Below, in pieces: positions 1-64,000 of a DNA stretch of 64,000 bases. The notes beneath the pieces are model-generated. The model ran no database searches. It was not told the origin of the DNA and saw nothing but the letters and a program-made list of their open reading frames with translations. This DNA is from Halobellus rarus (GTDB taxonomy: Archaea; Halobacteriota; Halobacteria; Halobacteriales; Haloferacaceae): contig NZ_JANHDI010000016.1 in assembly GCF_024494595.1 (NCBI RefSeq), positions 1 through 64,000 of the forward strand. Reading direction: 5' to 3'. Every line of letters begins with the position of its first letter. The first letter of the stretch is position 1. The translations under genes and the position numbers were made by a program.

Positions 1-1244
1 TTCAGCGCGTCGATCTGTTCGTCGCGGCGGTCCAGTTCCGATTCGATATCGTCGATTTTCTGCTCGATTTCCGAGCGCTTGCGCTGTTTCTTCGTCGCCT
101 CCCGCTGGTCTTGTTTCTTCTCTTCCAGCGTCGTTTTGATGTCGTTCAGTTCCTCAACTTTCTCCGTGCGGAGCGATTTCAATCGCTCGATCGTCGAGTC
201 GATCTGCTCGCGCTCGACGGAGGAGCCACAGGTCCAGCAGACCACCGTCTCGGAATCGGAGGCGACGAGTTGGTCGGTCACCGAGCCGTCGCCGCCTTCC
301 GCGGTCGCACCGCCGTCTTCGAGGAGTTCGTAGTCTTCGGCTTCGAGCCGTTCCTCGTTGTACTGGATGAGGCTGCGGAGTTCGTTGATCTCGGTGTTGA
401 GGTCCTGTCGTTCGGATCGAAGCCGCTCGATGTCGGTCTCGAGGTCGCGGTGGTCGCCCATCGGCGTCTCGGGCAGTTCTTCCAGGTCGGTTTCGAGATC
501 GCCCCGTTCGCGTTTCAGCGAGGCGATGCTCTCCTGTTGTCGTTCGATCTTCCGGCGGATCGATTCCAGTTCCGAGCGGGTCGAGCGGAGTTCCTGGAGT
601 TTCTCTTCGAGTTCCGCTTGCTCTTTGCGTCCTTCTTCGACGTCGCGACTGCTGTCGTCGATGTCGTCTTCGAGGTCGGCGAGTTCCTCGCGTTTGTCCT
701 CGATCTTCTCGCGGAGTTGGGTGCGGCGCTGTTCGAGTTCTGGCAGTTCGCGCTTTTCGGATTCGATGCGGGCGAGTTCGTCGTTGATGTCGCCCTTCTG
801 TTCTTCGAGACGGCGGATCTCCGAGCGGATGGCGTCGACGTCGACGGGGCGCATAATGACGTCGCGGAGTTGCTCGCCGCGGGCGGCGGCCTGGCGAGCG
901 TCGTTAGTCTCTAAGAGGAACGCGAAGAGGTCGGCGACCTCGGGGTCGTCGAGGTAGGCGTCGCCCTCGAAAGTGACGCCGTCGCCGGCGCGGGTGAGAG
1001 TGCGTTCGTAGGAGGTGCCGTCGAGGGTGAGTTCGACGCGGCCCTCGTCGGCGTCGCCTTTCAGGGAGACGCGATCGCTGCCCATCGCGGCCATAATCGA
1101 GCGAAGGAAGGACGTGCGGTTCGTGGCGTTTTTGCCCGTGAGGACGGTCACGCCGGGTGGGATGTCTACTTCGGTGTGGTCGATACCGCCGACGTTCTCG
1201 ACAGAGAAATGAGCGGAGTCAGTCAGTCGTTCTGAGGTTGCCAT
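1..1244 (-). CDS. Archaea-specific SMC-related ATPase (3' end outside window)
   Basis: About 414 N-terminal residues are present; the protein continues past the window edge. It begins with an SMC/Rad50-like ATPase head half (residues about 10-130), then long heptad-rich coiled coil. A CWTC motif near residues 334-337 looks like a zinc-hook half. The Walker A region reads GKNATNRTS (residues 37-45), with N-R where the canonical loop has G-K; I believe this deviation is typical of the haloarchaeal SMC-related family. ATG at 1244 was chosen because a TATA-like CATAAAAGG lies 30-40 bases upstream and homology to SMC heads starts soon after. Relatives are thought to act in chromosome or cell-shape processes; the function here is inferred from fold only. 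Confidence 0.85.
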   Translation of the reverse strand, partial: MATSERLTDSAHFSVENVGGIDHTEVDIPPGVTVLTGKNATNRTSFLRSIMAAMGSDRVSLKGDADEGRVELTLDGTSYERTLTRAGDGVTFEGDAYLDDPEVADLFAFLLETNDARQAAARGEQLRDVIMRPVDVDAIRSEIRRLEEQKGDINDELARIESEKRELPELEQRRTQLREKIEDKREELADLEDDIDDSSRDVEEGRKEQAELEEKLQELRSTRSELESIRRKIERQQESIASLKRERGDLETDLEELPETPMGDHRDLETDIERLRSERQDLNTEINELRSLIQYNEERLEAEDYELLEDGGATAEGGDGSVTDQLVASDSETVVCWTCGSSVEREQIDSTIERLKSLRTEKVEELNDIKTTLEEKKQDQREATKKQRKRSEIEQKIDDIESELDRRDEQIDAL

Positions 1245-1928
1245 CGACTGTCCGTTGCTACCGAATGTACATACCTTTTATGTGTAGCATCTCGGATGTC
1301 GTTCCAAGCAGCTTGATTTCACCAGAGCGTTCAGAGAAACGACTATTAAATGACAGTACTTTTCTATCGAAGTATACTTTTAATTATTTATTATTTGTAG
1401 AAATGCCTGGATAGTTTTGTTTTATAGAACTAATTGCTAAGCTATAATTATTCATATAATTTGACTATAGCACAAAAAACCGACTCAGGTCGTTAACGAC
1501 GTATCTGGGACCACTAGCGTTGATCTGAGTCTCGAAAATCAACTGCAATATGGAATTGGGAGTAGTTAGGTATAATTCACTGTATAGTAATATTTTAAGT
1601 GTATTTATTTTTATATTTTTGAACGGATACGGAGTCGTCACGCAATTCGGCGGGATTTCTCACTCCACGAACTCGGATCCATCCTGCGAACTCATACGGG
1701 AGTGACGCCGCCGGGGCGTCAGTGGACACCATCAGCGGCCGGGAGATGCATTCGAAGGGCCAGCATAGAACGTGTGTACGTCTTCACTCACGCGGTCGCA
1801 CACTGTCGTGACCCGCAACTGGGACAGGCGAATCCACTCATATTCTCGACGACGCCCAACACCCTGGTTCCGGGCCGTCGGGCAGTGTGGGAACGACCAG
1901 GAAGTGAGAGTCGGAGGGGTTACTTTCG
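1245..1928. other. AT-rich intergenic region upstream of the SMC-like gene
   Basis: No convincing gene on either strand. 1,320-1,640 is markedly AT-rich with many stop codons. A TATA-like element for the SMC-like gene lies at about 1,274-1,284. At 1,783-1,801 there is a 19-base match (17 identical) to the inside of the hairpin element at 31,832-31,917. Confidence 0.6.
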
Positions 1929-2777
1929 TCACTCGGCCCGAAGTCGGACCGTGATCCCGTCGGGGGCCCCGAACTCGATGCCGGTCTCACGCTCGGCGAC
2001 AGCGACGTCGGCGTCAACGAGGCGCTCGCGAACCGCGCTCACTGCCGCGTCGCTCGGGAGAAGCATCTCGAACCACGCCAGGCCGCGCCCGCCCGCGGGA
2101 GCGGACCGTCCGTTCCAGGCGTTGAGTCCGAGGTGGTGATGGTACCCACCGGCGGCGACGAACAGCGCCGCGCCGGCGTCCATCCGCACATCGAGACCGA
2201 GCGTTTCGACGTAGAAATCGCGGGCGGCCGGCACCGACGTCACTTCCAGATGGACGTGTCCGAGCGTGGTCCCCTCGGGCGCGGTCGATCTACCGTCCGA
2301 TTCGGCGGCGATGTCGTCGATATCGAGCGGGCGGGTCGCCATCTCGACGCCGCCGTCGGCCGTCCCGGGCCACTCCTCGCGCGGCCGATCCCGGTAGATC
2401 TCGACGCCGTTTCCCTCCGGATCCGAGAGGTAGAGCGCCTCGCTCACGTCGTGGTCCGACGCACCGTCGAGCGTCCACCGGTCTCGAATCCGTTCGAGCG
2501 CCGCCCCCAGCGCCGCGCGCGAGGGGAGGAGAAACGCGTTGTGGAACAGCCCCGCCTGGTCGCGGCCGCGGGGGGCGGCGTTCGCATCGCGGCGCAGGAC
2601 GAGAAGCGGCGTGCCGTCGACACCGAGCGTCGCGGTCATCTCAGTACGTTCGAGGACCGCGAGGCCGACGACCGTCCGGTAGAACTCGATCATCGCGTCG
2701 AGGTCGTGAACGCGGAGCGCGGTGCGGCCGAGTCGCGTCTCCGGGGGGAGCGAGACTGTCTCTGCAGTGTCCGTCAT
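1929..2777 (-). CDS. VOC-family dioxygenase/glyoxalase, two-module (CatE-like)
   Basis: 282 residues with two vicinal-oxygen-chelate modules (about 15-130 and 165-280), the arrangement of CatE-type catechol 2,3-dioxygenases and ring-cleaving relatives. The second module keeps likely metal ligands: His in GHVHLEV, His in the GGYHHHLG turn and Glu in WFEML. The first module keeps the DPEGNGVEIY signature. ATG at 2777 (MTDTAETVSL) is preferred to an in-frame start 25 residues upstream, because the extra residues do not look like part of the fold. The neighbouring redox genes on the same strand end 79 bases away and need not be functionally linked. The substrate is unknown. Confidence 0.85.
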   Translation of the reverse strand: MTDTAETVSLPPETRLGRTALRVHDLDAMIEFYRTVVGLAVLERTEMTATLGVDGTPLLVLRRDANAAPRGRDQAGLFHNAFLLPSRAALGAALERIRDRWTLDGASDHDVSEALYLSDPEGNGVEIYRDRPREEWPGTADGGVEMATRPLDIDDIAAESDGRSTAPEGTTLGHVHLEVTSVPAARDFYVETLGLDVRMDAGAALFVAAGGYHHHLGLNAWNGRSAPAGGRGLAWFEMLLPSDAAVSAVRERLVDADVAVAERETGIEFGAPDGITVRLRAE

Positions 2778-2856
2778 TGGTTGCGTCGGTAATCGGGACT
2801 CGGCCAGGAAGCGATTTCGGTCCTGTTCCGGGTGCGTACCGGCTCCTAACAACCGC

Positions 2857-3510
2857 TCAGAGCACGTCGAGAACGACGACGGAGAGATAGATCTGTCCCA
2901 GTCCGGCGACGACGAGCAACGCGCCGGCGGCCTGTTTCAGCCGTCCGGAATACCCGCCGAACGAGCGCCAGACAGTAACACCGGCGTCGGAGAGCAGCGT
3001 CACGCCGAGCAGCGGGACGGCGACCGTGGCGGCGTAGGTTCCGAGGACGACAAACCCCCGCGTCGGGGAAAGCGAGGACGCCTGCGCGACGACGCCGAGA
3101 AACAGCGGAACGACGCAGCCCGCCGCGGCGAGCGCGTACACGGCACCGAAGACGCCGAAGCCGAGGAGCGACTCCGGGCGCTTCGGGAGCGGAATCGTCG
3201 GCGACGCGCGGCCCGAAAGCACGAGCAGTCCGAAGACGACGAGTAGACCGCCGATGAGGGGTTCGAAGAGTGGGAGAACGGACGTGAGGCGCTGGCCGAT
3301 CGCGAACACGAGCGCGGCGATTCCACCGAGTGCGAGCACCGCTCCCGTCGCCGCCGTGAGTCCGGAGATCATCGCCGGCGGACGGCCGTCCTGCTGGAGA
3401 TAGAACCCGACGTATCCGGGAAGCAGCGGAAACGCACAGGGGGCGAAGAACGTCGTGAGGCCCGCGCTGGCGGCGAAGGCGACGGCTCCGAGGAAGGCGG
3501 CGGAGCTCAC
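2857..3510 (-). CDS. ccdA: CcdA-type thiol-disulfide transporter
   Basis: 217 residues, about six membrane helices, the length of minimal CcdA. Cys25 (in APCAFPLLPGY) and Cys132 (in AAAGCVVPL) are the membrane-embedded pair that carries reducing equivalents from cytoplasmic thioredoxin to the cell surface. Its ATG overlaps the stop of the upstream TlpA-like gene by four bases (ATGA), so the two are translationally coupled. With the SCO protein upstream the operon fits maturation of a surface redox protein, such as copper insertion into cytochrome oxidase or cytochrome c assembly. Confidence 0.9.
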   Translation of the reverse strand: MSSAAFLGAVAFAASAGLTTFFAPCAFPLLPGYVGFYLQQDGRPPAMISGLTAATGAVLALGGIAALVFAIGQRLTSVLPLFEPLIGGLLVVFGLLVLSGRASPTIPLPKRPESLLGFGVFGAVYALAAAGCVVPLFLGVVAQASSLSPTRGFVVLGTYAATVAVPLLGVTLLSDAGVTVWRSFGGYSGRLKQAAGALLVVAGLGQIYLSVVVLDVL

Positions 3511-4046
3511 GGCTCTTCGAGCACCCGGTCCAGTTCCGTCCGGATCGTGTCAGCGAGCGTTAAACCGGCCTTCCGCCAGCGAATCGTCCCGGAGGCGTCA
3601 GCGATGGCGTGATACGGGATGCCGCCGGCACCCAGCGCCGCCATCAGGTCGCTGTCGGGGTCGATGCCGACGGTCCACGCGCCGTGGTGTCGCCGCCACC
3701 AGCCGCGGATGTCCCGCTCGGTGAGCGTTCCGCCCAGGCGCTCGTTCGTGATCGAGACGAACGTCACCCGGTCGCCGTACTCCTCGTAGACGGCCGAGAG
3801 CTCGTTCATCTGTTCCTTGCAGGGCGCACACCACGTCGCGAAGAGGTCGATGAACGTCGGCGTCCCCCGCTTGGGGACGATGACTTCGCCAGCCTCCGAG
3901 CCTGGCGCGTCGATCGTCTCGAACGAGAGAGGGAGCGCGGAGGATTCCTCGGCCACTGGGTTCGGGAGATCGCCGCGGACGGCGAGGACGCTCCCGCCCG
4001 TGAGTCCGAGGCCGCCGATCGCCGTCAGGAGTTGTCGTCGGTTCAT
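3507..4046 (-). CDS. TlpA/ResA-like thioredoxin-fold protein
   Basis: 179 residues. The N-terminus MNRRQLLTAIGGLGL resembles a twin-arginine signal or anchor. The thioredoxin fold carries WCAPC with Cys73 and Cys76, the active-site form of TlpA/ResA disulfide reductases. It probably receives electrons from the overlapping CcdA homologue and reduces cysteines of an extracytoplasmic client. It lies 16 bases after the SCO gene in the same operon. The identity of the client is inference. Confidence 0.9.
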   Translation of the reverse strand: MNRRQLLTAIGGLGLTGGSVLAVRGDLPNPVAEESSALPLSFETIDAPGSEAGEVIVPKRGTPTFIDLFATWCAPCKEQMNELSAVYEEYGDRVTFVSITNERLGGTLTERDIRGWWRRHHGAWTVGIDPDSDLMAALGAGGIPYHAIADASGTIRWRKAGLTLADTIRTELDRVLEEP

Positions 4047-4062
4047 CGTGCTGGTGAGGGAG

Positions 4063-4728
4063 CTAGCTGTTCCGGACGGTTTCGAGGTCGTCGATCACCC
4101 GTTCGGGGTCGGGCGAGTCGGTCCGGTAGGCCCGCTCGACGTAGCCGTCGGCGTTCACGAGGTAGGTCATCGCCGAGTGAGCGAACATGTACATATCCAT
4201 ATCGTCGGGATGGGTCCGATCGAAGGTGACGCCGAACTCCGCTTCGACGGTCGCCTTCGCGCGCTCGACGGACGCCGGACGCAGGAAGTGCCAGTTGCCG
4301 GCGTCGAGGGCGACGTTCATTTCACCAGCGTAGGTCTCGAGGCGCTCGGCGTCGTCGCGCTCGGGGTCGAACGTCACCGGGAAGAACGCCACCTCGTCGG
4401 CGTAGTCCTCCTCGATCGAGTGCGTCTGCACGTTCCGCATCGACTGGATCAAGACCGGACAGACCGTGTTGCAGTGGCTGTAAAAGAACGTGTAGACGGC
4501 CGGCGTCTCGACGGAGCGGGTCGAGACCTCCCCGCCGGCGATCGGGTCCGGGAGCGTCACGTCCGGGACCCGCTGGCCCCAGGCGGGATACGGAAGCTCT
4601 TCGCTCGTGTACTCGCGATCCGGTTCCGGGAGGGCCACGTCGGGGTTCGAATCGCCGAGGCCGAGACAGCCCGCAGTGCCGACGAGGCCCGCACCCGCGG
4701 CACCCTGGAGGAAGGTCCGTCGTTGCAT
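4063..4728 (-). CDS. SCO1/SenC family copper chaperone, Tat lipoprotein
   Basis: 221 residues. MQRRTFLQG is a twin-arginine motif followed by a lipobox with Cys21 (LVGTAGC), so the protein should be lipid-anchored outside the cell. The SCO copper site is present: Cys86-x3-Cys90 (CNTVC) and a later His in FAHSAMTYLV. SCO proteins deliver copper to, or reduce the CuA site of, cytochrome c oxidase. First gene of the SCO-TlpA-CcdA operon. A TATA box (CTTATAG) 30-36 bases before the ATG supports this start and the operon promoter. Confidence 0.9.
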   Translation of the reverse strand: MQRRTFLQGAAGAGLVGTAGCLGLGDSNPDVALPEPDREYTSEELPYPAWGQRVPDVTLPDPIAGGEVSTRSVETPAVYTFFYSHCNTVCPVLIQSMRNVQTHSIEEDYADEVAFFPVTFDPERDDAERLETYAGEMNVALDAGNWHFLRPASVERAKATVEAEFGVTFDRTHPDDMDMYMFAHSAMTYLVNADGYVERAYRTDSPDPERVIDDLETVRNS

Positions 4729-4755
4729 TCTAGGTGTATTGTGTCAGACTTGCAC

Positions 4756-4764
4756 GGCTATAAG
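4756..4764 (-). promoter_or_regulatory. TATA box of the SCO-TlpA-CcdA operon
   Basis: CTTATAGCC on the minus strand, 28-36 bases upstream of the SCO ATG at 4728, at the distance expected for a short-leader haloarchaeal transcript. Confidence 0.5.
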
Positions 4765-4858
4765 CGACGCGGTCGGTTCCCAGTGGGTGAAAACGGTCGA
4801 AATGGGTGACAGAACCATCCGATTCCAGGCGGTCGTATGTCAAGCGCGAAGGGAAGGG

Positions 4859-6982
4859 TTAGGTGATCGATACGTCGGCCAATCCAGCCTCTACGACGCC
4901 GACGCCGAACCCGGGAATCGACGAGTCGCCGACGTGCCACGCCGCCTCGGAACCGACGTCGATGTCGACGGGATCGGCACCGAAGTTGAGGATCCACACG
5001 TACCCGTCGCGTGGGGTGACGCGGACGGTCTCGGGGAACCGTTCGGCGTGGGAGACGTCCGCCCGATCGAGGAGGCCGACCAGGAGTGCATCGGCGAGGT
5101 CCTCTTCGGGCCAGACGCCGCAGTAGGTGACAGAGCCGTCGCCCACGGCGTGTTCGAGGATCGCGGGGCGTCCGGCGGCGACGCCGGTCGTGTACTCGCC
5201 GACTGCCGTCCCCCCGTCCGGAGCGAGCCACTCGGCCCACGTACGGTACCCGTACTCCTCGCCGCGATACGAGAGCCGCGTCTCGACGGACGACGGGAGG
5301 CTCTCGTGCTGGTCGACCCGTCCGCCGACGAGGTCGGCGAACGGGCCGGGAGCGAGGTCCGGTTGGAGTCGATTCCCCGGGAGTTTGTACCCAGTTCGCG
5401 GTCCGACGAGCAAACTGCCGCCGTCGGCGACGTAGGCCTCGAACTGCCCCGCGAGCGACTCGTCCGCGAGGTGAACCGTCGGGGCGACGACCGCCTCGTA
5501 CCCGTCGAGGTGGATGTCGGCACCGGGCGAGACGTCGACCACGTCGACCTGAATGCCACGGGCTCGGAGCGCGCGGTAGAACGAGCCGACGAGCCCCCAG
5601 TAGTCGAACTCCGGGGCGTGAGGCTGCTCTGAGAGCGCCCACAAGTCCTCGTAAGAGAAACACAGCGCGACGGGCGCGTCGACGCCGTCGAGTTCACCGA
5701 GTTCTGCGAACTCTGCGGCCGCGCGCGAGGCGTCCCCGTACCCGCGGTCGGGCGAGCCGTCGTGCTTTCGCAGGCCCGCGTGGTACTGCTCCTGTCCCTG
5801 CCGGCAGCGACGCCACCGGAAGTACGAGACGACGTTCGCGCCGTGGGCGACGGCCTGGTGAGCCCACAGGCGCATCGCGCCCTCGCCGGGTTGCGGGCAA
5901 CGCGGCGGCCAGTTGACGTCGCCGGGCTGTTGCTCCATCACCCAGAAGCCGTCGGGGCCGCGATAGAGGTCGTGGTTGAGGCTCACTTGGTCCGGATCGC
6001 CGGCGCGGAGTCGGTCGTCGGTGACCGCTTCGGTGTTACGGTCCTGCGCGAAGCCCGTCGGGTAGGAGTCCCACGTGGCGAAGTCGAGCGAGTCGCCGAC
6101 GCTGAAGGAATCGAGCGTGTCGAAGTGGCCCATAAAGTTGTGCGTCACGAACCACTCGTCGTTCGCCTCGCGGATGATCTCCGCCTGAAGGTCGTTGTAG
6201 TCGACGACGCTCTCGGTGGCGAAGCGGGCGTAATCCAGCAGTCGAGAGGGGTGGTGTTCCGCCGCGGTGTGTCGCGGCGGGTCGACCTCCGCGAAGGACC
6301 CGTGCTGCTGGCTCCAGAACGCCGTCCCCCACGTCTCGTTGAGCGAGTCGACGTCGTCGTACCGCTCTCGGCACCACTCGCGGAACGCCGCCGCGCAGTC
6401 CTCGCAGTAGCAGCGGACGGTCTCGTGGCAGCCGTACTCGTTGTCGGTCTGCCAGCCGACGACCGCGTCGACGTCGGCGTAGCGCTCGGTCATTTCCCGG
6501 GCGATCCGCGCCGACTCCTCGCGGTAGACGCCGGAGTTGAAGCAGTAGTGGCGACGGCTCCCGAACTCGCGGGTCGTCCCGTCGGGTTCGACCTGGAGGA
6601 TCTCGGGGTGCTCGTCGACGAGCCACTTCGGCGGCGTCGCCGTCGGCGTGCAGAGCACGACGTCGATGCCCGCGTCGCCGAGCAGGGAAACCGCGGTGTC
6701 GAGCCACTCGAAGTCGAACTCGCCGCGCTCGGGTTCGATGCGGCCCCAGGAGAACTCGGCCATCCGAACCACGTCGATGCCGGCCTCGACCATCTGCTGG
6801 ACATCGGTCTCCCAGCGCTCTCGCGGCCAGTGTTCGGGGAAGTAACAGACGCCGATCCGCGGGGTCGCCGCGGCCGACGTCGGCGCTCCGTTCGAGTCGG
6901 AGCGCCTCTCAGGTCCGGGTTCGCCGTCGGCGGTCGCCATCGATTCCGCTCCGTTCGGTCCGGTGTCGGTGTCGTCAGTCAT
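4859..6982 (-). CDS. bgaH: Beta-galactosidase, GH42 (BgaH-like)
   Basis: 707 residues. A GH42 barrel starts near residue 41 with IGVCYFPEHW, very like the Haloferax enzyme BgaH as I recall it. The acid/base is Glu182 (WQTDNEYG) and the nucleophile is Glu350 (FWVMEQQPG). A cysteine cluster around 185-196 (CHE, CYCEDC) matches the structural zinc site of the family. Trimerisation-type and C-terminal beta domains follow. The first 40 residues are an acidic, disordered-looking extension that I do not recall in relatives; a second in-frame ATG lies 14 codons in. Last gene of the galactoside operon, two bases after the alpha-galactosidase stop. No signal peptide, so it probably cleaves imported beta-galactosides in the cytoplasm. 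Confidence 0.95.
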   Translation of the reverse strand: MTDDTDTGPNGAESMATADGEPGPERRSDSNGAPTSAAATPRIGVCYFPEHWPRERWETDVQQMVEAGIDVVRMAEFSWGRIEPERGEFDFEWLDTAVSLLGDAGIDVVLCTPTATPPKWLVDEHPEILQVEPDGTTREFGSRRHYCFNSGVYREESARIAREMTERYADVDAVVGWQTDNEYGCHETVRCYCEDCAAAFREWCRERYDDVDSLNETWGTAFWSQQHGSFAEVDPPRHTAAEHHPSRLLDYARFATESVVDYNDLQAEIIREANDEWFVTHNFMGHFDTLDSFSVGDSLDFATWDSYPTGFAQDRNTEAVTDDRLRAGDPDQVSLNHDLYRGPDGFWVMEQQPGDVNWPPRCPQPGEGAMRLWAHQAVAHGANVVSYFRWRRCRQGQEQYHAGLRKHDGSPDRGYGDASRAAAEFAELGELDGVDAPVALCFSYEDLWALSEQPHAPEFDYWGLVGSFYRALRARGIQVDVVDVSPGADIHLDGYEAVVAPTVHLADESLAGQFEAYVADGGSLLVGPRTGYKLPGNRLQPDLAPGPFADLVGGRVDQHESLPSSVETRLSYRGEEYGYRTWAEWLAPDGGTAVGEYTTGVAAGRPAILEHAVGDGSVTYCGVWPEEDLADALLVGLLDRADVSHAERFPETVRVTPRDGYVWILNFGADPVDIDVGSEAAWHVGDSSIPGFGVGVVEAGLADVSIT

Positions 6983-6984
6983 AA

Positions 6985-9168
6985 TCAGCGTCGAAATTCG
7001 AATTCGTTTGTGCCCGGTGTCACCGTCAGGCGAGCGAGAGCGTCCGCCGCGGACGACTCCGACGTCCGCCACGCGCCGGGCGTCGCGACGTACAGCGTCA
7101 TCGGTTCGTCGGCGTCGAGCGTCACCGAGAGCGTTCCGTCGGCCCAGTCCACGCCGGTCACCTGCGAGGCCCCGTTCGCGAGGTGATCCGTGCCGACGAG
7201 CGTCGGCCGGGACTCCGCGGGCGCGGAGACGCAGTGGACGAGGAGGCAGCCGTGGGGATCGATTTCCCGCTCGACCGGACCGCTGTGCAGTCGGGCGGAC
7301 TCGTCGCTCGACGGGAGCGCCTCCCACGCTAGCGACGACCCGCTGTCGTCGGTCGCGACGTACGCGGTCGGATCCACCCGAACGCGACGCGCCTCGTCGG
7401 ACCAGTTGAACGCCGCGACGGCGACGGCGTCGTCGGCGTCGCGTTCGCAGACGACCCGTTCGGGGAACTCCCGATCGGCGAAGTCGTCGACGCGGCCGTC
7501 TTCGACCGGCGGAAGCGTGCGTTCGAACAGTCGTCGCCCCGCCTCGTCGATCTCCCCCACGGCATCGCTGAGGAGGTTCGAGCCGCCCGTGAGCGCGACG
7601 AGCGCGGCGAACGACGCCCGTTCGGCGGCGGTGAGCTCGGTCGTCTCGCGGACGAGCTGGCAGTCGGGGTCGTTCGCCCAGAGCCGCCGGTGGCAGAACT
7701 GGCGGTTGAGGACGTTTCGGACGGCGTTCTCGTGGGCCGGCTGGCTGGCGCTGTCGCCCTCCCGCCGCCAGTACGGCGCGGTGTCGGGGCCGACCCGCAT
7801 CGCGTCGACGAGGCCGACGCTCGGGAACCCGGGCGCGCCGCAGCCGAGGACGAACGCGTCACCGACGGCGTCCCGGACCGTTTCGAGCCCCCGTCGGTAC
7901 GCCTCCGCGCGCGTCACGTCGGCGTGGCGGTCGCCCGGAAGCGCGGCGGCGTAGAGGAAGTCGAGTTTGAGATACTCGAAGCCCCACTCGTCGACGATGG
8001 TCCGGAAGGTGTCCTCGATCCACGCGGTCACTTCGGGATGCGTGGTGTCCAGGGCGTACATCGGGCCGTGGCGCGCGCCGGCGTCGACCGGCTCGTCGCC
8101 CTCGGTGACGAGCCACTCGGGATGTTCGGTAGCCAGGGCGGAGTCGGCCTGGACGTAGAACGGCGCGAGCCAGAGTCCTGGCTCGTAGCCCGCGGACGCG
8201 ACGTCGTCGCGCAGGACCGCCATCGACTCGAACCCCTCCGCGAGCGTGCGCCAGTCGCCGAACGCCGTCTCGTAGCCGTCGTCGATCTGCACGAGGTCGA
8301 CGTCGACTCCCCAGTCGTCGAGATCGGCCGCGTTCTCCCGGACGTCGTCGGCGGTGACGTCCGTGAAGTAGTGATACCACGAGCACCACCCGGTCGGGAC
8401 CGATCCGGGGACGCGCGCGTCCATCCGGTCGCCGACGGCGTCGGCGATGTCGGTCAGGGCGTCGGAGATCGGTCGCCCGGCGTCGATCCGGAGCGGCGCG
8501 CTCTCGCGGCTGTCGCCGGGCGCGAGTTCGACGCCGTCGAGCGGACAGACCGCGGCGAGTGACGTGTCGCCACGCGCGGGATCGGTCCGCAGGTCGAGGT
8601 CGAACCGCGTCAGGTACGCGTCGTGCTCCAGGAACCCGAGCGTGAGTTGGCCGGGGGCCCCCGAGAGCGCCGTGAGGGCGTGGCTCGTCTTCCCGCCGCG
8701 TGGCGCGTCGAGGTCGACCATCTGTGGTCGATGTGCCGGCTTCTCCTCGGGGAACGACTCGTCGAGGCGCAGCGTCGCGGTCGGCGTCCACGACTGATAC
8801 CCGTGGACGAACGCGCGGTCCGCCGGTCCGAACGGCGTCGTCCCGTCGAGGACGTCGATCGCGTCGAGTCTGATCGGCCCAGTCGAACAGTTCTCGACCG
8901 CGACGGTGACGTCGACGGCGGCGGGAGCGTCGGCGTCGTCCGCGTCAGGACCGACTGAACCGACGTCGACCGCCGACAGCGACACGTCGATGTCGAGGTC
9001 GACGTCGGGGGTGTCGCCCGACTCGTCACCGCTATCAGCGATCCGGACACCGACGTGGCCCGAAAAGAGCCGCGTCGACGCGCCGCCCCCGTCGACGGAC
9101 TCGATCGTCAAACGGCCCGTGTCCGGGTCGAAATCGACCGCGGTGCGGCCGGCGTCGACGCGCGTCAC
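6985..9168 (-). CDS. Alpha-galactosidase, GH36-like
   Basis: 727 residues. An N-terminal beta-sandwich (1-230) precedes a barrel opening with GWCSWYHYFTD at 260-270. The nucleophile is Asp403 (YLKLDFLY) and the likely acid/base is Asp462 (MRVGPD), the GH36/clan GH-D pattern. It would release galactose from raffinose-type or galactomannan oligosaccharides. The ATG overlaps the stop of the upstream SDR gene (ATGA at 9,165-9,168). No signal peptide is seen, so it works on imported oligosaccharide. Having alpha- and beta-galactosidase in one operon points to galactose as the common product. Confidence 0.9.
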   Translation of the reverse strand: MTRVDAGRTAVDFDPDTGRLTIESVDGGGASTRLFSGHVGVRIADSGDESGDTPDVDLDIDVSLSAVDVGSVGPDADDADAPAAVDVTVAVENCSTGPIRLDAIDVLDGTTPFGPADRAFVHGYQSWTPTATLRLDESFPEEKPAHRPQMVDLDAPRGGKTSHALTALSGAPGQLTLGFLEHDAYLTRFDLDLRTDPARGDTSLAAVCPLDGVELAPGDSRESAPLRIDAGRPISDALTDIADAVGDRMDARVPGSVPTGWCSWYHYFTDVTADDVRENAADLDDWGVDVDLVQIDDGYETAFGDWRTLAEGFESMAVLRDDVASAGYEPGLWLAPFYVQADSALATEHPEWLVTEGDEPVDAGARHGPMYALDTTHPEVTAWIEDTFRTIVDEWGFEYLKLDFLYAAALPGDRHADVTRAEAYRRGLETVRDAVGDAFVLGCGAPGFPSVGLVDAMRVGPDTAPYWRREGDSASQPAHENAVRNVLNRQFCHRRLWANDPDCQLVRETTELTAAERASFAALVALTGGSNLLSDAVGEIDEAGRRLFERTLPPVEDGRVDDFADREFPERVVCERDADDAVAVAAFNWSDEARRVRVDPTAYVATDDSGSSLAWEALPSSDESARLHSGPVEREIDPHGCLLVHCVSAPAESRPTLVGTDHLANGASQVTGVDWADGTLSVTLDADEPMTLYVATPGAWRTSESSAADALARLTVTPGTNEFEFRR

Positions 9169-10031
9169 TCGCGGCCCTCCCCGTCCGGTTCGTCCGCCGG
9201 TGCGGCGCCCGCACGCGAACTCCGGCCGCTCTCCGAGCGTCCCTGCCGCCGCGCTCGGTAGTCGGGGAGCGTCCCGTCCTGCATCACGGCCGAGCGGCCG
9301 CCGTCGACGAGGAGGTTCGCGCCCGTGACGAAGCCGGCCTCCTCGCTCGCGAGGAACGCGACCGCGCTCGCGACGTCCTCGGGTTTCCCGAGCCGGCCGA
9401 CCGGGTGGATCGACTCGATCTCCCGGCGCTCGGCGTCGCTCATCTCCGAGAGCGTGCGCTCGATAGCGACCCAGCCGGGGTTGACGGTGTTGACGCGGAT
9501 TCGTGGACCTAAATCCAGCGCCATCGCCCGCGTCATTCCGTTGATCCCCGACTTGACCGCGTTGTAGGGGAACATCCCGGGCATCGTCAGGAACGCGTGG
9601 TTCGAGGAGGTGTTGACGATCGCGCCCTCGTCCATCCGCGCTGCGGCCTCCTTCGCGCAGAGCCAGAAGGACCGGAAGTCCGTCTCGACGACGAACTCCC
9701 AGTCATCCATCGTCGCCTCCGCGACGCCGGTGTTCGTCTCGACGCCGGCGTTGTTCACGAGGACGTCGAGGCCGCCGTAGGTCTCGACGGTCGCCTCGAA
9801 CAGCGCCGCGATGTCGTCCGGTTCGCGCATATCCGCGCGGACGAAGACCGCCTCGCCGCCCTCGTCTCGGATGTCGTCGACTGTCGATTCGCCGGCCTCG
9901 CGGGTGCGACCGGTGACGACGACGCTCGCGCCCTCGCCGGCGAGTCGCTTCGCGACGCCCGCACCGATGCCGCGCGTCGAGCCGGTGACCACGGCCACTC
10001 TGTCGGTGAATCGCTCCGGCGGCACGGTCAC
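9165..10031 (-). CDS. SDR oxidoreductase, candidate D-galactose dehydrogenase
   Basis: 288 residues. Rossmann motif TGSTRGIG at 16-23, NNAG near 93-96, catalytic Ser142/143, Tyr156 and Lys160. The start is a GTG at 10031 whose GTGA overlaps the stop of the galactonate dehydratase gene. GTGs one codon either side are possible. The product is inferred from context: galactosidases and galactonate dehydratase leave the oxidation of galactose to galactonolactone as the missing step, and an SDR is a plausible enzyme for it. A role on another sugar or sugar acid is not excluded. Confidence 0.85.
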   Translation of the reverse strand: MTVPPERFTDRVAVVTGSTRGIGAGVAKRLAGEGASVVVTGRTREAGESTVDDIRDEGGEAVFVRADMREPDDIAALFEATVETYGGLDVLVNNAGVETNTGVAEATMDDWEFVVETDFRSFWLCAKEAAARMDEGAIVNTSSNHAFLTMPGMFPYNAVKSGINGMTRAMALDLGPRIRVNTVNPGWVAIERTLSEMSDAERREIESIHPVGRLGKPEDVASAVAFLASEEAGFVTGANLLVDGGRSAVMQDGTLPDYRARRQGRSESGRSSRAGAAPADEPDGEGRE

Positions 10032-11176
10032 CACTCCGCGACGCTGCCGTCCTCGTGTCGCCAGACGGGGTTGTGCCAGTCGACCTCGTCGGTGACCTCG
10101 CGGACGCGCCGCTCGTCGATGTCGATCCCCAGTCCGGGGTCGGTCGGCAGTTCGACGTAGCCGTCGCGGTACTCGAAGACCGAGGGGTCCGCGAGGTAGT
10201 CGAGCACGTCGCTCCCCTCGTTGTAGTGGATGTCGAGGCTCTGCTCCTGGATGAGCACGTTCGGCGAGCAGGCGTCGACCTGCACGCACGAGGCCAAGGC
10301 GATCGGTCCGAGCGGACAGTGCGGGGCCATCGCGACGTCGTAGGCCTCCGCCATCCCGACGATCTTCTTCACCTCCGTGATTCCGCCGGCGTGAGAGAGG
10401 TCGGGCTGGATGACGTCGACCGCGCCGTCCTCGAAGACCTCCTTGAAGTCCCAGCGGGAGTACATCCGCTCGCCCGTCGCGATCGGCGTCGTGGTGTGTT
10501 CGGCGATCTCCGGCAGGCAGTCGTTGTGCTCCGGGAGCACGGGCTCTTCGATGAACATCGGATCGTACGGTTCGAGCGCCTTCGCGAGGCGTTTCGCCAT
10601 CGACTTCGAGACCCGGCCGTGGAAGTCGACGCCGATGTCGACCTCGGGGCCGACGGTCTCGCGGACCGTCGCGATCCGCTCGCGCGCGTCGTCGATCGCC
10701 CCGGGGTTGTCGATCCGGCGGAGCTCCGCCGTCGCGTTCATCTTCAACGCGCTGAAGCCCTCGTCGACCTTCTCCTGGGCGGCCTGGGCGACGCCCTCGG
10801 GGCGGTCGCCGCCGACCCACTGATAGACGCGAACGCGGTTGCGCGCGCGGCCGCCGAGCAGTTCGTAGACCGGCGCGCCGAACTGTTTGCCCTTGAGGTC
10901 CCACAGCGCCTGGTCGATGCCCGCGATGGCGGACATCAGGACCGGCCCGCCGCGGTAGAAGCCGCCGCGGTACATCGTCTGCCAGTGGTCCTCGATCGGC
11001 GTCGGATCCTCGCCGAGGAGGTAGGTGTCGAGCAGCTCCTCGACGGCGGCCTCGACCGTCCGGGCGCGGCCCTCGACGACGGGCTCGCCCCAGCCGACGC
11101 GGCCGTCGCTCGTCTCGATCCGGAGGAAGAGCCACCGCGGCGGGACCTGATAGAGATCGTAGTCGACGATGCGCAT
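10028..11176 (-). CDS. dgoD: D-galactonate dehydratase, enolase superfamily
   Basis: 382 residues, collinear with bacterial DgoD including the closing HEDGSVAEW. Metal ligands Asp184, Glu210 and Glu236 and the acid/base histidines His186 (VDFHGR) and His286 (APHCPLGP) are all present. It dehydrates D-galactonate to 2-keto-3-deoxygalactonate in the De Ley-Doudoroff route. The ATG overlaps the TAA of the ATPase gene by one base. A paralogue at 56,194 differs at ligand position 210. Confidence 0.93.
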   Translation of the reverse strand: MRIVDYDLYQVPPRWLFLRIETSDGRVGWGEPVVEGRARTVEAAVEELLDTYLLGEDPTPIEDHWQTMYRGGFYRGGPVLMSAIAGIDQALWDLKGKQFGAPVYELLGGRARNRVRVYQWVGGDRPEGVAQAAQEKVDEGFSALKMNATAELRRIDNPGAIDDARERIATVRETVGPEVDIGVDFHGRVSKSMAKRLAKALEPYDPMFIEEPVLPEHNDCLPEIAEHTTTPIATGERMYSRWDFKEVFEDGAVDVIQPDLSHAGGITEVKKIVGMAEAYDVAMAPHCPLGPIALASCVQVDACSPNVLIQEQSLDIHYNEGSDVLDYLADPSVFEYRDGYVELPTDPGLGIDIDERRVREVTDEVDWHNPVWRHEDGSVAEW

Positions 11177-12366
11177 TACTCGACCACCTCCTCGATCTGC
11201 TCTTCGTCGGCGTCCGATCCGGTACCCGTCCCGGACTGCGCGCCCTCGCGGTTCGGGATCGCGTCGTTGCGGTCCGGGACATCGCCGTCGCGCTTCGTCT
11301 TCAGCGACTCGCCCGTGTCGGGGTCGAAGAGGTACAGCGCCGACTCCGGGAAGGAGAACGACACCGTCTCGTCGGTCCCGGGGCGCTTCGTCGGGTCGAT
11401 TCGGGCAGTGATCTCCTGTCCGCCGAGCGTGGCGTACAGGAAGTTCTCGTTGCCCATCGGTTCGAGGACGTTCGCCGTCATCTCGATGCCGTCGTCGACG
11501 AGCGTGATGTCTTCCGGGCGGATCCCGACGCGGACGGTGTCGAGACCCGCAACGGGGGAGGCGTCCGAGAGGTGGTACGTGAACGCGCCGGGTCCGTCGA
11601 GCCGCGCGCCGTCGACCGTCGCGTCGAAGACGTTGATGCTCGGCGAGCCGATGAAGTCGGCGACGAACTCGTTGACGGGCGTGCGGTACACCTCCTCGGC
11701 GCTGCCGACCTGCTGGAGCGTCCCGCCGTTCATCACGGCTATCCTGTCGCCCATCGCCATCGCCTCCGTCTGATCGTGCGTCACGTACACAGTAGTCACA
11801 TCGAGGTCGTGTTGTAGCGTCTGCAGCTCCGTCCGCATCTGCGAGCGGAGCTTCGCGTCGAGGTTCGAGAGCGGTTCGTCCATCAGGAAGACCTCGGGGT
11901 CGCGGACGATCGCTCGCCCGAGCGCGACCCGCTGTTGCTGGCCGCCGGAGAGTTCCTTCGGCTTCTGCTCGAGCAGGTCCTCGATGCCGAGCATCTCGGC
12001 GACGTCTTCGACCTGTCGGTCGATCTCGGCCGCCGTCTGCCGCGTCGAGAGCTTCAGGCCGAAGCCGATGTTCTGCCGCACGTTCATGTGTGGGTAGAGC
12101 GCGTAGTTCTGGAAGACCATCGCCACGTCGCGGTCGCGGGCGCGGAGGTCCGTCACGTCGCGGTCGCCGAACGTGATCGTGCCGCTCGTGACGTCCTCCA
12201 ACCCGGCGATGCAGCGGAGCGTGGTCGTCTTCCCGCAGCCCGAGGGACCGACCAGAACGAGGAACTCGCCGTCTTCGATCTCCAGATCGACGTCTTCGAC
12301 CGCGACGACCGTCTCCTCGCCGTCTCCGAACTCCTTTCGTACCGTATCGAGTGTTATTCCTGACAT
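11176..12366 (-). CDS. ABC sugar transporter ATPase (MalK/UgpC type)
   Basis: 396 residues. Walker A GPSGCGKTT at 40-48, signature LSGGQ at 139-143, Walker B FLMDEP near 160-165, and a C-terminal OB-type regulatory domain as in MalK-class proteins. It drives import through the two permeases encoded just upstream. The acidic last 40 residues (SGTGTGSDADEEQIEE) are a typical haloarchaeal tail. Sugar specificity is inferred from the galactosidases downstream. Confidence 0.95.
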   Translation of the reverse strand: MSGITLDTVRKEFGDGEETVVAVEDVDLEIEDGEFLVLVGPSGCGKTTTLRCIAGLEDVTSGTITFGDRDVTDLRARDRDVAMVFQNYALYPHMNVRQNIGFGLKLSTRQTAAEIDRQVEDVAEMLGIEDLLEQKPKELSGGQQQRVALGRAIVRDPEVFLMDEPLSNLDAKLRSQMRTELQTLQHDLDVTTVYVTHDQTEAMAMGDRIAVMNGGTLQQVGSAEEVYRTPVNEFVADFIGSPSINVFDATVDGARLDGPGAFTYHLSDASPVAGLDTVRVGIRPEDITLVDDGIEMTANVLEPMGNENFLYATLGGQEITARIDPTKRPGTDETVSFSFPESALYLFDPDTGESLKTKRDGDVPDRNDAIPNREGAQSGTGTGSDADEEQIEEVVE

Positions 12367-12369
12367 AGT

Positions 12370-13293
12370 TTACTCCTTGACAGAGCCCGCGAGGATCCCG
12401 CTGACGAACTGCTTCTGTAAGAACAGGAACAGCACGAAGATCGGGATGATCGAGAGCGTTGCGGCGACCATAATCTGGTCGTAGTAGACGCGCTGTGCGC
12501 CGACGAGCTGGTTGATCGCGACTGGGATCGTGTACTTGCCCTGATCGAGGATGACCAGCGGGAACAGAAAGAGGTTCCACTGGAAGAGAAAGAGGATGAT
12601 AGACAGCGCCGCCAGCGACGATTTCATCGTCGGCAGCGCGATCTTGTAGTACAGTTGGAACTCCGTCGCGCCGTCCATCCGCGCGGACTCCAGGAGCGCG
12701 TCTGGGATCGACCGCATGTTCTGTCGCATCAGGAAGATCCCGAGCGGGTTCGCCAGCCACGGGAGGATGATCGCCCAGTAGCTGTTCGTCAGGCCGATCT
12801 GGCTCATCAGGAGGAACAGCGGGATGACGAGCAGCTGGATCGGGAGGATCAGCGTCGCGAGGATGGCGTAGAAGATCGGCTGTTTGAATCGGAACTCGTA
12901 CTTCGCGAAGGCGAATCCGGCCATCGAGCACAGCAGCAGCGAGAGGATCGTGTAGACGCCGGCGACGAAGATGCTGCTCTCGATCGCGCCCATGTTCCAG
13001 AGGTTCCAGAAGTCGTAGGCGACGTAGAACGGACCGAAATCGATGTAGTGAGTCATCTCGCCGACGTGGCCGACGAACTGGACGTTGTCGCGGGCCTGCA
13101 GCGCCTGGAAGTTCGAGAAGAAGCTGTCGCCTGGAATCAGGGTCGGATCCGTCGACGAGAGGAACTCCGACTCCTCGAGCGTCGAGGCGACGAAGATCCA
13201 GTACAGCGGCACGAGCGTCACCACGGCTCCGAGCAAAATGAACCCGTAGGTGAGGAACTGCCAGACGGCCTCGCGGCGGGTCTCCTCACGCAT
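12370..13293 (-). CDS. ABC sugar transporter permease (MalG type)
   Basis: 307 residues with six membrane helices and the EAA coupling loop (SARMDGATEFQLYYKIALP) that contacts the ATPase. ATG at 13293 is chosen because a perfect Shine-Dalgarno GGAGGTGA sits five bases before it, inside the end of the upstream permease gene. The start overlaps that gene's stop by eight bases. A GTG three codons upstream is possible. Confidence 0.93.
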   Translation of the reverse strand: MREETRREAVWQFLTYGFILLGAVVTLVPLYWIFVASTLEESEFLSSTDPTLIPGDSFFSNFQALQARDNVQFVGHVGEMTHYIDFGPFYVAYDFWNLWNMGAIESSIFVAGVYTILSLLLCSMAGFAFAKYEFRFKQPIFYAILATLILPIQLLVIPLFLLMSQIGLTNSYWAIILPWLANPLGIFLMRQNMRSIPDALLESARMDGATEFQLYYKIALPTMKSSLAALSIILFLFQWNLFLFPLVILDQGKYTIPVAINQLVGAQRVYYDQIMVAATLSIIPIFVLFLFLQKQFVSGILAGSVKE

Positions 13294-14299
13294 CGCTCTC
13301 ACCTCCGACGTTGAGTTGGACTGCCGAGAGGACGCTCACGATGGCGATGAGGACGTACGTGAGCGCGCTCGCGTATCCGAGTCGGAAGTCGATGAACGCC
13401 GTCTGGTAGATGTACTGGACGATGGTGATCGTCGAGTCCAGCGGCGCGCCGCCGCCGTTGATGATGACGGGTTCGCTGAACAGTTTGAACGTCCCGATCG
13501 TCGAGGTGACGAACACGAACAGCAGCACGGGTCGAAGCTGCGGGACCGTGACGTACCGGAACTTCTCGATTCGGTTCGCGCCGTCGATCTCGGCGGCCTC
13601 GTAGAGCTGTTGTGGGATGTTCTGGAGTCCCGCGAGCAGGATGATCATGTTGTAGCCGGTCCACCGCCAGGTCACCGCTCCGACGATGGTCATCCGCGAC
13701 CAGAACGAACTGGTCAGCCAGGGGATCGCCGGTAAGCCCAGGGAGGTCAACACGTAGTTGATCAGCCCGGCGTCCTGCATCATCAGGAGGAACACCGTCG
13801 AGTACGCGACGAGGTTCGCCGAGACCGGCAGCGCGAGCACCGTGCGGAAGACGCCGCGCAGTTTCACGAACGACGCGTCGAGCGCGACGGCGAAAAGCAG
13901 CGCGAGCGCCACCATCAGCGGCACCTGCACGACGAGAATGAACGTCGTGTTGAACATCGCCTGGTGGAACAGCGTGTCGGTGAACATCCGAACGTAGTTG
14001 TCGAGCCCCACGAAGCTGAGGTCCGCGATGCTCGTCAACCGGTAACTGAAGAAACCGGTGTCGATCCACAGCAGCGTCTCGTCGCCGACCCCCTCGAATC
14101 TGAAGAACGAGAGGTAGAACGTGTAGACGATCGGGAACGCCAGGAAGACGCCGAAGAGGAGGAACGCCGGCAGCAGGAACACGTAGCCGACGATGCCCTC
14201 GCCGGGCGTCGGCATCCGCTCGCCGACCGACTGCCGGGCGAACCGCAGGCGGTCGCGAACAGACGGGTCCGGTCCCGAGAGAGAATCACGAGTAGCCAT
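13286..14299 (-). CDS. ABC sugar transporter permease (MalF type)
   Basis: 337 residues with about six to seven membrane helices and an EAA loop (AAEIDGANRIEKFRYVTVP). A cytoplasmic N-terminal segment of about 35 residues precedes the first helix. The start is nine bases after the binding-protein stop, so it is co-transcribed. It forms the channel with the MalG-type partner. Confidence 0.93.
   Translation of the reverse strand: MATRDSLSGPDPSVRDRLRFARQSVGERMPTPGEGIVGYVFLLPAFLLFGVFLAFPIVYTFYLSFFRFEGVGDETLLWIDTGFFSYRLTSIADLSFVGLDNYVRMFTDTLFHQAMFNTTFILVVQVPLMVALALLFAVALDASFVKLRGVFRTVLALPVSANLVAYSTVFLLMMQDAGLINYVLTSLGLPAIPWLTSSFWSRMTIVGAVTWRWTGYNMIILLAGLQNIPQQLYEAAEIDGANRIEKFRYVTVPQLRPVLLFVFVTSTIGTFKLFSEPVIINGGGAPLDSTITIVQYIYQTAFIDFRLGYASALTYVLIAIVSVLSAVQLNVGGESDA
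13299..13306 (-). promoter_or_regulatory. Shine-Dalgarno site deciding the MalG-type permease start
   Basis: GGAGGTGA on the minus strand, complementary to the archaeal 16S rRNA tail, five bases before ATG 13293. It lies within the coding end of the preceding permease, a layout for translational coupling. Confidence 0.7.
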
Positions 14300-14308
14300 C
14301 GATCGTCC

Positions 14309-15679
14309 TCAGGCGAGGTCGCGATCGGTCCGGTCGGCCACCTGCTGTGCGGCCGCGTCGACGGCCTCCTTGGGCGTCTTGTCGCCGGCCATCATATCGC
14401 GGAAGTGGGTGTTGATGGCCTGCGTGACCTCCGGGGTATCGATGGTGTAGCGGTACGGCTCGATCTCCGGGGCGATCTCCGCGAACATCCGACCCGCGGG
14501 CTGCCCGTCGAGGAACTCGTGGGGGTCGTCGTAGGCCTCCGCGTCGTAGGTCGTCTCGAGCGCCGGGAACAGCCCGTACTCGCGGTACATCGTGAGCTGG
14601 CTCTCCTCGCGTCCGAGCGCGTAAGCCATATAATCCCAGGCGCGTCGGGCCTTCTCGTCGGAGACCTGTGCAGGGATCGTGAGGTTCGAGCCGCCCCAGT
14701 TGGTCGCGCGGGACCCGCCGGACTCGACGGCCGGGGGTTTGAACACGCCCCACTGACCGGAGGTATCTCCGAGTTCGGCCTTCAGTGTTCCCTCCATCCA
14801 CGCGCCCGCAGTGAGGCTCGCGGTGGTGCCGTCGCCGAAGGCGGTGAACCACCCGGACGACCACGAGGCGAGGTCGTTCGCGATCCCCGAATCCCGGATG
14901 CGCTTGAGGATACGTGCGACCTGCAGGCTCTTGTCAGAGGCGACGTTGACGTCTCCGTTAGCCGTGAACGGCTGTCCACCGATCTGTCGGAGCATCATCC
15001 GCCAGAGACCGTCGTAGTCGTTCGAGGGAAGGTTGAGCAGGTACTGACCGTCGGGGAGTTTCTTGCCCTCCTCGATGTACTGGTCCCACGTCTCGACGCT
15101 GTCGACGTCGATGTCGTACTCGTTCAGCACGTCGCGGCGGTAGAACGTCCCGACCGGACCGATGTCCCACGGGAGCGCGTACGTGCCGCCGTCCTTCTCC
15201 AAGGGACCCCACTTGCCCTCGACGAAGTCGCCTTTGATCCCGGCCTCTTCGAGCCACCCGGAGATGTCGCGGAGGCCACCCGTGTTCACCCACGACGCGG
15301 CGTCGACGCTCTCCATCATCGACGCCGCCGGCGCGCCGGAGCCCGAGAGCAGCGTCGACTTGAACTTGTCTTTCAGATCGGCCCGGCCGATCTGGTTGAT
15401 CGAGACGTCGCCCCCGTTGGCCTCCTCGTAGGGTTCGTCGAGGAGGTCCATCGCCCGCGCGGCCACGTCCCAGCCCCACACCTCCGCGGACCCCGCGAGT
15501 CGTGACTGCGGCGTCGCGGTCGAACCGCTCGAATCGGTACTGCCACCGCTCGATTGCGTCGTCTCAGTCGGCTCGGGGTCACCCGTCCCGACACAGCCCG
15601 CCAGCCCCGCGAGACCCGCGATTCCAGCACCTTTGAGAACGGTTCGCCGTCCGACCGAGCGTCCATCATTATTTGTCAT
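14309..15679 (-). CDS. Extracellular sugar-binding lipoprotein of ABC importer
   Basis: 456 residues. A twin-arginine motif GRRTVLKG is followed by a lipobox with Cys29 (GLAGLAGC) and a Thr/Ser-rich linker, then a family-1 solute-binding fold. It captures the sugar or oligosaccharide at the cell surface. ATG 15679 is preferred to an in-frame ATG at 15700: the TATA box TTTAAG at 15,714-15,719 would start transcription near 15,690, downstream of the longer start. First gene of the eight-gene galactoside operon. An operator site lies about 125-150 bases upstream. Confidence 0.93.
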   Translation of the reverse strand: MTNNDGRSVGRRTVLKGAGIAGLAGLAGCVGTGDPEPTETTQSSGGSTDSSGSTATPQSRLAGSAEVWGWDVAARAMDLLDEPYEEANGGDVSINQIGRADLKDKFKSTLLSGSGAPAASMMESVDAASWVNTGGLRDISGWLEEAGIKGDFVEGKWGPLEKDGGTYALPWDIGPVGTFYRRDVLNEYDIDVDSVETWDQYIEEGKKLPDGQYLLNLPSNDYDGLWRMMLRQIGGQPFTANGDVNVASDKSLQVARILKRIRDSGIANDLASWSSGWFTAFGDGTTASLTAGAWMEGTLKAELGDTSGQWGVFKPPAVESGGSRATNWGGSNLTIPAQVSDEKARRAWDYMAYALGREESQLTMYREYGLFPALETTYDAEAYDDPHEFLDGQPAGRMFAEIAPEIEPYRYTIDTPEVTQAINTHFRDMMAGDKTPKEAVDAAAQQVADRTDRDLA

Positions 15680-15713
15680 ATCGAGACTCACTTCCAACAT
15701 AGGAAATTATGAA

Positions 15714-15719
15714 CTTAAA
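15714..15719 (-). promoter_or_regulatory. TATA box of the galactoside operon
   Basis: TTTAAG on the minus strand, 35-40 bases before ATG 15679. The same hexamer is the TATA box of the divergent regulator gene. Confidence 0.5.
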
Positions 15720-15802
15720 TGTTTGGGTTATCTATCTCTAAAGCACCGTTACAAGCCGTCTAGACGCGTTTTCAGTGAATAGTGAGTACGTATTCATAAC
15801 AA

Positions 15803-15827
15803 ATCTGTTTTGTGATAGTGAACAGAT
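15803..15827. promoter_or_regulatory. Candidate IclR operator, site 1 (galactoside operon)
   Basis: A 25-bp element with perfect 7-bp arms, ATCTGTT and AACAGAT, around an 11-base spacer. It shares the spacer segment GATAGTG with the GATACTG of site 2. It is 84-113 bases upstream of the operon TATA box, an activator-like position. Confidence 0.6.
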
Positions 15828-15935
15828 AACTGCGAGCGAAAGTCCGTAAATCCAGCCACAGAAGCGTTTCTACGCCGTTTCATCCCCAAATCGAATCGTC
15901 CGAATAATCCATCATCATTTATCACTGCCTACGGA

Positions 15936-15960
15936 TTTCGTTTGCCGATACTGAACAGTA
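15936..15960. promoter_or_regulatory. Candidate IclR operator, site 2 (regulator's own promoter)
   Basis: GTT at 15,940-15,942 and AAC at 15,954-15,956 with an 11-base spacer as in the other sites. It also contains a 6-2-6 perfect palindrome (ATACTG, AA, CAGTAT; 15,948-15,961). It abuts and overlaps the TATA box TATTTAAG at 15,959-15,966, a position suited to autorepression. Confidence 0.6.
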
Positions 15961-15966
15961 TTTAAG
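15959..15966 (+). promoter_or_regulatory. TATA box of the IclR regulator gene
   Basis: TATTTAAG 25-32 bases upstream of the GTG start at 15991, implying a leaderless transcript. It overlaps operator site 2. Confidence 0.6.
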
Positions 15967-15990
15967 TGAGTTCGGTACTGACGTTCGACC

Positions 15991-16746
15991 GTGACCGAGT
16001 ATCCAGTCGGTGCGACCCGCACGTCCGGTCGTATCGTTCGCGCACTGGAGGGAGGAAGAGAGGCCGGCGTCACGGAACTGGCCGACGAGTTGGGGCTGTC
16101 GAAGGCGTCCGTGCACAACCACCTCGTGACACTCAAGCGGTTGGGCGTCGTCGTCGCCGCGGACGGCCGGTACCGTCTCGGTCTGCGGTTTCTCGACATC
16201 GGGATGTCCGTCCGCGACGGGATGCCGCTGTACCAGGTGGCCCGGTCCGAAATCAAGGGCCTCGCAGAGTCGGCCGGCGAATCGACGGCGCTGGTGGTAG
16301 CCGAGGACGGGGAGGCCGTTCACGCGGCCGTCGAAGACCCCGACCGAAACGGTCGGCGGGTTCGGCTCGGGAGCCGACTCCCGCTGCACGCGACGGCCGC
16401 GGGAAAGCTGATTCTCGCGTACCGGTCGCGGGAGGCGGTCGAGGAGTACGTCGAGACGCACGGGCTGGACCGGCATACCGATCGGACGATTCAGTCACCG
16501 GCCGACCTTCGGGACGAACTGCGATCGATCACCGACCGCGGATTGGCGTTCGACCGGGGCGAACTGGCCGAGGATATGCGGTCGGTGGCCGCACCGATCA
16601 GACGCGAGGACCGAACGGAGGAGCTCGCGGGCGCGCTCGCAGTGTTGGGACCTGCAGAGCGTCTGTCGGGAAAGCGCCTGGAGGAGGACCTGCCGGGACT
16701 GGTTCTCAGTGCGGCCAAACGGATCGAACTCGGTCTCGCCGAGTGA
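15991..16746 (+). CDS. IclR-family transcriptional regulator of the galactoside locus
   Basis: 251 residues. N-terminal winged helix (about 8-60, with the recognition region GLSKASVHNHLVTLKR) and a C-terminal IclR effector-binding domain (about 75-245). GTG at 15991 is the start because the TATA box lies 25-32 bases upstream and the HTH begins at once. It is divergent from the transporter/galactosidase operon and followed by the aldolase gene, so it should control both. Four similar operator candidates around it support this. The inducer is unknown, perhaps galactose, galactonate or a keto-deoxy acid. Confidence 0.92.
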   Translation: MTEYPVGATRTSGRIVRALEGGREAGVTELADELGLSKASVHNHLVTLKRLGVVVAADGRYRLGLRFLDIGMSVRDGMPLYQVARSEIKGLAESAGESTALVVAEDGEAVHAAVEDPDRNGRRVRLGSRLPLHATAAGKLILAYRSREAVEEYVETHGLDRHTDRTIQSPADLRDELRSITDRGLAFDRGELAEDMRSVAAPIRREDRTEELAGALAVLGPAERLSGKRLEEDLPGLVLSAAKRIELGLAE

Positions 16747-16755
16747 CTTCGACAG

Positions 16756-16780
16756 ATATGTTCGCTATCGCTAAACGGAA
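16756..16780. promoter_or_regulatory. Candidate IclR operator, site 3 (aldolase promoter, distal)
   Basis: GTT at 16,760-16,762 and AAC at 16,774-16,776 separated by 11 bases. The right arm AACGGAA equals that of site 4. It is the weakest match in the spacer. It lies about 70-90 bases upstream of the aldolase TATA box. Confidence 0.4.
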
Positions 16781-16793
16781 ATTGATTTGGGTT

Positions 16794-16818
16794 TTCCGTT
16801 TTCCATTACTGAACGGAA
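16794..16818. promoter_or_regulatory. Candidate IclR operator, site 4 (aldolase promoter, proximal)
   Basis: Perfect 7-bp arms TTCCGTT and AACGGAA around an 11-base spacer that ends in TTACTG, like site 2. Centre-to-centre distance to site 3 is 38 bp. It lies about 30 bases upstream of the TATA-like TTTATC at 16,849-16,854. Confidence 0.6.
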
Positions 16819-16878
16819 GTGCGGGACGCCGAACCGTTCGTCGGGTCATTTATCAGCGTTTCACGAGAGTCCCCGCGT

Positions 16879-17532
16879 ATGAGCCGACAGCGACAACGGG
16901 ACCTCGACCGACTGCTAGAGACCGGAATCGTCGGAATCCTCCGCGGCGTCCCGGCGGAGGAGACGACAGACGTCGCCGGGGCCCTCGCCGACGGCGGCGT
17001 CGACGTTATCGAGGTAACGGCCGACACCGACGGCGCGCTCGACACCATTTCCCGGCTGTCCTCGGCCTTCGACCGCTCGGACCTGCTCGTCGGGGCGGGG
17101 ACCGTCCTCGATAGCGAGACCGCGAGCGCGGCGCTTCGGGCGGGCGCGGAGTTCGTGGTCACGCCCAGTTTCGACGCCGGCGTGGTACGCACGTGTAACC
17201 GGTACGGCGCCGTCGTGGCGCCTGGGGTGATGACGCCGACGGAGGCGGTCGACGCGTACGAGGCGGGGGCCGACGTTCTGAAGGTCTTCCCGGCGTCGAC
17301 GCTCGGACCCGGGCACATCGCGAGTCTGAAGGGACCGCTCGAACACCTCCCGCTGCTCCCGACAGGGGGGGTTTCGCTCGACAACGTCGAGGCGTTCGTC
17401 GAGGCGGGAGCAGACGGCGTCGGCGTGGGGAGTTCACTCGTCGACAGCGAGGCCGTCGCCACCGGCGACTACGATATCCTGACCGAACGCGCGGAGGCAT
17501 TCCGAGGAGCCATAGAGCGCGCGCGGGAGTGA
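16879..17532 (+). CDS. kdgA: 2-dehydro-3-deoxy-6-phospho-gluconate/galactonate aldolase
   Basis: 217 residues, the Eda-type class I aldolase. The Schiff-base lysine is Lys135 (ADVLKVFPAS) and the catalytic Glu45 (VIEVTAD) matches E. coli Eda. It splits KDPG or KDPGal into pyruvate and glyceraldehyde 3-phosphate. ATG 16879 is chosen because TTTATC lies about 25-30 bases before it; an in-frame start 20 codons upstream would be inside the promoter. Within the galactoside locus it would complete the semi-phosphorylative branch. No dedicated KDGal kinase is adjacent; the PfkB kinase at 52,732 is a possible supplier. Confidence 0.93.
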   Translation: MSRQRQRDLDRLLETGIVGILRGVPAEETTDVAGALADGGVDVIEVTADTDGALDTISRLSSAFDRSDLLVGAGTVLDSETASAALRAGAEFVVTPSFDAGVVRTCNRYGAVVAPGVMTPTEAVDAYEAGADVLKVFPASTLGPGHIASLKGPLEHLPLLPTGGVSLDNVEAFVEAGADGVGVGSSLVDSEAVATGDYDILTERAEAFRGAIERARE

Positions 17533-17901
17533 TCACCCGCGGCACGAACTCGTCCGGGCGGTGAGACCGACGAACCGGACGATCGAGAGAAGGTTCTGTA
17601 TCACCGTGCGCCGTGGATCTCCACGAGCACATTCGATAAAGCTGTCCACAGCGGGCCATCCGGCAATGCCTGCCCCCGCCCGGTCACCCCGGTGCAGGCG
17701 TCGCAGAAATAAAAGTATGGATATTGATAGTAATTGATCACTCACCGGCGGAGAAAGTGTTCGCCGGAAAACGCGTGCACTTCTGCCTGTGGCATTCACT
17801 ACGGGTATTAAGCTAATTCTGAAATTCTTTTTTAGGCGGTGCGAAAAATTGTTTTGGTATTGATAAGTTATAAGTGGGTGGCGGCCGTATCGTGAGACGA
17901 G
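17533..17901. other. Intergenic region with dpsA promoter
   Basis: No gene seen. 17,800-17,875 is AT-rich. GTTATAAG at 17,867-17,874 is a TATA box 28-35 bases before the dpsA ATG. Confidence 0.6.
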
Positions 17902-18447
17902 ATGAGCACGCAGAAAGAGACACAACAGCGCGCGGGTACCGTCGAAGAAAACGCACTCCGGCTCGAGACCGAGAAGGCAGAGCAGATCATCGACGCGTTG
18001 AACACCGACCTCGCGGACGCGTACGTCCTCTATCACCAGCTCCACAAGCACCACTGGAACGTCGAGGGGGCGGAGTTCCTCGACGTCCACGTGTTCCTCC
18101 AGGAAGTCTACGAGGACGTAGAGGACGCGGCCGACGAACTCGCCGAGCGGCTCCAGGCGCTCGGGGGCGTCCCGCACGCCAGTATGACGACGCTCGCGGA
18201 GAACGCGACGGTCGAGCCCGAAGACGAGGACGTCTACGACATCCGGACGTCGCTCTCGAACGACCTCGAGATGATGGGCGACATCATCGAGAGCTACCGG
18301 CAGCACGTCGAACTCGCCGAGGGGCTCGGTGACCACGCGACCGCCCAGATGCTCCGCGAACAGCTGGAAACGATCGAGGGACACACCCACCACGTCGAAC
18401 ACTACCTCGAAGACGACACGCTCGTGCGCGAGTCGGCGACGAAGTAA
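17902..18447 (+). CDS. dpsA: DpsA, iron-storing DNA-protecting ferritin-like protein
   Basis: 181 residues, the length of haloarchaeal DpsA. The Dps ferroxidase-site signature is clear: HQLHKHHWNVEG (about 46-57) followed by the D-x-x-x-E type helix of DVHVFLQEVYEDVEDAADELAER. Twelve subunits oxidise Fe(II) with peroxide and store the iron. The TATA box GTTATAAG gives a very short leader. It is convergent with the iron-box operon that follows, so two iron-related units sit together. Confidence 0.95.
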   Translation: MSTQKETQQRAGTVEENALRLETEKAEQIIDALNTDLADAYVLYHQLHKHHWNVEGAEFLDVHVFLQEVYEDVEDAADELAERLQALGGVPHASMTTLAENATVEPEDEDVYDIRTSLSNDLEMMGDIIESYRQHVELAEGLGDHATAQMLREQLETIEGHTHHVEHYLEDDTLVRESATK

Positions 18448-18464
18448 CGCCGTCGGGTGACCTA

Positions 18465-18797
18465 TTAGCGGACGTCGGGCGCGGTTTCGTCCGTGTGGCC
18501 GGGAAGTTCCAGTTCGATCTCGAGCTCCGGTTCACCGGTCCCGTCGAAGTCGATTTCGAGCTCGACCGGTTCGCCGAACGCGAACGGGAGTTCCCACTCG
18601 TCGGTCACGAGTCGAATGTCGTCGCCGTCGCGGAGCTGTTTTCCAAGGTCGATCAGAAACGCGCCCGCTTCGTTGGCGTCGAGGCGATACTCTTCCTCGA
18701 ACTTCCGACCGGTTCGGATCGTCGTCCGTTCCGATTCCGTCTCGGCCGTCGGTCTCGTCTCGGATTCCGATTCCGTGGAATTCGGTGTGTCGGTCAT
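18465..18797 (-). CDS. Amphi-Trp domain protein
   Basis: 110 residues. An acidic Ser/Thr/Glu-rich N-terminus (1-40) precedes an amphi-Trp domain (about 42-105; FEEEYRLDANEAGAFLIDLG, then VTDEWELPFAFGEPVELEIDFD). The domain is common in haloarchaea; its role is not established. ATG 18797 is four bases after the stop of a 55-residue gene, so both should be on one mRNA under the iron box at 18,978-18,993. Confidence 0.85.
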   Translation of the reverse strand: MTDTPNSTESESETRPTAETESERTTIRTGRKFEEEYRLDANEAGAFLIDLGKQLRDGDDIRLVTDEWELPFAFGEPVELEIDFDGTGEPELEIELELPGHTDETAPDVR

Positions 18798-18801
18798 ACG
18801 A

Positions 18802-18969
18802 TCACCGACGCACGTCGACAGTGAGATCGCTCGCGATCCAGCCGTCCGTGTTGTCGGCTTCGATGAACACGGATCGACTCGGACGGCTTTCACAGACGGT
18901 TATCGTCGGAGAGTGATCGGGTTCGCGCGCCGATTGTGGGTCGGGACGCGACTGAGCGCCTACGGACAT
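18802..18969 (-). CDS. 55-residue small haloarchaeal protein
   Basis: The reading frame starts MSVGAQSRPDP and ends IASDLTVDVRR. The C-terminal half (RSVFIEADNTDGWIASDLTV) resembles a family of tiny haloarchaeal proteins that share a 'DGWI-SD-TVEV' tail (I think DUF7331-like, not certain). It ends four bases before the amphi-Trp gene. The TATA region and an iron-box palindrome lie 9-29 bases before its ATG, so this is probably the first gene of a leaderless transcript. Confidence 0.65.
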   Translation of the reverse strand: MSVGAQSRPDPQSAREPDHSPTITVCESRPSRSVFIEADNTDGWIASDLTVDVRR

Positions 18970-18977
18970 TAGCGGTG

Positions 18978-18993
18978 TTTAGGCTTACCTAAA
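18978..18993. promoter_or_regulatory. Iron-box-like palindrome (DtxR/SirR/Idr type)
   Basis: Perfect 6-4-6 inverted repeat, TTTAGG and CCTAAA around CTTA. It resembles the TTAGG...CCTAA sites of DtxR-family metal-dependent regulators in archaea and bacteria. It overlaps the TATA region of the 55-aa/amphi-Trp operon, so metal-loaded repressor would block transcription. Confidence 0.6.
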
Positions 18994-19031
18994 ATAAAAA
19001 GGGTCCGGTCCGTTCCCGAGGTCGGAGAGCG

Positions 19032-19187
19032 CTATCGCCCCTCGCCATATGGGAGCGACGGGATCGAAACGTCTTCGGCTTCGACGCCGTCCAGATCCTC
19101 CGAGACCAGTTCGAGAAGTTTCTCGGCCACGTCTGGACGGAGCAGACCGGCGAGGCGCACGAATGGCGCGAGGGGGAACTGCGACGC
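19032..19187 (-). other. Open frame directly after the phosphoesterase stop
   Basis: After the TGA of the phosphoesterase the same frame stays open for 51 codons and ends with TAG at 19,032-19,034. The translation is protein-like and acidic (RPDVAEKLLELVSEDLDGVE, then AEDVSIPSLPYGEG). It could be a lost C-terminal extension cut by a recent stop, a small separate gene with a GTG start, or chance. The opposite strand is also open here, which weakens the case. Confidence 0.3.
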
Positions 19188-19955
19188 TCAGTCCGACAAC
19201 CGAACCCGGTGTTCAGTCCCATCGCCCGCGCGGTGTTCGAAGACGGTCTGCTCGCCGGTCCGGAGTACGGCGAACGCGCCCGTCTCGCCGCGGGGGTTGC
19301 GACGCTTGTTGAAGGAGTCGACCGTGAAGTGCGCGCGGCCGTCGACGTCGTCGTAGTGCCAGGCGTGGAGGTGACCGTTCACGACGGTCTCGATCCGGTC
19401 CGCGGCGGGGTCGAGGACCTCTCGAACCGCTCGCTTGTTGCCGCAGAAGGCCTCCTCCGGGTGTTCTCCGAACCAGTAATTGTCGCCCACGGATCGGTAG
19501 TGAACGGGGTGGTGAACGAAGACGACGGCGTCTCGGAGGTCCGCAACCGCGTCCTTCAGGGCGTCGAGTTGGACGGCGTCGACCTCACCGCGACTTCCGG
19601 AGAGCCGCGGGGCCGAGGAGTCGAGGAAGACCCGGTCGGCGTCGGGGTCGATCCGCCAGCGGTCGTTCCCCACGAGCCCCTCGAACGTATCGAGATCCAG
19701 GTGGTCGACGTCGTGGTTCCCCGGAACGACGCGGTACGGGATCGGGAGGTCGTCGAGTCGGTCCACGAACCGATCGAGTAGGCGGCGGTCGGCCTCAGGG
19801 CCGGCCCCCGCGACGACGTCGCCGAGGACGAGCAGTTCGTCGGGATCCCGCGCCAGGAACCGCTCTGTGACCGACTCGAAGGCGCCGAACAGCGGATCCG
19901 CGCTGTCGGGACCCAGGTGGAGGTCCGAGACGATAGCGACGGTATCACCGGTCAT
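19188..19955 (-). CDS. Calcineurin-like metallophosphoesterase
   Basis: 255 residues with the complete metallophosphoesterase ligand set in order: DLHLG (10-14), GDVV, GNHD, a His in FVHHPVH and GHLHAWH. Two metals would be bound and a phosphomonoester or diester hydrolysed. The substrate is unknown; the class includes 3',5'-cyclic nucleotide phosphodiesterases, which is notable because a nucleotide cyclase fusion is encoded 0.6 kb upstream in the same direction. It follows the GNAT gene by 25 bases. Confidence 0.9.
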   Translation of the reverse strand: MTGDTVAIVSDLHLGPDSADPLFGAFESVTERFLARDPDELLVLGDVVAGAGPEADRRLLDRFVDRLDDLPIPYRVVPGNHDVDHLDLDTFEGLVGNDRWRIDPDADRVFLDSSAPRLSGSRGEVDAVQLDALKDAVADLRDAVVFVHHPVHYRSVGDNYWFGEHPEEAFCGNKRAVREVLDPAADRIETVVNGHLHAWHYDDVDGRAHFTVDSFNKRRNPRGETGAFAVLRTGEQTVFEHRAGDGTEHRVRLSD

Positions 19956-19980
19956 CGATCCGAGTCCGCGTGGCGTGCAG

Positions 19981-20523
19981 TCATCGCTCGAATCCCTCGA
20001 CGTCGACCCCGTAGTACACCGTGTCGATACCCTGGCCCCTGTCGTCCTCGATCCGAGTGAGCAACTCGAACCCGAGGTCCTCGAGGAGGTCGAGGTGACG
20101 GTCGTTCGAGTCCCACGTGCGGGTCGTCACGTAGGGTTCCCGAACGTCCTCGGGGACGTCGGTCAACAGTTCGTGGTACAGTCTCCGGGCGTGGCCCTCG
20201 CGTCGGTGTGCCGGATCGACGATGATCGTCGAGACGTAATCGGACGGCGTGTACGCGCCGAGTTCGTCGATGGCGTAGCCCGGACGGAACGAGAGGAACC
20301 CGTAGACGTCCTCGCCGTCGCGAGCGAGGACGAACGACTGGTCGATGCACTGCTCGAAATACTCGTCGAGCGCGTCGTTCCGCTGTTCGTCGAGCCCGTC
20401 GGTCTGGGTCGTTCCCTGGCGGGCGGACAGCGGCGGCACGAACTCGGCTTCGGCGGCCGCGAGTAGTCTGCGGATCTCGTCGGCGTACGGTCGCGGATCG
20501 GCCACGTATTCGACGGTCGTCAT
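19981..20523 (-). CDS. GNAT-family N-acetyltransferase
   Basis: 180 residues. GNAT motif A (IIVDPAHRREGHARRLYHEL, about 117-136) binds acetyl-CoA pyrophosphate; the later strand-helix (LLEDLGFELLTRIED) is motif B. The substrate cannot be told. It starts two bases after the cyclase-methyltransferase stop and precedes the phosphoesterase, so the three may be one operon. Confidence 0.88.
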   Translation of the reverse strand: MTTVEYVADPRPYADEIRRLLAAAEAEFVPPLSARQGTTQTDGLDEQRNDALDEYFEQCIDQSFVLARDGEDVYGFLSFRPGYAIDELGAYTPSDYVSTIIVDPAHRREGHARRLYHELLTDVPEDVREPYVTTRTWDSNDRHLDLLEDLGFELLTRIEDDRGQGIDTVYYGVDVEGFER

Positions 20524-20525
20524 CG

Positions 20526-22088
20526 TTACGCCTCGGTTGGAACCGCGATCACGTATATCCGGTGGACCGTGACGTCGGTGGGATCGAGTTGCTTCCGCGC
20601 GCGCTGCTTGAACTGCTCGCGGAAGATCTCCCGCTGAGACTCGCTCTGCAGGCGTTCGCAGTAGGCGTTCAGACTCGCCTCCGCGAAGTCGTCGACGATG
20701 GTGTCGGGAGCGGTGTCGTTGTCGTCTTTCACCCTGATTGGATCGAATCCGTGTCCTTCCAGTAAGTCCCCCATTTCGTCGGTGTTGTAGTAGATGAGAT
20801 CCAGCGGCGGGTTCAGGTTCTCGAAGTAGGCGTCGTAGTCGAAGTCGTTGAGCACCTCGACCGCGACCTGATGGAGCTCCTTGTAGGTGCCCTCGTGGCC
20901 CTGATGGATCGCCAGGAGCCCGTCGGGAGCGATCAGCTTTCTGAGGTTGGCGTACGCCTCGTGTTGGCCCTCGACCCAGTGCATCGCGGCGTTCGAGAAG
21001 ATCAGGTCGTAGCGGCCGATCTCCTCGTCGGGACAGTACTTCTCGATCTTCTCGTAGCTGTACTCGATGTCGAGGTGCTCGGGGCTGTGCTCGGTGCGGG
21101 CCTTCGCGATCGCCGATCGGGAAGAGTCGATCCCGACGACCGACGCGTCGGGGTACCGCTCCGCCAGTCGCTCCGTCACCTTACCGGTGCCGCAGCCGAC
21201 GTCGAGGATGTGGTCGGGATCGAACTCCCGGGTCACCGTCGCCGACTCGATGAATCCGAGGAGTTGGACCGACTGCTGTTCCTGGATCGTCGAGTGCTCC
21301 TCGTAGCGGTCCGGGTTGCGGAACAGCGCCCGGTCGTCGTTGATCCGCTCTAAGCAGGCGTTCGTGAAGTGGTTGAGGAGCGCCCCGTCCATATAGCGCT
21401 CGTCCTGCGTGTACGCCTGCGTGAACGCGTTGAGCGCCTCCTCGTAGTTCTGATTGGCGAACTCGCGCGTCCCCTCGTTGAACAGGTGGATGTACGTCTC
21501 GCTGAACTTCGTCGTATCGCAGAGGTGAAAGACGTCGAGGTCACGGCGAATCCCCCGGAGGCTCTGGTCGGGGATCCGCCGGCCGACGTAGCCGTCGGGG
21601 AGTTCGTGGACCGAACTCGAGTGATACGTGTTTTCGTCGACCAGGATCGAGGCGTCGTACTCCTTGCACAGTCCCTCGAGGCGGGCCGCGATGTTCACGC
21701 TGCGGCCGATGACCGTCGAATCGATGTCGGCGATCGTGGTCTCGTTGACCGGGCCCGTCGCGATGCCGATACCGACGTTGACTGAGCCGAACCGACGGTC
21801 GATGCCGCCCTGGTCGTTCGTGTACCGGTGGATCTCCGTCGCCGCGTTCAGCGCGCTCTGCCCGGGGGCGTCACCTCGAAAGACGGCCATAATCCCGTCG
21901 CCGACGACTTTGTCGATCACCCCGCCCTGTTTTTCCACCACAGTCCGGACGTGTCCGAAGAGTCCGTCGAGCATCTCGCTGATCTCGTCGTCAGCGTAGT
22001 TGTCGAGAAGAAGCGTGAAGTTCCGCACGTCGAGAAAGAGCACCGAGACGGGGTCCCCTTCACTGTCGGGCAGCGAGTCGGCAGCCAT
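20526..22088 (-). CDS. Class III nucleotide cyclase fused to SAM-dependent methyltransferase
   Basis: 520 residues. Residues 11-190 are a class III cyclase domain: metal ligands Asp20 (FLDVRNF) and Asp64 (VVGDGIM), purine-selecting Lys60 and Thr125 (STVIG), transition-state Asn132 and Arg136 (SVNIAARLE), so the catalytic set looks intact and adenylate-type. Residues 195-250 look TPR-like. Residues 270-520 are a class I methyltransferase with ILDVGCGTGK (294-303), Asp321 and SNAAMHW, closest in feel to trans-aconitate/Tam-type enzymes. ATG 22088 is preferred; a GTG lies five codons upstream. The domain pairing is unusual. It could make cAMP, or the cyclase fold could be a sensor for the methyltransferase. 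Confidence 0.9.
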   Translation of the reverse strand: MAADSLPDSEGDPVSVLFLDVRNFTLLLDNYADDEISEMLDGLFGHVRTVVEKQGGVIDKVVGDGIMAVFRGDAPGQSALNAATEIHRYTNDQGGIDRRFGSVNVGIGIATGPVNETTIADIDSTVIGRSVNIAARLEGLCKEYDASILVDENTYHSSSVHELPDGYVGRRIPDQSLRGIRRDLDVFHLCDTTKFSETYIHLFNEGTREFANQNYEEALNAFTQAYTQDERYMDGALLNHFTNACLERINDDRALFRNPDRYEEHSTIQEQQSVQLLGFIESATVTREFDPDHILDVGCGTGKVTERLAERYPDASVVGIDSSRSAIAKARTEHSPEHLDIEYSYEKIEKYCPDEEIGRYDLIFSNAAMHWVEGQHEAYANLRKLIAPDGLLAIHQGHEGTYKELHQVAVEVLNDFDYDAYFENLNPPLDLIYYNTDEMGDLLEGHGFDPIRVKDDNDTAPDTIVDDFAEASLNAYCERLQSESQREIFREQFKQRARKQLDPTDVTVHRIYVIAVPTEA

Positions 22089-22321
22089 ACGCGCTCGGTT
22101 CACGCGGGGGAAGCAAAAGTCATCGGGATGTGTCGCGGTACCGCAGTCGGGGACGCGCTACGATAAGGGCACACATCAGAACCATCCTCCGAGGTCGTGT
22201 CTCTCAGAGTACCTACACACTGTGAGGATTAGGGTTAACGACAGGGGTTTCCGCGAAGTGCGTGAAGCATCTAGTCATCGTTTGTTCGAGCCTGCGTTCC
22301 GACTGAATATGATGGACCCCT

Positions 22322-22668
22322 ATGAACGACTCACGACAGCGGATATCGACCGAGACAGCAGTACGGCTACTGACCGAACAGCAGCGACGACAGAGCCACA
22401 TCAGGTGACTGACTCACCCGACGGGACGACTGTGGACCAGCTCACGAAGCAACTAGAGGAGGCAGAGTCTACGAACTCGAACGGATCCTCCGAACATCGA
22501 GGTACCGGGCTTCACCACGTTCACCTGCCGAAGTTACAGGGGGCGGACGTCATCGTTTACGACTCGGATCAGCAAACGGTTCGACGCGGACAACACCTCG
22601 AAGATGTTCGCAGCCTCCTCCGCCCCATTGAAGAGCATTGTGCGGGTATTTCGAAACCAACGGTCTGA
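22322..22668 (+). pseudogene. Frameshifted DUF7344-type winged-helix protein
   Basis: Translation from ATG 22322 gives TETAVRLLTEQQRRQSHIR and then stops (TGA 22,406-22,408). The next frame continues as VTDSPDGTTVDQLTKQLEEA and LHHVHLPKLQGADVIVYDSD, the hallmark 'HVHLPKL..A.V..YD' of the DUF7344 HTH family. Restoring one G in the AGGTG at 22,403-22,407 joins the two halves into a normal protein. So either a one-base deletion has inactivated a regulator or ribosomes slip by -1 here. No slippery heptamer is visible, so I favour a pseudogene. Confidence 0.7.
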
Positions 22669-22926
22669 CTACCCTACGTATGCTCGGACAAATTATCGAG
22701 AAGTTGTTGTCGACGTCCGAAGCGGCGACCTTGTTCGAATACCGGAATTGTTTTACTTTCCATATGTTCACGGAGATGGCTAGATATACCCGCTGTGAGA
22801 TAACCATCGAAACTGTCCCGACAGCGTCCGTCCTTGGCTGGGCTCCATCCGTTCCAAGCGGTTGCCGACCCGGTACGGGACGGCCATCTCACGTGCGGAA
22901 AGCCAGCTATCAGGGGTGACTGTTTC

Positions 22927-24159
22927 GTGACACAACTGGAACGGAACAGCGTGTTCTGGTGGATGTACGTGGCAGCTCTCGCGGCAGCAGCGGCTTTCAT
23001 TGCGCACTCCTTCGTCGGGATACTCGTTCTCGGTCTGTTCGGGTACTATGCGACCCGTCCGATATGCACCCGCTTCACAACGGTCTTCGGATCCAAGCGC
23101 GTAGCGGCCGGACTGACAGCAGTCACTGTCCTCTTCCCAATATTGGTACTCACGCTTTACGCGGGAGTTCGAATGTTTCAGCAGATCCAGCGACAGTTCG
23201 AGGAGAGCGTACTCTCGATGCTCGCCTCGCGAGTCGTCGGGGTCGACGTTGAGGAGAACGGTCCCGGAGCGTTGCTCAGAGACCCGCCGTCCATCGACCA
23301 ACTGACCGACCTACTATTCGGGTCCGCCGTCCAGCAGGGACTGTCCGTCCTCGATCTCTTGTTCGGGGCGGTCCTCCTCGTCGGACTCGCCGTAACGCTG
23401 TCGTATGCCCTACTCGTATACGACGAGGCGCTCTCTGACGCATTCGCGGAGTTCGTCGGCGGTCCGGACGAGACCGTCTACTCGTACGCAACGGCCGTCG
23501 ATACCGACCTCGAATCGGTCTTTTTCGGTAACCTCCTGTTCGCCCTCATCATGTCCGTAGTAGCGATGGCAGCCTACACGACTACCAACCTCCTCGCGCC
23601 GCCCGGTGCCCAGATCCCGATGGTGTTCACCCTCGGGGTGCTGACGGGGTTCACCAGCCTCATCCCGATCGTTGTCAGCAAAGTCGTGTATCTCCCTGTC
23701 GTCGCGTACCTCGCCCTCACTACGACGCAGGGGGGAAACGGGGGATTCGTCTTCGTCGGGGTCGTCCTCGTCAGCTACGTTCTTGTACTCGATATCCTCC
23801 CGCAATCGGTCCTCCAGCCCTATATCTCGGGCCGGCAACTGAACCCGATGATCCTCCTCTTCGCTTATATTCTCGGTCCCCTCCTGTTCGGGTGGTACGG
23901 GTTCTTCCTCCTACCGATCGTGTTTGTATTGATGTTCGAGGCGGTCCGGATCGTCCTCCCCGAACTCCTCCACGGCGAGCCCATCGGACCGGAACCCGGA
24001 CTCGCTGAGGAGGCCGGTGCCGATACGGATGCGATGCAGGAAGGCAATGCTGACGCGGATGCGATGCAGGAAGACAATGCCGACGCGGATGCGATGCAGG
24101 AAGACGATGCCGACGCGGCTACGTCGGATACAGACGGGACGAGCACGACCCGGGGGTAA
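22927..24159 (+). CDS. AI-2E/PerM family membrane transporter
   Basis: 410 residues from a GTG at 22927, with about eight membrane helices in the AI-2E (YdiK/PerM) layout: two N-terminal helices, a long amphipathic region (70-140), then a C-terminal block with SYVLVLDILPQSVLQPYISGR near 310. A longer ORF starts 31 codons upstream but those residues are polar and unlike the family. The last 45 residues are acidic and contain three copies of DADAMQEDNA-type repeats. The substrate is unknown for archaeal members. Confidence 0.88.
   Translation: MTQLERNSVFWWMYVAALAAAAAFIAHSFVGILVLGLFGYYATRPICTRFTTVFGSKRVAAGLTAVTVLFPILVLTLYAGVRMFQQIQRQFEESVLSMLASRVVGVDVEENGPGALLRDPPSIDQLTDLLFGSAVQQGLSVLDLLFGAVLLVGLAVTLSYALLVYDEALSDAFAEFVGGPDETVYSYATAVDTDLESVFFGNLLFALIMSVVAMAAYTTTNLLAPPGAQIPMVFTLGVLTGFTSLIPIVVSKVVYLPVVAYLALTTTQGGNGGFVFVGVVLVSYVLVLDILPQSVLQPYISGRQLNPMILLFAYILGPLLFGWYGFFLLPIVFVLMFEAVRIVLPELLHGEPIGPEPGLAEEAGADTDAMQEGNADADAMQEDNADADAMQEDDADAATSDTDGTSTTRG
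24028..24117 (+). repeat. Three tandem 30-bp repeats in the AI-2E gene tail
   Basis: Units start at 24028, 24058 and 24088 with GATGCGATGCAGGAA and differ at only a few bases. Each encodes ten residues of the acidic cytoplasmic tail. Near-identity at DNA level indicates recent expansion. Confidence 0.85.
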
Positions 24160-24338
24160 CCCCATACTCGAGGATCGCCGTCGTGAGTTCACTCCGGGGG
24201 GTGCTCGCTACGATGTCGGAGTGTAATCCACGAGCGGGATCCCACGTCTATCCCGTGACGCAGACATTGTTGTGACTGTCTTCCGGAGATCGCGCTCCCG
24301 GTGACGCGATCGCCGGTGAGAGACGACGACAGTCCGTA

Positions 24339-24977
24339 TCAGGAGTTCCGGGAGCCGAACCGACGTCGGAAGAACCCCGCGAGCGGGACGAAGTACCCGG
24401 AGCCGCCGACGGCCACGATCAGTCCGCCGATCGTGTTGAACAGCATGTCCGTGACGATGTCGTCGACGCCGTAGACGACCAGCGGTGCCTCGATGCCGAG
24501 TAGCTGCGGTACCTGTCCGGACGCGAATTCGAGTAGTTCCCAGACGACGGAGACAGCGAGGACGAACACGACGATGAACACGGGCCGGAAGCTGGCCGGA
24601 ACGTGAAGTTCCTCCGAGTGGAGTTCGAACCCGCGGAAGGTCGCGTATCCCAGCCCAGCGACGAGAGTCGCTGAGACCGTGTGCGTCACGCTGTCGAACC
24701 AGGAGAACCACGAGTACGGGCCGAGCGACCCCACGCTGTGAAGGGAGACGGCGATGGTAATCCACAGGACCAGCGCGGGACTCATCGTGTACTCGTACTC
24801 CCGGCGGATCGCGGCCGGGATTAACGTGAGCGTCAGACCGAACGCGCCGTTGACAGCCATGCCCAGGCGTAGCGTGATCAGGCCGACGAGGCAGATACCC
24901 GCCAGTACGACCTGCAACAGTCGGGTCAGCAGGCGTTGTCTCCGCTGCGAGAGGCCGATGGCATCGGTGACTGTCAT
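24339..24977 (-). CDS. Multi-pass membrane protein, YjdF/DUF2238-like
   Basis: 212 residues, five to six membrane helices. The conserved-looking parts are WFDSVTHTVSATLVAGLGYA (about 108-127), VVWELLEF and YGVDDIVTDMLFNTIGG. This pattern of a His in a 'D.VTH' helix, a Trp-Glu pair and a 'DD..TDM..N..G' segment recalls DUF2238/YjdF proteins. The ATG overlaps the stop of the next gene upstream (ATGA), so they form a pair. Function unknown. Confidence 0.8.
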   Translation of the reverse strand: MTVTDAIGLSQRRQRLLTRLLQVVLAGICLVGLITLRLGMAVNGAFGLTLTLIPAAIRREYEYTMSPALVLWITIAVSLHSVGSLGPYSWFSWFDSVTHTVSATLVAGLGYATFRGFELHSEELHVPASFRPVFIVVFVLAVSVVWELLEFASGQVPQLLGIEAPLVVYGVDDIVTDMLFNTIGGLIVAVGGSGYFVPLAGFFRRRFGSRNS

Positions 24978-25564
24978 GACGTCTCCTCCGGGACGACCGG
25001 TCGGTGACGTGAACCGACGTGTTCGATACGGTCGAAGTACCACAGGAAGATCCCACCCATAACGAGGCTGACGACCATAACGGCGACGAGGTCCCACTGA
25101 AGTTCGGCCTGTGAGTGGATGAAGGAGGTGCCAAACACCTGGTCTGAATAGTAGCCGGCGATCGTCCACCACGACTGGAAGGCGATAGTCGTCATCACGG
25201 CGAACAGCACTGCGAAGCGGCGGCTCATCTCCACGTCGGTGAATGAGTCGAGCTCGACGACGGCCGCGAGCGCGACGGACGAAATGGCGACGTATCCGGT
25301 GACCTCCGGGGCGAAACCGAACGTTCGCGCGGTCACGCCGACAGCGACGACCAACCCGAGTGGCCACGGGAGCATCACCCGCCAGTCCCGTCGCAGCACC
25401 GCCGGAACGACGAGGATTCCGGCAGCGACCAGTGCGAGTACGCCCCCGAGTAGCGGCGCCATAAGGAGGCCAACGGCGGCGATCAGGATCACGAACCCGA
25501 CGAAGGCCCACCCAAGTGTCGCGTTCGTTGTCGCGTTTCGCGCGAGCGAGTGTGTGATAGCCAT
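24974..25564 (-). CDS. Multi-pass membrane protein, partner of the YjdF-like protein
   Basis: 196 residues with about six helices; no family recognised with confidence. Features are Gly-rich helices 17-55, WWTIAGYYSDQVFGTSFIHS (about 131-150) and a soluble C-terminus (HVGSRHRPVVPEETS). It is translationally coupled to the following YjdF-like gene, so the two may form a complex. Confidence 0.75.
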   Translation of the reverse strand: MAITHSLARNATTNATLGWAFVGFVILIAAVGLLMAPLLGGVLALVAAGILVVPAVLRRDWRVMLPWPLGLVVAVGVTARTFGFAPEVTGYVAISSVALAAVVELDSFTDVEMSRRFAVLFAVMTTIAFQSWWTIAGYYSDQVFGTSFIHSQAELQWDLVAVMVVSLVMGGIFLWYFDRIEHVGSRHRPVVPEETS

Positions 25565-26149
25565 AGTTGTACGTCGTCAGACGGGACTCTCTCGCCGACC
25601 GGTGCGTGAATCTCCGGGTGTTCGTCCCGTCACGATTCCACAGTTCGCGGCCAGATATCCACCGGTCCCGCACGCGGCCGGCCCGCGTGGGTACGTAACT
25701 GCGACCACGCCGGTATGAGACGCCCCTCCACCCTCGGCAGAGAGTGTCCTCGGTGCCAGACCCGGGTCAGTAACGGCCTGGGTCGCCAATACATATGCGA
25801 CCTTCGACCCGGAGGGATAAACGCTATTTCCATCGTTAGAATATATGAATATGTGAATAGTTCTTTCGCGGGGATTCGACTGTGGGGTGGCCCTGTTGTG
25901 CGTGGGATACTCGTAGAACGAACGGATATTCCAGTGGTAAGTACTACCTATTCGCGGACACGCTATAGCTAATAACTGAAAAATATCTGACTGTATGTAT
26001 TGAAATCAAGTATCACGATGAGTGCGTCGGATCTCCTCGTCGATACACATTATTTTATAATTATCGTATATCAACTTTCGTCCATCCGTCGATCAATCCT
26101 GACATCCCCGTTAGTTAGTAGTATAGGTATAATTATATATTAAAAGTTT

Positions 26150-26400
26150 TGAGGATTATCGTCGGTCGCGTCGGCATACTCGGGGAGGAGGATCACCAGA
26201 AAGTGATTGACCTGTTCCGAGAGACATTCGATTAGTTCCGCCCTCCACAGAAGATCGATAGCTTTCACCGGTCCGAAATCGCCATAAATCGTCGATATTG
26301 TAGGGAGAGAGAACACGTATCAAGTGACCCACGATGGTTCTTGCTGAAGCGTCGACCGTGTCTTCGTAGGCGGTATCAAGATATATTCCTATTGATATAT
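26150..26400 (-). pseudogene. Decayed coding fragment, family unknown
   Basis: On the minus strand one frame reads DTAYEDTVDASARTIVGHLI and RVLSPYNIDDLWRF, and a shifted frame continues AIDLLWRAELIECLSEQVNH then FLVILLPEYADATDDN before a stop near 26,147. The two parts look like one acidic protein interrupted by a frameshift near 26,270. No family recognised. Confidence 0.3.
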
Positions 26401-27063
26401 AATTCGAAGTATCGCTTCGTCGTCTTTTTGTGACTCTCGCGAACGTCCCGTTCGACCACGCCGAATCAGATCGGGGCCTGATCCTCGCAATCGAAAGGCT
26501 GCATCACCCTCTCTATCGTCTAGTTGAATCGCTTCATCTCGATTGGTTTAGTTCTCGCCTTGAGTGATTTCCGTCGAGCGCGTCGTCGATACGCTCTCGT
26601 TCTCGTTGGAATTCGTCGCTATCAGTGTTGATCTCGTCCGTATCGACGAGCCTATGACGCTGTCCTGTGGATTACCATCGCTGAGCACTACCTGTCGGAG
26701 TTCCCTTGATTCAAGCAGGAAAACGGACAGCACCGCGGTCTCCGGATCGCCGAGGAACGGCTCTCCACTCGTACGCCGTCCGGCTCACCGAACACCTAAT
26801 CCAGATAGCTCGCTCTTCGTCGATTTACAGAGTGAGCTCGAATCGCGGACGTATGTCGGGGCGTGCGTTCCCTTGACACGGGTAATTGCCTTTTGCAACA
26901 CGTGGCGAAGTATATTATCGGACGCTGATAAGAGACCTGCCATTACAGAACTAACGGTGTAATTCAAAGTGAGTATACTGTCTCGGATCCCACAGTCGTG
27001 TGCGTCCGATCGCGTACGCGGTCCGCCCAATATATGACGTGACAACTGGCTGCAAGTCGAAGT

Positions 27064-27128
27064 CGCAGCGACTGGCGATCCCGGCTGACAGCGTCGGTCG
27101 CTGACGGGGGTAGATACGCTATGCTTAC
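27064..27128 (+). repeat. Dispersed repeat, copy A
   Basis: Starts CGCAGCGACTGGCG and ends ATACGCTATGCTTAC. It aligns by eye with copy B at 27,208-27,274 at roughly three-quarters identity with a 2-base length difference. Confidence 0.4.
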
Positions 27129-27207
27129 ACGAATAAGGATAGTCAAACCCACAACCAGAGGGTATCGGTCTCGCGTTCGACGCGATCAGGGGCCCGGAGT
27201 CGGAGCG

Positions 27208-27274
27208 CGCAGCGACTGGCGGTCTTCAGCTAACAGCATCGACCGCTGACGGAGGAGAAATACGCCGTGCTTAC
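27208..27274 (+). repeat. Dispersed repeat, copy B
   Basis: Starts CGCAGCGACTGGCG and ends ATACGCCGTGCTTAC; see copy A. It could be the end of an old mobile element or a structured RNA. No protein reading is conserved between the copies. Confidence 0.4.
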
Positions 27275-27370
27275 GAAAATTATGGGACCTTCTAACAAAC
27301 TAATGACGGCCCGGTGGGAGACGATATTTCGAACGACCCTGATCGTCCCGGGAGGGACGGCTCCCGCTCG

Positions 27371-27550
27371 CTACGGGTTCCCGATGACCCCCGCCAACGC
27401 GGGGACCTTCTCAGCCAGCCACGGCCTGAGGTAGACGAAGCCACCGATGACGACGGCGGTGACGAGGAAGCCGCCGACTGGGCCGACCCGCTTCGACGCG
27501 ACCTTCCAGACCGTCCACGCGGTTCCGAGGAGTTGGAGGAATCTCATCAT
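27371..27550 (-). CDS. Small 59-residue membrane protein
   Basis: MMRFLQLLGTAWTVWKVASK opens the protein, a helix follows (VGGFLVTAVVIGGFVYL, about 25-41) and it ends AGVIGNP. Codon use is typical of the genome. It starts ten bases after the stop of the 117-residue membrane protein gene, so they are probably co-transcribed. No family recognised. Confidence 0.6.
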   Translation of the reverse strand: MMRFLQLLGTAWTVWKVASKRVGPVGGFLVTAVVIGGFVYLRPWLAEKVPALAGVIGNP

Positions 27551-27560
27551 AGTTTCACCA

Positions 27561-27914
27561 TCATACCCCGGGGACCCCGAAAGCGCCGATTCCGAGCCCG
27601 AGGACTGCGTTCAGGACAAAGAGGATGACGAGCGCTGAAACCCAGGCCACCAGCCCGATGAGCGCGGCTTTGATCCAGTCACCCGGATACCGCCAGTTGA
27701 TGACGGCGATCCACACGATCAGGGCGATGATGGGTCCGATGAGCGGGATCCAGGCCGTCAGTGCCCACGCGATGGCACCGACCAACGCGGTGATGACAGC
27801 GTGACTGTAGTCGTCAACGCCCACGATTACGCGAGCGCTGATGTAGATCGCGAGCCCCCCGATCAAGAGGGCAACGATGAATGCGACTAACGATCCGATA
27901 AACTCTGTTACCAT
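27561..27914 (-). CDS. 117-residue membrane protein, three to four helices
   Basis: Hydrophobic throughout, with helices about 5-28, 38-56, 58-75 and 80-110. NWRYPGDWIKAALIGLVAWV is the most polar stretch. It resembles small uncharacterised haloarchaeal membrane proteins (holin-like in size only). The start ATG has no Shine-Dalgarno site. Likely an operon with the 59-residue gene. Confidence 0.75.
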   Translation of the reverse strand: MVTEFIGSLVAFIVALLIGGLAIYISARVIVGVDDYSHAVITALVGAIAWALTAWIPLIGPIIALIVWIAVINWRYPGDWIKAALIGLVAWVSALVILFVLNAVLGLGIGAFGVPGV

Positions 27915-28090
27915 ACCTACTCTTCGTCGACAGACTCAATAAAACTTCGCCAAACTGTATTGTCTTCGAAAGTGACTGTGCGTGTCACCGGAGACGGCCG
28001 GATTAGGGAGGGACACCACCTGCAGCATTCGAACCACTCCCTTCGGTCGTTTGGGGGAGCCACCCACGGCGAGGGCGATCTCGATGCACG

Positions 28091-29089
28091 CTAATCCAGC
28101 GAGAAGATCCCGCGGGACGCAGTCAGTCGCGCGACGGTCGAGAGCCGGAGCACATAGGCGGTCAACACGAGGTAGGGTGCGAACGAGATCGTAAACGCGA
28201 CGGCGATGAACGGCTGTAGCACCGGGATACCAAGGATCTGGCCGTCGGGAAAGACTCTTCCGTTGATTGTTATAATCGTTGCGGCGTTGAACAAGATGGC
28301 CGGGAGCGCGACGACCAGCAGCGTCTGGGACAGCTGTGACACCTCTTTCGTATAATAAAGGGTTTTGAAATACTCCTTTCCGATGGCGAACAGTTCGAAC
28401 GCTTCGATGAGGTCGTCGAATCGTTCTGTCGAGGCCTCACGGGACGAATCGAGCGTTCGTGACCGTTCGATGTGCGAACCGTAGTCGAACCCGATCCCCT
28501 TCCAGAGGACGGCGAACTCCGCGCCGGAGGTCTCCTCGACTGCCCCGAGCCGCTCGGCGGCCTCCGAGACCGAGGTCACGAACTCCTCGATATCCTCGAC
28601 GAAATCCTGTTCGGCACCGTCTAACTCCTTCGTGAGCTCTTGCGCACGAGCACTGATAGTTTTGGACATCGCTCTCAGGAACGACGAGGGATTGGACGGA
28701 TTCTCCCCGTTGTCGGTCAGATCGCCGAGGTTCCGACGGAACTTTATCGCACCCTGAATCCGATTTTCCTGGTTTTCGACGGAGGTTATGTCGTGTGAGA
28801 GGACGATCGAGTTGATCGAGACGACGATGGAGACCAGTAGAATCATTCCGCTCAGGAGCGTATTGAGGATCGTCTGCACGGTCCTGGTGTCCGTCAGTAG
28901 CGTCTGTATCTCGAAGGTCCAGAACGTCGATAGAAGTAGGAAAGTCGTGAAGACCGAGGTGAGTAACGCTCCCGTCACCGCCAGCCGGTTCGCGTCGAGC
29001 AATATCCACCGTTTCAGGGCGAACCCGGTGGTCTCGTACGGGACGGGGAACCAGTCTCGCAACTCGATTGCTCTCCAGTCGAAACTCAT
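28091..29089 (-). CDS. Four-helix membrane protein, paralogue 1 of 3
   Basis: 332 residues. Two helices (about 36-58 and 70-95), a long soluble helical domain (100-255), then two more helices (255-325) ending YVLTAYVLRLSTVARLTASR. The order and signatures match the proteins at 44,286 and 48,086: 'VV.I..IVLS...' after helix 2, 'NPSNPSSFLRAMSKTISARA', and 'KEYFKTLYY' before helix 3. Unlike them it has no DUF4177 gene in front. ATG 29089 (MSFDWRAIEL) is used; a longer frame upstream is not protein-like. Function unknown. Confidence 0.82.
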   Translation of the reverse strand: MSFDWRAIELRDWFPVPYETTGFALKRWILLDANRLAVTGALLTSVFTTFLLLSTFWTFEIQTLLTDTRTVQTILNTLLSGMILLVSIVVSINSIVLSHDITSVENQENRIQGAIKFRRNLGDLTDNGENPSNPSSFLRAMSKTISARAQELTKELDGAEQDFVEDIEEFVTSVSEAAERLGAVEETSGAEFAVLWKGIGFDYGSHIERSRTLDSSREASTERFDDLIEAFELFAIGKEYFKTLYYTKEVSQLSQTLLVVALPAILFNAATIITINGRVFPDGQILGIPVLQPFIAVAFTISFAPYLVLTAYVLRLSTVARLTASRGIFSLD

Positions 29090-29274
29090 AACACGGTTCC
29101 CTGAGCGGCAGCACTGGATGGACCCGCCCATAATTGAGCACTCATCAGTTCGATAGACAACCCACAGTGGCAAAATCCTGTGGGTGTACACGACTCGGTT
29201 GCTCCTTCTCGAGGTGATGCTATGAGGCCAGGTCACGCTCCAACGACGGCCGCTCACGCCTCGTCGTCGACGGC

Positions 29275-30582
29275 CTACGGTCGGTCACGGAAGAGCGCGA
29301 GATGTCTGAGTGCCATCCGATTTTCGATTCCGCCGGCAAGCGCGCCCGACAGCACACCGAGCGTGCTGATGAAGGCCCCGACACGGACGAGGTCGACGAG
29401 CCCGACCGTGGGGTCCTCGAGGCTCGGCCAGTTCGTCATCAGGTTCGGCGGGAAGACGGCGAACTCGATCAGAAGTATGATCGACCCGACGAGGACGAAG
29501 AGTCCCATCATCGCCGCGACGAGGATGAAGAACACTGTCACGTTCACCAGTGCCATGTGTTCGGTGATCACCTGGCTGCGCTCTCGCGGGAACGACAGCC
29601 GCTGGACGTATAGGAGATGGACTGCGGCAGCGATGATACTCCCGACGGCGAACAGCGCGGTGGTGCGGTTGGTCAGGTTCAGCCCGACGTCCCACGCCTC
29701 GGCGCTGAACACGAGGATCAGCGTCGGCGTCACTGCGGCCGTCGAGAGACGCGGAAGTGAGAACGGGAGCAGCGGTGCGCGACTCTGCAGCAGCGTCGCG
29801 ACGACGATACCCGGATTCCGCACGAGGCTCACCGCGTGAAACGCCAACCTTCGGGGCCGACCTCGCGAGACGTCCTCCTCGGGGATGCGGGTAGCGATCT
29901 CTCTGAGGTAATCTGTGATGTCCGCATCGAACGGCGGGACACGCCGCCGGGAGGGATCGAACGAGAACGGAGCCATCACGCCGCTATCACTGTGATCCGC
30001 ACGAAACACGTGGCCCAGGAGGTGGACGAGGAGGGTCGCAGCGTTCCAGCGGACGGCCGCCGAGTCGAGCGCTCCGACCGTCTCCCGGCCGGGGATTCGC
30101 AGAAGTCGTCGCGTCGAGACGACGACGACGCGGGCGAGCGGGGAGGCGAGCCCCTCGACCGATTTCTCATCTCGCGTGGTCAGGGGCACGTCGGTCACGA
30201 CGACGACGAGGTCGTACGGTCGTTTCATCATATGATGTGCGGCCTCGTCGAGGAACTCGGACGGCCGTCGGGGGGCGCCGTCGGTGAGCGGATCCGGTTC
30301 GGCACAGTTGACCCGCCAGGCCGCGTCCGTGGCTGCCGCCAGCTCATTGACGCCGTCGCGGGCCATCTGATCGGCAAACGATTGCAACGGTTCGACATCG
30401 CCACCCGGCGAGTGAGCAATGAGAACTCCCACGTCGATCTGTGGCGCATCCGCGTCGTCACTTCGGTCGTCCACAGTCGGCGGGTCGGACCCCATCGCCT
30501 CCTCGCCGTCAGTTACTGCACTACCTGCGGAATCCCGGTCGACGTCGGAGGCCTTGGGATTTATCGCCTGAGCGTCGTCCAT
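29275..30582 (-). CDS. Membrane-anchored metzincin-like protein lacking the catalytic Glu
   Basis: 435 residues. Residues 1-45 are acidic and disordered. Residues 48-210 form a soluble domain with a metzincin-like site: His187, His191 and His197 in HLLGHVFRADH with the exact HxxxHxxxxxH spacing, followed by Met203 in SGVMAPF, a plausible Met-turn. The usual Glu after the first His is Leu188 and the Gly is Arg194, so metal binding is possible but peptidase chemistry is doubtful. Residues 235-430 carry about four to five helices. ATG 30582 follows an adjacent GTG. Family name not known to me. Confidence 0.75.
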   Translation of the reverse strand: MDDAQAINPKASDVDRDSAGSAVTDGEEAMGSDPPTVDDRSDDADAPQIDVGVLIAHSPGGDVEPLQSFADQMARDGVNELAAATDAAWRVNCAEPDPLTDGAPRRPSEFLDEAAHHMMKRPYDLVVVVTDVPLTTRDEKSVEGLASPLARVVVVSTRRLLRIPGRETVGALDSAAVRWNAATLLVHLLGHVFRADHSDSGVMAPFSFDPSRRRVPPFDADITDYLREIATRIPEEDVSRGRPRRLAFHAVSLVRNPGIVVATLLQSRAPLLPFSLPRLSTAAVTPTLILVFSAEAWDVGLNLTNRTTALFAVGSIIAAAVHLLYVQRLSFPRERSQVITEHMALVNVTVFFILVAAMMGLFVLVGSIILLIEFAVFPPNLMTNWPSLEDPTVGLVDLVRVGAFISTLGVLSGALAGGIENRMALRHLALFRDRP

Positions 30583-30594
30583 CACCGGACAGCG

Positions 30595-31344
30595 TCAGAG
30601 ATACGCATCGTCCCACTCGTCAGCCAGGTGAACGTTGCCACAGTTCCCGCACTCGAGCCTGTCTTGCCCGTCGCCGGAGACGTCCGTACTGCCGCACTGT
30701 GAACAGAAGTACCCGTACGCTTCCGCTTCCCCGTCCGCACCGTACAGCGTAAAGAACGGGGCTTCCGTTCCGGGAACGCTATCGTCCCGATCGACGGGCC
30801 GATCGCTCCCGTCGACGGTGACAGACTCCGGAACCGGGACGGTGGGTTCGTTCGCCGTCTCCGTCCCCTCGCCCTCGACGAACGTCGTGACGGCGAACTC
30901 CTCCCCGCCGACCATTATCTCGTCGTGGCCATCCTGTTTTAAGCCGAATCCCTCCAGGAACTGGCCGCCCTCGACGGCGTCCTGGAGGATACTGGCCGCT
31001 ATCGGCTTCTCGGCAAACTCCTCGCGAACGCGATCGATCAACGCCGTGGCGATTCCCCCACCACGTGCTTCTGGATCCACGTGGAGCCACCGGATCGTCG
31101 CTCTCGTTCCGAGTTCGACGGTGACGAACCCGAAGACCGACTCCGTGCCGTCGACCGTGGCGTCGACGACGAGCACCGCGGTGTCTGTATCGTCGAGCAA
31201 GTCGGCCAGTGACGTGTCGTCGAACTCCTCTTCGAGTATCGTCTCGATCTGCTGTGGACTGAGCGAGTACGACGATTGCAGCGAGTCGCGCGTGATCGCT
31301 CTGATCCGTTCACGGTCGTCCGACTCCGCGGGGCGAACTTCCAT
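30595..31344 (-). CDS. GNAT acetyltransferase with C-terminal zinc ribbon
   Basis: 249 residues. The GNAT domain occupies 1-150, with the acetyl-CoA loop in WLHVDPEARGGGIATALIDR (about 90-109). A variable linker follows, then a four-cysteine ribbon: CSQC and CGNC near residues 216-236, probably zinc-bound. The added ribbon suggests binding to nucleic acid or a protein partner. Substrate unknown. It ends 12 bases before the metzincin-like gene start and both may be one transcript. Confidence 0.85.
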   Translation of the reverse strand: MEVRPAESDDRERIRAITRDSLQSSYSLSPQQIETILEEEFDDTSLADLLDDTDTAVLVVDATVDGTESVFGFVTVELGTRATIRWLHVDPEARGGGIATALIDRVREEFAEKPIAASILQDAVEGGQFLEGFGLKQDGHDEIMVGGEEFAVTTFVEGEGTETANEPTVPVPESVTVDGSDRPVDRDDSVPGTEAPFFTLYGADGEAEAYGYFCSQCGSTDVSGDGQDRLECGNCGNVHLADEWDDAYL

Positions 31345-31460
31345 GCAGTCTGTTATCGTTGAACAGGCATAAGTCGTCCGTTGTCTTCATTTTCGCGTCG
31401 AAAATACCGCGCTCAAAAAAATGACCAGCAGGAGACGGATCACAAACGTCCGGTGGGGAG

Positions 31461-31703
31461 TTACCTGCGCAGGTGAATCTCGTCGTCCGAAACGCGCTCG
31501 ATTCTGGAACTGTCGAGCAGGTAGTCCTCCTCGTCGCCCTCCCCCCAGCCCAGTTTGGACTTGATCGTGTCCGCCAGCCCCGGATCGGGATCGACGTGTG
31601 CCTTGCCGTGTTCCACCTCGATGACGCGACCAACCTGATCGCCGTTGTAGTTTACCACGTTTTTCCCCTCGTCGTCCTCTGTCAGGGTTACGTTGTCCTG
31701 CAT
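31461..31703 (-). CDS. PRC-barrel-like small protein
   Basis: 80 residues: NVVNYNGDQVGRVIEVEHGK near the start resembles the first strands of a PRC barrel ('G..VG.V..V'), and the end (RIERVSDDEIHLRR) is a typical last strand. Related haloarchaeal proteins of this size are common and uncharacterised. A monocistronic unit. Confidence 0.75.
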   Translation of the reverse strand: MQDNVTLTEDDEGKNVVNYNGDQVGRVIEVEHGKAHVDPDPGLADTIKSKLGWGEGDEEDYLLDSSRIERVSDDEIHLRR

Positions 31704-31831
31704 TGCGGTCTAACTAACGACGCCTTCTGACCTGAGGGTTCTGCTTGCCTGTGCTGGGTGTATATTAGGGAGATCAGCTCACCGGTCGGAATTAGCCCCG
31801 ACGCCGCCGCCCGCAGGAGGACAGATCGGGA

Positions 31832-31917
31832 CTATCGTAGCGTTTGCACGCCTTTACTCACGCGATCGCACGACTGCGTTCGATCGGATACGTAATGGGT
31901 TGCAACCGCTACGATAG
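31832..31917. repeat. 86-bp hairpin element with 17-bp inverted ends
   Basis: CTATCGTAGCG at 31,832-31,842 is the exact reverse complement of CGCTACGATAG at 31,907-31,917; extending inward to TTTGCA/TGCAAC gives 16 of 17 paired. The interior holds a second short self-complementary part (CGCGATCG ... CGATCG). It lies between two convergent small genes and could be a miniature element, a structured RNA or a terminator-like stem. Confidence 0.65.
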
Positions 31918-31967
31918 GCGAAGAGAAGTCAGATCAGACACTCCGGGCGCAGACGCGACGCCGCGAT

Positions 31968-32291
31968 TTAGAACGATTCCGTCTCATTCGAATCGCCCTC
32001 GTCCGGGGCGCTTCCGCCACGGTCGCTGTAATCCTCCCGACCGATCGCCCCGTCGCCGACCATGTTGAACACCGCCTGCCGGACGCTCTCTGCGTCCTCA
32101 TACTCCCGCTCGTGCTCCGAAGAGAGCACCTCACGTAACGTGACCTGTTCACCGATGAGACCGAGTTCACGGTCACCGTACCGACTGAGCAGCGTCTCGT
32201 GAGACAGCGGGTACGACTCCTCCTCGAGATCGCCGGTGAGCGCGCCGAATTCGATGCCGTGCTCTCGGGTGTCGTCGGGGTCGTTCGCCAT
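31968..32291 (-). CDS. DUF5789 family protein
   Basis: 107 residues, acidic. ESYPLSHETLLSRYGDREL (about 25-43) and AVFNMVGDGAIGREDYSDRG near residue 80 match the small haloarchaeal DUF5789 family as I recall it. The C-terminus is low complexity (SAPDEGDSNETESF). ATG 32291 begins MANDPDDTREHG; the longer upstream frame is not conserved in character. Function unknown. Confidence 0.8.
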   Translation of the reverse strand: MANDPDDTREHGIEFGALTGDLEEESYPLSHETLLSRYGDRELGLIGEQVTLREVLSSEHEREYEDAESVRQAVFNMVGDGAIGREDYSDRGGSAPDEGDSNETESF

Positions 32292-32540
32292 AGTAGCCCT
32301 TCGACAAGACGAGCTGAAATAGCTCCTGCAGGCGTATGCAAGGTAATGTGTTCCGTCCCAGAGTCTTCCAGTACCCGTCCACCGGAAGCCGGACTCCACT
32401 CGCGGGAGCGACCACACGCGGCATCGGAGCGAGAGGTGACACCACCCCGTGACCGACCGATTCCCACGCCTCGGGCCCGATAGAACCCTTCGCATACTGC
32501 CTCCACCAAGTTGAATACGCGTGCGAGCGAATCGCACAAT

Positions 32541-32840
32541 ATGGACGACCAAGACCGAGTCCACAGTGTGTCGATCGAACCGGGAGAACTAGTGTACGAC
32601 GGCAACAGGCGACTGGTGGGGCGCGTGAGCGGCCTCACCGACGATGGGTTCGAAGCGGAGGTGATAGACCCCGACGGGAGCGAGGTGGAGGAGCTGCCGG
32701 GCCAGGAGTTCGGTGAGGGGTACCTGATGTGGCGGTGTAGCGAATGCGGCGAGATGGACGAACTGGACGAGGGGCTGCCAGAGTCGTGCCCGAGCTGTGG
32801 TGCTCCCCGAGAAGCGATCTCCGTCGTAGAGGAGGATTAA
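32541..32840 (+). CDS. Zinc-ribbon protein, DUF7130-like
   Basis: 99 residues. The N-terminal half (VSIEPGELVYDGNRRLVGRV) looks PRC- or Tudor-like. The C-terminal half is a rubredoxin-like ribbon, MWRCSECGE and LPESCPSCGAPRE, with two CxxC pairs. ATG 32541 is chosen over one ten codons upstream because the shorter protein starts at the conserved-looking region. Common in haloarchaea, function unknown. Confidence 0.8.
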   Translation: MDDQDRVHSVSIEPGELVYDGNRRLVGRVSGLTDDGFEAEVIDPDGSEVEELPGQEFGEGYLMWRCSECGEMDELDEGLPESCPSCGAPREAISVVEED

Positions 32841-32846
32841 AACGAG

Positions 32847-33441
32847 TCACCCGCGAGCGGGATGCTCTTCCTGACGATGGGCGTCTCGTACATCCTCTCC
32901 GTCCTCGGTGCGGTTTCGAACACACGCTCGTTTTGCCAGCAGCGTCTCCGGGATGGGGGCGGATAACGAAACCGTCGCCTACTCGACGTGGGACGGTGAA
33001 AATTTCGATGGGCTCGACCTTCCACTCAATTCGCTCGCGTCACGGCTCGATACGCTCGCAGACCAGCACAGGTCCTATCCGATTCTCCACTACTACCACA
33101 GTGAAGAGTCCGAGCACGCCTCCGCGATGGCAGTCGCCGTCTTCGACGAATCGATGACGATTCTACGGTTCGGCGTTCCGAACGACGAGCAGCCTAACGC
33201 GGTGCTCGTCAAGAATGTCCGCTCGCGAGTCAGAACTACCTCGAAACCCAACAATGCATTTATGCAGCCTGCCGACGAGCCACCGCCGCCGCCGGACTCG
33301 GACCGACTTCGTAGTGAGGGCGTCCCGACCGTCTCCGACGACGAGTTCGCCGACGCGCTCGATGAGCTCTCGGAACGGCGACGGAAACTGCTCGGGATCG
33401 TGACCGCCGATGCCTGGCACTGGCCCCCTATCGACTCATAA
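32847..33441 (+). pseudogene. 5'-truncated, frameshifted ion-channel protein
   Basis: Right after the zinc-ribbon gene a frame reads GMLFLTMGVSYILSVLGAVS then NTRSF, a channel-type membrane helix. A one-base excess in the TTTT at about 32,931-32,934 shifts the frame, and the neighbouring frame continues for 170 residues (LPLNSLASRLDTLADQHRSY, ILHYYHSEESEHASAMAVAV) to DAWHWPPIDS. This matches the soluble tail of haloarchaeal two-helix ion channels. The first pore helices are absent. The intact C-terminal ORF from ATG 32954 might still be translated. Confidence 0.65.
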
Positions 33442-33742
33442 CTGAGGTACCGTCTGCTTCTCCGGTTGGGGACCGCTCGTCCGGATTGTTACCGTCGGTA
33501 AACACATCGCCATCGGTCGTGACGTAAAAGTCGGATAGTCAGGCTAGTGTAATCACCCAGCACACCTCCTGTAGGACTTCACGACGGCTATTTCCGGACC
33601 GGGGAACTGCTGAAGAACTCCCATAGCCGGGCGAACGTAACGCTGGTCGAACCTTGGGTCGTAGCTGTTGATCCACATAATCAAGAAAATAATTACCGTT
33701 AAGATATATTGTCTTTTTTCTCCCGGAGCGCCAGAACTGATT

Positions 33743-34624
33743 GTGGCATCAGACCAGAATCCGAGTAGGATCAGCAGCACAGGCGACCGAACGAACCGGC
33801 GAACATTCCTTATCAAGGCCGTAGGTGGCACAGCGATCGCCGGACTGATCGCGGGCTGTATGGGCGATGAGGGGTCCGGGGCGACCGACACGCCGGAGCC
33901 GACGGATACACCGGAGCCGACCGACACTCCGGAGCCGACCGAGACCGACACGGAGACGGGAACTGACACCGACATCAGCGGCGAGGTCGGAGACACCGAG
34001 GACAACCTGGAGGTCACGAACCACGAACTCTATCAGACCAACGGCGAGGTTGGCCTCCAAGGGACCATCCAGAACACGGGCGACAGCACGTACGACTTCG
34101 TCCAAGCCGAGGTCACGCTGCAGGACGACCAAGGCGAGATCCTCTACGAGTTCATCGACGAGACCGAGGAGGAGTCCGTGTCTCAGCTCGAGGCCGGTAA
34201 CGAGTGGCAGTTCGACGTGGTCTTCGAGGAGGCCCAGATGTCCGAGGTCACCAGCTACACCATCGACGTCGACGGGTACCCGGTTCCCGACGAGGACTTC
34301 GGGGACATCACCGGCGATGTCGACGATCAGGACGATAACCTCGAGATCATAAGTACCCACCTCACGCGCCAGGAGTCCCAGACGTTCGTCACGGGCGATA
34401 TCAAGAACGTCGGTCAGGACGACATCGAGAACATCGAGGTGAACGTGACGCTCTACGACGACAGTGACAACGAGCTCTTCGACTTCAACGACACCGTCGA
34501 GCAGGAGGACGAGCTCCAGCAACTGTTCCCGGATCAGATCTGGGAGTTCCGGGTCGTCTTCGATGACATCGACATGCAGAACATCGCCCGCTACGTAGTC
34601 ACCGCGAACAGCGAACTCGTCTGA
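33743..34624 (+). CDS. Tat lipoprotein with two FxLYD domains
   Basis: 293 residues from GTG 33743. NRRTFLIKAVGG is a twin-arginine motif and IAGLIAGC the lipobox. A Thr-Pro-Glu-Pro repeat linker follows, then two FxLYD-type beta domains (about 80-180 and 195-290), each with 'DNLE...' starts and 'GTIQNTGDSTYDFVQAEVTL' or 'GDIKNVGQDDIENIEVNVTL'. Surface-anchored adhesion or protein-interaction modules of unknown role. An AT-rich TATA region lies at about 33,700-33,712. Confidence 0.85.
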   Translation: MASDQNPSRISSTGDRTNRRTFLIKAVGGTAIAGLIAGCMGDEGSGATDTPEPTDTPEPTDTPEPTETDTETGTDTDISGEVGDTEDNLEVTNHELYQTNGEVGLQGTIQNTGDSTYDFVQAEVTLQDDQGEILYEFIDETEEESVSQLEAGNEWQFDVVFEEAQMSEVTSYTIDVDGYPVPDEDFGDITGDVDDQDDNLEIISTHLTRQESQTFVTGDIKNVGQDDIENIEVNVTLYDDSDNELFDFNDTVEQEDELQQLFPDQIWEFRVVFDDIDMQNIARYVVTANSELV

Positions 34625-34762
34625 ACGTCTATCAGTTCGTCATCGACTTCGGAACCGAGACGCCCAACGCTCCGTCGAGGTGCCCCAGTCGACGAGCGAG
34701 AGCAAGCCCGTTGACGGCAGGCAGGACGACCGTCGGTTGACAGCAGTGGTGAGGATGAGTCT

Positions 34763-34945
34763 ATGGGACCTGAGTTTTCGGATGAACAGATTCACCGAAC
34801 GACGTGGTTTGCCCGAGATCACGGTTTCGACTCTGGTCGAGCGCAGAACGCCTCGTACGGGGATACGCTGGTTTTCGAGTGCGAGGATCAAGAAGAGACA
34901 GATCGTATGATACAGGTCGAGTATGTCGGCGGGACCGAACGCTGA
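34763..34945 (+). CDS. Small 60-residue hypothetical protein
   Basis: Starts MGPEFSDEQIHRTTWFARDH and ends QVEYVGGTER. Acidic with even hydrophobic spacing, as expected of a real small haloarchaeal protein. No motif or family recognised and no clear promoter. Confidence 0.45.
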   Translation: MGPEFSDEQIHRTTWFARDHGFDSGRAQNASYGDTLVFECEDQEETDRMIQVEYVGGTER

Positions 34946-35064
34946 GGTGCTCTGGTTCCCAAGAAAATCCAGCCAGAACAGTAGTTGCTTCACCCGTTTC
35001 TTCAAAAAGACAGCGAGTCGCATTATCGATATGGTTCACAAGCTTTGCGATCGTTGAACAGGGA

Positions 35065-35232
35065 ATGACAGATCACGAGCAGCCATCCCCAGAGATGGGC
35101 CGGAACTTGGCAAATATCTTCGTCGAGATGACTGGTGAAACTAGCATAACAGACCAACAAGACCGGGAACAGGAGAGGAGCAAAAAGGTGATCAATGTCA
35201 CAGATACCAAGCTGTCCCAGGGAGAAAAATGA
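35065..35232 (+). CDS. Small 55-residue hypothetical protein
   Basis: Starts MTDHEQPSPEMGRNLANIFV and ends DTKLSQGEK. Rich in Asp, Glu, Gln and Lys; no hydrophobic core obvious apart from NLANIFVEM. No family recognised; may be spurious. Confidence 0.35.
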   Translation: MTDHEQPSPEMGRNLANIFVEMTGETSITDQQDREQERSKKVINVTDTKLSQGEK

Positions 35233-35444
35233 TGGTCTGCATTAATTTGAACCATCGCCGGTAACGTCGAGAAAATGAGAGAGAGGGACAGCGTCTAGTG
35301 GTTTTTGCAGAGCAATTGCTGGAATAGCACTGTCGTTTCACCATTCAGAAGTGGCGCTGATCACGCTAGCCGTGGGAGGGTGTCAGCACTGTGCCGTCTG
35401 GCGTCTTCTCGTCGTTCAAGGGAGCCAGAGAAGGGGGTTCTCCG

Positions 35445-35942
35445 CTATACATAGCTGGCCGTAGCCCTGATCACGTAGTAGTCGATCTGGAACTCCTGCT
35501 CGTCGAAGGTTGTAGCCCACTGCCACGTCTCGCCAGTATCGAGGCGCTCGTGGGTGGTCTGTTCGCTCGCGGAATCCAAAATCTCGTCCTCGGTCTCGTT
35601 CCTATCGTGGAGGGTCACCTCGACGACAACGTTCTGGAGTTGACGGTCACCAGCGTTCGTCGCGTCGCCCGCCACGACGAGCCCTTTCTCGCCCGCCCGC
35701 TGGAACGTGAACCCGTCGAGGATGAGTTCCTCGGACTCCTGTGGGGTGACTGTCCCGACCGGGTCCTCGTAGGGGCCTGGATTCTCCGGCGCATTGCGCA
35801 CGAGAGTCACCAAGATATCTGCCTCATCGCCGTTGGCGACATCAGTTGTCCCGTCCGGGGTCCCGCCGGGGGCGGTGCAGCCCGCGAGACTGGCGGTTGC
35901 CGTTCCAATACCGACCGTCTGGATGAATTGTCTTCGTTTCAT
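35445..35942 (-). CDS. Tat lipoprotein with one FxLYD-like domain
   Basis: 165 residues. MKRRQFIQTVG is a twin-arginine motif and SLAGC the lipobox (Cys22). The mature part carries one beta domain with GLVVAGDATNAGDRQLQNVV and LDTGETWQWATTF, like the FxLYD lipoprotein at 33,743. Probably surface-anchored. Function unknown. Confidence 0.8.
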   Translation of the reverse strand: MKRRQFIQTVGIGTATASLAGCTAPGGTPDGTTDVANGDEADILVTLVRNAPENPGPYEDPVGTVTPQESEELILDGFTFQRAGEKGLVVAGDATNAGDRQLQNVVVEVTLHDRNETEDEILDSASEQTTHERLDTGETWQWATTFDEQEFQIDYYVIRATASYV

Positions 35943-36026
35943 TGTATTCAACTGCCACAGGGCGAGTATTCAGCACGGTGTCTGGCGGGAGGAAAGAAAC
36001 TGGTGAGCAAACGGCAGAACAGCCAG

Positions 36027-37040
36027 TTACTCAGTCTCTGCATCGATCACTCGTTCTTCGCTTTCGGTATTCTCGTTCGAATGCGCTGCCCGGTGGGCGT
36101 TTTTGTACTGCTGGATTTTTCGGTAGAGCAGGTAGCCAAAGCCCCCCACATACAGTACAACATAGACGAAGAACGCGGGTAGTTGGGGGAGGCCCGTCAC
36201 GGCCTGTATCAACCCGCTTCCAATTCCGACGGTGGTGTTGTAGGTTGCGTGGATTAGCGCGGCGATGATGAGCCCCTTTACGATGATTGGACCGCGATTT
36301 CCCGGGTTGAACTTCGCTAACCCGAGGTAATATCCCGCGAACGCCGAGTAGACGACGTGCCCGGGCCCGGCTAACGCGCGGGTCGCAGTGATATCACCGC
36401 CGATACCGATCAGGTCCAAGCCGAGAGACAGACCGCCGACTTCTCCGACTGCTCCACTGATGTAGATGGCGTTTTCGATGGTAGCGAATCCGAGTCCGGC
36501 GATAGCGCCGTACACTGCACCGTCGATAACTGCGGCGAACCGAGCGTCGTTATACGCATAGAGCCGTACAGCGAGCAGTTTTACCGACTCCTCCACGGGG
36601 CCCACGATGAGGAAGAAAAACAGAACCATCCCGAGACCACCGAGCGCCGTGAAAAACGGCTGAAACACGCTATTGGCAACGGCAGCAAACCCTGCGGTGA
36701 GCACGCCAAGTATGAAGGTAGCCGCGAGCAGCGATAGCGGTTCGCTGGTCGTTACATCGCTGTACCAGACGTACGCCGCCAACGCCAGCGCGGGGAGGGC
36801 AGAGAGGATCGCTAGCACGCCGATTAAGGGCTCCCGCAGAATACTGAGTCCACCGACGGCGAGGAAAATCAATAGTGCGAGCAGGACCAGAAGAATCTGG
36901 CCGGTACGAACCGCCACCCAGTAGACCGCAACCGAGACACTATCGAGGAGAGACCGCCGTTCCCACGTTGAGATCCCGTAGAGATCCCGCTCGTCGTCCA
37001 CCGCCTCGACAGGATCCGTTACATTTTCTACGTCTTGCAT
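36027..37040 (-). CDS. PrsW-family intramembrane protease
   Basis: 337 residues, about eight helices. Family signatures are present in order: VGPVEESVKLLAVRLYA (the EE-x-x-K motif), GAIAGLGFATIENAIY, GPGHVVYSAFAGYYLG and ALIHATYN. PrsW enzymes cut membrane-bound anti-sigma factors in Bacillus; archaeal substrates are unknown. A soluble acidic N-terminus (1-40) and C-terminus (HRAAHSNENTESEERV) flank the core. No obvious operon partner. Confidence 0.9.
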   Translation of the reverse strand: MQDVENVTDPVEAVDDERDLYGISTWERRSLLDSVSVAVYWVAVRTGQILLVLLALLIFLAVGGLSILREPLIGVLAILSALPALALAAYVWYSDVTTSEPLSLLAATFILGVLTAGFAAVANSVFQPFFTALGGLGMVLFFFLIVGPVEESVKLLAVRLYAYNDARFAAVIDGAVYGAIAGLGFATIENAIYISGAVGEVGGLSLGLDLIGIGGDITATRALAGPGHVVYSAFAGYYLGLAKFNPGNRGPIIVKGLIIAALIHATYNTTVGIGSGLIQAVTGLPQLPAFFVYVVLYVGGFGYLLYRKIQQYKNAHRAAHSNENTESEERVIDAETE

Positions 37041-37372
37041 GCTGTTTCTGTCAGAGAGTAGTTCGCTTCTTCAGCACAGACAAGAACGAACTTATCAATC
37101 GACGCTTGACAGACCATAGTGAGGTGTAAGTTCTAGATGAACGTCAAACCGCAAGTTATCTCAGTTACTCAATTGTGAGACCTGGAGTGACAGAACGACG
37201 TTGTCGTGCGGGCTTTACGCTCTGTATCTCGCAAGCGGTTTCTGAAAAGTTTTAGAGAGGGTTCTCCTCGGTGTGAGACAGCCTTACCCTGAACTGTGAG
37301 GCCTGGAGTCACGTCGATACGTCGCGATGAGCGAACGATAGTTTAAATACCGCAATTCCCACCCACTACACT
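37041..37372. other. Intergenic region with an 18-bp direct repeat
   Basis: TGTGAGACCTGGAGTGAC at 37,174-37,191 recurs with two changes at 37,295-37,312. A TATA-like AGTTTAAATACC lies at about 37,340-37,351, upstream of ATG 37373. No gene seen. Confidence 0.5.
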
Positions 37373-37558
37373 ATGAGTTCTCGGTCAGGGGTCACAACGC
37401 CGGCATTCTGGAACGATCCCGAAGAGCGCTCCGAAGGGGGCGGTGGCCAGCTTTATACGCCGTTGTACCACCACCTGCCAAAGATTCCATCGGCCGGACT
37501 CGTCAATTACGACACCGAGCACGAGGTTGTCGAGCCGACCGCCGCAATAGATGCCTGA
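37373..37558 (+). CDS. Short protein with the tail of a DUF7344 winged helix
   Basis: 61 residues. QLYTPLYHHLPKIPSAGLVN then YDTEHEVVEPTAAID matches the last helix and wing of DUF7344 proteins ('LYHHHLPKL..AGLV.YD...VV'). The first 26 residues (WNDPEERSEGGGG) are unrelated to the family, so the gene looks like a truncated or rearranged copy that has kept a promoter. Its stop overlaps the ATG of the following broken ligase. Confidence 0.5.
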   Translation: MSSRSGVTTPAFWNDPEERSEGGGGQLYTPLYHHLPKIPSAGLVNYDTEHEVVEPTAAIDA

Positions 37559-37981
37559 GTACACACTTAGCACCGGCGTCGAACTGGAACTGTGGGTTGT
37601 CGACGAGATGGGGCAGCTATGCGACGGGACGGACATAGTCGACGCACACAAGCGGATAGAGTTCGAGTTCATCACCCGCTCATCGAGGTGAAGACGGCAC
37701 CGCACACCAGCGAGTGCGACTTGCGACGCGATCTCCGGTCGACGCTCCGGACGGGAATCAGAGCAGCGGAGACCGTCGGTAAGCGTCTCGTCTCACTGGG
37801 GACGCCGTTGACTGCGTCGGACGCCGCGGCGAACTGCGAGCGTGGACGAACCTTCGAGACTGTCTACGGCAGCGGCGGTCAGAGCGCGAAGAACTGTGCC
37901 GGGACGCACATCCACTTCGAGCGCGCTCGGAACGTTATCGGGCCACGTATCGAGCGGTTAGATCGCCGCACAGAGCAGTAA
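37551..37981 (+). pseudogene. Broken glutamate-cysteine ligase
   Basis: From ATG 37551 the frame reads LSTGVELELWVVDEMGQLCD then GTDIVDAHKRIEFEF, the N-terminus of a GCS2-type ligase, and stops soon after. One base is missing near 37,671 (ATCACC for an expected ATCCACC). The next frame resumes with HPLIEVKTAPHTSECDLRRD, LVSLGTPLTASDAAANCERG and KNCAGTHIHFE. The C-terminal two-thirds of the enzyme is absent. In haloarchaea the enzyme makes gamma-glutamylcysteine; this copy cannot. Confidence 0.75.
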
Positions 37982-38260
37982 CCCGTGCTCGAACCGGTAT
38001 CGAGAGCGACACGGGTTGTGCTCCCCAGCGCGACCCCGCACAGTGCCGCTCGATCCACGACTAGCAACACCAAGCCGAGGGCGAGGGCAAATGCCCCCAG
38101 GAGCTCGGGCAGTTTGTCGCCCTGGGAGCTCGACGATCTCGACCGCGACGGTCGGCTCCGAGAACTCCACCGGAATCCGGTCATCACGCGCGGTAAGCAA
38201 AGCCACACCCTCACAGTGGGATGGCCTGCGGACATCCCGTGAAACAGTGCCGTTCCGGAA
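37982..38260 (-). pseudogene. Decayed membrane-protein fragment
   Basis: On the minus strand one frame reads LTARDDRIPVEFSEPTVAVE then IVELPG, and a shifted frame reads DKLPELLGAFALALGLVLLV then VDRAALCGVALG, a membrane helix. They look like one protein split by a frameshift near 38,125. No family recognised. It abuts the broken ligase, so both may have been damaged in one rearrangement. Confidence 0.3.
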
Positions 38261-38418
38261 GTCTGGCCCCGTTTAATATGAGATACAAAAAATAAGACGA
38301 CAGTATTCAATCGTGGACTGCGGGGTCATAGATGCCGATTTTCGTCCCGTCGGTGACGCACGACTGGAGGCTCTCCTACGCTGCTTATACTAAAGGTCCC
38401 TCCGGTCAGTGGGTGTAT

Positions 38419-39087
38419 ATGGAGACAGTCGTAGACGCCACTATCCCGACTGACCAGTTCGTCCTCGAGGAGACCATCGAGCGAGTCCCAGACGTCGAAT
38501 TCGAGTTCGTTCGTTTCGCCATCAACGATTCGGCGTGTCCGGTTCCGTTCCTCTGGGGGTCGACGAGCCAGCCGGATCGACTGGACGCGGCCCTGCAGAA
38601 CGATTCGTCCACGGAGCGCGTGAGTTGCCTGTCCTGGGACGACGGTCGCGGCCTGTACTCGATTGACTGGACGGAGCGTGCGGCGTGCCTCATCGACGGT
38701 TTCGACGAGACCGGCGGCTCGGTGCTGGACGTCCGAGGCACGTCCGACCGGTGGATGGTCCAGATTCTGTTTCCCGACCGTTCGACGGCGTCTGAGGCGT
38801 TCCAAGCCTGGTGTGACGACGGCATCAACCCGTCGCTATCCCGGGTGAGCAACCTTTCCTGCCGGAGCGACAATATGAGAGGGCTGTCGGCGACACAACA
38901 CAGCACCATCGCCGAGGCGTTCCAGCGGAATTACTACAACGTCCCACGGGGAACGACGCTGGCGGAGCTGGCCACGGACCTGGAGGTGTCGCACCAGGCC
39001 CTGTCCGAACGCCTCCGCCGAGGCCACTCCCATCTCGTCGAACGGATGCTCTCGGAGTCGACGCCTGCAGTGGAACGTCGACCGTGA
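38419..39087 (+). CDS. HTH-10 (bacterio-opsin activator-like) regulator
   Basis: 222 residues. A C-terminal HTH-10 domain (about 152-215) reads LSATQHSTIAEAFQRNYYNV then TTLAELATDLEVSHQALSER, the Bat-type DNA-binding unit. The N-terminal part is a degenerate sensor-like beta domain starting ATIPTDQFVLEETIERVP. ATG 38419 is chosen because related proteins begin here and CTTATACT lies about 28-37 bases upstream. Its targets are unknown. Confidence 0.88.
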   Translation: METVVDATIPTDQFVLEETIERVPDVEFEFVRFAINDSACPVPFLWGSTSQPDRLDAALQNDSSTERVSCLSWDDGRGLYSIDWTERAACLIDGFDETGGSVLDVRGTSDRWMVQILFPDRSTASEAFQAWCDDGINPSLSRVSNLSCRSDNMRGLSATQHSTIAEAFQRNYYNVPRGTTLAELATDLEVSHQALSERLRRGHSHLVERMLSESTPAVERRP

Positions 39088-39295
39088 GCGTCCCGTCACT
39101 ACTACGACTGCTTCGATACGATCATCGGTACCCCGATGCTCATTCTGGGCCTCTGATGCCGGACTTATCCCTCCAGACCCGGAAGAGGCGTTATGCAGTT
39201 CCGCCCAGCGACGTCGACAGTTCGCAGCATCACCAAGAGAGTGGTACTGAGTCGCACACAGGATCTCTCCGCGACGGGGTAGGAAGAGACAGAAT

Positions 39296-40111
39296 ATGAG
39301 TTTCCAATACACTCACACGGCCCAAAACGCCGTCCAGATCGTGCGGGGCATCGCTCACGAAACTCGAAATAAGAACGTCCCATTCATGGCGGGGAGCATT
39401 GCGTATTCGGCGTTCGTCTCACTGCTGCCCCTCGTGCTGCTGTTGGTGATCGCGGCGTCTGCGCTCGGCGGCGAACGGATGGTCAGCTACGTCCGACGCG
39501 TCACGGAGAGTTACCTCACGCCGACCGGACAGTCCCTGTTGACCGATGGCATCGGCCAGACAGGCAGTCAAACCGGGCTCTCGATCCTCGGGATCGTCGT
39601 CCTCCTCTGGGGAGTGCTGAGGGTTTTTCGTGCGCTCGATACGGCTTTCTCGACGATTTACGACACGCAGCTGAAGAACGATCTCCTCAATCAGCTCAGA
39701 GACGGGGTCGTGGTACTGGTATCCCTCGGCGTCGCGTTGTTAGCGGTGTTCGTCGCGGGGTTGGGGCTCCGTTTCGTCCCGAACCTCCCGTTCCCGGGGC
39801 TGGTGAGCGAGATGTTGCTGATTGTCGGCCTTTCGATCGTGTTCGTTCCCATCTACTACGTGTTCCCCGACGTGGACCTGTCTCTCAAGATGGTTCTACC
39901 AGGGGCCGTGGTTGCGGCTATCGGATGGGCGCTACTCAAGGCGGGGTTCGGCATCTACGTCGCGTACTCGTCGACACAGGATGTATACGGTGTTCTCGGT
40001 GGTGTGATGCTCCTGATCACGTTTCTCTATTTCGGAGCACTGCTGATCCTGATCGGCGCCACTACGAACGTCGTCCTCATGGGAAGCCGCCCCGTCGAGG
40101 GGGCGAGATAG
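39296..40111 (+). CDS. YihY/BrkB-family membrane protein
   Basis: 271 residues, six helices. The N-terminal signature PFMAGSIAYSAFVSLLPLVL and the later WGVLRVFRALDTAFSTIYD and LYFGALLILIGATTNVVL are those of the YihY/BrkB (formerly RNase BN-like) family. A general membrane protein of unsettled function. Monocistronic as far as visible. Confidence 0.9.
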   Translation: MSFQYTHTAQNAVQIVRGIAHETRNKNVPFMAGSIAYSAFVSLLPLVLLLVIAASALGGERMVSYVRRVTESYLTPTGQSLLTDGIGQTGSQTGLSILGIVVLLWGVLRVFRALDTAFSTIYDTQLKNDLLNQLRDGVVVLVSLGVALLAVFVAGLGLRFVPNLPFPGLVSEMLLIVGLSIVFVPIYYVFPDVDLSLKMVLPGAVVAAIGWALLKAGFGIYVAYSSTQDVYGVLGGVMLLITFLYFGALLILIGATTNVVLMGSRPVEGAR

Positions 40112-40313
40112 ATAAGCGGTGGAAACCAAAGGGTACCCGATAGCCGAGTGGTGTGGTCGGTATGTACGACTTACCGTTCCGTTGGTGCACCCTTTCGGGG
40201 AGATTCAGGTTGCCAACGAACAAACTGTCGGTCGGATTCTATGGCAGTCTTACCTCTCAAGTAGTGTTATATCAATATGATAACTAAGTGATCGGAGCCC
40301 GTCGGTCTGTTAT

Positions 40314-40517
40314 ATGGTACTGGCAGTACTCAATAGAGTCGCACCCGTTCCTCTCCAGTTCGGTGGGGACCTCATCGGACTCGCAATCCTGTTCTTGATT
40401 CTCGCAGTGATCGCAGCAGTGGTTGGCGCCAGGGGGGTCGCCGGGATCAGTATGAATATCGCCAAGTGGCTCGTCATCATCTTCGTGGTGCTGGCGATTG
40501 TCACGTTCATACTCTAG
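40314..40517 (+). CDS. DUF1328-like small membrane protein
   Basis: 67 residues, two helices: [20 protein letters not shown] and [18 protein letters not shown], joined by a turn with GVAGISMNI. This fits the DUF1328 (YtjA) type of two-helix protein. Function unknown. Confidence 0.75.
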
Positions 40518-40632
40518 GAGAGTACGACAGAACTTGTGAGGACTGCTCTTCAGAAGAACTGGGGGCAGTGTCTGGTTAGGGCGTTGGAACAGAAAGCCCT
40601 TCGCGAGCGATTCCAGGGTTTGAGGGAGTGCA

Positions 40633-42219
40633 TTACTCGAGCGGCACCTCGATAAGCGACATCTCATCCGTCGCGAGTGCATCCCGTAGCGCCGCATCGA
40701 GTTCGTCCCGTTCTTCGGGGCGATACCCCGCGATACCGAAGCTCTCGGCGAGCGTCATAAAGTCGGGGTTCGTGAGTTCTGTTCCGAACGATTCGCCGCG
40801 GTGATCCTGCTGTTTCTCGGAAATGAGCCCGTAGTCGTCGTCGGTAAAGAGAAGGATCGTATAGCCACACCCCACCCGTGTCGCGGTCTCGATCTCGACG
40901 CCGTTCATCAGAAACCCGCCATCGCCAGTCGCCGCAACGACCTCTGCGTCGGTTGCGAGATCCGCCGCGATCCCCCCCGGTACCGAGATTCCCATCGACG
41001 CCAGTCCGTTCGAGATGATACACGTGTTAGGTTCGTAGGTGGGGAAGTTCTGTGCGATCTGTATCTTGTGGCTCCCGACGTCGGAAATCAACACGTCGTT
41101 ATCGCTCATAACATCCCGTAATACCGGCAGTACCGTCCGGACGGTGAACGGGCCCTCTCCCGATGGGTCGGTGGCGATGTCGTCGACGATATGGGCCCTG
41201 AGATCGCGGTACCAGGTCTCGTCGAACTGTGTCTCGCTTTCGTTCATCCGCTCGGTCAACTTTGCGAGTGCCGTCGAGAGATCGCAGACGAGTTCGAGGG
41301 TCGGATTGTACGCCTCGTACACCTCTGCCGGCTCACTGTCGACGTGCACGATAACGGTGCCTGCGCCCGTGTTCCAGCCAGCCGGGTCGTGTTCGGCGAT
41401 GTCGTAGCCAACGGTGAGGATGAGGTCGGCCATCTCGATCGCATCCGATGCCTCCTGATGGTCACCGGAATCCAGTGTCAGCAACGACTGTGGCGAACGG
41501 TCCGAGATCGCCCCCTTTCCCATATACGTCGACGCGACAGGGATACCCGTCGTCTGGACGAACTCGCGGAGCTGTGTCGTGGCGTCCGTCCGTACCGCTC
41601 CGTTCCCCGCGATGATCAGCGGCCGGTCGGCTTCCTCGAGGAACGCCTGAGTTCGCTGGAGTAGCTCCGGGTTCGGCGATGCGAGTCGGACGCGTTCACG
41701 TGGGTCTATCGGGGTGGTATCGGTATCCGATCCGGCGACGTCCTCGGGAAATTCGAGATGAGTCGCACCGGGTTTCTCGTATTCGGCGAGTTTGAACGCC
41801 TTCCGAACGGACTCGGCGATGATGTCGGGATCGTTGAGCTGGGTGTTCCACTTTGTGATCGGCTCGAACATCTGGACGATATCCAGCGCCTGGTGGCTCT
41901 CCTTGTGCAGGCGCTCCAATCCACCCTGACCAGTGATCGCGACGAGAGGGGCTTTATCCAAGTTCGCGTCCGCGACACCAGTCATGAGGTTTGTCGCACC
42001 GGGACCGAGCGTCCCGAGACAGACGCCTGCCTCGCCCGTGAGCCGGCCGTGGACGTTGGCCATGAACGCGGCTCCCTGCTCGTGGCGGACCGGGATGAAC
42101 CCGATATCCGAGTCCCGAAGCGAGAACAGCAAGTCCTCAGTCTCTTCGCCGGGAACACCGAACACGTACTCGACGCCTTCGCCCTCGAGGCAGCGCACGA
42201 GCAGATCCGATGCCTTCAT
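40633..42219 (-). CDS. ThDP-dependent acetolactate-synthase-like enzyme
   Basis: 528 residues in three ThDP-enzyme domains: Pyr (1-165, with catalytic Glu47 in RHEQGA), a central domain (180-320) and PP (345-520, with ATGDGGFLMNGVE binding ThDP-Mg). Closest in layout to catabolic AlsS/IlvB proteins, but no small regulatory subunit or ilvC is adjacent. Its ATG overlaps the aldehyde dehydrogenase stop by four bases, and such pairs suggest a 2-oxoacid or benzoylformate-type decarboxylase feeding an aldehyde to the dehydrogenase. Real substrate unknown. Confidence 0.85.
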   Translation of the reverse strand: MKASDLLVRCLEGEGVEYVFGVPGEETEDLLFSLRDSDIGFIPVRHEQGAAFMANVHGRLTGEAGVCLGTLGPGATNLMTGVADANLDKAPLVAITGQGGLERLHKESHQALDIVQMFEPITKWNTQLNDPDIIAESVRKAFKLAEYEKPGATHLEFPEDVAGSDTDTTPIDPRERVRLASPNPELLQRTQAFLEEADRPLIIAGNGAVRTDATTQLREFVQTTGIPVASTYMGKGAISDRSPQSLLTLDSGDHQEASDAIEMADLILTVGYDIAEHDPAGWNTGAGTVIVHVDSEPAEVYEAYNPTLELVCDLSTALAKLTERMNESETQFDETWYRDLRAHIVDDIATDPSGEGPFTVRTVLPVLRDVMSDNDVLISDVGSHKIQIAQNFPTYEPNTCIISNGLASMGISVPGGIAADLATDAEVVAATGDGGFLMNGVEIETATRVGCGYTILLFTDDDYGLISEKQQDHRGESFGTELTNPDFMTLAESFGIAGYRPEERDELDAALRDALATDEMSLIEVPLE

Positions 42220-43616
42220 TCGGTCGGTACCTCGTCCTCGTCGCTCTTCTCCGGCTGCTGTCGCCAGACAGTCTTGCGATTGACGAACTCCTTGATCCCG
42301 GCTTCGGAGAGTTCACGGCCGTAGCCGGATGCTTTCACACCACCGAACGGGATCCGCGGATCGGACTTCACCAGTTCGTTGATATACGTGCAGCCAGCGT
42401 CGATACGGCCAGCTACCCGCTCGCCGCGCTCGAGGTCGTTCGTCCAAATGCTGGCTCCGAGACCGAACTCAGTGTCGTTCGCTTTCTCGATGGCGGCCTC
42501 CTCGTTGGAGACCCGGTAGACGGCTGCCACGGGACCGAACACCTCCTCAGCGTCGACGGGACACCCCTGTGGAACGTCCGCGAGCACCGTCGGCGGATAG
42601 TACGCCCCGTCACGGTCAAGTGGCTCACCGCCCGTGAGCGCCGTCGCGCCGGCGTCGACGCTCTCGGTCACCTGTTCGTGAACTCCTTCCATGAGGTCCT
42701 GCCGTGCCTGCGGTCCGATGTCCGTGTCGCGGTCCATCGGGTCGCCGACAGTGAACGACTCGACCTCCGCGACGAACCGATCGACAAACGCCTCGTAGAC
42801 GGCGTCGTGGACGACGAATCGCTTTGCAGCGATACACGATTGCCCGCCGTTCAGGTTACGCGCCCAGGCACCGGTCGTCGCGGCGGCCTCGACGTCAGCG
42901 TCGTCGAGGACGACGAACGGGTCGCTGCCCCCGAGTTCGAGGACGGTCTTCTTGAGGTTCTCGCCGGCCGTCGAGGCGACCGCCTGTCCCGCCGAGTTGC
43001 TCCCGGTCAGCGTCGCCGCTTCGACGCGCGGATCCGAGAGGACCGCGTCGATGCGATCGGACGGAATCAGCAGCGTCTGGAACGCACCGTCGGGAAACCC
43101 GGCGTCGCGAAACACGTCCTCGATAGCGAGTGCACACCCCGGCACGTTCGAAGCGTGTTTGAGGAGTCCGACGTTCCCCGCGGCTACGTAGGGGGCCGCG
43201 AACCGAAACACCTGCCAGAACGGGAAGTTCCACGGCATAATCGCAAGTACGGGCCCGAGCGGTTCGTGGACCGTCTTCACGGTCGATCCCGGCGGGCTCG
43301 GATGCCGCTCGTCCTGGAGGTAGCGTCCCGCGTGCTCGGCGTAGTGATCACAGACCCACGCGCACTTTTCGACCTCAGCCTCGGCCTGGGCGATCGGTTT
43401 GCCCATCTCTCGCGTGATCAGTTCCGCGTACTCGGCTGCCCGGTCACGGAGCAACGCAGCCACCTCCGCGAGTGTCGTTTCGCGCTCCGCCACGGACCAG
43501 TCTCGGAACGTCTCGAACGTCGATTCGGCCCTCGAAAGCCGGTCTTCGACCTGCCCGTCGTCGTGTTCGTCGTACGTTTCGGTCGTCTCTCCGGTCGCAG
43601 GATTGGTTCTTTCCAT
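42216..43616 (-). CDS. NAD(P)-dependent aldehyde dehydrogenase
   Basis: 466 residues, close to succinate-semialdehyde dehydrogenases. MPWNFPFWQVFR, the general-base Glu in LELGGSDPFVV and the nucleophile Cys in NGGQSCIAAKR are present. It oxidises an aldehyde to acid. It overlaps and precedes the ThDP enzyme gene, so it probably handles that enzyme's aldehyde product. Confidence 0.92.
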   Translation of the reverse strand: MERTNPATGETTETYDEHDDGQVEDRLSRAESTFETFRDWSVAERETTLAEVAALLRDRAAEYAELITREMGKPIAQAEAEVEKCAWVCDHYAEHAGRYLQDERHPSPPGSTVKTVHEPLGPVLAIMPWNFPFWQVFRFAAPYVAAGNVGLLKHASNVPGCALAIEDVFRDAGFPDGAFQTLLIPSDRIDAVLSDPRVEAATLTGSNSAGQAVASTAGENLKKTVLELGGSDPFVVLDDADVEAAATTGAWARNLNGGQSCIAAKRFVVHDAVYEAFVDRFVAEVESFTVGDPMDRDTDIGPQARQDLMEGVHEQVTESVDAGATALTGGEPLDRDGAYYPPTVLADVPQGCPVDAEEVFGPVAAVYRVSNEEAAIEKANDTEFGLGASIWTNDLERGERVAGRIDAGCTYINELVKSDPRIPFGGVKASGYGRELSEAGIKEFVNRKTVWRQQPEKSDEDEVPTE

Positions 43617-44082
43617 CAGTGTGTCAGCTCTGTGTTGTCAGTCTCTCCCGAGTGGGTACCGGGAGACAGTCTCTCGCAGTCTTCGAGCGGAACGCGCATT
43701 CCACAGCTCGGAGCGGGCGAGTCTCACTACGTTCCGGGGCCGCCCGTCGCCACCTCGGTCTCGCGGCGCTCGGCACACCCTTCGCGTAGTCGCTCTCCCG
43801 TCCTTTCACGCGACCCACCACTGTCCAGTATCCACCAGTATCTGTTACAGCCACTCAGACTACGTTTCGAACTCACTTGGTTACCGGCCCATTACCCTCG
43901 ATAACGGCAGTGTGAACGACAAGCACGTCCAGACGACGACCCGAGAGGAGTACGCCGCCAGCGACGTGATAATGGACTCGTTCAGATCGTCAAATAGACC
44001 GACGAATAACGGATACGACTACGACCCGCTCGTCCTCGATAGTGGGGCGGGATATAGAGGGCTGCAGTACCTACTGGTAGTG
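43617..44082. other. Intergenic region before the DUF4177 module
   Basis: No gene seen. GATATAGAG at about 44,050-44,058 is a TATA-like site 25-33 bases before the DUF4177 ATG. Confidence 0.5.
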
Positions 44083-44289
44083 ATGTCCGAATCAGAAGCG
44101 ATCCACTGGGAGTACGAGACGCTGCGCCCGCGACGCGATGAAACCAAAAAAGAAGCAGAGGATCCGAAAGCGGAGTTGAATCAGCTCGGTGCGGAGGGCT
44201 GGGAGTTTGTGGAGACGATCGACTACGAGGGAGGCGGCACCAAGTACCTCGTTTTCAAGCGACCGGCCCAGTCGAGTGAGCCTGTATGA
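44083..44289 (+). CDS. DUF4177-like small protein, copy 1
   Basis: 68 residues: IHWEYETLRP at the start, then LNQLGAEGWEFVETIDYEGG and KYLVFKR, the DUF4177 pattern 'WEY..L....LN.LG.EGWE.V.....GG....LVFKR'. Its stop overlaps the start of a four-helix membrane protein (ATGA). The same two-gene order recurs at 47,908-49,081, so the small protein is likely a soluble partner of the membrane protein. Confidence 0.85.
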   Translation: MSESEAIHWEYETLRPRRDETKKEAEDPKAELNQLGAEGWEFVETIDYEGGGTKYLVFKRPAQSSEPV

Positions 44290-45302
44290 CTGACGAGAGC
44301 GACATCGGTACGGCCAACACGATGCGTGAGCGCGCCGACGAGAGTCGGATAAAGCTCTGGCTGCTGCTGCGCGCGAACCGCCTTCTCGTCTCCAGCGTCC
44401 TGACCAGTGCCGTGTTCGTCGCATTCGTGATCGGTGTCGCCGTCCTCGACCCACCGTTTTCACGGCAAATCGAGTCCGGCGACATGATCGATACGATGTT
44501 CTCGACCATGATCACCGTCATCGTGACTGGGACGACACTCGTCGTCACGATCGGTCAGCTCGTTCTCACCCAAGAGAACGGCCCGCTCGGCGATCAACGC
44601 GAGCGTATGGCCAGTTCGATGGATTTCCGGGACTTTACCGAAGAATTAATCGGCGCTCCGAGTCCTGCCGATCCATCCGAATTCCTCCGGCAGATCATCG
44701 GAGCCACGGCACAACGGGCGACGGTTCTTCGAGAGTCTATCGGCAAGAACAGTGACGAGGATCTCCGAGAAGAGGTCGAGGAGTTCGCTGAAAGCGTCAC
44801 TGGGAACGCCGACACGGTACGTGACCAACTTGAGGGTGCGCAGTTCGGCTCGTTCGATGTGGTATTCGCCGCACTGAATTTCAATTATAGCTGGAAGATT
44901 TTCCAAGTCGAACGTCTCGCGGACGAATACGAAGAGAGCCTCACTGAGGAAGAACACGGCTTGCTTGACGACCTCAAAACATCGCTGTCTCTCTTTGGTC
45001 CGGCACGCGAACACATCAAGACGCTGTACTTCCAGTGGGAACTCATCAACTTGTCTCAAATGATTCTCTATGCTGCAGTCCCGGCAGTGACCGTTGCGGG
45101 TATTATGGTCGCAATCGTCGATGCGGGGACGTTCCCGGGAAGCACACTCGGTTTCGATCACATCATCCTCGTCGTGGGCGGTGCGTTTGCGGTGACGCTC
45201 GTTCCGTTCATGCTGTTCGTCTCGTACGTCCTCCGCATCCTCACCATCGCGAAACGGACACTTGCCATCGAACCGCTGCTCCTCCGCGGATCACAACGAT
45301 GA
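44286..45302 (+). CDS. Four-helix membrane protein, paralogue 2 of 3
   Basis: 338 residues. Helices at about 34-57 and 68-95, a soluble helical domain (100-250) and helices at 258-285 and 295-320. It shares with the copy at 48,086 the stretches TGTTLVVTIGQLVL, PADPSEFLRQIIGATAQRA, SFDVVFAALNFNYSWK and LFVSYVLRILTIAKRTLAIE. Translationally coupled to the DUF4177 gene in front. Function unknown; the architecture resembles a membrane-anchored signalling or gating protein rather than a transporter. Confidence 0.85.
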   Translation: MTDESDIGTANTMRERADESRIKLWLLLRANRLLVSSVLTSAVFVAFVIGVAVLDPPFSRQIESGDMIDTMFSTMITVIVTGTTLVVTIGQLVLTQENGPLGDQRERMASSMDFRDFTEELIGAPSPADPSEFLRQIIGATAQRATVLRESIGKNSDEDLREEVEEFAESVTGNADTVRDQLEGAQFGSFDVVFAALNFNYSWKIFQVERLADEYEESLTEEEHGLLDDLKTSLSLFGPAREHIKTLYFQWELINLSQMILYAAVPAVTVAGIMVAIVDAGTFPGSTLGFDHIILVVGGAFAVTLVPFMLFVSYVLRILTIAKRTLAIEPLLLRGSQR

Positions 45303-45381
45303 GGCGTCAGAGTTCTGCTTAGCGCTCGCCTGGGATTTTGATCTATTGGTCCCGTCCCGAGTCCCGAATGCCAGAGCAGAC

Positions 45382-45560
45382 TCAGTTGAGGATGAGCGGT
45401 CCCGTCGGGGGGTCTGTCTGGCGAGCGTCGTGAGCCGCAGGATGTACGAAGTAAACCCGAAATTGGTAGGTTCGAGAGGTCGAACACGGCACTGACGACC
45501 CAGGGGAAATCTCGATCTCGAGGAACGTCCTGGGGAACGTCGGCGCATCGACTGCCCCCC
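45382..45560 (-). pseudogene. Fragment of a fourth four-helix paralogue
   Basis: On the minus strand, two frames together rebuild the family's C-terminus: VDAPTFPRTFLEIE (compare VDPTTFTGTFLGIE in the 48,086 copy), then FTSYILRLTTLARQT, then PPTGPLILN and stop (compare TLSMGPLMLS). Frameshifts and loss of helix 3 show decay. It lies back to back with the intact copy at 44,286 and in the opposite orientation. Confidence 0.7.
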
Positions 45561-46088
45561 GTTGAGTCAACCTTTCGATAATTCGAGGCTCTCGTAGGCC
45601 CACTGAGGGCATATCGGTGCCGACGCGTTCGATAACGTCTCTTAGCGGGATGACTCTGGAGACAGTAAGCTCGGTGTGTCCGAATGGGTCTGGAATATAT
45701 TAATTAGACTTCTTGCGGCCACTATCCCCTCCCGTAGCTCATAATACCGACAGAATACGTTTCTAAGGGCTCTGGTGAATCGCAAGACAACATCGAATTG
45801 GGCTAATTGGCTACTGAAAATCGAGGCGAATAATCACCAAATCTCGGTTAATGGGATGATTTGTTCACGTAATGACGTGAATAGACTCCTCAGATGAACA
45901 ACTACTGCCACCCATCAACAGCAGGACCTACCGCTCTATAGCGATTCACCAAAACCGTTCTAAGTATTTCGGCGTACTCAATACACTCTCAACATAATAG
46001 AAACCATATTATTGATCCAGATACTCAAAACACAGCCCGTTCGTGAAAATATTATATATCTAATGCTATTCGGCTCGGACTTCGTGCT
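45561..46088. other. AT-rich intergenic region before the levansucrase gene
   Basis: No gene seen. 45,690-46,070 is strongly AT-rich and stop-rich. ATTATATAT at about 46,048-46,057 is a TATA-like element some 32-41 bases before the levansucrase GTG. Confidence 0.5.
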
Positions 46089-47582
46089 GTGGACTCGAAT
46101 CCCATAGACACGGACGACGAGCGAACGGAGAGCAGTTCGGTCAGCAACACACGGCGGCAGTTCATCGTCGGGTCGGCTGGTGCCCTCGGAGGTCTCGCTG
46201 TCGGTAGCGGGGTCGTTGACACCGTAGCTGCCGACGAGCACCAGGGCGACGAGACCGGTACCCCGAACGGATCCGAATCGGATCAGACACCCGCTTGGAC
46301 AGTAGAGGCAGCCGGTCAAATCGAACTAAACGACGCGAATACGATCCCAATCATCCGGAGGCTCGACGACTCGTTCCCGGGCTTGCACGTGTGGGACACG
46401 TGGCCGCTCCGGGACCGCGATGGATCGGTCGCAAGTGTGAACGGTTGGTCGATCCAGTTCGCGCTCACTTCACCGAGTGGGGTGCTCCCCGGCAAACGCC
46501 ACGACATCGCCGAGATCAGATACTTTTACTCTCGGGAGGGCTACGATTGGCACCTCGGTGGTCCGGTGTTCGTACCCGGGTCGGCAAAGGGGAACCGCCA
46601 GTGGGCAGCATCCGCAGTGTGGGATGGTGACAGCGAGGAACTGTTCATGTTCTACACGGCAACTGGTCGGAGTGGAAATCCCAACGACCCGCGGGGGGAA
46701 GGTATCGACATCACCTACGAGCAACGGCTGGCGCTCGCGGAAGGAACCAGTCTCCAGACGACGCGTCAGGGAGTCAGAATCACGGGAGAGTGGGAACACG
46801 AGATCATCCTAACCGCCGATGGCGAGTACTATCAGACCCAAGAACAGGCCGGAGACGGGATCATATACGCGTTCCGCGACCCGTGGTACTTCGAGGACCC
46901 GGAGAGCGGGAATCGGTACCTCGTCTTCGAGGGGAATACTCCGCTCGAGCCGGGTGAGGCGAACTGTGAGGCACAGGACCTGGAGCCGGGCGACTACTCC
47001 AGCGGTGTCGCGGCCACGGGTGCACAGTTCAACGGGAACATCGGCCTCGCGGTGTCGACGTCGGACGAGGACATGAGCGAGTGGGAGCTGCGTCCTCCGC
47101 TGCTCGAGGCGATCTGTGTCAATCAGCAACTGGAACGCGGCAATATCGTCGTCATGGATGACCGCTACTATCTCTTCTGTGACAGCCACAAGTTCACGTT
47201 CCCGCAGGGGCTCGACGGTCCGGACGGGATGTACGGGTTCGTCGCAGATTCGCTCCAGGGCGACTACGAACCGCTCAACGGAAGCGGACTCGTCCTCGCG
47301 AATCCCGCTGACCAGCCGTTCCAGACGTACTCCTGGATGCCCGTTCCGTACGACGACAACCAGATTGCGGTGTTGAGCTACTACAACTACCACGACCTCG
47401 GCGACGACACTCTCACCGGTGTCGGAAACCTCCCGCGTGAGGATCAGATGGCCAAATTCGGCGGGACGTTCGCCCCGACACTCGTGGTCGAACTGGACGG
47501 AGCCTCCACCGAAATCGTCGACACGCTCGACGGTGGCTTCCTCCCTTCGGAGAACTCGAACCCGCCGATCGATACGATGTAG
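46089..47582 (+). CDS. Levansucrase, GH68, Tat-secreted
   Basis: 497 residues from GTG 46089. TRRQFIVGSAGALGGLAVG is a twin-arginine signal with likely cleavage near residue 48 (TVAA). The GH68 triad is present: nucleophile Asp103 (VWDTWPL), stabiliser Asp264 (FRDPW) and acid/base Glu349 (QLERGN). It would split sucrose outside the cell and build levan or fructo-oligosaccharides. It stands alone in an AT-rich setting between two copies of the DUF4177 module. Confidence 0.93.
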   Translation: MDSNPIDTDDERTESSSVSNTRRQFIVGSAGALGGLAVGSGVVDTVAADEHQGDETGTPNGSESDQTPAWTVEAAGQIELNDANTIPIIRRLDDSFPGLHVWDTWPLRDRDGSVASVNGWSIQFALTSPSGVLPGKRHDIAEIRYFYSREGYDWHLGGPVFVPGSAKGNRQWAASAVWDGDSEELFMFYTATGRSGNPNDPRGEGIDITYEQRLALAEGTSLQTTRQGVRITGEWEHEIILTADGEYYQTQEQAGDGIIYAFRDPWYFEDPESGNRYLVFEGNTPLEPGEANCEAQDLEPGDYSSGVAATGAQFNGNIGLAVSTSDEDMSEWELRPPLLEAICVNQQLERGNIVVMDDRYYLFCDSHKFTFPQGLDGPDGMYGFVADSLQGDYEPLNGSGLVLANPADQPFQTYSWMPVPYDDNQIAVLSYYNYHDLGDDTLTGVGNLPREDQMAKFGGTFAPTLVVELDGASTEIVDTLDGGFLPSENSNPPIDTM

Positions 47583-47907
47583 ATCCAAATTGTCCAACGA
47601 TCCGCACAGATTGAGCACACGTGGCCAACGGAGGAACCGAACACAGGCAGCGCCGACAGCGACGAGGCTCCATCGGTCTCCTCGTGATTCCCCCGTCAAC
47701 CGTGGTGATGCAGCAGATCGGATGCAGAACTCAAACCGCAGACACCGTTGGATGTGGACGCTTCGCGAGGGACCTACCTGAGACTCATAATTGTGATCGA
47801 CGACGATACACGAGCACACCGCTCCGTTCTCGGTCAGTACACGGTGGGAAACAGCCAGTCACCAGAGTCATCACCGTGAGAGCCGATAGCAACTAACGGG
47901 TACCGAA
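47583..47907. other. Intergenic region after the levansucrase gene
   Basis: No gene, clear terminator or repeat seen. Confidence 0.5.
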
Positions 47908-48093
47908 ATGCATCAACAATGGGAGTACAAGACGCTCGATCCGCCAAAGGGACTGACCAAGCGAGAGACGGTCGATCCAACAGACGAACTCAACCGCCTC
48001 GGTGCAGAAGGCTGGGAACTCGCAGAGACGATCAGCTACGACGGTGGCGGCACGAAACTACTGCTGTTCAAACGCCCGGTCTCTCATGAGTGA
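47908..48093 (+). CDS. DUF4177-like small protein, copy 2
   Basis: 61 residues: QWEYKTLDPP, then LNRLGAEGWELAETISYDGG and LLLFKRP. It is closely similar to copy 1 at 44,083 across the whole DUF4177 core. Its stop overlaps the start of the next membrane protein gene by eight bases (ATGAGTGA). Confidence 0.85.
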   Translation: MHQQWEYKTLDPPKGLTKRETVDPTDELNRLGAEGWELAETISYDGGGTKLLLFKRPVSHE

Positions 48094-49081
48094 CCTCTCG
48101 ACGGACAGCACGCTACGTGAGCGGACGGACGTCAACAAGTACTGGTTCTGGTTGCTGCTCGGGGCCAACCGGTGGGTCGTCGCCGGCGGGCTCGCGTTCC
48201 TGATCTTCCTCGCGTTCATACTCTGGGGCGTGATGAAGCCGGTGTCGTTGCACTCGACTATGCAGTCGAGCGACATGGTCGAGACGGTATTCGCCAGCCT
48301 CGTCGGCGCGATCATCACGGGAACGACGCTCGTCGTCACGATCAATCAGCTCGTTCTCTCTCAGGAGATCGGCTCGCTCGGGAGCCAGCGCAGTCGGATG
48401 GACACGACGATGGATTTTCGCCAGAACACCGACGGCCTCCTCGGGATGACGACGCCCGCAGACCCGGCGGCCTACCTCTATGCGCTTATCGAAACGAGCG
48501 AACAGCGGGCAAAGACACTGCGAAACACGCTCTCCGGGACTGAAAACCAGGAACTCCACAAGAAGGCGGGCGAGTACGTCGACGACCTGTTGGAGAACGC
48601 CGACCACGCACGCGACCACCTCGAAGACACGGATTTCGGCACCTTCGACGTCGTATCGCCCGCGCTCGATTACAACTACGATCGGAAGATGCACGACGTT
48701 CGCCGGCTCGGGAGGGAGTACGAAGACTCCCTCACCGACGAGGAACGTGGCGCGTTCAGAGATCTGCTCGAGGCGCTCACGATGTACGGGGTGGTCCGCG
48801 AGTACATCAAGGACCTCTACATCCAGTGGGCGTTGGTGAAACTCTCACGAGCCATCCTGTACGCCGCAGTGATTGCACTCACCGTCGCTGGGGGGATGGT
48901 CGTCTTCGTCGACCCGACGACGTTTACCGGCACGTTCCTCGGCATCGAGAGCGTTCTCTGGGTGGTTAGCGCCGCGTTTGCCATCTCAGCGCTGCCATTT
49001 CTCCTCTTCACATCCTACATCCTGCGACTCGCGACGCTCGCCAAACAGACGCTCTCGATGGGACCGCTCATGCTTAGCTGA
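48086..49081 (+). CDS. Four-helix membrane protein, paralogue 3 of 3
   Basis: 331 residues, same plan as the 44,286 protein: helices about 28-50 and 62-90, soluble helical domain 95-245, helices 252-280 and 290-315. Shared stretches include TGTTLVVTINQLVLSQE, PADPAAYLYALIETSEQRAK, DVVSPALDYNYDRKMHDVRR and REYIKDLYIQWALVKLSRAI. ATG 48086 gives the overlap with the DUF4177 stop. Function unknown. Confidence 0.85.
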   Translation: MSDLSTDSTLRERTDVNKYWFWLLLGANRWVVAGGLAFLIFLAFILWGVMKPVSLHSTMQSSDMVETVFASLVGAIITGTTLVVTINQLVLSQEIGSLGSQRSRMDTTMDFRQNTDGLLGMTTPADPAAYLYALIETSEQRAKTLRNTLSGTENQELHKKAGEYVDDLLENADHARDHLEDTDFGTFDVVSPALDYNYDRKMHDVRRLGREYEDSLTDEERGAFRDLLEALTMYGVVREYIKDLYIQWALVKLSRAILYAAVIALTVAGGMVVFVDPTTFTGTFLGIESVLWVVSAAFAISALPFLLFTSYILRLATLAKQTLSMGPLMLS

Positions 49082-49105
49082 CCGACGACCAGACGCAAAC
49101 GCGTA

Positions 49106-49225
49106 CTACGCAGGTCGCCCGCGTAGTCCGCGAAGGAGCTTTCCCAGCAGTTCGAACGCACGAAGCACGCTTCGAATATCGTCGGCGATGCGGATGACGC
49201 GCCACAATCGTCTGAGTAACGACAT
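49106..49225 (-). CDS. Possible 39-residue basic amphipathic protein
   Basis: MSLLRRLWRVIRIADDIRSV opens the frame and it ends GKLLRGLRGRPA. One amphipathic, arginine-rich helix. Nothing else is in this 372-base gap. Too short for certainty; no family known to me. Confidence 0.3.
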   Translation of the reverse strand: MSLLRRLWRVIRIADDIRSVLRAFELLGKLLRGLRGRPA

Positions 49226-49453
49226 ACGAGCCCTTTGGGACTACGTCACAATGAAACCCGTGTCTGATCCGTTCGGCGGGTCGAACTCGCCGTGCGCTAC
49301 TACGGGACGTTCGATTCCCGTGCGTTCGACACCGCACCGACAGCATCAGCCCGCCCTCCCTGGCCCGGTCGATCAACGGCCCCGCGCTCGTACTTTCGGA
49401 GTTGCGAATACTGGCACGCACTGGTTATACGAACGGAAGCCGTAGTCAGTCGT

Positions 49454-50182
49454 ATGACTGACTCGGACTCAGAGGAAGTCGACCCGACAGCGCGTGACCA
49501 GCGCGAGATCGGACGGGAAATGGTCGAACAGAGCACGGGTTTGGGTTCGGTGATGGCACACGCCTACCGCGGCGAAATGGACGAGGCGACGACGTGGCGG
49601 CAGCGTCTCGACCAAGCGACCACTTGGGCGGTGACGGTCATCGCAGCGATTCTGACGTGGGCATTTTCCAGCGGGGAGAATCCTCATTATATTCTTCTGG
49701 TCGGGGTCGTGGTCGTCACTCTCTTTCTCGGGATCGAAGCGCGTCGATACCGGCATTACGACGTCTACCGGTCGCGTATTCGGATGCTCCAGCAGAACCT
49801 CTTCGCGAACGCGCTCGACCCATCCGGGGGCGTGGAACATCCGAACTGGCGAGTAGAGCTCAGTAACGACTACCGGACGCCGACGCTGAAAGTTACCTTC
49901 GGAGAGGCACTCGCCAATCGACTTCGACGCATCTACCTCGCCTTGCTTGGAGTTTTGCTCGCTGCCTGGCTCTTCCGAATCACGGCGTTCTCGCCGCGCC
50001 AGGAGTGGCTCGCGACCGCCGCGATCGCCACCGTCCCCGGTGTGGTCGTGGTCGGCGTCGTCACCACGTTCTCCGCAGCGGTTCTCGGACTCGCATTCTG
50101 GCCCCGTGAACGGCATGCCAAAGGGGAGTTTCGCGAAGGCGATCCAGCGGCGTGGAAAGAGGAGGAGAACGACGATGGCTGA
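49454..50182 (+). CDS. DUF2270 membrane protein
   Basis: 242 residues. The DUF2270 core is evident: AHAYRGEMDEATTWRQRLDQ, two helices (about 55-90), RHYDVYRSRIRMLQQNLFA, then two C-terminal helices (155-220). ATG 49454 follows GGTTATACG by about 22-30 bases, so it is probably leaderless. The gene overlaps the kinase gene by eight bases. Function unknown. Confidence 0.85.
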   Translation: MTDSDSEEVDPTARDQREIGREMVEQSTGLGSVMAHAYRGEMDEATTWRQRLDQATTWAVTVIAAILTWAFSSGENPHYILLVGVVVVTLFLGIEARRYRHYDVYRSRIRMLQQNLFANALDPSGGVEHPNWRVELSNDYRTPTLKVTFGEALANRLRRIYLALLGVLLAAWLFRITAFSPRQEWLATAAIATVPGVVVVGVVTTFSAAVLGLAFWPRERHAKGEFREGDPAAWKEEENDDG

Positions 50183-51131
50183 CGATAGAAAACCAGCACC
50201 TGACGACCAGAACAGCCCCGCCGCGGACGGGAACGAACAGTGGGTCATCCTAAATCCGAAGAGCGGAACGGCAGACCACGTCGACGAGGTTCGCCAGTCC
50301 GCAGAGAAACGGGACTATACGATCCGAGAAACGACACACGAAGAACACGCGGTCCGGCTCGCGCAGGACGCTGCCGCGAACGACGTTGATCGACTGGCCG
50401 TCGCGGGTGGCGACGGTACGCTCCACGAAGTCGTCCGTGGCCTCGTGGCGGCATCTGCTCTCGGGACGGTGACCCTCGGTGTGATTCCGACGGGAACGGA
50501 GAACATCTTTGCAACCAACACTGGGGTAACAAGCATCGAAGAAGGATTCGAATTGCTCGACCACGGTGAGCGACGACGAATCGATGTCGGGTTCGCCGGA
50601 GGGGAACCGTTCGTCGTGTCGTGTATCGCCGGGTTACCTGCCGAGGTCAGCGTGGCAGCGTCAAGCGATCTGAAAGAACGGTTCGGTTCGCTGGCGTTCG
50701 TCGTCGCCAGTTTACAGGAAGTCACGGAGTTCGAGGGACTGCACATCGATCTCACTGCTATCTCGAACGGCGAGGAAACGACCTGGTCGGGAGAGGCGTT
50801 GTGTGTGCTCGTCGGGAACGTCCTGCGGTTCGTCAATCGTGGCGGGCAGGCCAACGTCGAGGACGGGCTTTTCGACGTCGTCCTCATCGAGCAGATGCCC
50901 GCGAGTGACATTCTGGCTGAAGCGACCGCGCACCGAGTATTTGGTCGCGATACCGAACACGTGCTCCATATGCAGGCGAGCCAACTAGAGATTCGAGGGA
51001 TCGACAGTGATCCGATCACGTTCAGTCTCGATGGTGAGCTAAACACCCATCACGAACTCGTGTTGTATACGGATCCGCAGTCGCTCACTGTCTGCGTGGG
51101 GCCAACGTACGAGGGCACGCACCCAGATTAG
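50175..51131 (+). CDS. Diacylglycerol/sphingosine kinase family lipid kinase
   Basis: 318 residues. NPKSG (about 27-31) and GGDGTLHEVVRG (about 76-87) are the DAGK catalytic-domain signatures, and VIPTGTENIFA is the family's 'GT.N.FA' loop. A C-terminal beta domain carries SLDGEL. It phosphorylates a lipid or related alcohol, perhaps archaetidyl lipids or a diacylglycerol-like precursor. Translationally coupled to DUF2270, which could supply membrane association. Confidence 0.9.
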   Translation: MADDRKPAPDDQNSPAADGNEQWVILNPKSGTADHVDEVRQSAEKRDYTIRETTHEEHAVRLAQDAAANDVDRLAVAGGDGTLHEVVRGLVAASALGTVTLGVIPTGTENIFATNTGVTSIEEGFELLDHGERRRIDVGFAGGEPFVVSCIAGLPAEVSVAASSDLKERFGSLAFVVASLQEVTEFEGLHIDLTAISNGEETTWSGEALCVLVGNVLRFVNRGGQANVEDGLFDVVLIEQMPASDILAEATAHRVFGRDTEHVLHMQASQLEIRGIDSDPITFSLDGELNTHHELVLYTDPQSLTVCVGPTYEGTHPD

Positions 51132-51351
51132 TCACTCACAGAACGGGGCGTCGATTGCTCGCGTCCCGCCCCAGTTCCAATACTGTCCGCCGAGAGGAAA
51201 TCGGCACAGGCGCTGTCGAATACCTCGCGGTTATCTTGGCAGTCGCGCTACGCTTGATCTGAGTTGTGCGGGACGGCAAGGGCTTGGAGCCACGATTCTG
51301 TTGGCTACGGGTAACAGAGTTATAAACGATTGTGAAAATATATATTCTTTT

Positions 51352-51655
51352 CTATATATTTGAAAATCTATTAGAAAAATTATATTTCCGTATGAAACCA
51401 TTTGGAATCGGTCCACCGTCGTCGGGTACGTTTTCCAAGTATTCAGGATCATCGACGAGAAATTCGACACCGTCGAGCCGAATTCGGTGGTGGAGATCGG
51501 TCAGAGAATATGGCGTTATCTGTTTTTTGTCGTCGAAAGTGGCCTAAAATACAACACTTCGATCGTTTCAGGATCAACTCCGCACCGCCAGTAGTCGTCG
51601 CCGTCGATTCCGATCACTTTCTCGTCAACCGCGAGTCGATCCGAGATCATCTCTG
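51352..51655 (-). pseudogene. Decayed IS6-type transposase fragment
   Basis: On the minus strand one frame reads DRLAVDEKVIGIDGDDYWRC then GVDPETIEVLYF, matching the DDE start of haloarchaeal IS6 transposases (VDET.I...D..YWLYAAVDPET). After a frameshift in an A-run (about 51,523-51,528) the next frame reads SLTDLHHRIRLDGVEFLVDD then PEYLENV, the second part of the DDE domain. N- and C-termini are lost. The surrounding gap 51,132-51,798 is AT-rich and otherwise empty. Confidence 0.65.
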
Positions 51656-51798
51656 AAGCGGGCGATAATTCGGCCTTCTACACCCACTTGTGACTGGCGG
51701 CGTGACTGCGATAGATGCTCAAATTACTAAGAATTGATGTACATAGCTAAGTGAAACAATAGCAAGAATCCTGAAGCAGGAAGGGCCCGCATTTCGAC

Positions 51799-52602
51799 TC
51801 ACGCGTCCCAAACGTCATCGACAGACTGCCCTCCGTGGATGATGCCGTCGAGCGCGCTCACGACGCTCGTGGGATCGCCGGTCTTCCAGATCGACCGGCC
51901 GATCATAATCCCGCGGGCCCCGGAGTCGATCGCGCCCTCGACGTTCGAGAGCATCGAGGCCGTAGTCCCGGACTTCGGGCCACCGAGGATCATCACCGGC
52001 ACGGGCGAGTGCTCGACGATCGGCTCGAACGTCTCGACGTCGCCGGTGTATGGGAGTTTTAGGATATCCGCACCGTACTCCCAGGCCATCCGCGCGGCGC
52101 GTGCGACGTACTCCGGGTGAGTTTCGAGTTCCGCGGGAACGCGGCTCCCCCACATCACGGGTTCGACGACGAGGGGGACGCCCGTCCCGCGGAGCGCCTC
52201 GGCCATCTCGGCGACGTACGAGAGGTTGCGGACGAACATCTCTCGGTCGTCCCGACCGAAGACGAGGACGATCTTCACGCCCATCGGATCGATGTCGAGC
52301 AGGAGGTCGGGATCGAACGCCGGCGTCCACACGTCCTGTCCGTCGTCGAAGCCGGGGCGCGTGGAGTCCGTCACGATGTCCGCCGTGACGACGACGTCCG
52401 CGCCCGCCTCTGCGATCACGTCGCCGTAGCGGCGCGCGAAGTGGGGGCCAACGAGGACCGCGTCCGGGCCGCCATCGAGGACGGCTCGCAGCGTCGCCTC
52501 GGGATCGTAAAATCCCTCGGTCGCGCCGAGGCTCAGGCCGTGATCGATCGCTGCGACGAGTGCGTTACCGGATTCCGTGTCCAACAGGTCGTAGTCGCTC
52601 AT
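51799..52602 (-). CDS. DhnA/LsrF-type class I aldolase
   Basis: 267 residues, archaeal class I FBA (DhnA) fold. The Schiff-base lysine is in GADILKLPYTGD and the phosphate loops are ILGGPKSG and GARGIMIGRSIW. It could cleave a ketose 1-phosphate or a 2-keto-3-deoxy phosphate. It lies 129 bases after the PfkB kinase gene in the same direction; a kinase-aldolase pair is the natural reading, specific to a sugar that the dehydrogenases upstream handle. Confidence 0.88.
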   Translation of the reverse strand: MSDYDLLDTESGNALVAAIDHGLSLGATEGFYDPEATLRAVLDGGPDAVLVGPHFARRYGDVIAEAGADVVVTADIVTDSTRPGFDDGQDVWTPAFDPDLLLDIDPMGVKIVLVFGRDDREMFVRNLSYVAEMAEALRGTGVPLVVEPVMWGSRVPAELETHPEYVARAARMAWEYGADILKLPYTGDVETFEPIVEHSPVPVMILGGPKSGTTASMLSNVEGAIDSGARGIMIGRSIWKTGDPTSVVSALDGIIHGGQSVDDVWDA

Positions 52603-52731
52603 CGTAGATTCCTCGAAGGGAAGGACACGCAGAACCGACTAAGAGTTTGGGGTCCGGTCGCGACGTTGAATCGCGGGCCGGGGGAAGTCGGCGCCCGCCC
52701 GGGCGGATCCGAAAACCTGTGACGACGCCGA

Positions 52732-53868
52732 TCACCCCGAGAGCAGGTCGTCGTACTCTCGCACTGTCGCGGTGATCTCATCGAACGACGGCGGCGACCC
52801 CGTCCGGACGAAGCGGTTGGCGACGGCATTGCCGAGCGTCAGGGCGGCCCCCTCGTCGAGCCCGTGGAGGAGCCCCAAGGCGAAGCCGGCGTTGAAGTGA
52901 TCACCGGCGCTGGTCGTGAGCGCCGGATCGGACACCTTCGGGACGTCGACGCGGGCGGTGCCGGCGTCGGAAACGACCAGCGAGAAGTCCACGTTGTGGC
53001 CGACGAAGCGCGTCACGTCCAGATGGTCGTACGCGACGGCCGCAGCCTCGGGGAACGACCGGTCTGGGTCCGCCGTCGTCAACCGATCCGCCAGCGCGAG
53101 CGTCTCGACGCGATTCGCGCTCAGCGTGAAGTCCGCGACCGCCGCGAGCCCCTCCATCGGTCCGATTCCGCGCTCGATCTGCTCGGCCGTCAACTGCCGA
53201 ACGTCACCGGGGTCGAAGAGGATCCGCTCGGGCGGGTCCGAGAGCGTCGGCCAGAGGTCCTCGCGGAGCCCCGAGAGGATCGACGGCAGCCGGGGCATCA
53301 CGGTCCAGTAGCCGATCCCGAGGAGATCGGTGCCGTCGACGTGCACCGCGAGTTCGTCCAGGGAGATCGTGTCTGCGAGCGTCTCCCAGTCGAACCGGAG
53401 GTAACTTCCCGGCTCGATGAACATACACTTCCCGTCGTCGAACTCGACGGCGTGGGTCTCGCCGGGTTCGCCGAGCGAGGCCATCTCGTAGGCACCGAAC
53501 TCCTCCTCGAACACGTCTCTGACCGGTCGTCCGAAGGTTCCGATCATCGTGGGATCGTAGCCGATCTCTCCGAAGAACCGGGAGAGATGGGACGTGTGAC
53601 CGCCCGTGCGGGTCCCGTTTCGAACCCACTCGACCGCGAGCGAACTGTTCTCGTCGGCGGAGGCCTGAAAGCGGTCGGCGAGCGAATCGAGCGTCCGTAT
53701 CGGCGTGTACGACTCAGGATCGTGGCGGGTGTCGACCATCACCTGGACGGCGTCGATCATCCCGTCGAACCCGAAGACCACGTCGCCGCCGTCGAGGGAC
53801 GCCGGCAGCTGTCGCTGACAGGCGCGAATAGCCGCCTCCGTGGTGACGTCCGAGTGCGTGACTGACAT
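52732..53868 (-). CDS. PfkB-family carbohydrate kinase
   Basis: 378 residues. The PfkB C-terminal signature TTSAGDHFNAGFALG carries the catalytic Asp, and the N-terminal half has GFDGMIDAVQVMVD and NGTRTGGHTSHLSRF, the substrate side. The start is ATG 53868 because TTTTATAC lies 21-28 bases upstream. The protein is longer than typical KDG kinases (about 310). Candidate substrates are a ketose, a keto-deoxy acid or a deoxyhexulose. Confidence 0.85.
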   Translation of the reverse strand: MSVTHSDVTTEAAIRACQRQLPASLDGGDVVFGFDGMIDAVQVMVDTRHDPESYTPIRTLDSLADRFQASADENSSLAVEWVRNGTRTGGHTSHLSRFFGEIGYDPTMIGTFGRPVRDVFEEEFGAYEMASLGEPGETHAVEFDDGKCMFIEPGSYLRFDWETLADTISLDELAVHVDGTDLLGIGYWTVMPRLPSILSGLREDLWPTLSDPPERILFDPGDVRQLTAEQIERGIGPMEGLAAVADFTLSANRVETLALADRLTTADPDRSFPEAAAVAYDHLDVTRFVGHNVDFSLVVSDAGTARVDVPKVSDPALTTSAGDHFNAGFALGLLHGLDEGAALTLGNAVANRFVRTGSPPSFDEITATVREYDDLLSG

Positions 53869-53888
53869 ACCCAAAGTCCGAGCAAGCA

Positions 53889-53896
53889 GTATAAAA
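53889..53896 (-). promoter_or_regulatory. TATA box of the PfkB kinase gene
   Basis: TTTTATAC on the minus strand, 21-28 bases before ATG 53868, implying a leaderless mRNA that starts a new unit within the cluster. Confidence 0.5.
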
Positions 53897-53920
53897 TAGT
53901 GTTGGCAGTGGGTCACCAAC

Positions 53921-54946
53921 TCAGCGGCCGGGGTAAACGACCTTCTTCAGGCCCTCGTTGTCGGCCATCTGGTCAAATGCGGTCCGCAGACCGGAGAGGT
54001 CGAACGTGTCGGTGATCAGCGGTTCGACCTCGACGCGGTCGCCCTGGAGGAACGTCACCGCCCGGGAGAACGTGTTCGGCGTGAGCGCGAACGTGCCGAC
54101 CAGTTCGAGTTCCTGATAGTACACGTCGAACGGATCGATCTCGATCGTCTCTCCCTGCGGAGGCACGCCGAAGACGAGCGTGGTGCCGCCAGCGGAGGTG
54201 ACCGAGTGGGTCGTCTCGATGGTGTCCGGGAGCCCGACCGCCTCCACGCCCACGTCGACCCGGTCGACGAGCTCTGTGAGCCGTTCGGAGAGCGGCGTCG
54301 CGGTCGGGTCGACGACGTGATCCGCCCCCAGCTCGGCCGCCGTTTCCCGACGGCGTTCGACCGGTTCGGAGACGACGACCGTTCCCGCACCGCTGGCTCT
54401 GAACGCCTGGAGGAGCAGGAGGCCGATCGGTCCCGCGCCGACGATGACGACGGTATCGCCGGTCTCGATATCGGCCTGATCAACCCCCCGGATACAGCAC
54501 CCGAGCGGTTCCGCGAAGGTCGCGGTCTCGTAGGAGAGGTCCCCGATCGGTTCGAGGCTGCCGGCCGGAACGCGAACGTACTCCGCGAAGGCCCCATCGA
54601 GGATCTCGTCGCCCGCGCCGCCGATAGCGACGAGGTCCGCACAGAGATTCTGCCGCCCCCGATCGCAGAACCGGCAGTCGCCGCAGGGACGTCCCGGGTA
54701 GATGGCGACACGGTCGCCCGCCTCGACACCGGTGACCGCCTCGCCGACGGAGACGACCTCTCCCGCGCTCTCGTGGCCGGGGACGAGCGGGTACTCGGCC
54801 GGGAACGTCCCCCGATACAGGTGGTAGTCGGTCATACAGACGCCGCAGGCACCGACGCGGACCACCGCCTCGTCCGGGCCGGCCGTGGGGCGCTCGCGCT
54901 CCTGGATCGAGACCTCGTCGCGATCGGTGATGACGGCCGCTCTCAT
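53921..54946 (-). CDS. Zinc-dependent medium-chain dehydrogenase 1
   Basis: 341 residues. Catalytic zinc ligands Cys (GACGVCMTDYH), His and Glu (PGHESAGEV); structural zinc cysteines in CGDCRFCDRGRQNLC; Rossmann motif VGAGPIGLLLLQ. Of the L-threonine/polyol dehydrogenase class. It probably oxidises a sugar, sugar alcohol or lactaldehyde-type product. ATG 54946 is used; 17 further N-terminal codons upstream are unlike the family. Confidence 0.9.
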   Translation of the reverse strand: MRAAVITDRDEVSIQERERPTAGPDEAVVRVGACGVCMTDYHLYRGTFPAEYPLVPGHESAGEVVSVGEAVTGVEAGDRVAIYPGRPCGDCRFCDRGRQNLCADLVAIGGAGDEILDGAFAEYVRVPAGSLEPIGDLSYETATFAEPLGCCIRGVDQADIETGDTVVIVGAGPIGLLLLQAFRASGAGTVVVSEPVERRRETAAELGADHVVDPTATPLSERLTELVDRVDVGVEAVGLPDTIETTHSVTSAGGTTLVFGVPPQGETIEIDPFDVYYQELELVGTFALTPNTFSRAVTFLQGDRVEVEPLITDTFDLSGLRTAFDQMADNEGLKKVVYPGR

Positions 54947-55048
54947 CGTCGGCCTCGCCAGGAAGGCGCGTTCGAGCGGTCGGACACGCCGGTGCATCGC
55001 TTTCCGCGTGGATCTGCCGCACTGCGCGGGGGTCGGAATCGACGTTCC

Positions 55049-56083
55049 TCAGTCATCGTCGAACGAGATTATCCCTTTGATTACGGTCGGTTCCATCGCG
55101 CGGCCGAACGCGTCGTCGACGTTCTCCAGCGACGACCGGAAGTCGACCATCCCCTCGACGTCGACGACGCCGTCGGCCAGCAGGTCGATCGCCGCCGAAT
55201 ACGTGTTGGCGTAGCGGAACGATCCGTGAACGTCGATCTCGTTGTCGATCACCTCCAGGACGTCGAAGGGGACCTCAGCCTCGTCAGAGAGGCCGACGAG
55301 CACCACGGTTCCGCCGCGGCACACCCCGTCGAGCGTCGATCTGATCGAGGGTTCCGCCCCGGACGCCTCGACGACGACGTCGGCACCCACGCCGTCGGTG
55401 TACTCGTCGACGGCCGTTTCGAGGTCCGTCCCCGCGACGTTGATCGCGCGGTCGACACCGCGTGCGCGGGCGAACTCCAGTTTCTCCGGGACGATGTCAG
55501 TGATGATGACGTCCGTCGCTCCGGCCGCGCGAGCGGCCTCGGCGACCATCAGTCCGATCGGGCCGGCACCGGTGACGAGGACGGTGTCGCCGGTGCCGAC
55601 GTCCCCGCGTCGCGCGGCGTGGATCCCAACCGATAGCGGTTCACAGAGCGCTCCCTCGACCGTCGAAACAGTCTCCGGGAGTTTGTACGCGAAATCGGCC
55701 GGCCAGGCGACGTACTCCGCGAACGCGCCGTCGTGCGGGGGCGTCGCCATAAATTCGACCGACTCACAGAGGTGGTACTCTCCCCGCTTGCAGTGGGCGC
55801 ATCGACGACACGGCACGCCGGGTTCCAAGGCGACGCGGTCGCCCGCTTCGAGCCCGGTGACGTCGTCGCCGACCTCGACGACGTCGCCGGCGCTCTCGTG
55901 GCCGAGAACGAGTGGATCCTCGACGACGTAGTCGCCGATCCGGCCGTGCTCGTAGTAGTGGACGTCCGAGCCGCAGATGCCGACGTCGCGTATCGCGACG
56001 AGCACCTCGTCCGGTCCGAGTGTCGGGCGTCCCCGATCCTGCAGTTCGAACTCCATCGGTTCGACTAACACAGCGGTTCGCAT
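55049..56083 (-). CDS. Zinc-dependent medium-chain dehydrogenase 2 (sorbitol DH-like)
   Basis: 344 residues. DVGICGSDVHYYEHGRIGDY and VLGHESAGDV give the catalytic zinc site in sorbitol/xylitol dehydrogenase form; CRRCAHCKRGEYHLC is the structural zinc; TGAGPIGLMVAEAAR binds NAD(P). Only about 30% of its sequence by eye looks shared with the neighbouring dehydrogenase, so it is not a recent duplicate. Likely polyol or sugar oxidation. Confidence 0.9.
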   Translation of the reverse strand: MRTAVLVEPMEFELQDRGRPTLGPDEVLVAIRDVGICGSDVHYYEHGRIGDYVVEDPLVLGHESAGDVVEVGDDVTGLEAGDRVALEPGVPCRRCAHCKRGEYHLCESVEFMATPPHDGAFAEYVAWPADFAYKLPETVSTVEGALCEPLSVGIHAARRGDVGTGDTVLVTGAGPIGLMVAEAARAAGATDVIITDIVPEKLEFARARGVDRAINVAGTDLETAVDEYTDGVGADVVVEASGAEPSIRSTLDGVCRGGTVVLVGLSDEAEVPFDVLEVIDNEIDVHGSFRYANTYSAAIDLLADGVVDVEGMVDFRSSLENVDDAFGRAMEPTVIKGIISFDDD

Positions 56084-56193
56084 ACGAAACAGCACGTGAA
56101 TCCACTATTAAAATGTACGGGTCACGGTGAGCCAGAACGGGCTCGCCCGGACACCGATCGGCGCGGCGCACTGGCTCACTCGGGCCCCGGCGC

Positions 56194-57345
56194 TCACCAC
56201 TCGGCGACGCTGCTGTCCTCGTGGTGCCAGACCGGGTTGTACCAGTTGACTTCGGCCTCGGCCTGTTCGCGGACGCGCTCTTCGTCGATCTCGATTCCGA
56301 GGCCCGGACCGGTCGGGCGATCGACGTACCCGTCCTCGAACGCGAACGTTTCGGGGTCTTCGAGGAACGCCAAGCGCTGGCTCTCGCCGGGTGCCTCGAG
56401 GCCGAGGTCCTGTTCTTGCATCACGACGTTCTGCGAGCAGAAGCCGACCTGGAGGCTGGCGGCGAAAGCGATCGGGCCGAGCGGGCAATGGGGGATGACG
56501 GCGACGTCGAACGATTCCGCGAGCGAGGCCACCTTCTTGAGTTCGCTGATACCGCCGACGTGTGTGACGTCGGGCTGGATGACCGAGACCGCGTCGTCGA
56601 CGAACAGGTGTTTGAAGTCGTACCGGGAATAGAATCGCTCGCCGGTGGCGATCGGGATCGTCGTCCGATCGCTGAGCGCGGCGAACCCCTCGCTGTGTTC
56701 GGGGAGCAGCGGCTGGTCGACGAACATCAGGTCGTACGGCTCGAGCCGGCGGAGGAGTTCGGCGGCCATCGGCTTCGAGACGCGGCCGTGGAAGTCGACG
56801 CCGAGGAAGGCGTCGTCGCCGACGGCCTCTCTGACTGCCGCTACCCGATCGATAGCGCGGTCGACGACCGCGGGCGTCTCGATCGGCCGGAACTCGCGGG
56901 CGAAGTTGAGTTTGAACGCCCGATACCCCTGCTCGTAGTCCGCACGGGCCGAACGAGCGATGTTCTCGGGGCTCTCGCCGCCGAGCCACTGGTAGACGAG
57001 CATCCGCTCGCGGACGTGCCCGCCGAGCAGTTCGTGGACGGGAGCGCCGTAGTGGCGTCCTTTAATGTCCCAGAGCGCGTGATCGATGCCCGCCAAGGCG
57101 CTCATCAGGATCGGCCCGCCGCGAAAGTAGCCGCTCTGGTAGAGCTTCCGCCACTGGTACTCGGTGCGGAGCGGGTCGGTCCCCAGGAGGTACCCCTCCA
57201 CCAGTTCGCCGACCGCCGTCCGGACGGTGTCGAGTCGCCCCTGGATGATCGGTTCCCCCCACCCGACGACGCCCTCGTCGGTCTCCAGTTTCAGGAGTAA
57301 CCACCGCGGGGGAACGGCGAACAGTTCGTAGTCCGTGATTTGCAT
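56194..57345 (-). CDS. Galactonate-dehydratase paralogue, sugar-acid dehydratase
   Basis: 383 residues, collinear with the DgoD at 10,028 without gaps through residue 290. It keeps Asp184, His186 (VDFHGRVSK), Glu236 (TGER) and His286 (PHCPLGP), but ligand 210 is Asp in a VDQP motif where DgoD has IEEP. Enolase-superfamily members tolerate Asp here, so it is probably active on another acid sugar, such as a deoxy-aldonate (L-rhamnonate or L-fuconate type). ATG 57345; divergent from the SDR gene. Confidence 0.9.
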   Translation of the reverse strand: MQITDYELFAVPPRWLLLKLETDEGVVGWGEPIIQGRLDTVRTAVGELVEGYLLGTDPLRTEYQWRKLYQSGYFRGGPILMSALAGIDHALWDIKGRHYGAPVHELLGGHVRERMLVYQWLGGESPENIARSARADYEQGYRAFKLNFAREFRPIETPAVVDRAIDRVAAVREAVGDDAFLGVDFHGRVSKPMAAELLRRLEPYDLMFVDQPLLPEHSEGFAALSDRTTIPIATGERFYSRYDFKHLFVDDAVSVIQPDVTHVGGISELKKVASLAESFDVAVIPHCPLGPIAFAASLQVGFCSQNVVMQEQDLGLEAPGESQRLAFLEDPETFAFEDGYVDRPTGPGLGIEIDEERVREQAEAEVNWYNPVWHHEDSSVAEW

Positions 57346-57474
57346 AGCCGTTTCAACACCGAGCAGGCACTTGAATGGCGGGCTCCGGTCCGCGGTGGAT
57401 CGGGGAACCTCCGGTCGCGACCCGGGTCGGTCACATAGATTTAATTGCGGCGGGGCCGCGTGTACGAACGACGT

Positions 57475-58248
57475 ATGAGCGTACTGGAGAGCTTCTCCCT
57501 CGAGGGAGACGTGGCTGTCGTTACCGGTGCCGCACAGGGTCTCGGCAAGCAGATGGCGGCGGCGCTCGCGGAGATGGGCGCCGACGTGGCGATTGCCGAC
57601 GTGAATCGCGAGAAGGCCGAACGGACCGCGGCGGAACTCGACGGGGAAACGGACGTGGTTCCCGTGGAGGCGGACGTCACCGACGAGGCATCGGTCGAGG
57701 CGATGGTCGAATCGGTGACCGACCGGCTGGGACCGATCGACGTGCTCGTCAACAACGCCGGCATCGTCGAGCATTCGCCGGCCGAGGAGACGTCGATCGA
57801 GTCCTGGCGGCGGGTACTCTCGGTCAACCTCGACGGCGTCTTCCTCTGTGCCAAGCACGTCGGTCAGAGGATGCTGGATCGAGGCGAGGGCCGGATCGTC
57901 AACATCGCCTCGATGTCGGGCATCGACGTCAACGTGCCGCAGAAACAGGCCAGTTATAATAGCACGAAAGCCGGCGTGTCGATGCTCACGAGGTCGCTGG
58001 CCGTCGAGTGGGCCGACCGCGGCGTCCGGGTCAACGCCATCGCACCGGGCTATATGCGCACAGACCTCGTCGACGAGACGCTCGAAGCGGACCCGGAGAT
58101 GGAAGAGACCTGGCTGGAGAATACACCGATGGGACGTCTCGGACGACCCGAGGAGTTACAGGAACTCGTCGTCTACCTCGCCTCCGACGCTTCCTCGTAC
58201 ATGACCGGCTCGACGGTCGTGATAGACGGCGGATACACCTCAAGGTAG
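57475..58248 (+). CDS. SDR oxidoreductase of the deoxyhexose cluster
   Basis: 257 residues. TGAAQGLGKQM near 16-26, VNNAG near 91-95, catalytic Ser-Tyr-Lys (SMSGIDVN... SYNSTKAG) and the C-terminal TGSTVVIDGGY. ATG 57475 fits a TATA-like ATTTAATTG about 28-37 bases upstream. It is the only plus-strand gene of this cluster and faces the dehydratase gene, so it may be the sugar 1-dehydrogenase for that acid pathway. Confidence 0.9.
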   Translation: MSVLESFSLEGDVAVVTGAAQGLGKQMAAALAEMGADVAIADVNREKAERTAAELDGETDVVPVEADVTDEASVEAMVESVTDRLGPIDVLVNNAGIVEHSPAEETSIESWRRVLSVNLDGVFLCAKHVGQRMLDRGEGRIVNIASMSGIDVNVPQKQASYNSTKAGVSMLTRSLAVEWADRGVRVNAIAPGYMRTDLVDETLEADPEMEETWLENTPMGRLGRPEELQELVVYLASDASSYMTGSTVVIDGGYTSR

Positions 58249-58298
58249 CGTCGGAGCCCACGACTGGGTAGGGCCGCAATCGCGAATCGGGCGGAAAC

Positions 58299-59762
58299 TC
58301 AGACGTCTCTCGGGAGTCCCCGCATCCGCTCTTTCGCGCGCTCCCACCCCTCCGAGCCCGAGGGTTCGTACGTCGAGAGGTCGAAGGCGTCGGCGACGAG
58401 GCGACGCCCCGCCTCGACGTTCGCGAGGGTCCCGACCGCGACCGCCTGCGTCAGGACGTTGCCGACGGCGGTCGCCTCCGCCGGTCCGGCCGTCACCGGC
58501 CGGTCGGTGGCGTCAGCCAAGAGCCGACAGAACAGGTCGTTGCGGACGCCGCCCCCGCCGAGGGCGATCCGATCGGGCGACTCGCCGGCCGCCGCGGCCA
58601 ACGCGTCGAACGCGAGCGCCGTCTTCGTCACGAGGCTGTCCAGCAGACAGCGGACGACCGCCCCCCGAGAGTCAGGGACCGGCTGGTCCGTCCGGCGGCA
58701 GTACGAACGGATCTGCTCCGGCATCGGCTCCTCGATCGAGAAAGCCTCCGCGTCCGGGTCGACGAGCCCGCGCCGCGGCTCCGCCTCCCGGGCGGCCGAA
58801 AGCAAGTGCTCGTACTCGACCGGCTCCCCCGCCTCCCGCCACGCCGCGCGGCACTCCTCCAGCAGGAAGAACCCGTTGACGTTCTTCAGGAGGCGGACGG
58901 TGCCGTCGGCACCGAGCTCGTTCGAGAACGCGTGTTCGAACGCCGCGTTAGTGCGAACCGGTCCGTCGCGTTCGACCCCGAGGATGAACCACGATCCGGT
59001 GTTGAGGAACGCCGCATCCCCGGAGAGCGGGAGCCCCGCTACCGCCGCCGCGGTGTCGTGGCTGGCTGGCGTGAGCAGTTCGGGCGGGGAGTCGGGATCG
59101 GGCGCGAACCGATCGTCGACGGGACCCAGGCGCTCGCCGGGTTCCGAAAGCGGCGGCAGGATCGCGGTCGGGAGCCCCAGTTCGTCCAGGAGGCCCCTCG
59201 CCCACTCGCGGGTGCCGGCGTCGACCATCTGCGTGGTCGACGCGATGGTCACCTCGCCGGCCGGCCGGCCTCCAAGCAGGAACGAGAGCAGTTGCGGCAT
59301 CAACAGCAGTCGGTCGGCCCGATCGAGCAGTCCGGGCTCCCGTTCCGCGAGCGTGTGCACCTGCCAGAGCGTGTTCGGCGTGTTCCAGTTCGTGATGCCG
59401 GTGGCCTCGAACAGCCGTCGCTTCCCCACGTCCTCGAACAGTTCCTTACGCGTGGCCGTCGCGTCGGGGTCACGATACGACGTCGGCGCGCGCAGGAGTT
59501 CGCCGTCCGCCAGGAGGCCGAAATCGAGCCCCCAAGTGTCGATTCCGACCGTGTCCAGTCGGCCGGCCCGGTCGGCTGCTGCGTCCAGGCCGGCCGCGAT
59601 CTCGTCGACGAGGGCATCGACGTCCCAGACGTACCGCCCGTCCCGATCGACCGGTCGGTTGTCGAATCGGTAGACCTCGCTCACGTCGAACGTCGACGAT
59701 GTGACGCGACCGAGGTAGACCGTTCCGCCGCTCGCGCCCAGATCGATGGCAACGTGGTTCAT
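58299..59762 (-). CDS. rhaB: Rhamnulokinase-like FGGY kinase
   Basis: 487 residues. DLGASGGTVYLG (7-18) is the ATP-phosphate loop in the form typical of rhamnulokinases; GIDTWGLDFGLL and FLNTGSWFILG (about 253-263) are family motifs, and LGGGGVRNDLFCRLLAD is the adenosine motif. It would make L-rhamnulose or L-fuculose 1-phosphate for the aldolase encoded 18 bases upstream in the same direction. No isomerase is in the window. Confidence 0.85.
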   Translation of the reverse strand: MNHVAIDLGASGGTVYLGRVTSSTFDVSEVYRFDNRPVDRDGRYVWDVDALVDEIAAGLDAAADRAGRLDTVGIDTWGLDFGLLADGELLRAPTSYRDPDATATRKELFEDVGKRRLFEATGITNWNTPNTLWQVHTLAEREPGLLDRADRLLLMPQLLSFLLGGRPAGEVTIASTTQMVDAGTREWARGLLDELGLPTAILPPLSEPGERLGPVDDRFAPDPDSPPELLTPASHDTAAAVAGLPLSGDAAFLNTGSWFILGVERDGPVRTNAAFEHAFSNELGADGTVRLLKNVNGFFLLEECRAAWREAGEPVEYEHLLSAAREAEPRRGLVDPDAEAFSIEEPMPEQIRSYCRRTDQPVPDSRGAVVRCLLDSLVTKTALAFDALAAAAGESPDRIALGGGGVRNDLFCRLLADATDRPVTAGPAEATAVGNVLTQAVAVGTLANVEAGRRLVADAFDLSTYEPSGSEGWERAKERMRGLPRDV

Positions 59763-59780
59763 CGGTTCAGACCTCGGCGG

Positions 59781-60434
59781 TCACTGTCCGTAGCTGTCGA
59801 GCTTCCCGCTCAGCCGATCGATCTCGTCGTCGGGGAGAATCTCCGGGTCGCCGATGGCGCGGGCCTGATAGTGGATGCGGGCGCAGTACTCCACCATCAA
59901 CGCGACGTTGTAGGCGTCTTCGAGGGAGTCGTCCGCGGTCAACACGCCGTGGTTGCGGAGTAGCGTCGCGTTGTAGGACTCGCCGAGCGCGTCGACCGCG
60001 GCCTCGCCCAGTGCCGCGGTCGCGTGCGTCGCGTACTCCGAGGCCGGAACCTCCGTTCCGGTGAAGGCGATGAGGTAATGCGAGGCCGGAATCGACTCTC
60101 CGAGGGAGGCGAACGTCGTCGCGTACGGCGAGTGGGTGTGGACCACGCCGCCGACGTCCGGACGCTCGCGGTAGACCGCCAGGTGCATCGGGACCTCCGT
60201 CGAGGGATCGACGTCGCCCTCGACGACGTTGCCGTCGGTGTCGACGATCGGCACGTCCGACGGGTCGATCTCCTCGTAGGGGATCCCCGACGGACTGATC
60301 GCGATGTGATTCTCGTCGAGCCGGGCGCTGAGGTTGCCACCGGTGCCGGTCGTCAGGTCGTCTTCCAGCAGGCTCCGCCCGTACTCACAGATGGCGTTAC
60401 GCGTCTCGTAGTAGTCGATGTCCGTGTCTGTCAT
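59781..60434 (-). CDS. fucA: Class II aldolase, fuculose/rhamnulose-phosphate type
   Basis: 217 residues, the size of FucA. TGGNLSARL (31-39), SPSGIPYEE (47-55), catalytic Glu80 and zinc ligands His99 and His101 (VVHTHSPYA) with the third His in LLRNHGVL. It cleaves L-fuculose 1-phosphate or L-rhamnulose 1-phosphate to dihydroxyacetone phosphate and L-lactaldehyde. GATATAAACC about 50 bases before the ATG is a possible promoter. The two zinc dehydrogenases could handle lactaldehyde. Confidence 0.88.
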   Translation of the reverse strand: MTDTDIDYYETRNAICEYGRSLLEDDLTTGTGGNLSARLDENHIAISPSGIPYEEIDPSDVPIVDTDGNVVEGDVDPSTEVPMHLAVYRERPDVGGVVHTHSPYATTFASLGESIPASHYLIAFTGTEVPASEYATHATAALGEAAVDALGESYNATLLRNHGVLTADDSLEDAYNVALMVEYCARIHYQARAIGDPEILPDDEIDRLSGKLDSYGQ

Positions 60435-60558
60435 ACTCGTGTGTCAGTTGATTTCCGTGCGTTAGTAAGTGGTTCGATACGGTTTATATCGAGACCGAGG
60501 CGTCGATCGATCCCTGGAACGAGTCCGGCACCCGTTCGGGTGGAGACGGGCCCGTCGC

Positions 60559-61707
60559 TTACGTCTGCCCTTCGAGTTCGACTTCGGCGTCCTCGCCGAG
60601 TTTGCGCTGGTGGATCGTCTCGCCGTCCTCGTCGTCGAACAGGTGGACGTCGTCGTCGGGGATCTCGACGTACACCGACTGCCCTTCGGTGATCGCGCGC
60701 TGGCCGTCGGTCTCGACGATGAACGTCCGATCGCCCTCCTGCTCGGTGGCGCGGAGGTAGACGTACGAGATGCTGCCCATCGGTTCGACGACGTCGACCT
60801 CGGCCTCCAGCTCGTGGCTGGACCGGGGCGTGTCGTGGATCTTCGCGTCCTCGGGACGGATACCCAGCACGAGTTCGTTACGGCTGCCGGCCGCTGACTG
60901 CATCTCCCGGGTCAGGTCGAAGTCGAATCCGTCGAGGCGGAGCGTCCCGCCCTCGGTCTGTCCCTCGAAGAAGTTCATCGACGGCGACCCGAGGAACCCG
61001 GCGACGAACCGGTTTTTCGGGCGGTAGAAGCACTCCAACGGCGTACCGACCTGCTGCAGTTCGCCGTAGTTGAGAACGACGAGCCGATCGCCCATCGTCA
61101 TCGCCTCGGTCTGGTCGTGGGTGACGTACAGCGTCGTCACGTCCAGTTCGTTCTGGAGGCGGTTGATCTCGGTCCGCATCTCCGTCCGGAGCTTCGCGTC
61201 TAGGTTCGAGAGCGGCTCGTCCATCAGGAAGACGTCCGGGTTGCGGACGATGGCCCGCCCGAGCGCCACGCGCTGCTGCTGACCGCCGGACATCTCGCCG
61301 GGCGTGTTGTCCAGCAACCGACCGATCCCCATCTTCTCGGCCGTCTCGCGAACGCGGGTCTCGATCTCGTCGTCCGACAGATCCGTCGACATCTTGAGAC
61401 CGAACGCCATGTTCTCTTCGACCGTCATATTGGGATACAGCGCGTAGTTCTGGAACACCATCGCGATGTCGCGCGCCCGCGGCCCCAGTTCGTTGACGAT
61501 CGTGTCGCCGATGACGACGTCGCCCTCGGTCTGTCTCTCGAGGCCGGCGACGATGCGGAGGAGCGTCGACTTCCCGCTGCCGGAGGGACCGACGAACACG
61601 ACGAACTCGCCGTCCTCGATCTCGAGCGACACGTCGTCGACGGCGACGACCGCGTCGCCCCCGGAGCCGAACCGCTTCGTGACGGTATCGAGGTCTATCT
61701 TTGCCAT
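60559..61707 (-). CDS. ABC sugar transporter ATPase 2 (MalK/UgpC type)
   Basis: 382 residues. GPSGSGKST Walker A, MSGGQQQRVALGRAI signature, VFLMDEPLSNLDAK Walker B, and the MalK-type regulatory C-domain. Similar throughout to the ATPase at 11,176 but clearly distinct in the C-domain. It powers the second importer of the window. Confidence 0.95.
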   Translation of the reverse strand: MAKIDLDTVTKRFGSGGDAVVAVDDVSLEIEDGEFVVFVGPSGSGKSTLLRIVAGLERQTEGDVVIGDTIVNELGPRARDIAMVFQNYALYPNMTVEENMAFGLKMSTDLSDDEIETRVRETAEKMGIGRLLDNTPGEMSGGQQQRVALGRAIVRNPDVFLMDEPLSNLDAKLRTEMRTEINRLQNELDVTTLYVTHDQTEAMTMGDRLVVLNYGELQQVGTPLECFYRPKNRFVAGFLGSPSMNFFEGQTEGGTLRLDGFDFDLTREMQSAAGSRNELVLGIRPEDAKIHDTPRSSHELEAEVDVVEPMGSISYVYLRATEQEGDRTFIVETDGQRAITEGQSVYVEIPDDDVHLFDDEDGETIHQRKLGEDAEVELEGQT

Positions 61708-61792
61708 CGGAGTCCTCCCGAGGACCGGTCGGTCCCCACGGTAGGAGCGAAGTGGTTTCGAGGCGGTTCGGCCGATCGTGAGTGTAGAACGC

Positions 61793-62668
61793 TCATTCTT
61801 TGATCACCACGCCGAAGCTGAGTCCGGCAGCGAGATACCTGTTGACGGCGATGACGAAGATGACGACGGGGATGATCGTCGCGGTGGTCGCCGCGGCGAG
61901 CATTCCCCATTCGATCTGACGCACGCCGATGAACTGATACACCTGCATCGTCACCGTCACCGCGTTGTTGTTCGTCAGCACCAGCGAGAACAGCAGTTCG
62001 ATCCAGGCGAAGATGAAACTGATGATCGCGACCGAGAAGATGCCGGGCTTCGCCGCCGGCAGAATCACTTTCCGGAACGCCTGGAACCGGGTCGCGCCGT
62101 CGACGCGGGCGGCCTCCTCCAGCGTCTCTGGAATGCCGTCGAAGAAGGCCTTCATCACCCACACGACCAACGAGATGTTGATCGTGATGTACATAAAGAT
62201 CATCCCGATCCGCGTGTCGTAGAGGTTCAGCGCTCTGAAGATCACGAAGAACGGGATGATGACGGCGACGGGCGGGAGCATCCGCGAGGAGAGGATCCAC
62301 ACGAGGACATCCCGCTGTTTCGGGATGTCGTACCGCGAGAGCACGTACGCCGCCGGGACGCCGATCAGCAGGACGAGGATCACGGAGGCGCTGACCATGA
62401 ACACGCTGTTGAAGAACGCGTAGACGAAGCTCGACTGCTGGAGCAGCTGGATGTAGTTGTAGACCGTGGGCAGGAAGATCCAGTCCGGGGGCAGCGAGAT
62501 GGCCGCGGTGGGCGGCTTCAGCGACATCGAGACGATCCAGTACAGCGGGAACAGGACCACGAAGGACCACACGAGCAACGCGGCGTGGCGTCCGGCCGAG
62601 ACGAGTCTCTCCCTGTTCGTCTTCGACAGTCGGCTGTCGGGCTGCTGTGCGTCGTCGACGGCCGCCAT
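61793..62668 (-). CDS. ABC sugar transporter permease 2 (MalG type)
   Basis: 291 residues, six helices, EAA loop EAARVDGATRFQAFRKVILP. ATG 62668 overlaps the last base of the preceding permease stop (TGATG), so a GTG three codons upstream is not needed. It ends 85 bases before the ATPase start. Confidence 0.93.
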   Translation of the reverse strand: MAAVDDAQQPDSRLSKTNRERLVSAGRHAALLVWSFVVLFPLYWIVSMSLKPPTAAISLPPDWIFLPTVYNYIQLLQQSSFVYAFFNSVFMVSASVILVLLIGVPAAYVLSRYDIPKQRDVLVWILSSRMLPPVAVIIPFFVIFRALNLYDTRIGMIFMYITINISLVVWVMKAFFDGIPETLEEAARVDGATRFQAFRKVILPAAKPGIFSVAIISFIFAWIELLFSLVLTNNNAVTVTMQVYQFIGVRQIEWGMLAAATTATIIPVVIFVIAVNRYLAAGLSFGVVIKE

Positions 62669-63603
62669 CAGTCCCACACCCCCTCGAACCCGACCTTGAT
62701 GATCAGGATGTTACACAGCGCGACGATGCCGACGAGGTAGACGATTGCGATGGCGGCCGCGCCGCCGAGGTCCACGAACGTGAACCCGGTCTGGAAGATG
62801 TTGATGCTCACCAGCTCCGTCGCCGTCCCGGGACCGCCGCTCGTGAGGCTGAACACCAGTCCGAACGTCCGGAACAGGTCGATCAGCCGGATCAGAATCG
62901 CGACGAACAGCACCGGTTTCATGTACGGGATGATGACGTGGACGTACCGCCGCCACAGCGGCGCGCCGTCGACCTTCGACGCCTCGAGTAGCGTCTTCGG
63001 CACCGAGGACATCCCCGCGTAGAAGATGATGAACATGAACGGCGTCCAGTTCCACGTGTCCACCAGGATCACCGTCAGTAGCGGCACGTCGCTGAGGAAG
63101 TTGGGGGCGACGAACGGGGTGAACTGCTGGATTAAGAACGGGATGATTCCGATCTCCGTGTTCAGCATAATCCGTCCGATCGTCGCGAGCGAGACGGGCG
63201 CGACGGCCATCGGGATGATGAAGGCGATCCGATAGAACGTCTTCATCCGGTCCGATTTGACGCCGGTCACGAGCGCGGCGAGGACGAACCCGATGCCGGT
63301 CTCTAAGGCCAGCGCGCCGGCGACGAAGGTGATCGTGATCACGAACGAGTTGATCGCGCCGCCGCTCGTGAACACCCGCTCGTAGTTCGCCAGTCCGTTG
63401 AACTGGCCGATCGTCGTCGGGTCGGTGAGCTGGTACTTGACGAGGCTCAGGTACAGGTCGTACGCCCCCGGGAAGATGGTGATCAGAAGCATCACGAGCA
63501 CCATCGGGGTGATGAACCAGTACGGGAGGTAGGCGTTCCACAGCTCCCGCAGCCTAGCCAGTCCGGACGGGCCCTGTGATGTGGTTTGGGTTGGTGTGCT
63601 CAT
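62668..63603 (-). CDS. ABC sugar transporter permease 2 (MalF type)
   Basis: 311 residues, six helices, EAA loop EASKVDGAPLWRRYVHVIIP. It lies 27 bases after the binding-protein stop and one base overlaps the partner permease. Confidence 0.93.
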   Translation of the reverse strand: MSTPTQTTSQGPSGLARLRELWNAYLPYWFITPMVLVMLLITIFPGAYDLYLSLVKYQLTDPTTIGQFNGLANYERVFTSGGAINSFVITITFVAGALALETGIGFVLAALVTGVKSDRMKTFYRIAFIIPMAVAPVSLATIGRIMLNTEIGIIPFLIQQFTPFVAPNFLSDVPLLTVILVDTWNWTPFMFIIFYAGMSSVPKTLLEASKVDGAPLWRRYVHVIIPYMKPVLFVAILIRLIDLFRTFGLVFSLTSGGPGTATELVSINIFQTGFTFVDLGGAAAIAIVYLVGIVALCNILIIKVGFEGVWD

Positions 63604-63630
63604 TGATTGTCTTGTGAGACGGCAAGCGTC

Positions 63631-64000
63631 TTACTCGCCGACGATGTCTTCGGCCGCGGAGGCAGCCCGAGTCATCGCCTCTTCGGCGGTCTGGTCGCCG
63701 CCGATGGCGGTCTGCAGTTCCTCGGAGTAGGTCTGGCCCCACTCGGGGTACTGGCTGTCGAACGGGTCCGGCGCAGCGGCCTGGAGCGACTCCAGCGTGA
63801 CGTCGGCGAAGTTGTCGCCGACCCGCGAGCGGTACTCCTCGTTCTCCCACGTGGACTGGCGCACCGAGAACCCGGCCCCGTTCTCGACGTGCATCCACGT
63901 GTTGGTCGGTTCCGAGGAGGCCCAGAGCATGAACAGGAACGCCTCCTCGGAGTTGTCGGCGTTCTGTGACGTCGCGATCTGCCACGCGAAGGCGTTCGGG
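63631..64000 (-). CDS. Extracellular sugar-binding protein, C-terminal part
   Basis: About 123 C-terminal residues; the gene continues past the window. ENGAGFSVRQSTWENEEYRS and WGQTYSEELQTAIGGDQTAE are typical of the last lobe of family-1 solute-binding proteins. Gene order binding protein, MalF, MalG, MalK repeats that of the galactoside importer. Confidence 0.85.
   Translation of the reverse strand, partial: PNAFAWQIATSQNADNSEEAFLFMLWASSEPTNTWMHVENGAGFSVRQSTWENEEYRSRVGDNFADVTLESLQAAAPDPFDSQYPEWGQTYSEELQTAIGGDQTAEEAMTRAASAAEDIVGE

Follow-up and report, generated by a model that had tools for sequence, protein, structure and literature searches.

The small protein sP36 of Methanosarcina mazei, 61 aa in length, relocates to the membrane on ammonium upshift and binds both AmtB1 and GlnK1 (PMC10714827). 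It was proposed to act as an inhibitor of AmtB1, by a mechanism that its authors suggest is ancient and extends to halophiles (PMC10714827). A second point of reference is the phage shock protein PspA; in H. volcanii, earlier work pointed out a transmembrane (TM) protein encoded downstream of pspA (PMC9239133).

Here we consider a 64,000-nucleotide stretch of Halobellus rarus DNA (contig NZ_JANHDI010000016.1, positions 1 to 64,000; the window), in which the same two overlapping genes occur at 44083-45302 and again at 47908-49081 (modules A and B). Each pair encodes an sP36-family small protein followed by a membrane protein with four TM helices (4-TM). The initial annotation had described both modules, along with a lone membrane paralogue at 28,091 (paralogue C) and an inverted wreck at 45,382, and all of these are present:

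44083..44289, plus strand: module A sP36-family (DUF4177-like) small protein, 68 aa, assigned by NF053529 and DUF4177 profile scores
44286..45302, plus strand: module A 4-TM membrane protein, 338 aa, starting 4 nt inside the end of the sP36 gene, assigned by model, tree and topology
47908..48093, plus strand: module B sP36-family small protein, 61 aa, assigned by its NF053529 score
48086..49081, plus strand: module B 4-TM membrane protein, 331 aa, starting 8 nt inside the end of the sP36 gene, assigned by the tree
28091..29089, minus strand: lone 4-TM paralogue C without an sP36 gene, outside the sP36-linked clade
45382..45552, minus strand: decayed 3' end of a B-type 4-TM gene, about 170 nt, convergent with module A and 75.6% identical at the nucleotide level to the 3' end of module B over 176 nt

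Both small proteins exceed the curated cut-off of 50 bits for the NCBIfam sP36 family (NF053529), with 61.1 bits for module A (P0001) and 51.7 bits for module B (P0003). Each also matches DUF4177 (PF13783) at E of about 3e-5, narrowly missing its gathering score of 25 (24.5 bits for module A and 24.8 for module B). In an alignment of 58 sP36 members, W9, E10, Y11, L32, G39, W40 and R60 are invariant. AlphaFold2 predicts a beta-alpha-beta-beta fold (pLDDT 75.8), for which Foldseek found no PDB match at E<=0.001, and a PDB sequence search with the small protein returned chance coiled-coil or unrelated matches only.

The membrane protein is modeled (AlphaFold2; pLDDT 81.9, pTM 0.73) with helices at 32-52, 67-97, 101-122, 130-152, 158-182, 190-214, 292-326 and a long one at 221-277. 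The description of this protein as a four-helix one thus holds for its TM part and fails for the whole, which in the model also includes cytosolic helices of about 150 residues in total. Counts of Lys and Arg residues across 152 homologues are 3.8 for the N-terminal segment, 15.2 for the central one and 4.4 for the C-terminal one, whereas the two short loops have 0.8 and 0.2. This positive-inside charge and the model show that both ends and the central domain lie inside. Pfam, NCBIfam, PADLOC and PHROGs yielded no usable match for the 4-TM protein, and weak matches to YtxH and DUF2254 were rejected. A PDB sequence search with the family profile likewise gave chance coiled-coil or unrelated matches, and Foldseek comparison of the model with the PDB and viral models produced nothing at E<=0.001.

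Could the 4-TM protein be a bestrophin-like ion channel or transporter, gated by the small protein and without a direct role in membrane repair? Bestrophins are laid out as TM1-TM2, cytosolic helices and TM3-TM4. The model has the same order of elements, including a long helix that runs into TM3, and bestrophin homologues appear among its weak Foldseek matches. However, at E of about 0.7-1 and TM-scores of at most about 0.22 these matches do not establish a shared fold, and the protein lacks a Pfam match. We therefore regard a bestrophin-like channel as unlikely.

Our preferred reading, in which the small protein regulates its membrane partner, draws on how consistently the two genes occur together. 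In a sample of 194 haloarchaeal genomes, the 4-TM family is found in 181 and an sP36 match in 85, and 70 of the 71 sP36 genes that score at least 50 bits are immediately followed by a 4-TM gene. For 61 of the 71, a same-strand 4-TM gene was listed directly 3'; for nine of the other ten one was traced on fetched DNA, leaving L159 as the single exception. Genes that score under 50 bits have mixed contexts and some belong elsewhere; in two haloarchaeal genera (L178, L186) such a low-scoring sP36/DUF4177-like gene adjoins ileS, encoding isoleucyl-tRNA synthetase. When the candidate 4-TM start nearest to the sP36 stop is taken, 73 of the 93 distinct pairs have an ATG that overlaps that stop by 4 or 8 nt, rising to 81 if any start codon is allowed. 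Because this arrangement recurs across haloarchaea, chance is excluded as its cause, and the earlier proposal of a conserved, translationally coupled unit stands. A fixed stoichiometry, which had also been read from the translational overlap, does not follow from an overlap. The membrane gene, with between 0 and 11 copies per genome in the sample, is not the ubiquitous single-copy housekeeping gene that had been named as the refuting case. In Methanosarcinaceae no match to the 4-TM family was found. A single member outside Halobacteria in the phylum sample (L191, genome G211) has transposon-like ORFs nearby and was possibly transferred.

A tree of 152 4-TM proteins, built by a quick search without bootstraps and with SH-aLRT support, gathers all 94 proteins with an adjacent sP36 gene into one clade of 103 rows (SH-aLRT 99). 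The idea that a DUF4177 gene always precedes the membrane gene is thus nearly true of this one clade and untrue of the 4-TM family as a whole. Within the clade, B-type proteins form one basal branch and A-type proteins fall in the other, while paralogue C sits outside it on a long branch. Such a topology leads us to reject recent local duplication of A, B and C and does not support the initial annotation's claim of repeated duplication within 21 kb. A search of the whole genome (E<=1) returned A, B and C as the only family members, with A and B 47% identical to each other and C 28-29% identical to them, values too low for recent local duplicates. By their sequences, A and B are old, divergent paralogues that are often linked.

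Nine members of the sP36-linked clade carry no sP36 label. Several of these show decay of the small gene, which is internally deleted in L059 and reduced to its start in L052; four others have a nearby sP36 gene in the opposite orientation, and the locus of one further member is cut. Altogether, four Halorubrum/Halobellus species (L048, L050, L052, L059) have lost or truncated sP36 and kept the 4-TM gene, so sP36 is not essential to 4-TM function. Such decay in lineages that keep the 4-TM gene, together with the 4- or 8-nt overlap between stop and start that most pairs show, would suit a small ORF that serves mainly as a translational leader to couple and tune 4-TM synthesis, its product having no binding role. 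Yet the protein sequence is conserved, with invariant W, E, Y, G, W and R positions, and the Methanosarcina members of the family stand alone, one of them binding a transporter. A leader function of this kind appears improbable.

Placing the haloarchaeal small proteins in the sP36 family raises the question of whether they regulate AmtB/GlnK in trans as in M. mazei, their position before a 4-TM gene being incidental. They share an NCBIfam family with M. mazei sP36, AmtB matches occur in 183 of the 194 haloarchaea, and the mechanism has been put forward for halophiles (PMC10714827). Against this, 70 of 71 sP36 genes adjoin a 4-TM gene with a conserved overlap, four genomes (G047, G090, G157, G162) have the sP36-4-TM pair and no AmtB match, and sP36 is about as frequent without AmtB (4 of 11 genomes) as with it (81 of 183). 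AmtB therefore does not explain the distribution of sP36, and no adjacency of the pair to AmtB was seen. We consider regulation of AmtB in trans as the main function quite unlikely, though the distribution is compatible with an added role of sP36 in trans.

A different association emerges for the membrane protein. PspA is encoded in 190 of the 194 haloarchaeal genomes, mostly in one copy, and many 4-TM genes outside the sP36-linked clade lie just 3' of pspA. Among the 35 genomes for which all 4-TM matches and the place of pspA were listed, a 4-TM gene lies no more than 8 kb from pspA in 17, where about 0.34 would be expected by chance, and in 16 of these 17 it shares the strand of pspA; in a wider list, 38 of 40 4-TM genes do. 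The sP36-linked clade is not found beside pspA, and in H. rarus itself pspA is on another contig with no 4-TM gene nearby. Pfam recognized no PspB, PspC or LiaI/LiaF domain in the 4-TM protein. Several Natrialbaceae (L074, L075, L079, L080) carry tandem arrays of 4-TM paralogues near pspA, and one 4-TM copy is inverted in L075 and L065. The gene order is best explained if the entire 4-TM family is part of the envelope-maintenance network around PspA in haloarchaea.

With relatives beside pspA, the pair is more likely to be a regulator of envelope stress or transport than a defence system. The initial annotation had favored conflict, sensing or defence genes, and although the overlap of a small gene with a larger one for a membrane protein, the horizontal spread, the carriage on plasmids and the remnants would fit a toxin-antitoxin or anti-phage unit, we judge this very improbable, given that the paired proteins have no PADLOC match (the sole one, a weak match to ZorA at E=0.047, is for lone paralogue C), that no relative appears in phage records, that at least four species keep the 4-TM gene although their sP36 is no longer intact, contrary to a toxin-antitoxin pair, and that the family occurs in 181 of 194 haloarchaea with sP36 not required.

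The history of the locus points to movement. The A-type 4-TM protein of the window is 87-93% identical to those in genomes of other families; PspA, as a control, falls from 86-87% identity inside the genus to 79-81% across the family and 67-76% across the order. As A is so similar where PspA differs by 24-33%, and as sP36 is absent from five genomes of the same genus, the modules were probably acquired by horizontal transfer. Relatives are present on 65 plasmid records, module A often being plasmid-borne. Linkage of A and B recurs in several genomes, the genes between them differing: the gap is short in L005 and L094, and a Haloarcula plasmid has a formate/nitrite transporter there. In the window a levansucrase/invertase gene intervenes, and further neighbors include the following:

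46089-47582, plus strand: GH68 levansucrase/invertase with a Tat-like leader, between A and B; not between the modules in L005
49454..50182, plus strand: DUF2270 membrane protein, assigned by Pfam
36027-37040: PrsW-type protease
39296-40111: BrkB
40314-40517: DUF1328
50175-51131: YegS-like lipid kinase

A DUF2270 gene lies directly upstream or downstream of module A in other loci (L006-L008, L010, L011, L044, L067 and an H. rarus plasmid). The region from 27 to 51 kb is rich in envelope genes, the DUF2270 gene among them. Directly upstream of C, at 29275-30582 on the minus strand, is a gene for a 435-aa protein with a zincin-like HLLGHVFRADH motif, TM segments and no Pfam match.

The wreck after module A also has counterparts. 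Similar remnants directly follow A in L006, L102, L209 and L088, and L093 and L107 have an intact B-type gene convergent with A, about 80 nt away, which equals the distance between A and the wreck in the window. From its position and similarity, the wreck is probably the leftover of a convergent B copy. It is best read as the remnant of an inverted B copy common to several species and not as a recent local event.

We propose a model where each module is a two-gene operon whose second gene would be translationally coupled to the first. The product of the first gene is a small sP36-family protein of the cytosol with a beta-alpha-beta-beta fold, and that of the second is embedded in the membrane by four TM helices, its ends and a helical domain of about 150 residues being cytosolic. 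The small protein most likely docks on its own 4-TM partner from the cytosolic side and switches its activity, as M. mazei sP36 is proposed to do with AmtB1. The sP36-linked branch would then be a derived accessory version of the PspA-linked family, one that spreads horizontally, often on plasmids. What the data show is the pairing with its overlap, the single clade, the topology, the place of sister branches near pspA and the horizontal spread. Gene order alone does not show regulation; we infer the docking, whether control is positive or negative, the signal, and the role of the 4-TM protein as channel, transporter or PspA anchor. We give roughly even chances to the core of the model, in which a small cytosolic regulator of the sP36 type docks on a 4-TM protein, itself from an envelope family linked to PspA, and controls it.

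It is possible, if doubtful, that the reach of this arrangement is greater: the 4-TM family might be an unrecognized membrane partner of PspA, of which one branch swapped PspA for an sP36-type regulator and became a mobile, PspA-independent envelope-stress or channel module. If so, sP36 proteins would serve generally as small switches acting on a variety of membrane proteins and not as inhibitors of AmtB only. The sole characterized sP36 is proposed to inhibit an ammonium transporter, and the near-constant pairing in haloarchaea points to a different membrane partner. In addition, the analysis brings to light a membrane family that is widespread (181 of 194 genomes), unannotated and linked to PspA, whose network in archaea is described as largely unknown.

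How, then, does the pair compare with the systems described so far? With respect to phage shock networks, 4-TM relatives just 3' of pspA are reminiscent of the TM protein of H. volcanii (PMC9239133), whereas the sP36-linked branch is not beside pspA and no PspB, PspC or LiaI-type domain is recognized. Like the haloarchaeal members, which pass the same family cut-off, M. mazei sP36 is a small cytosolic protein with a conserved WEY...LN.LG..GWEL...FKRP core, and it targets a membrane transporter. Haloarchaeal and Methanosarcina sP36 proteins are about 28-36% identical. Only the haloarchaeal ones have a loop after strand 1 that is 4 residues longer (PPR..TKKEA.DP) and a GGGTK motif. In haloarchaea the sP36 genes come coupled to a 4-TM partner, while those loci examined in Methanosarcinaceae stand alone among varied neighbors.
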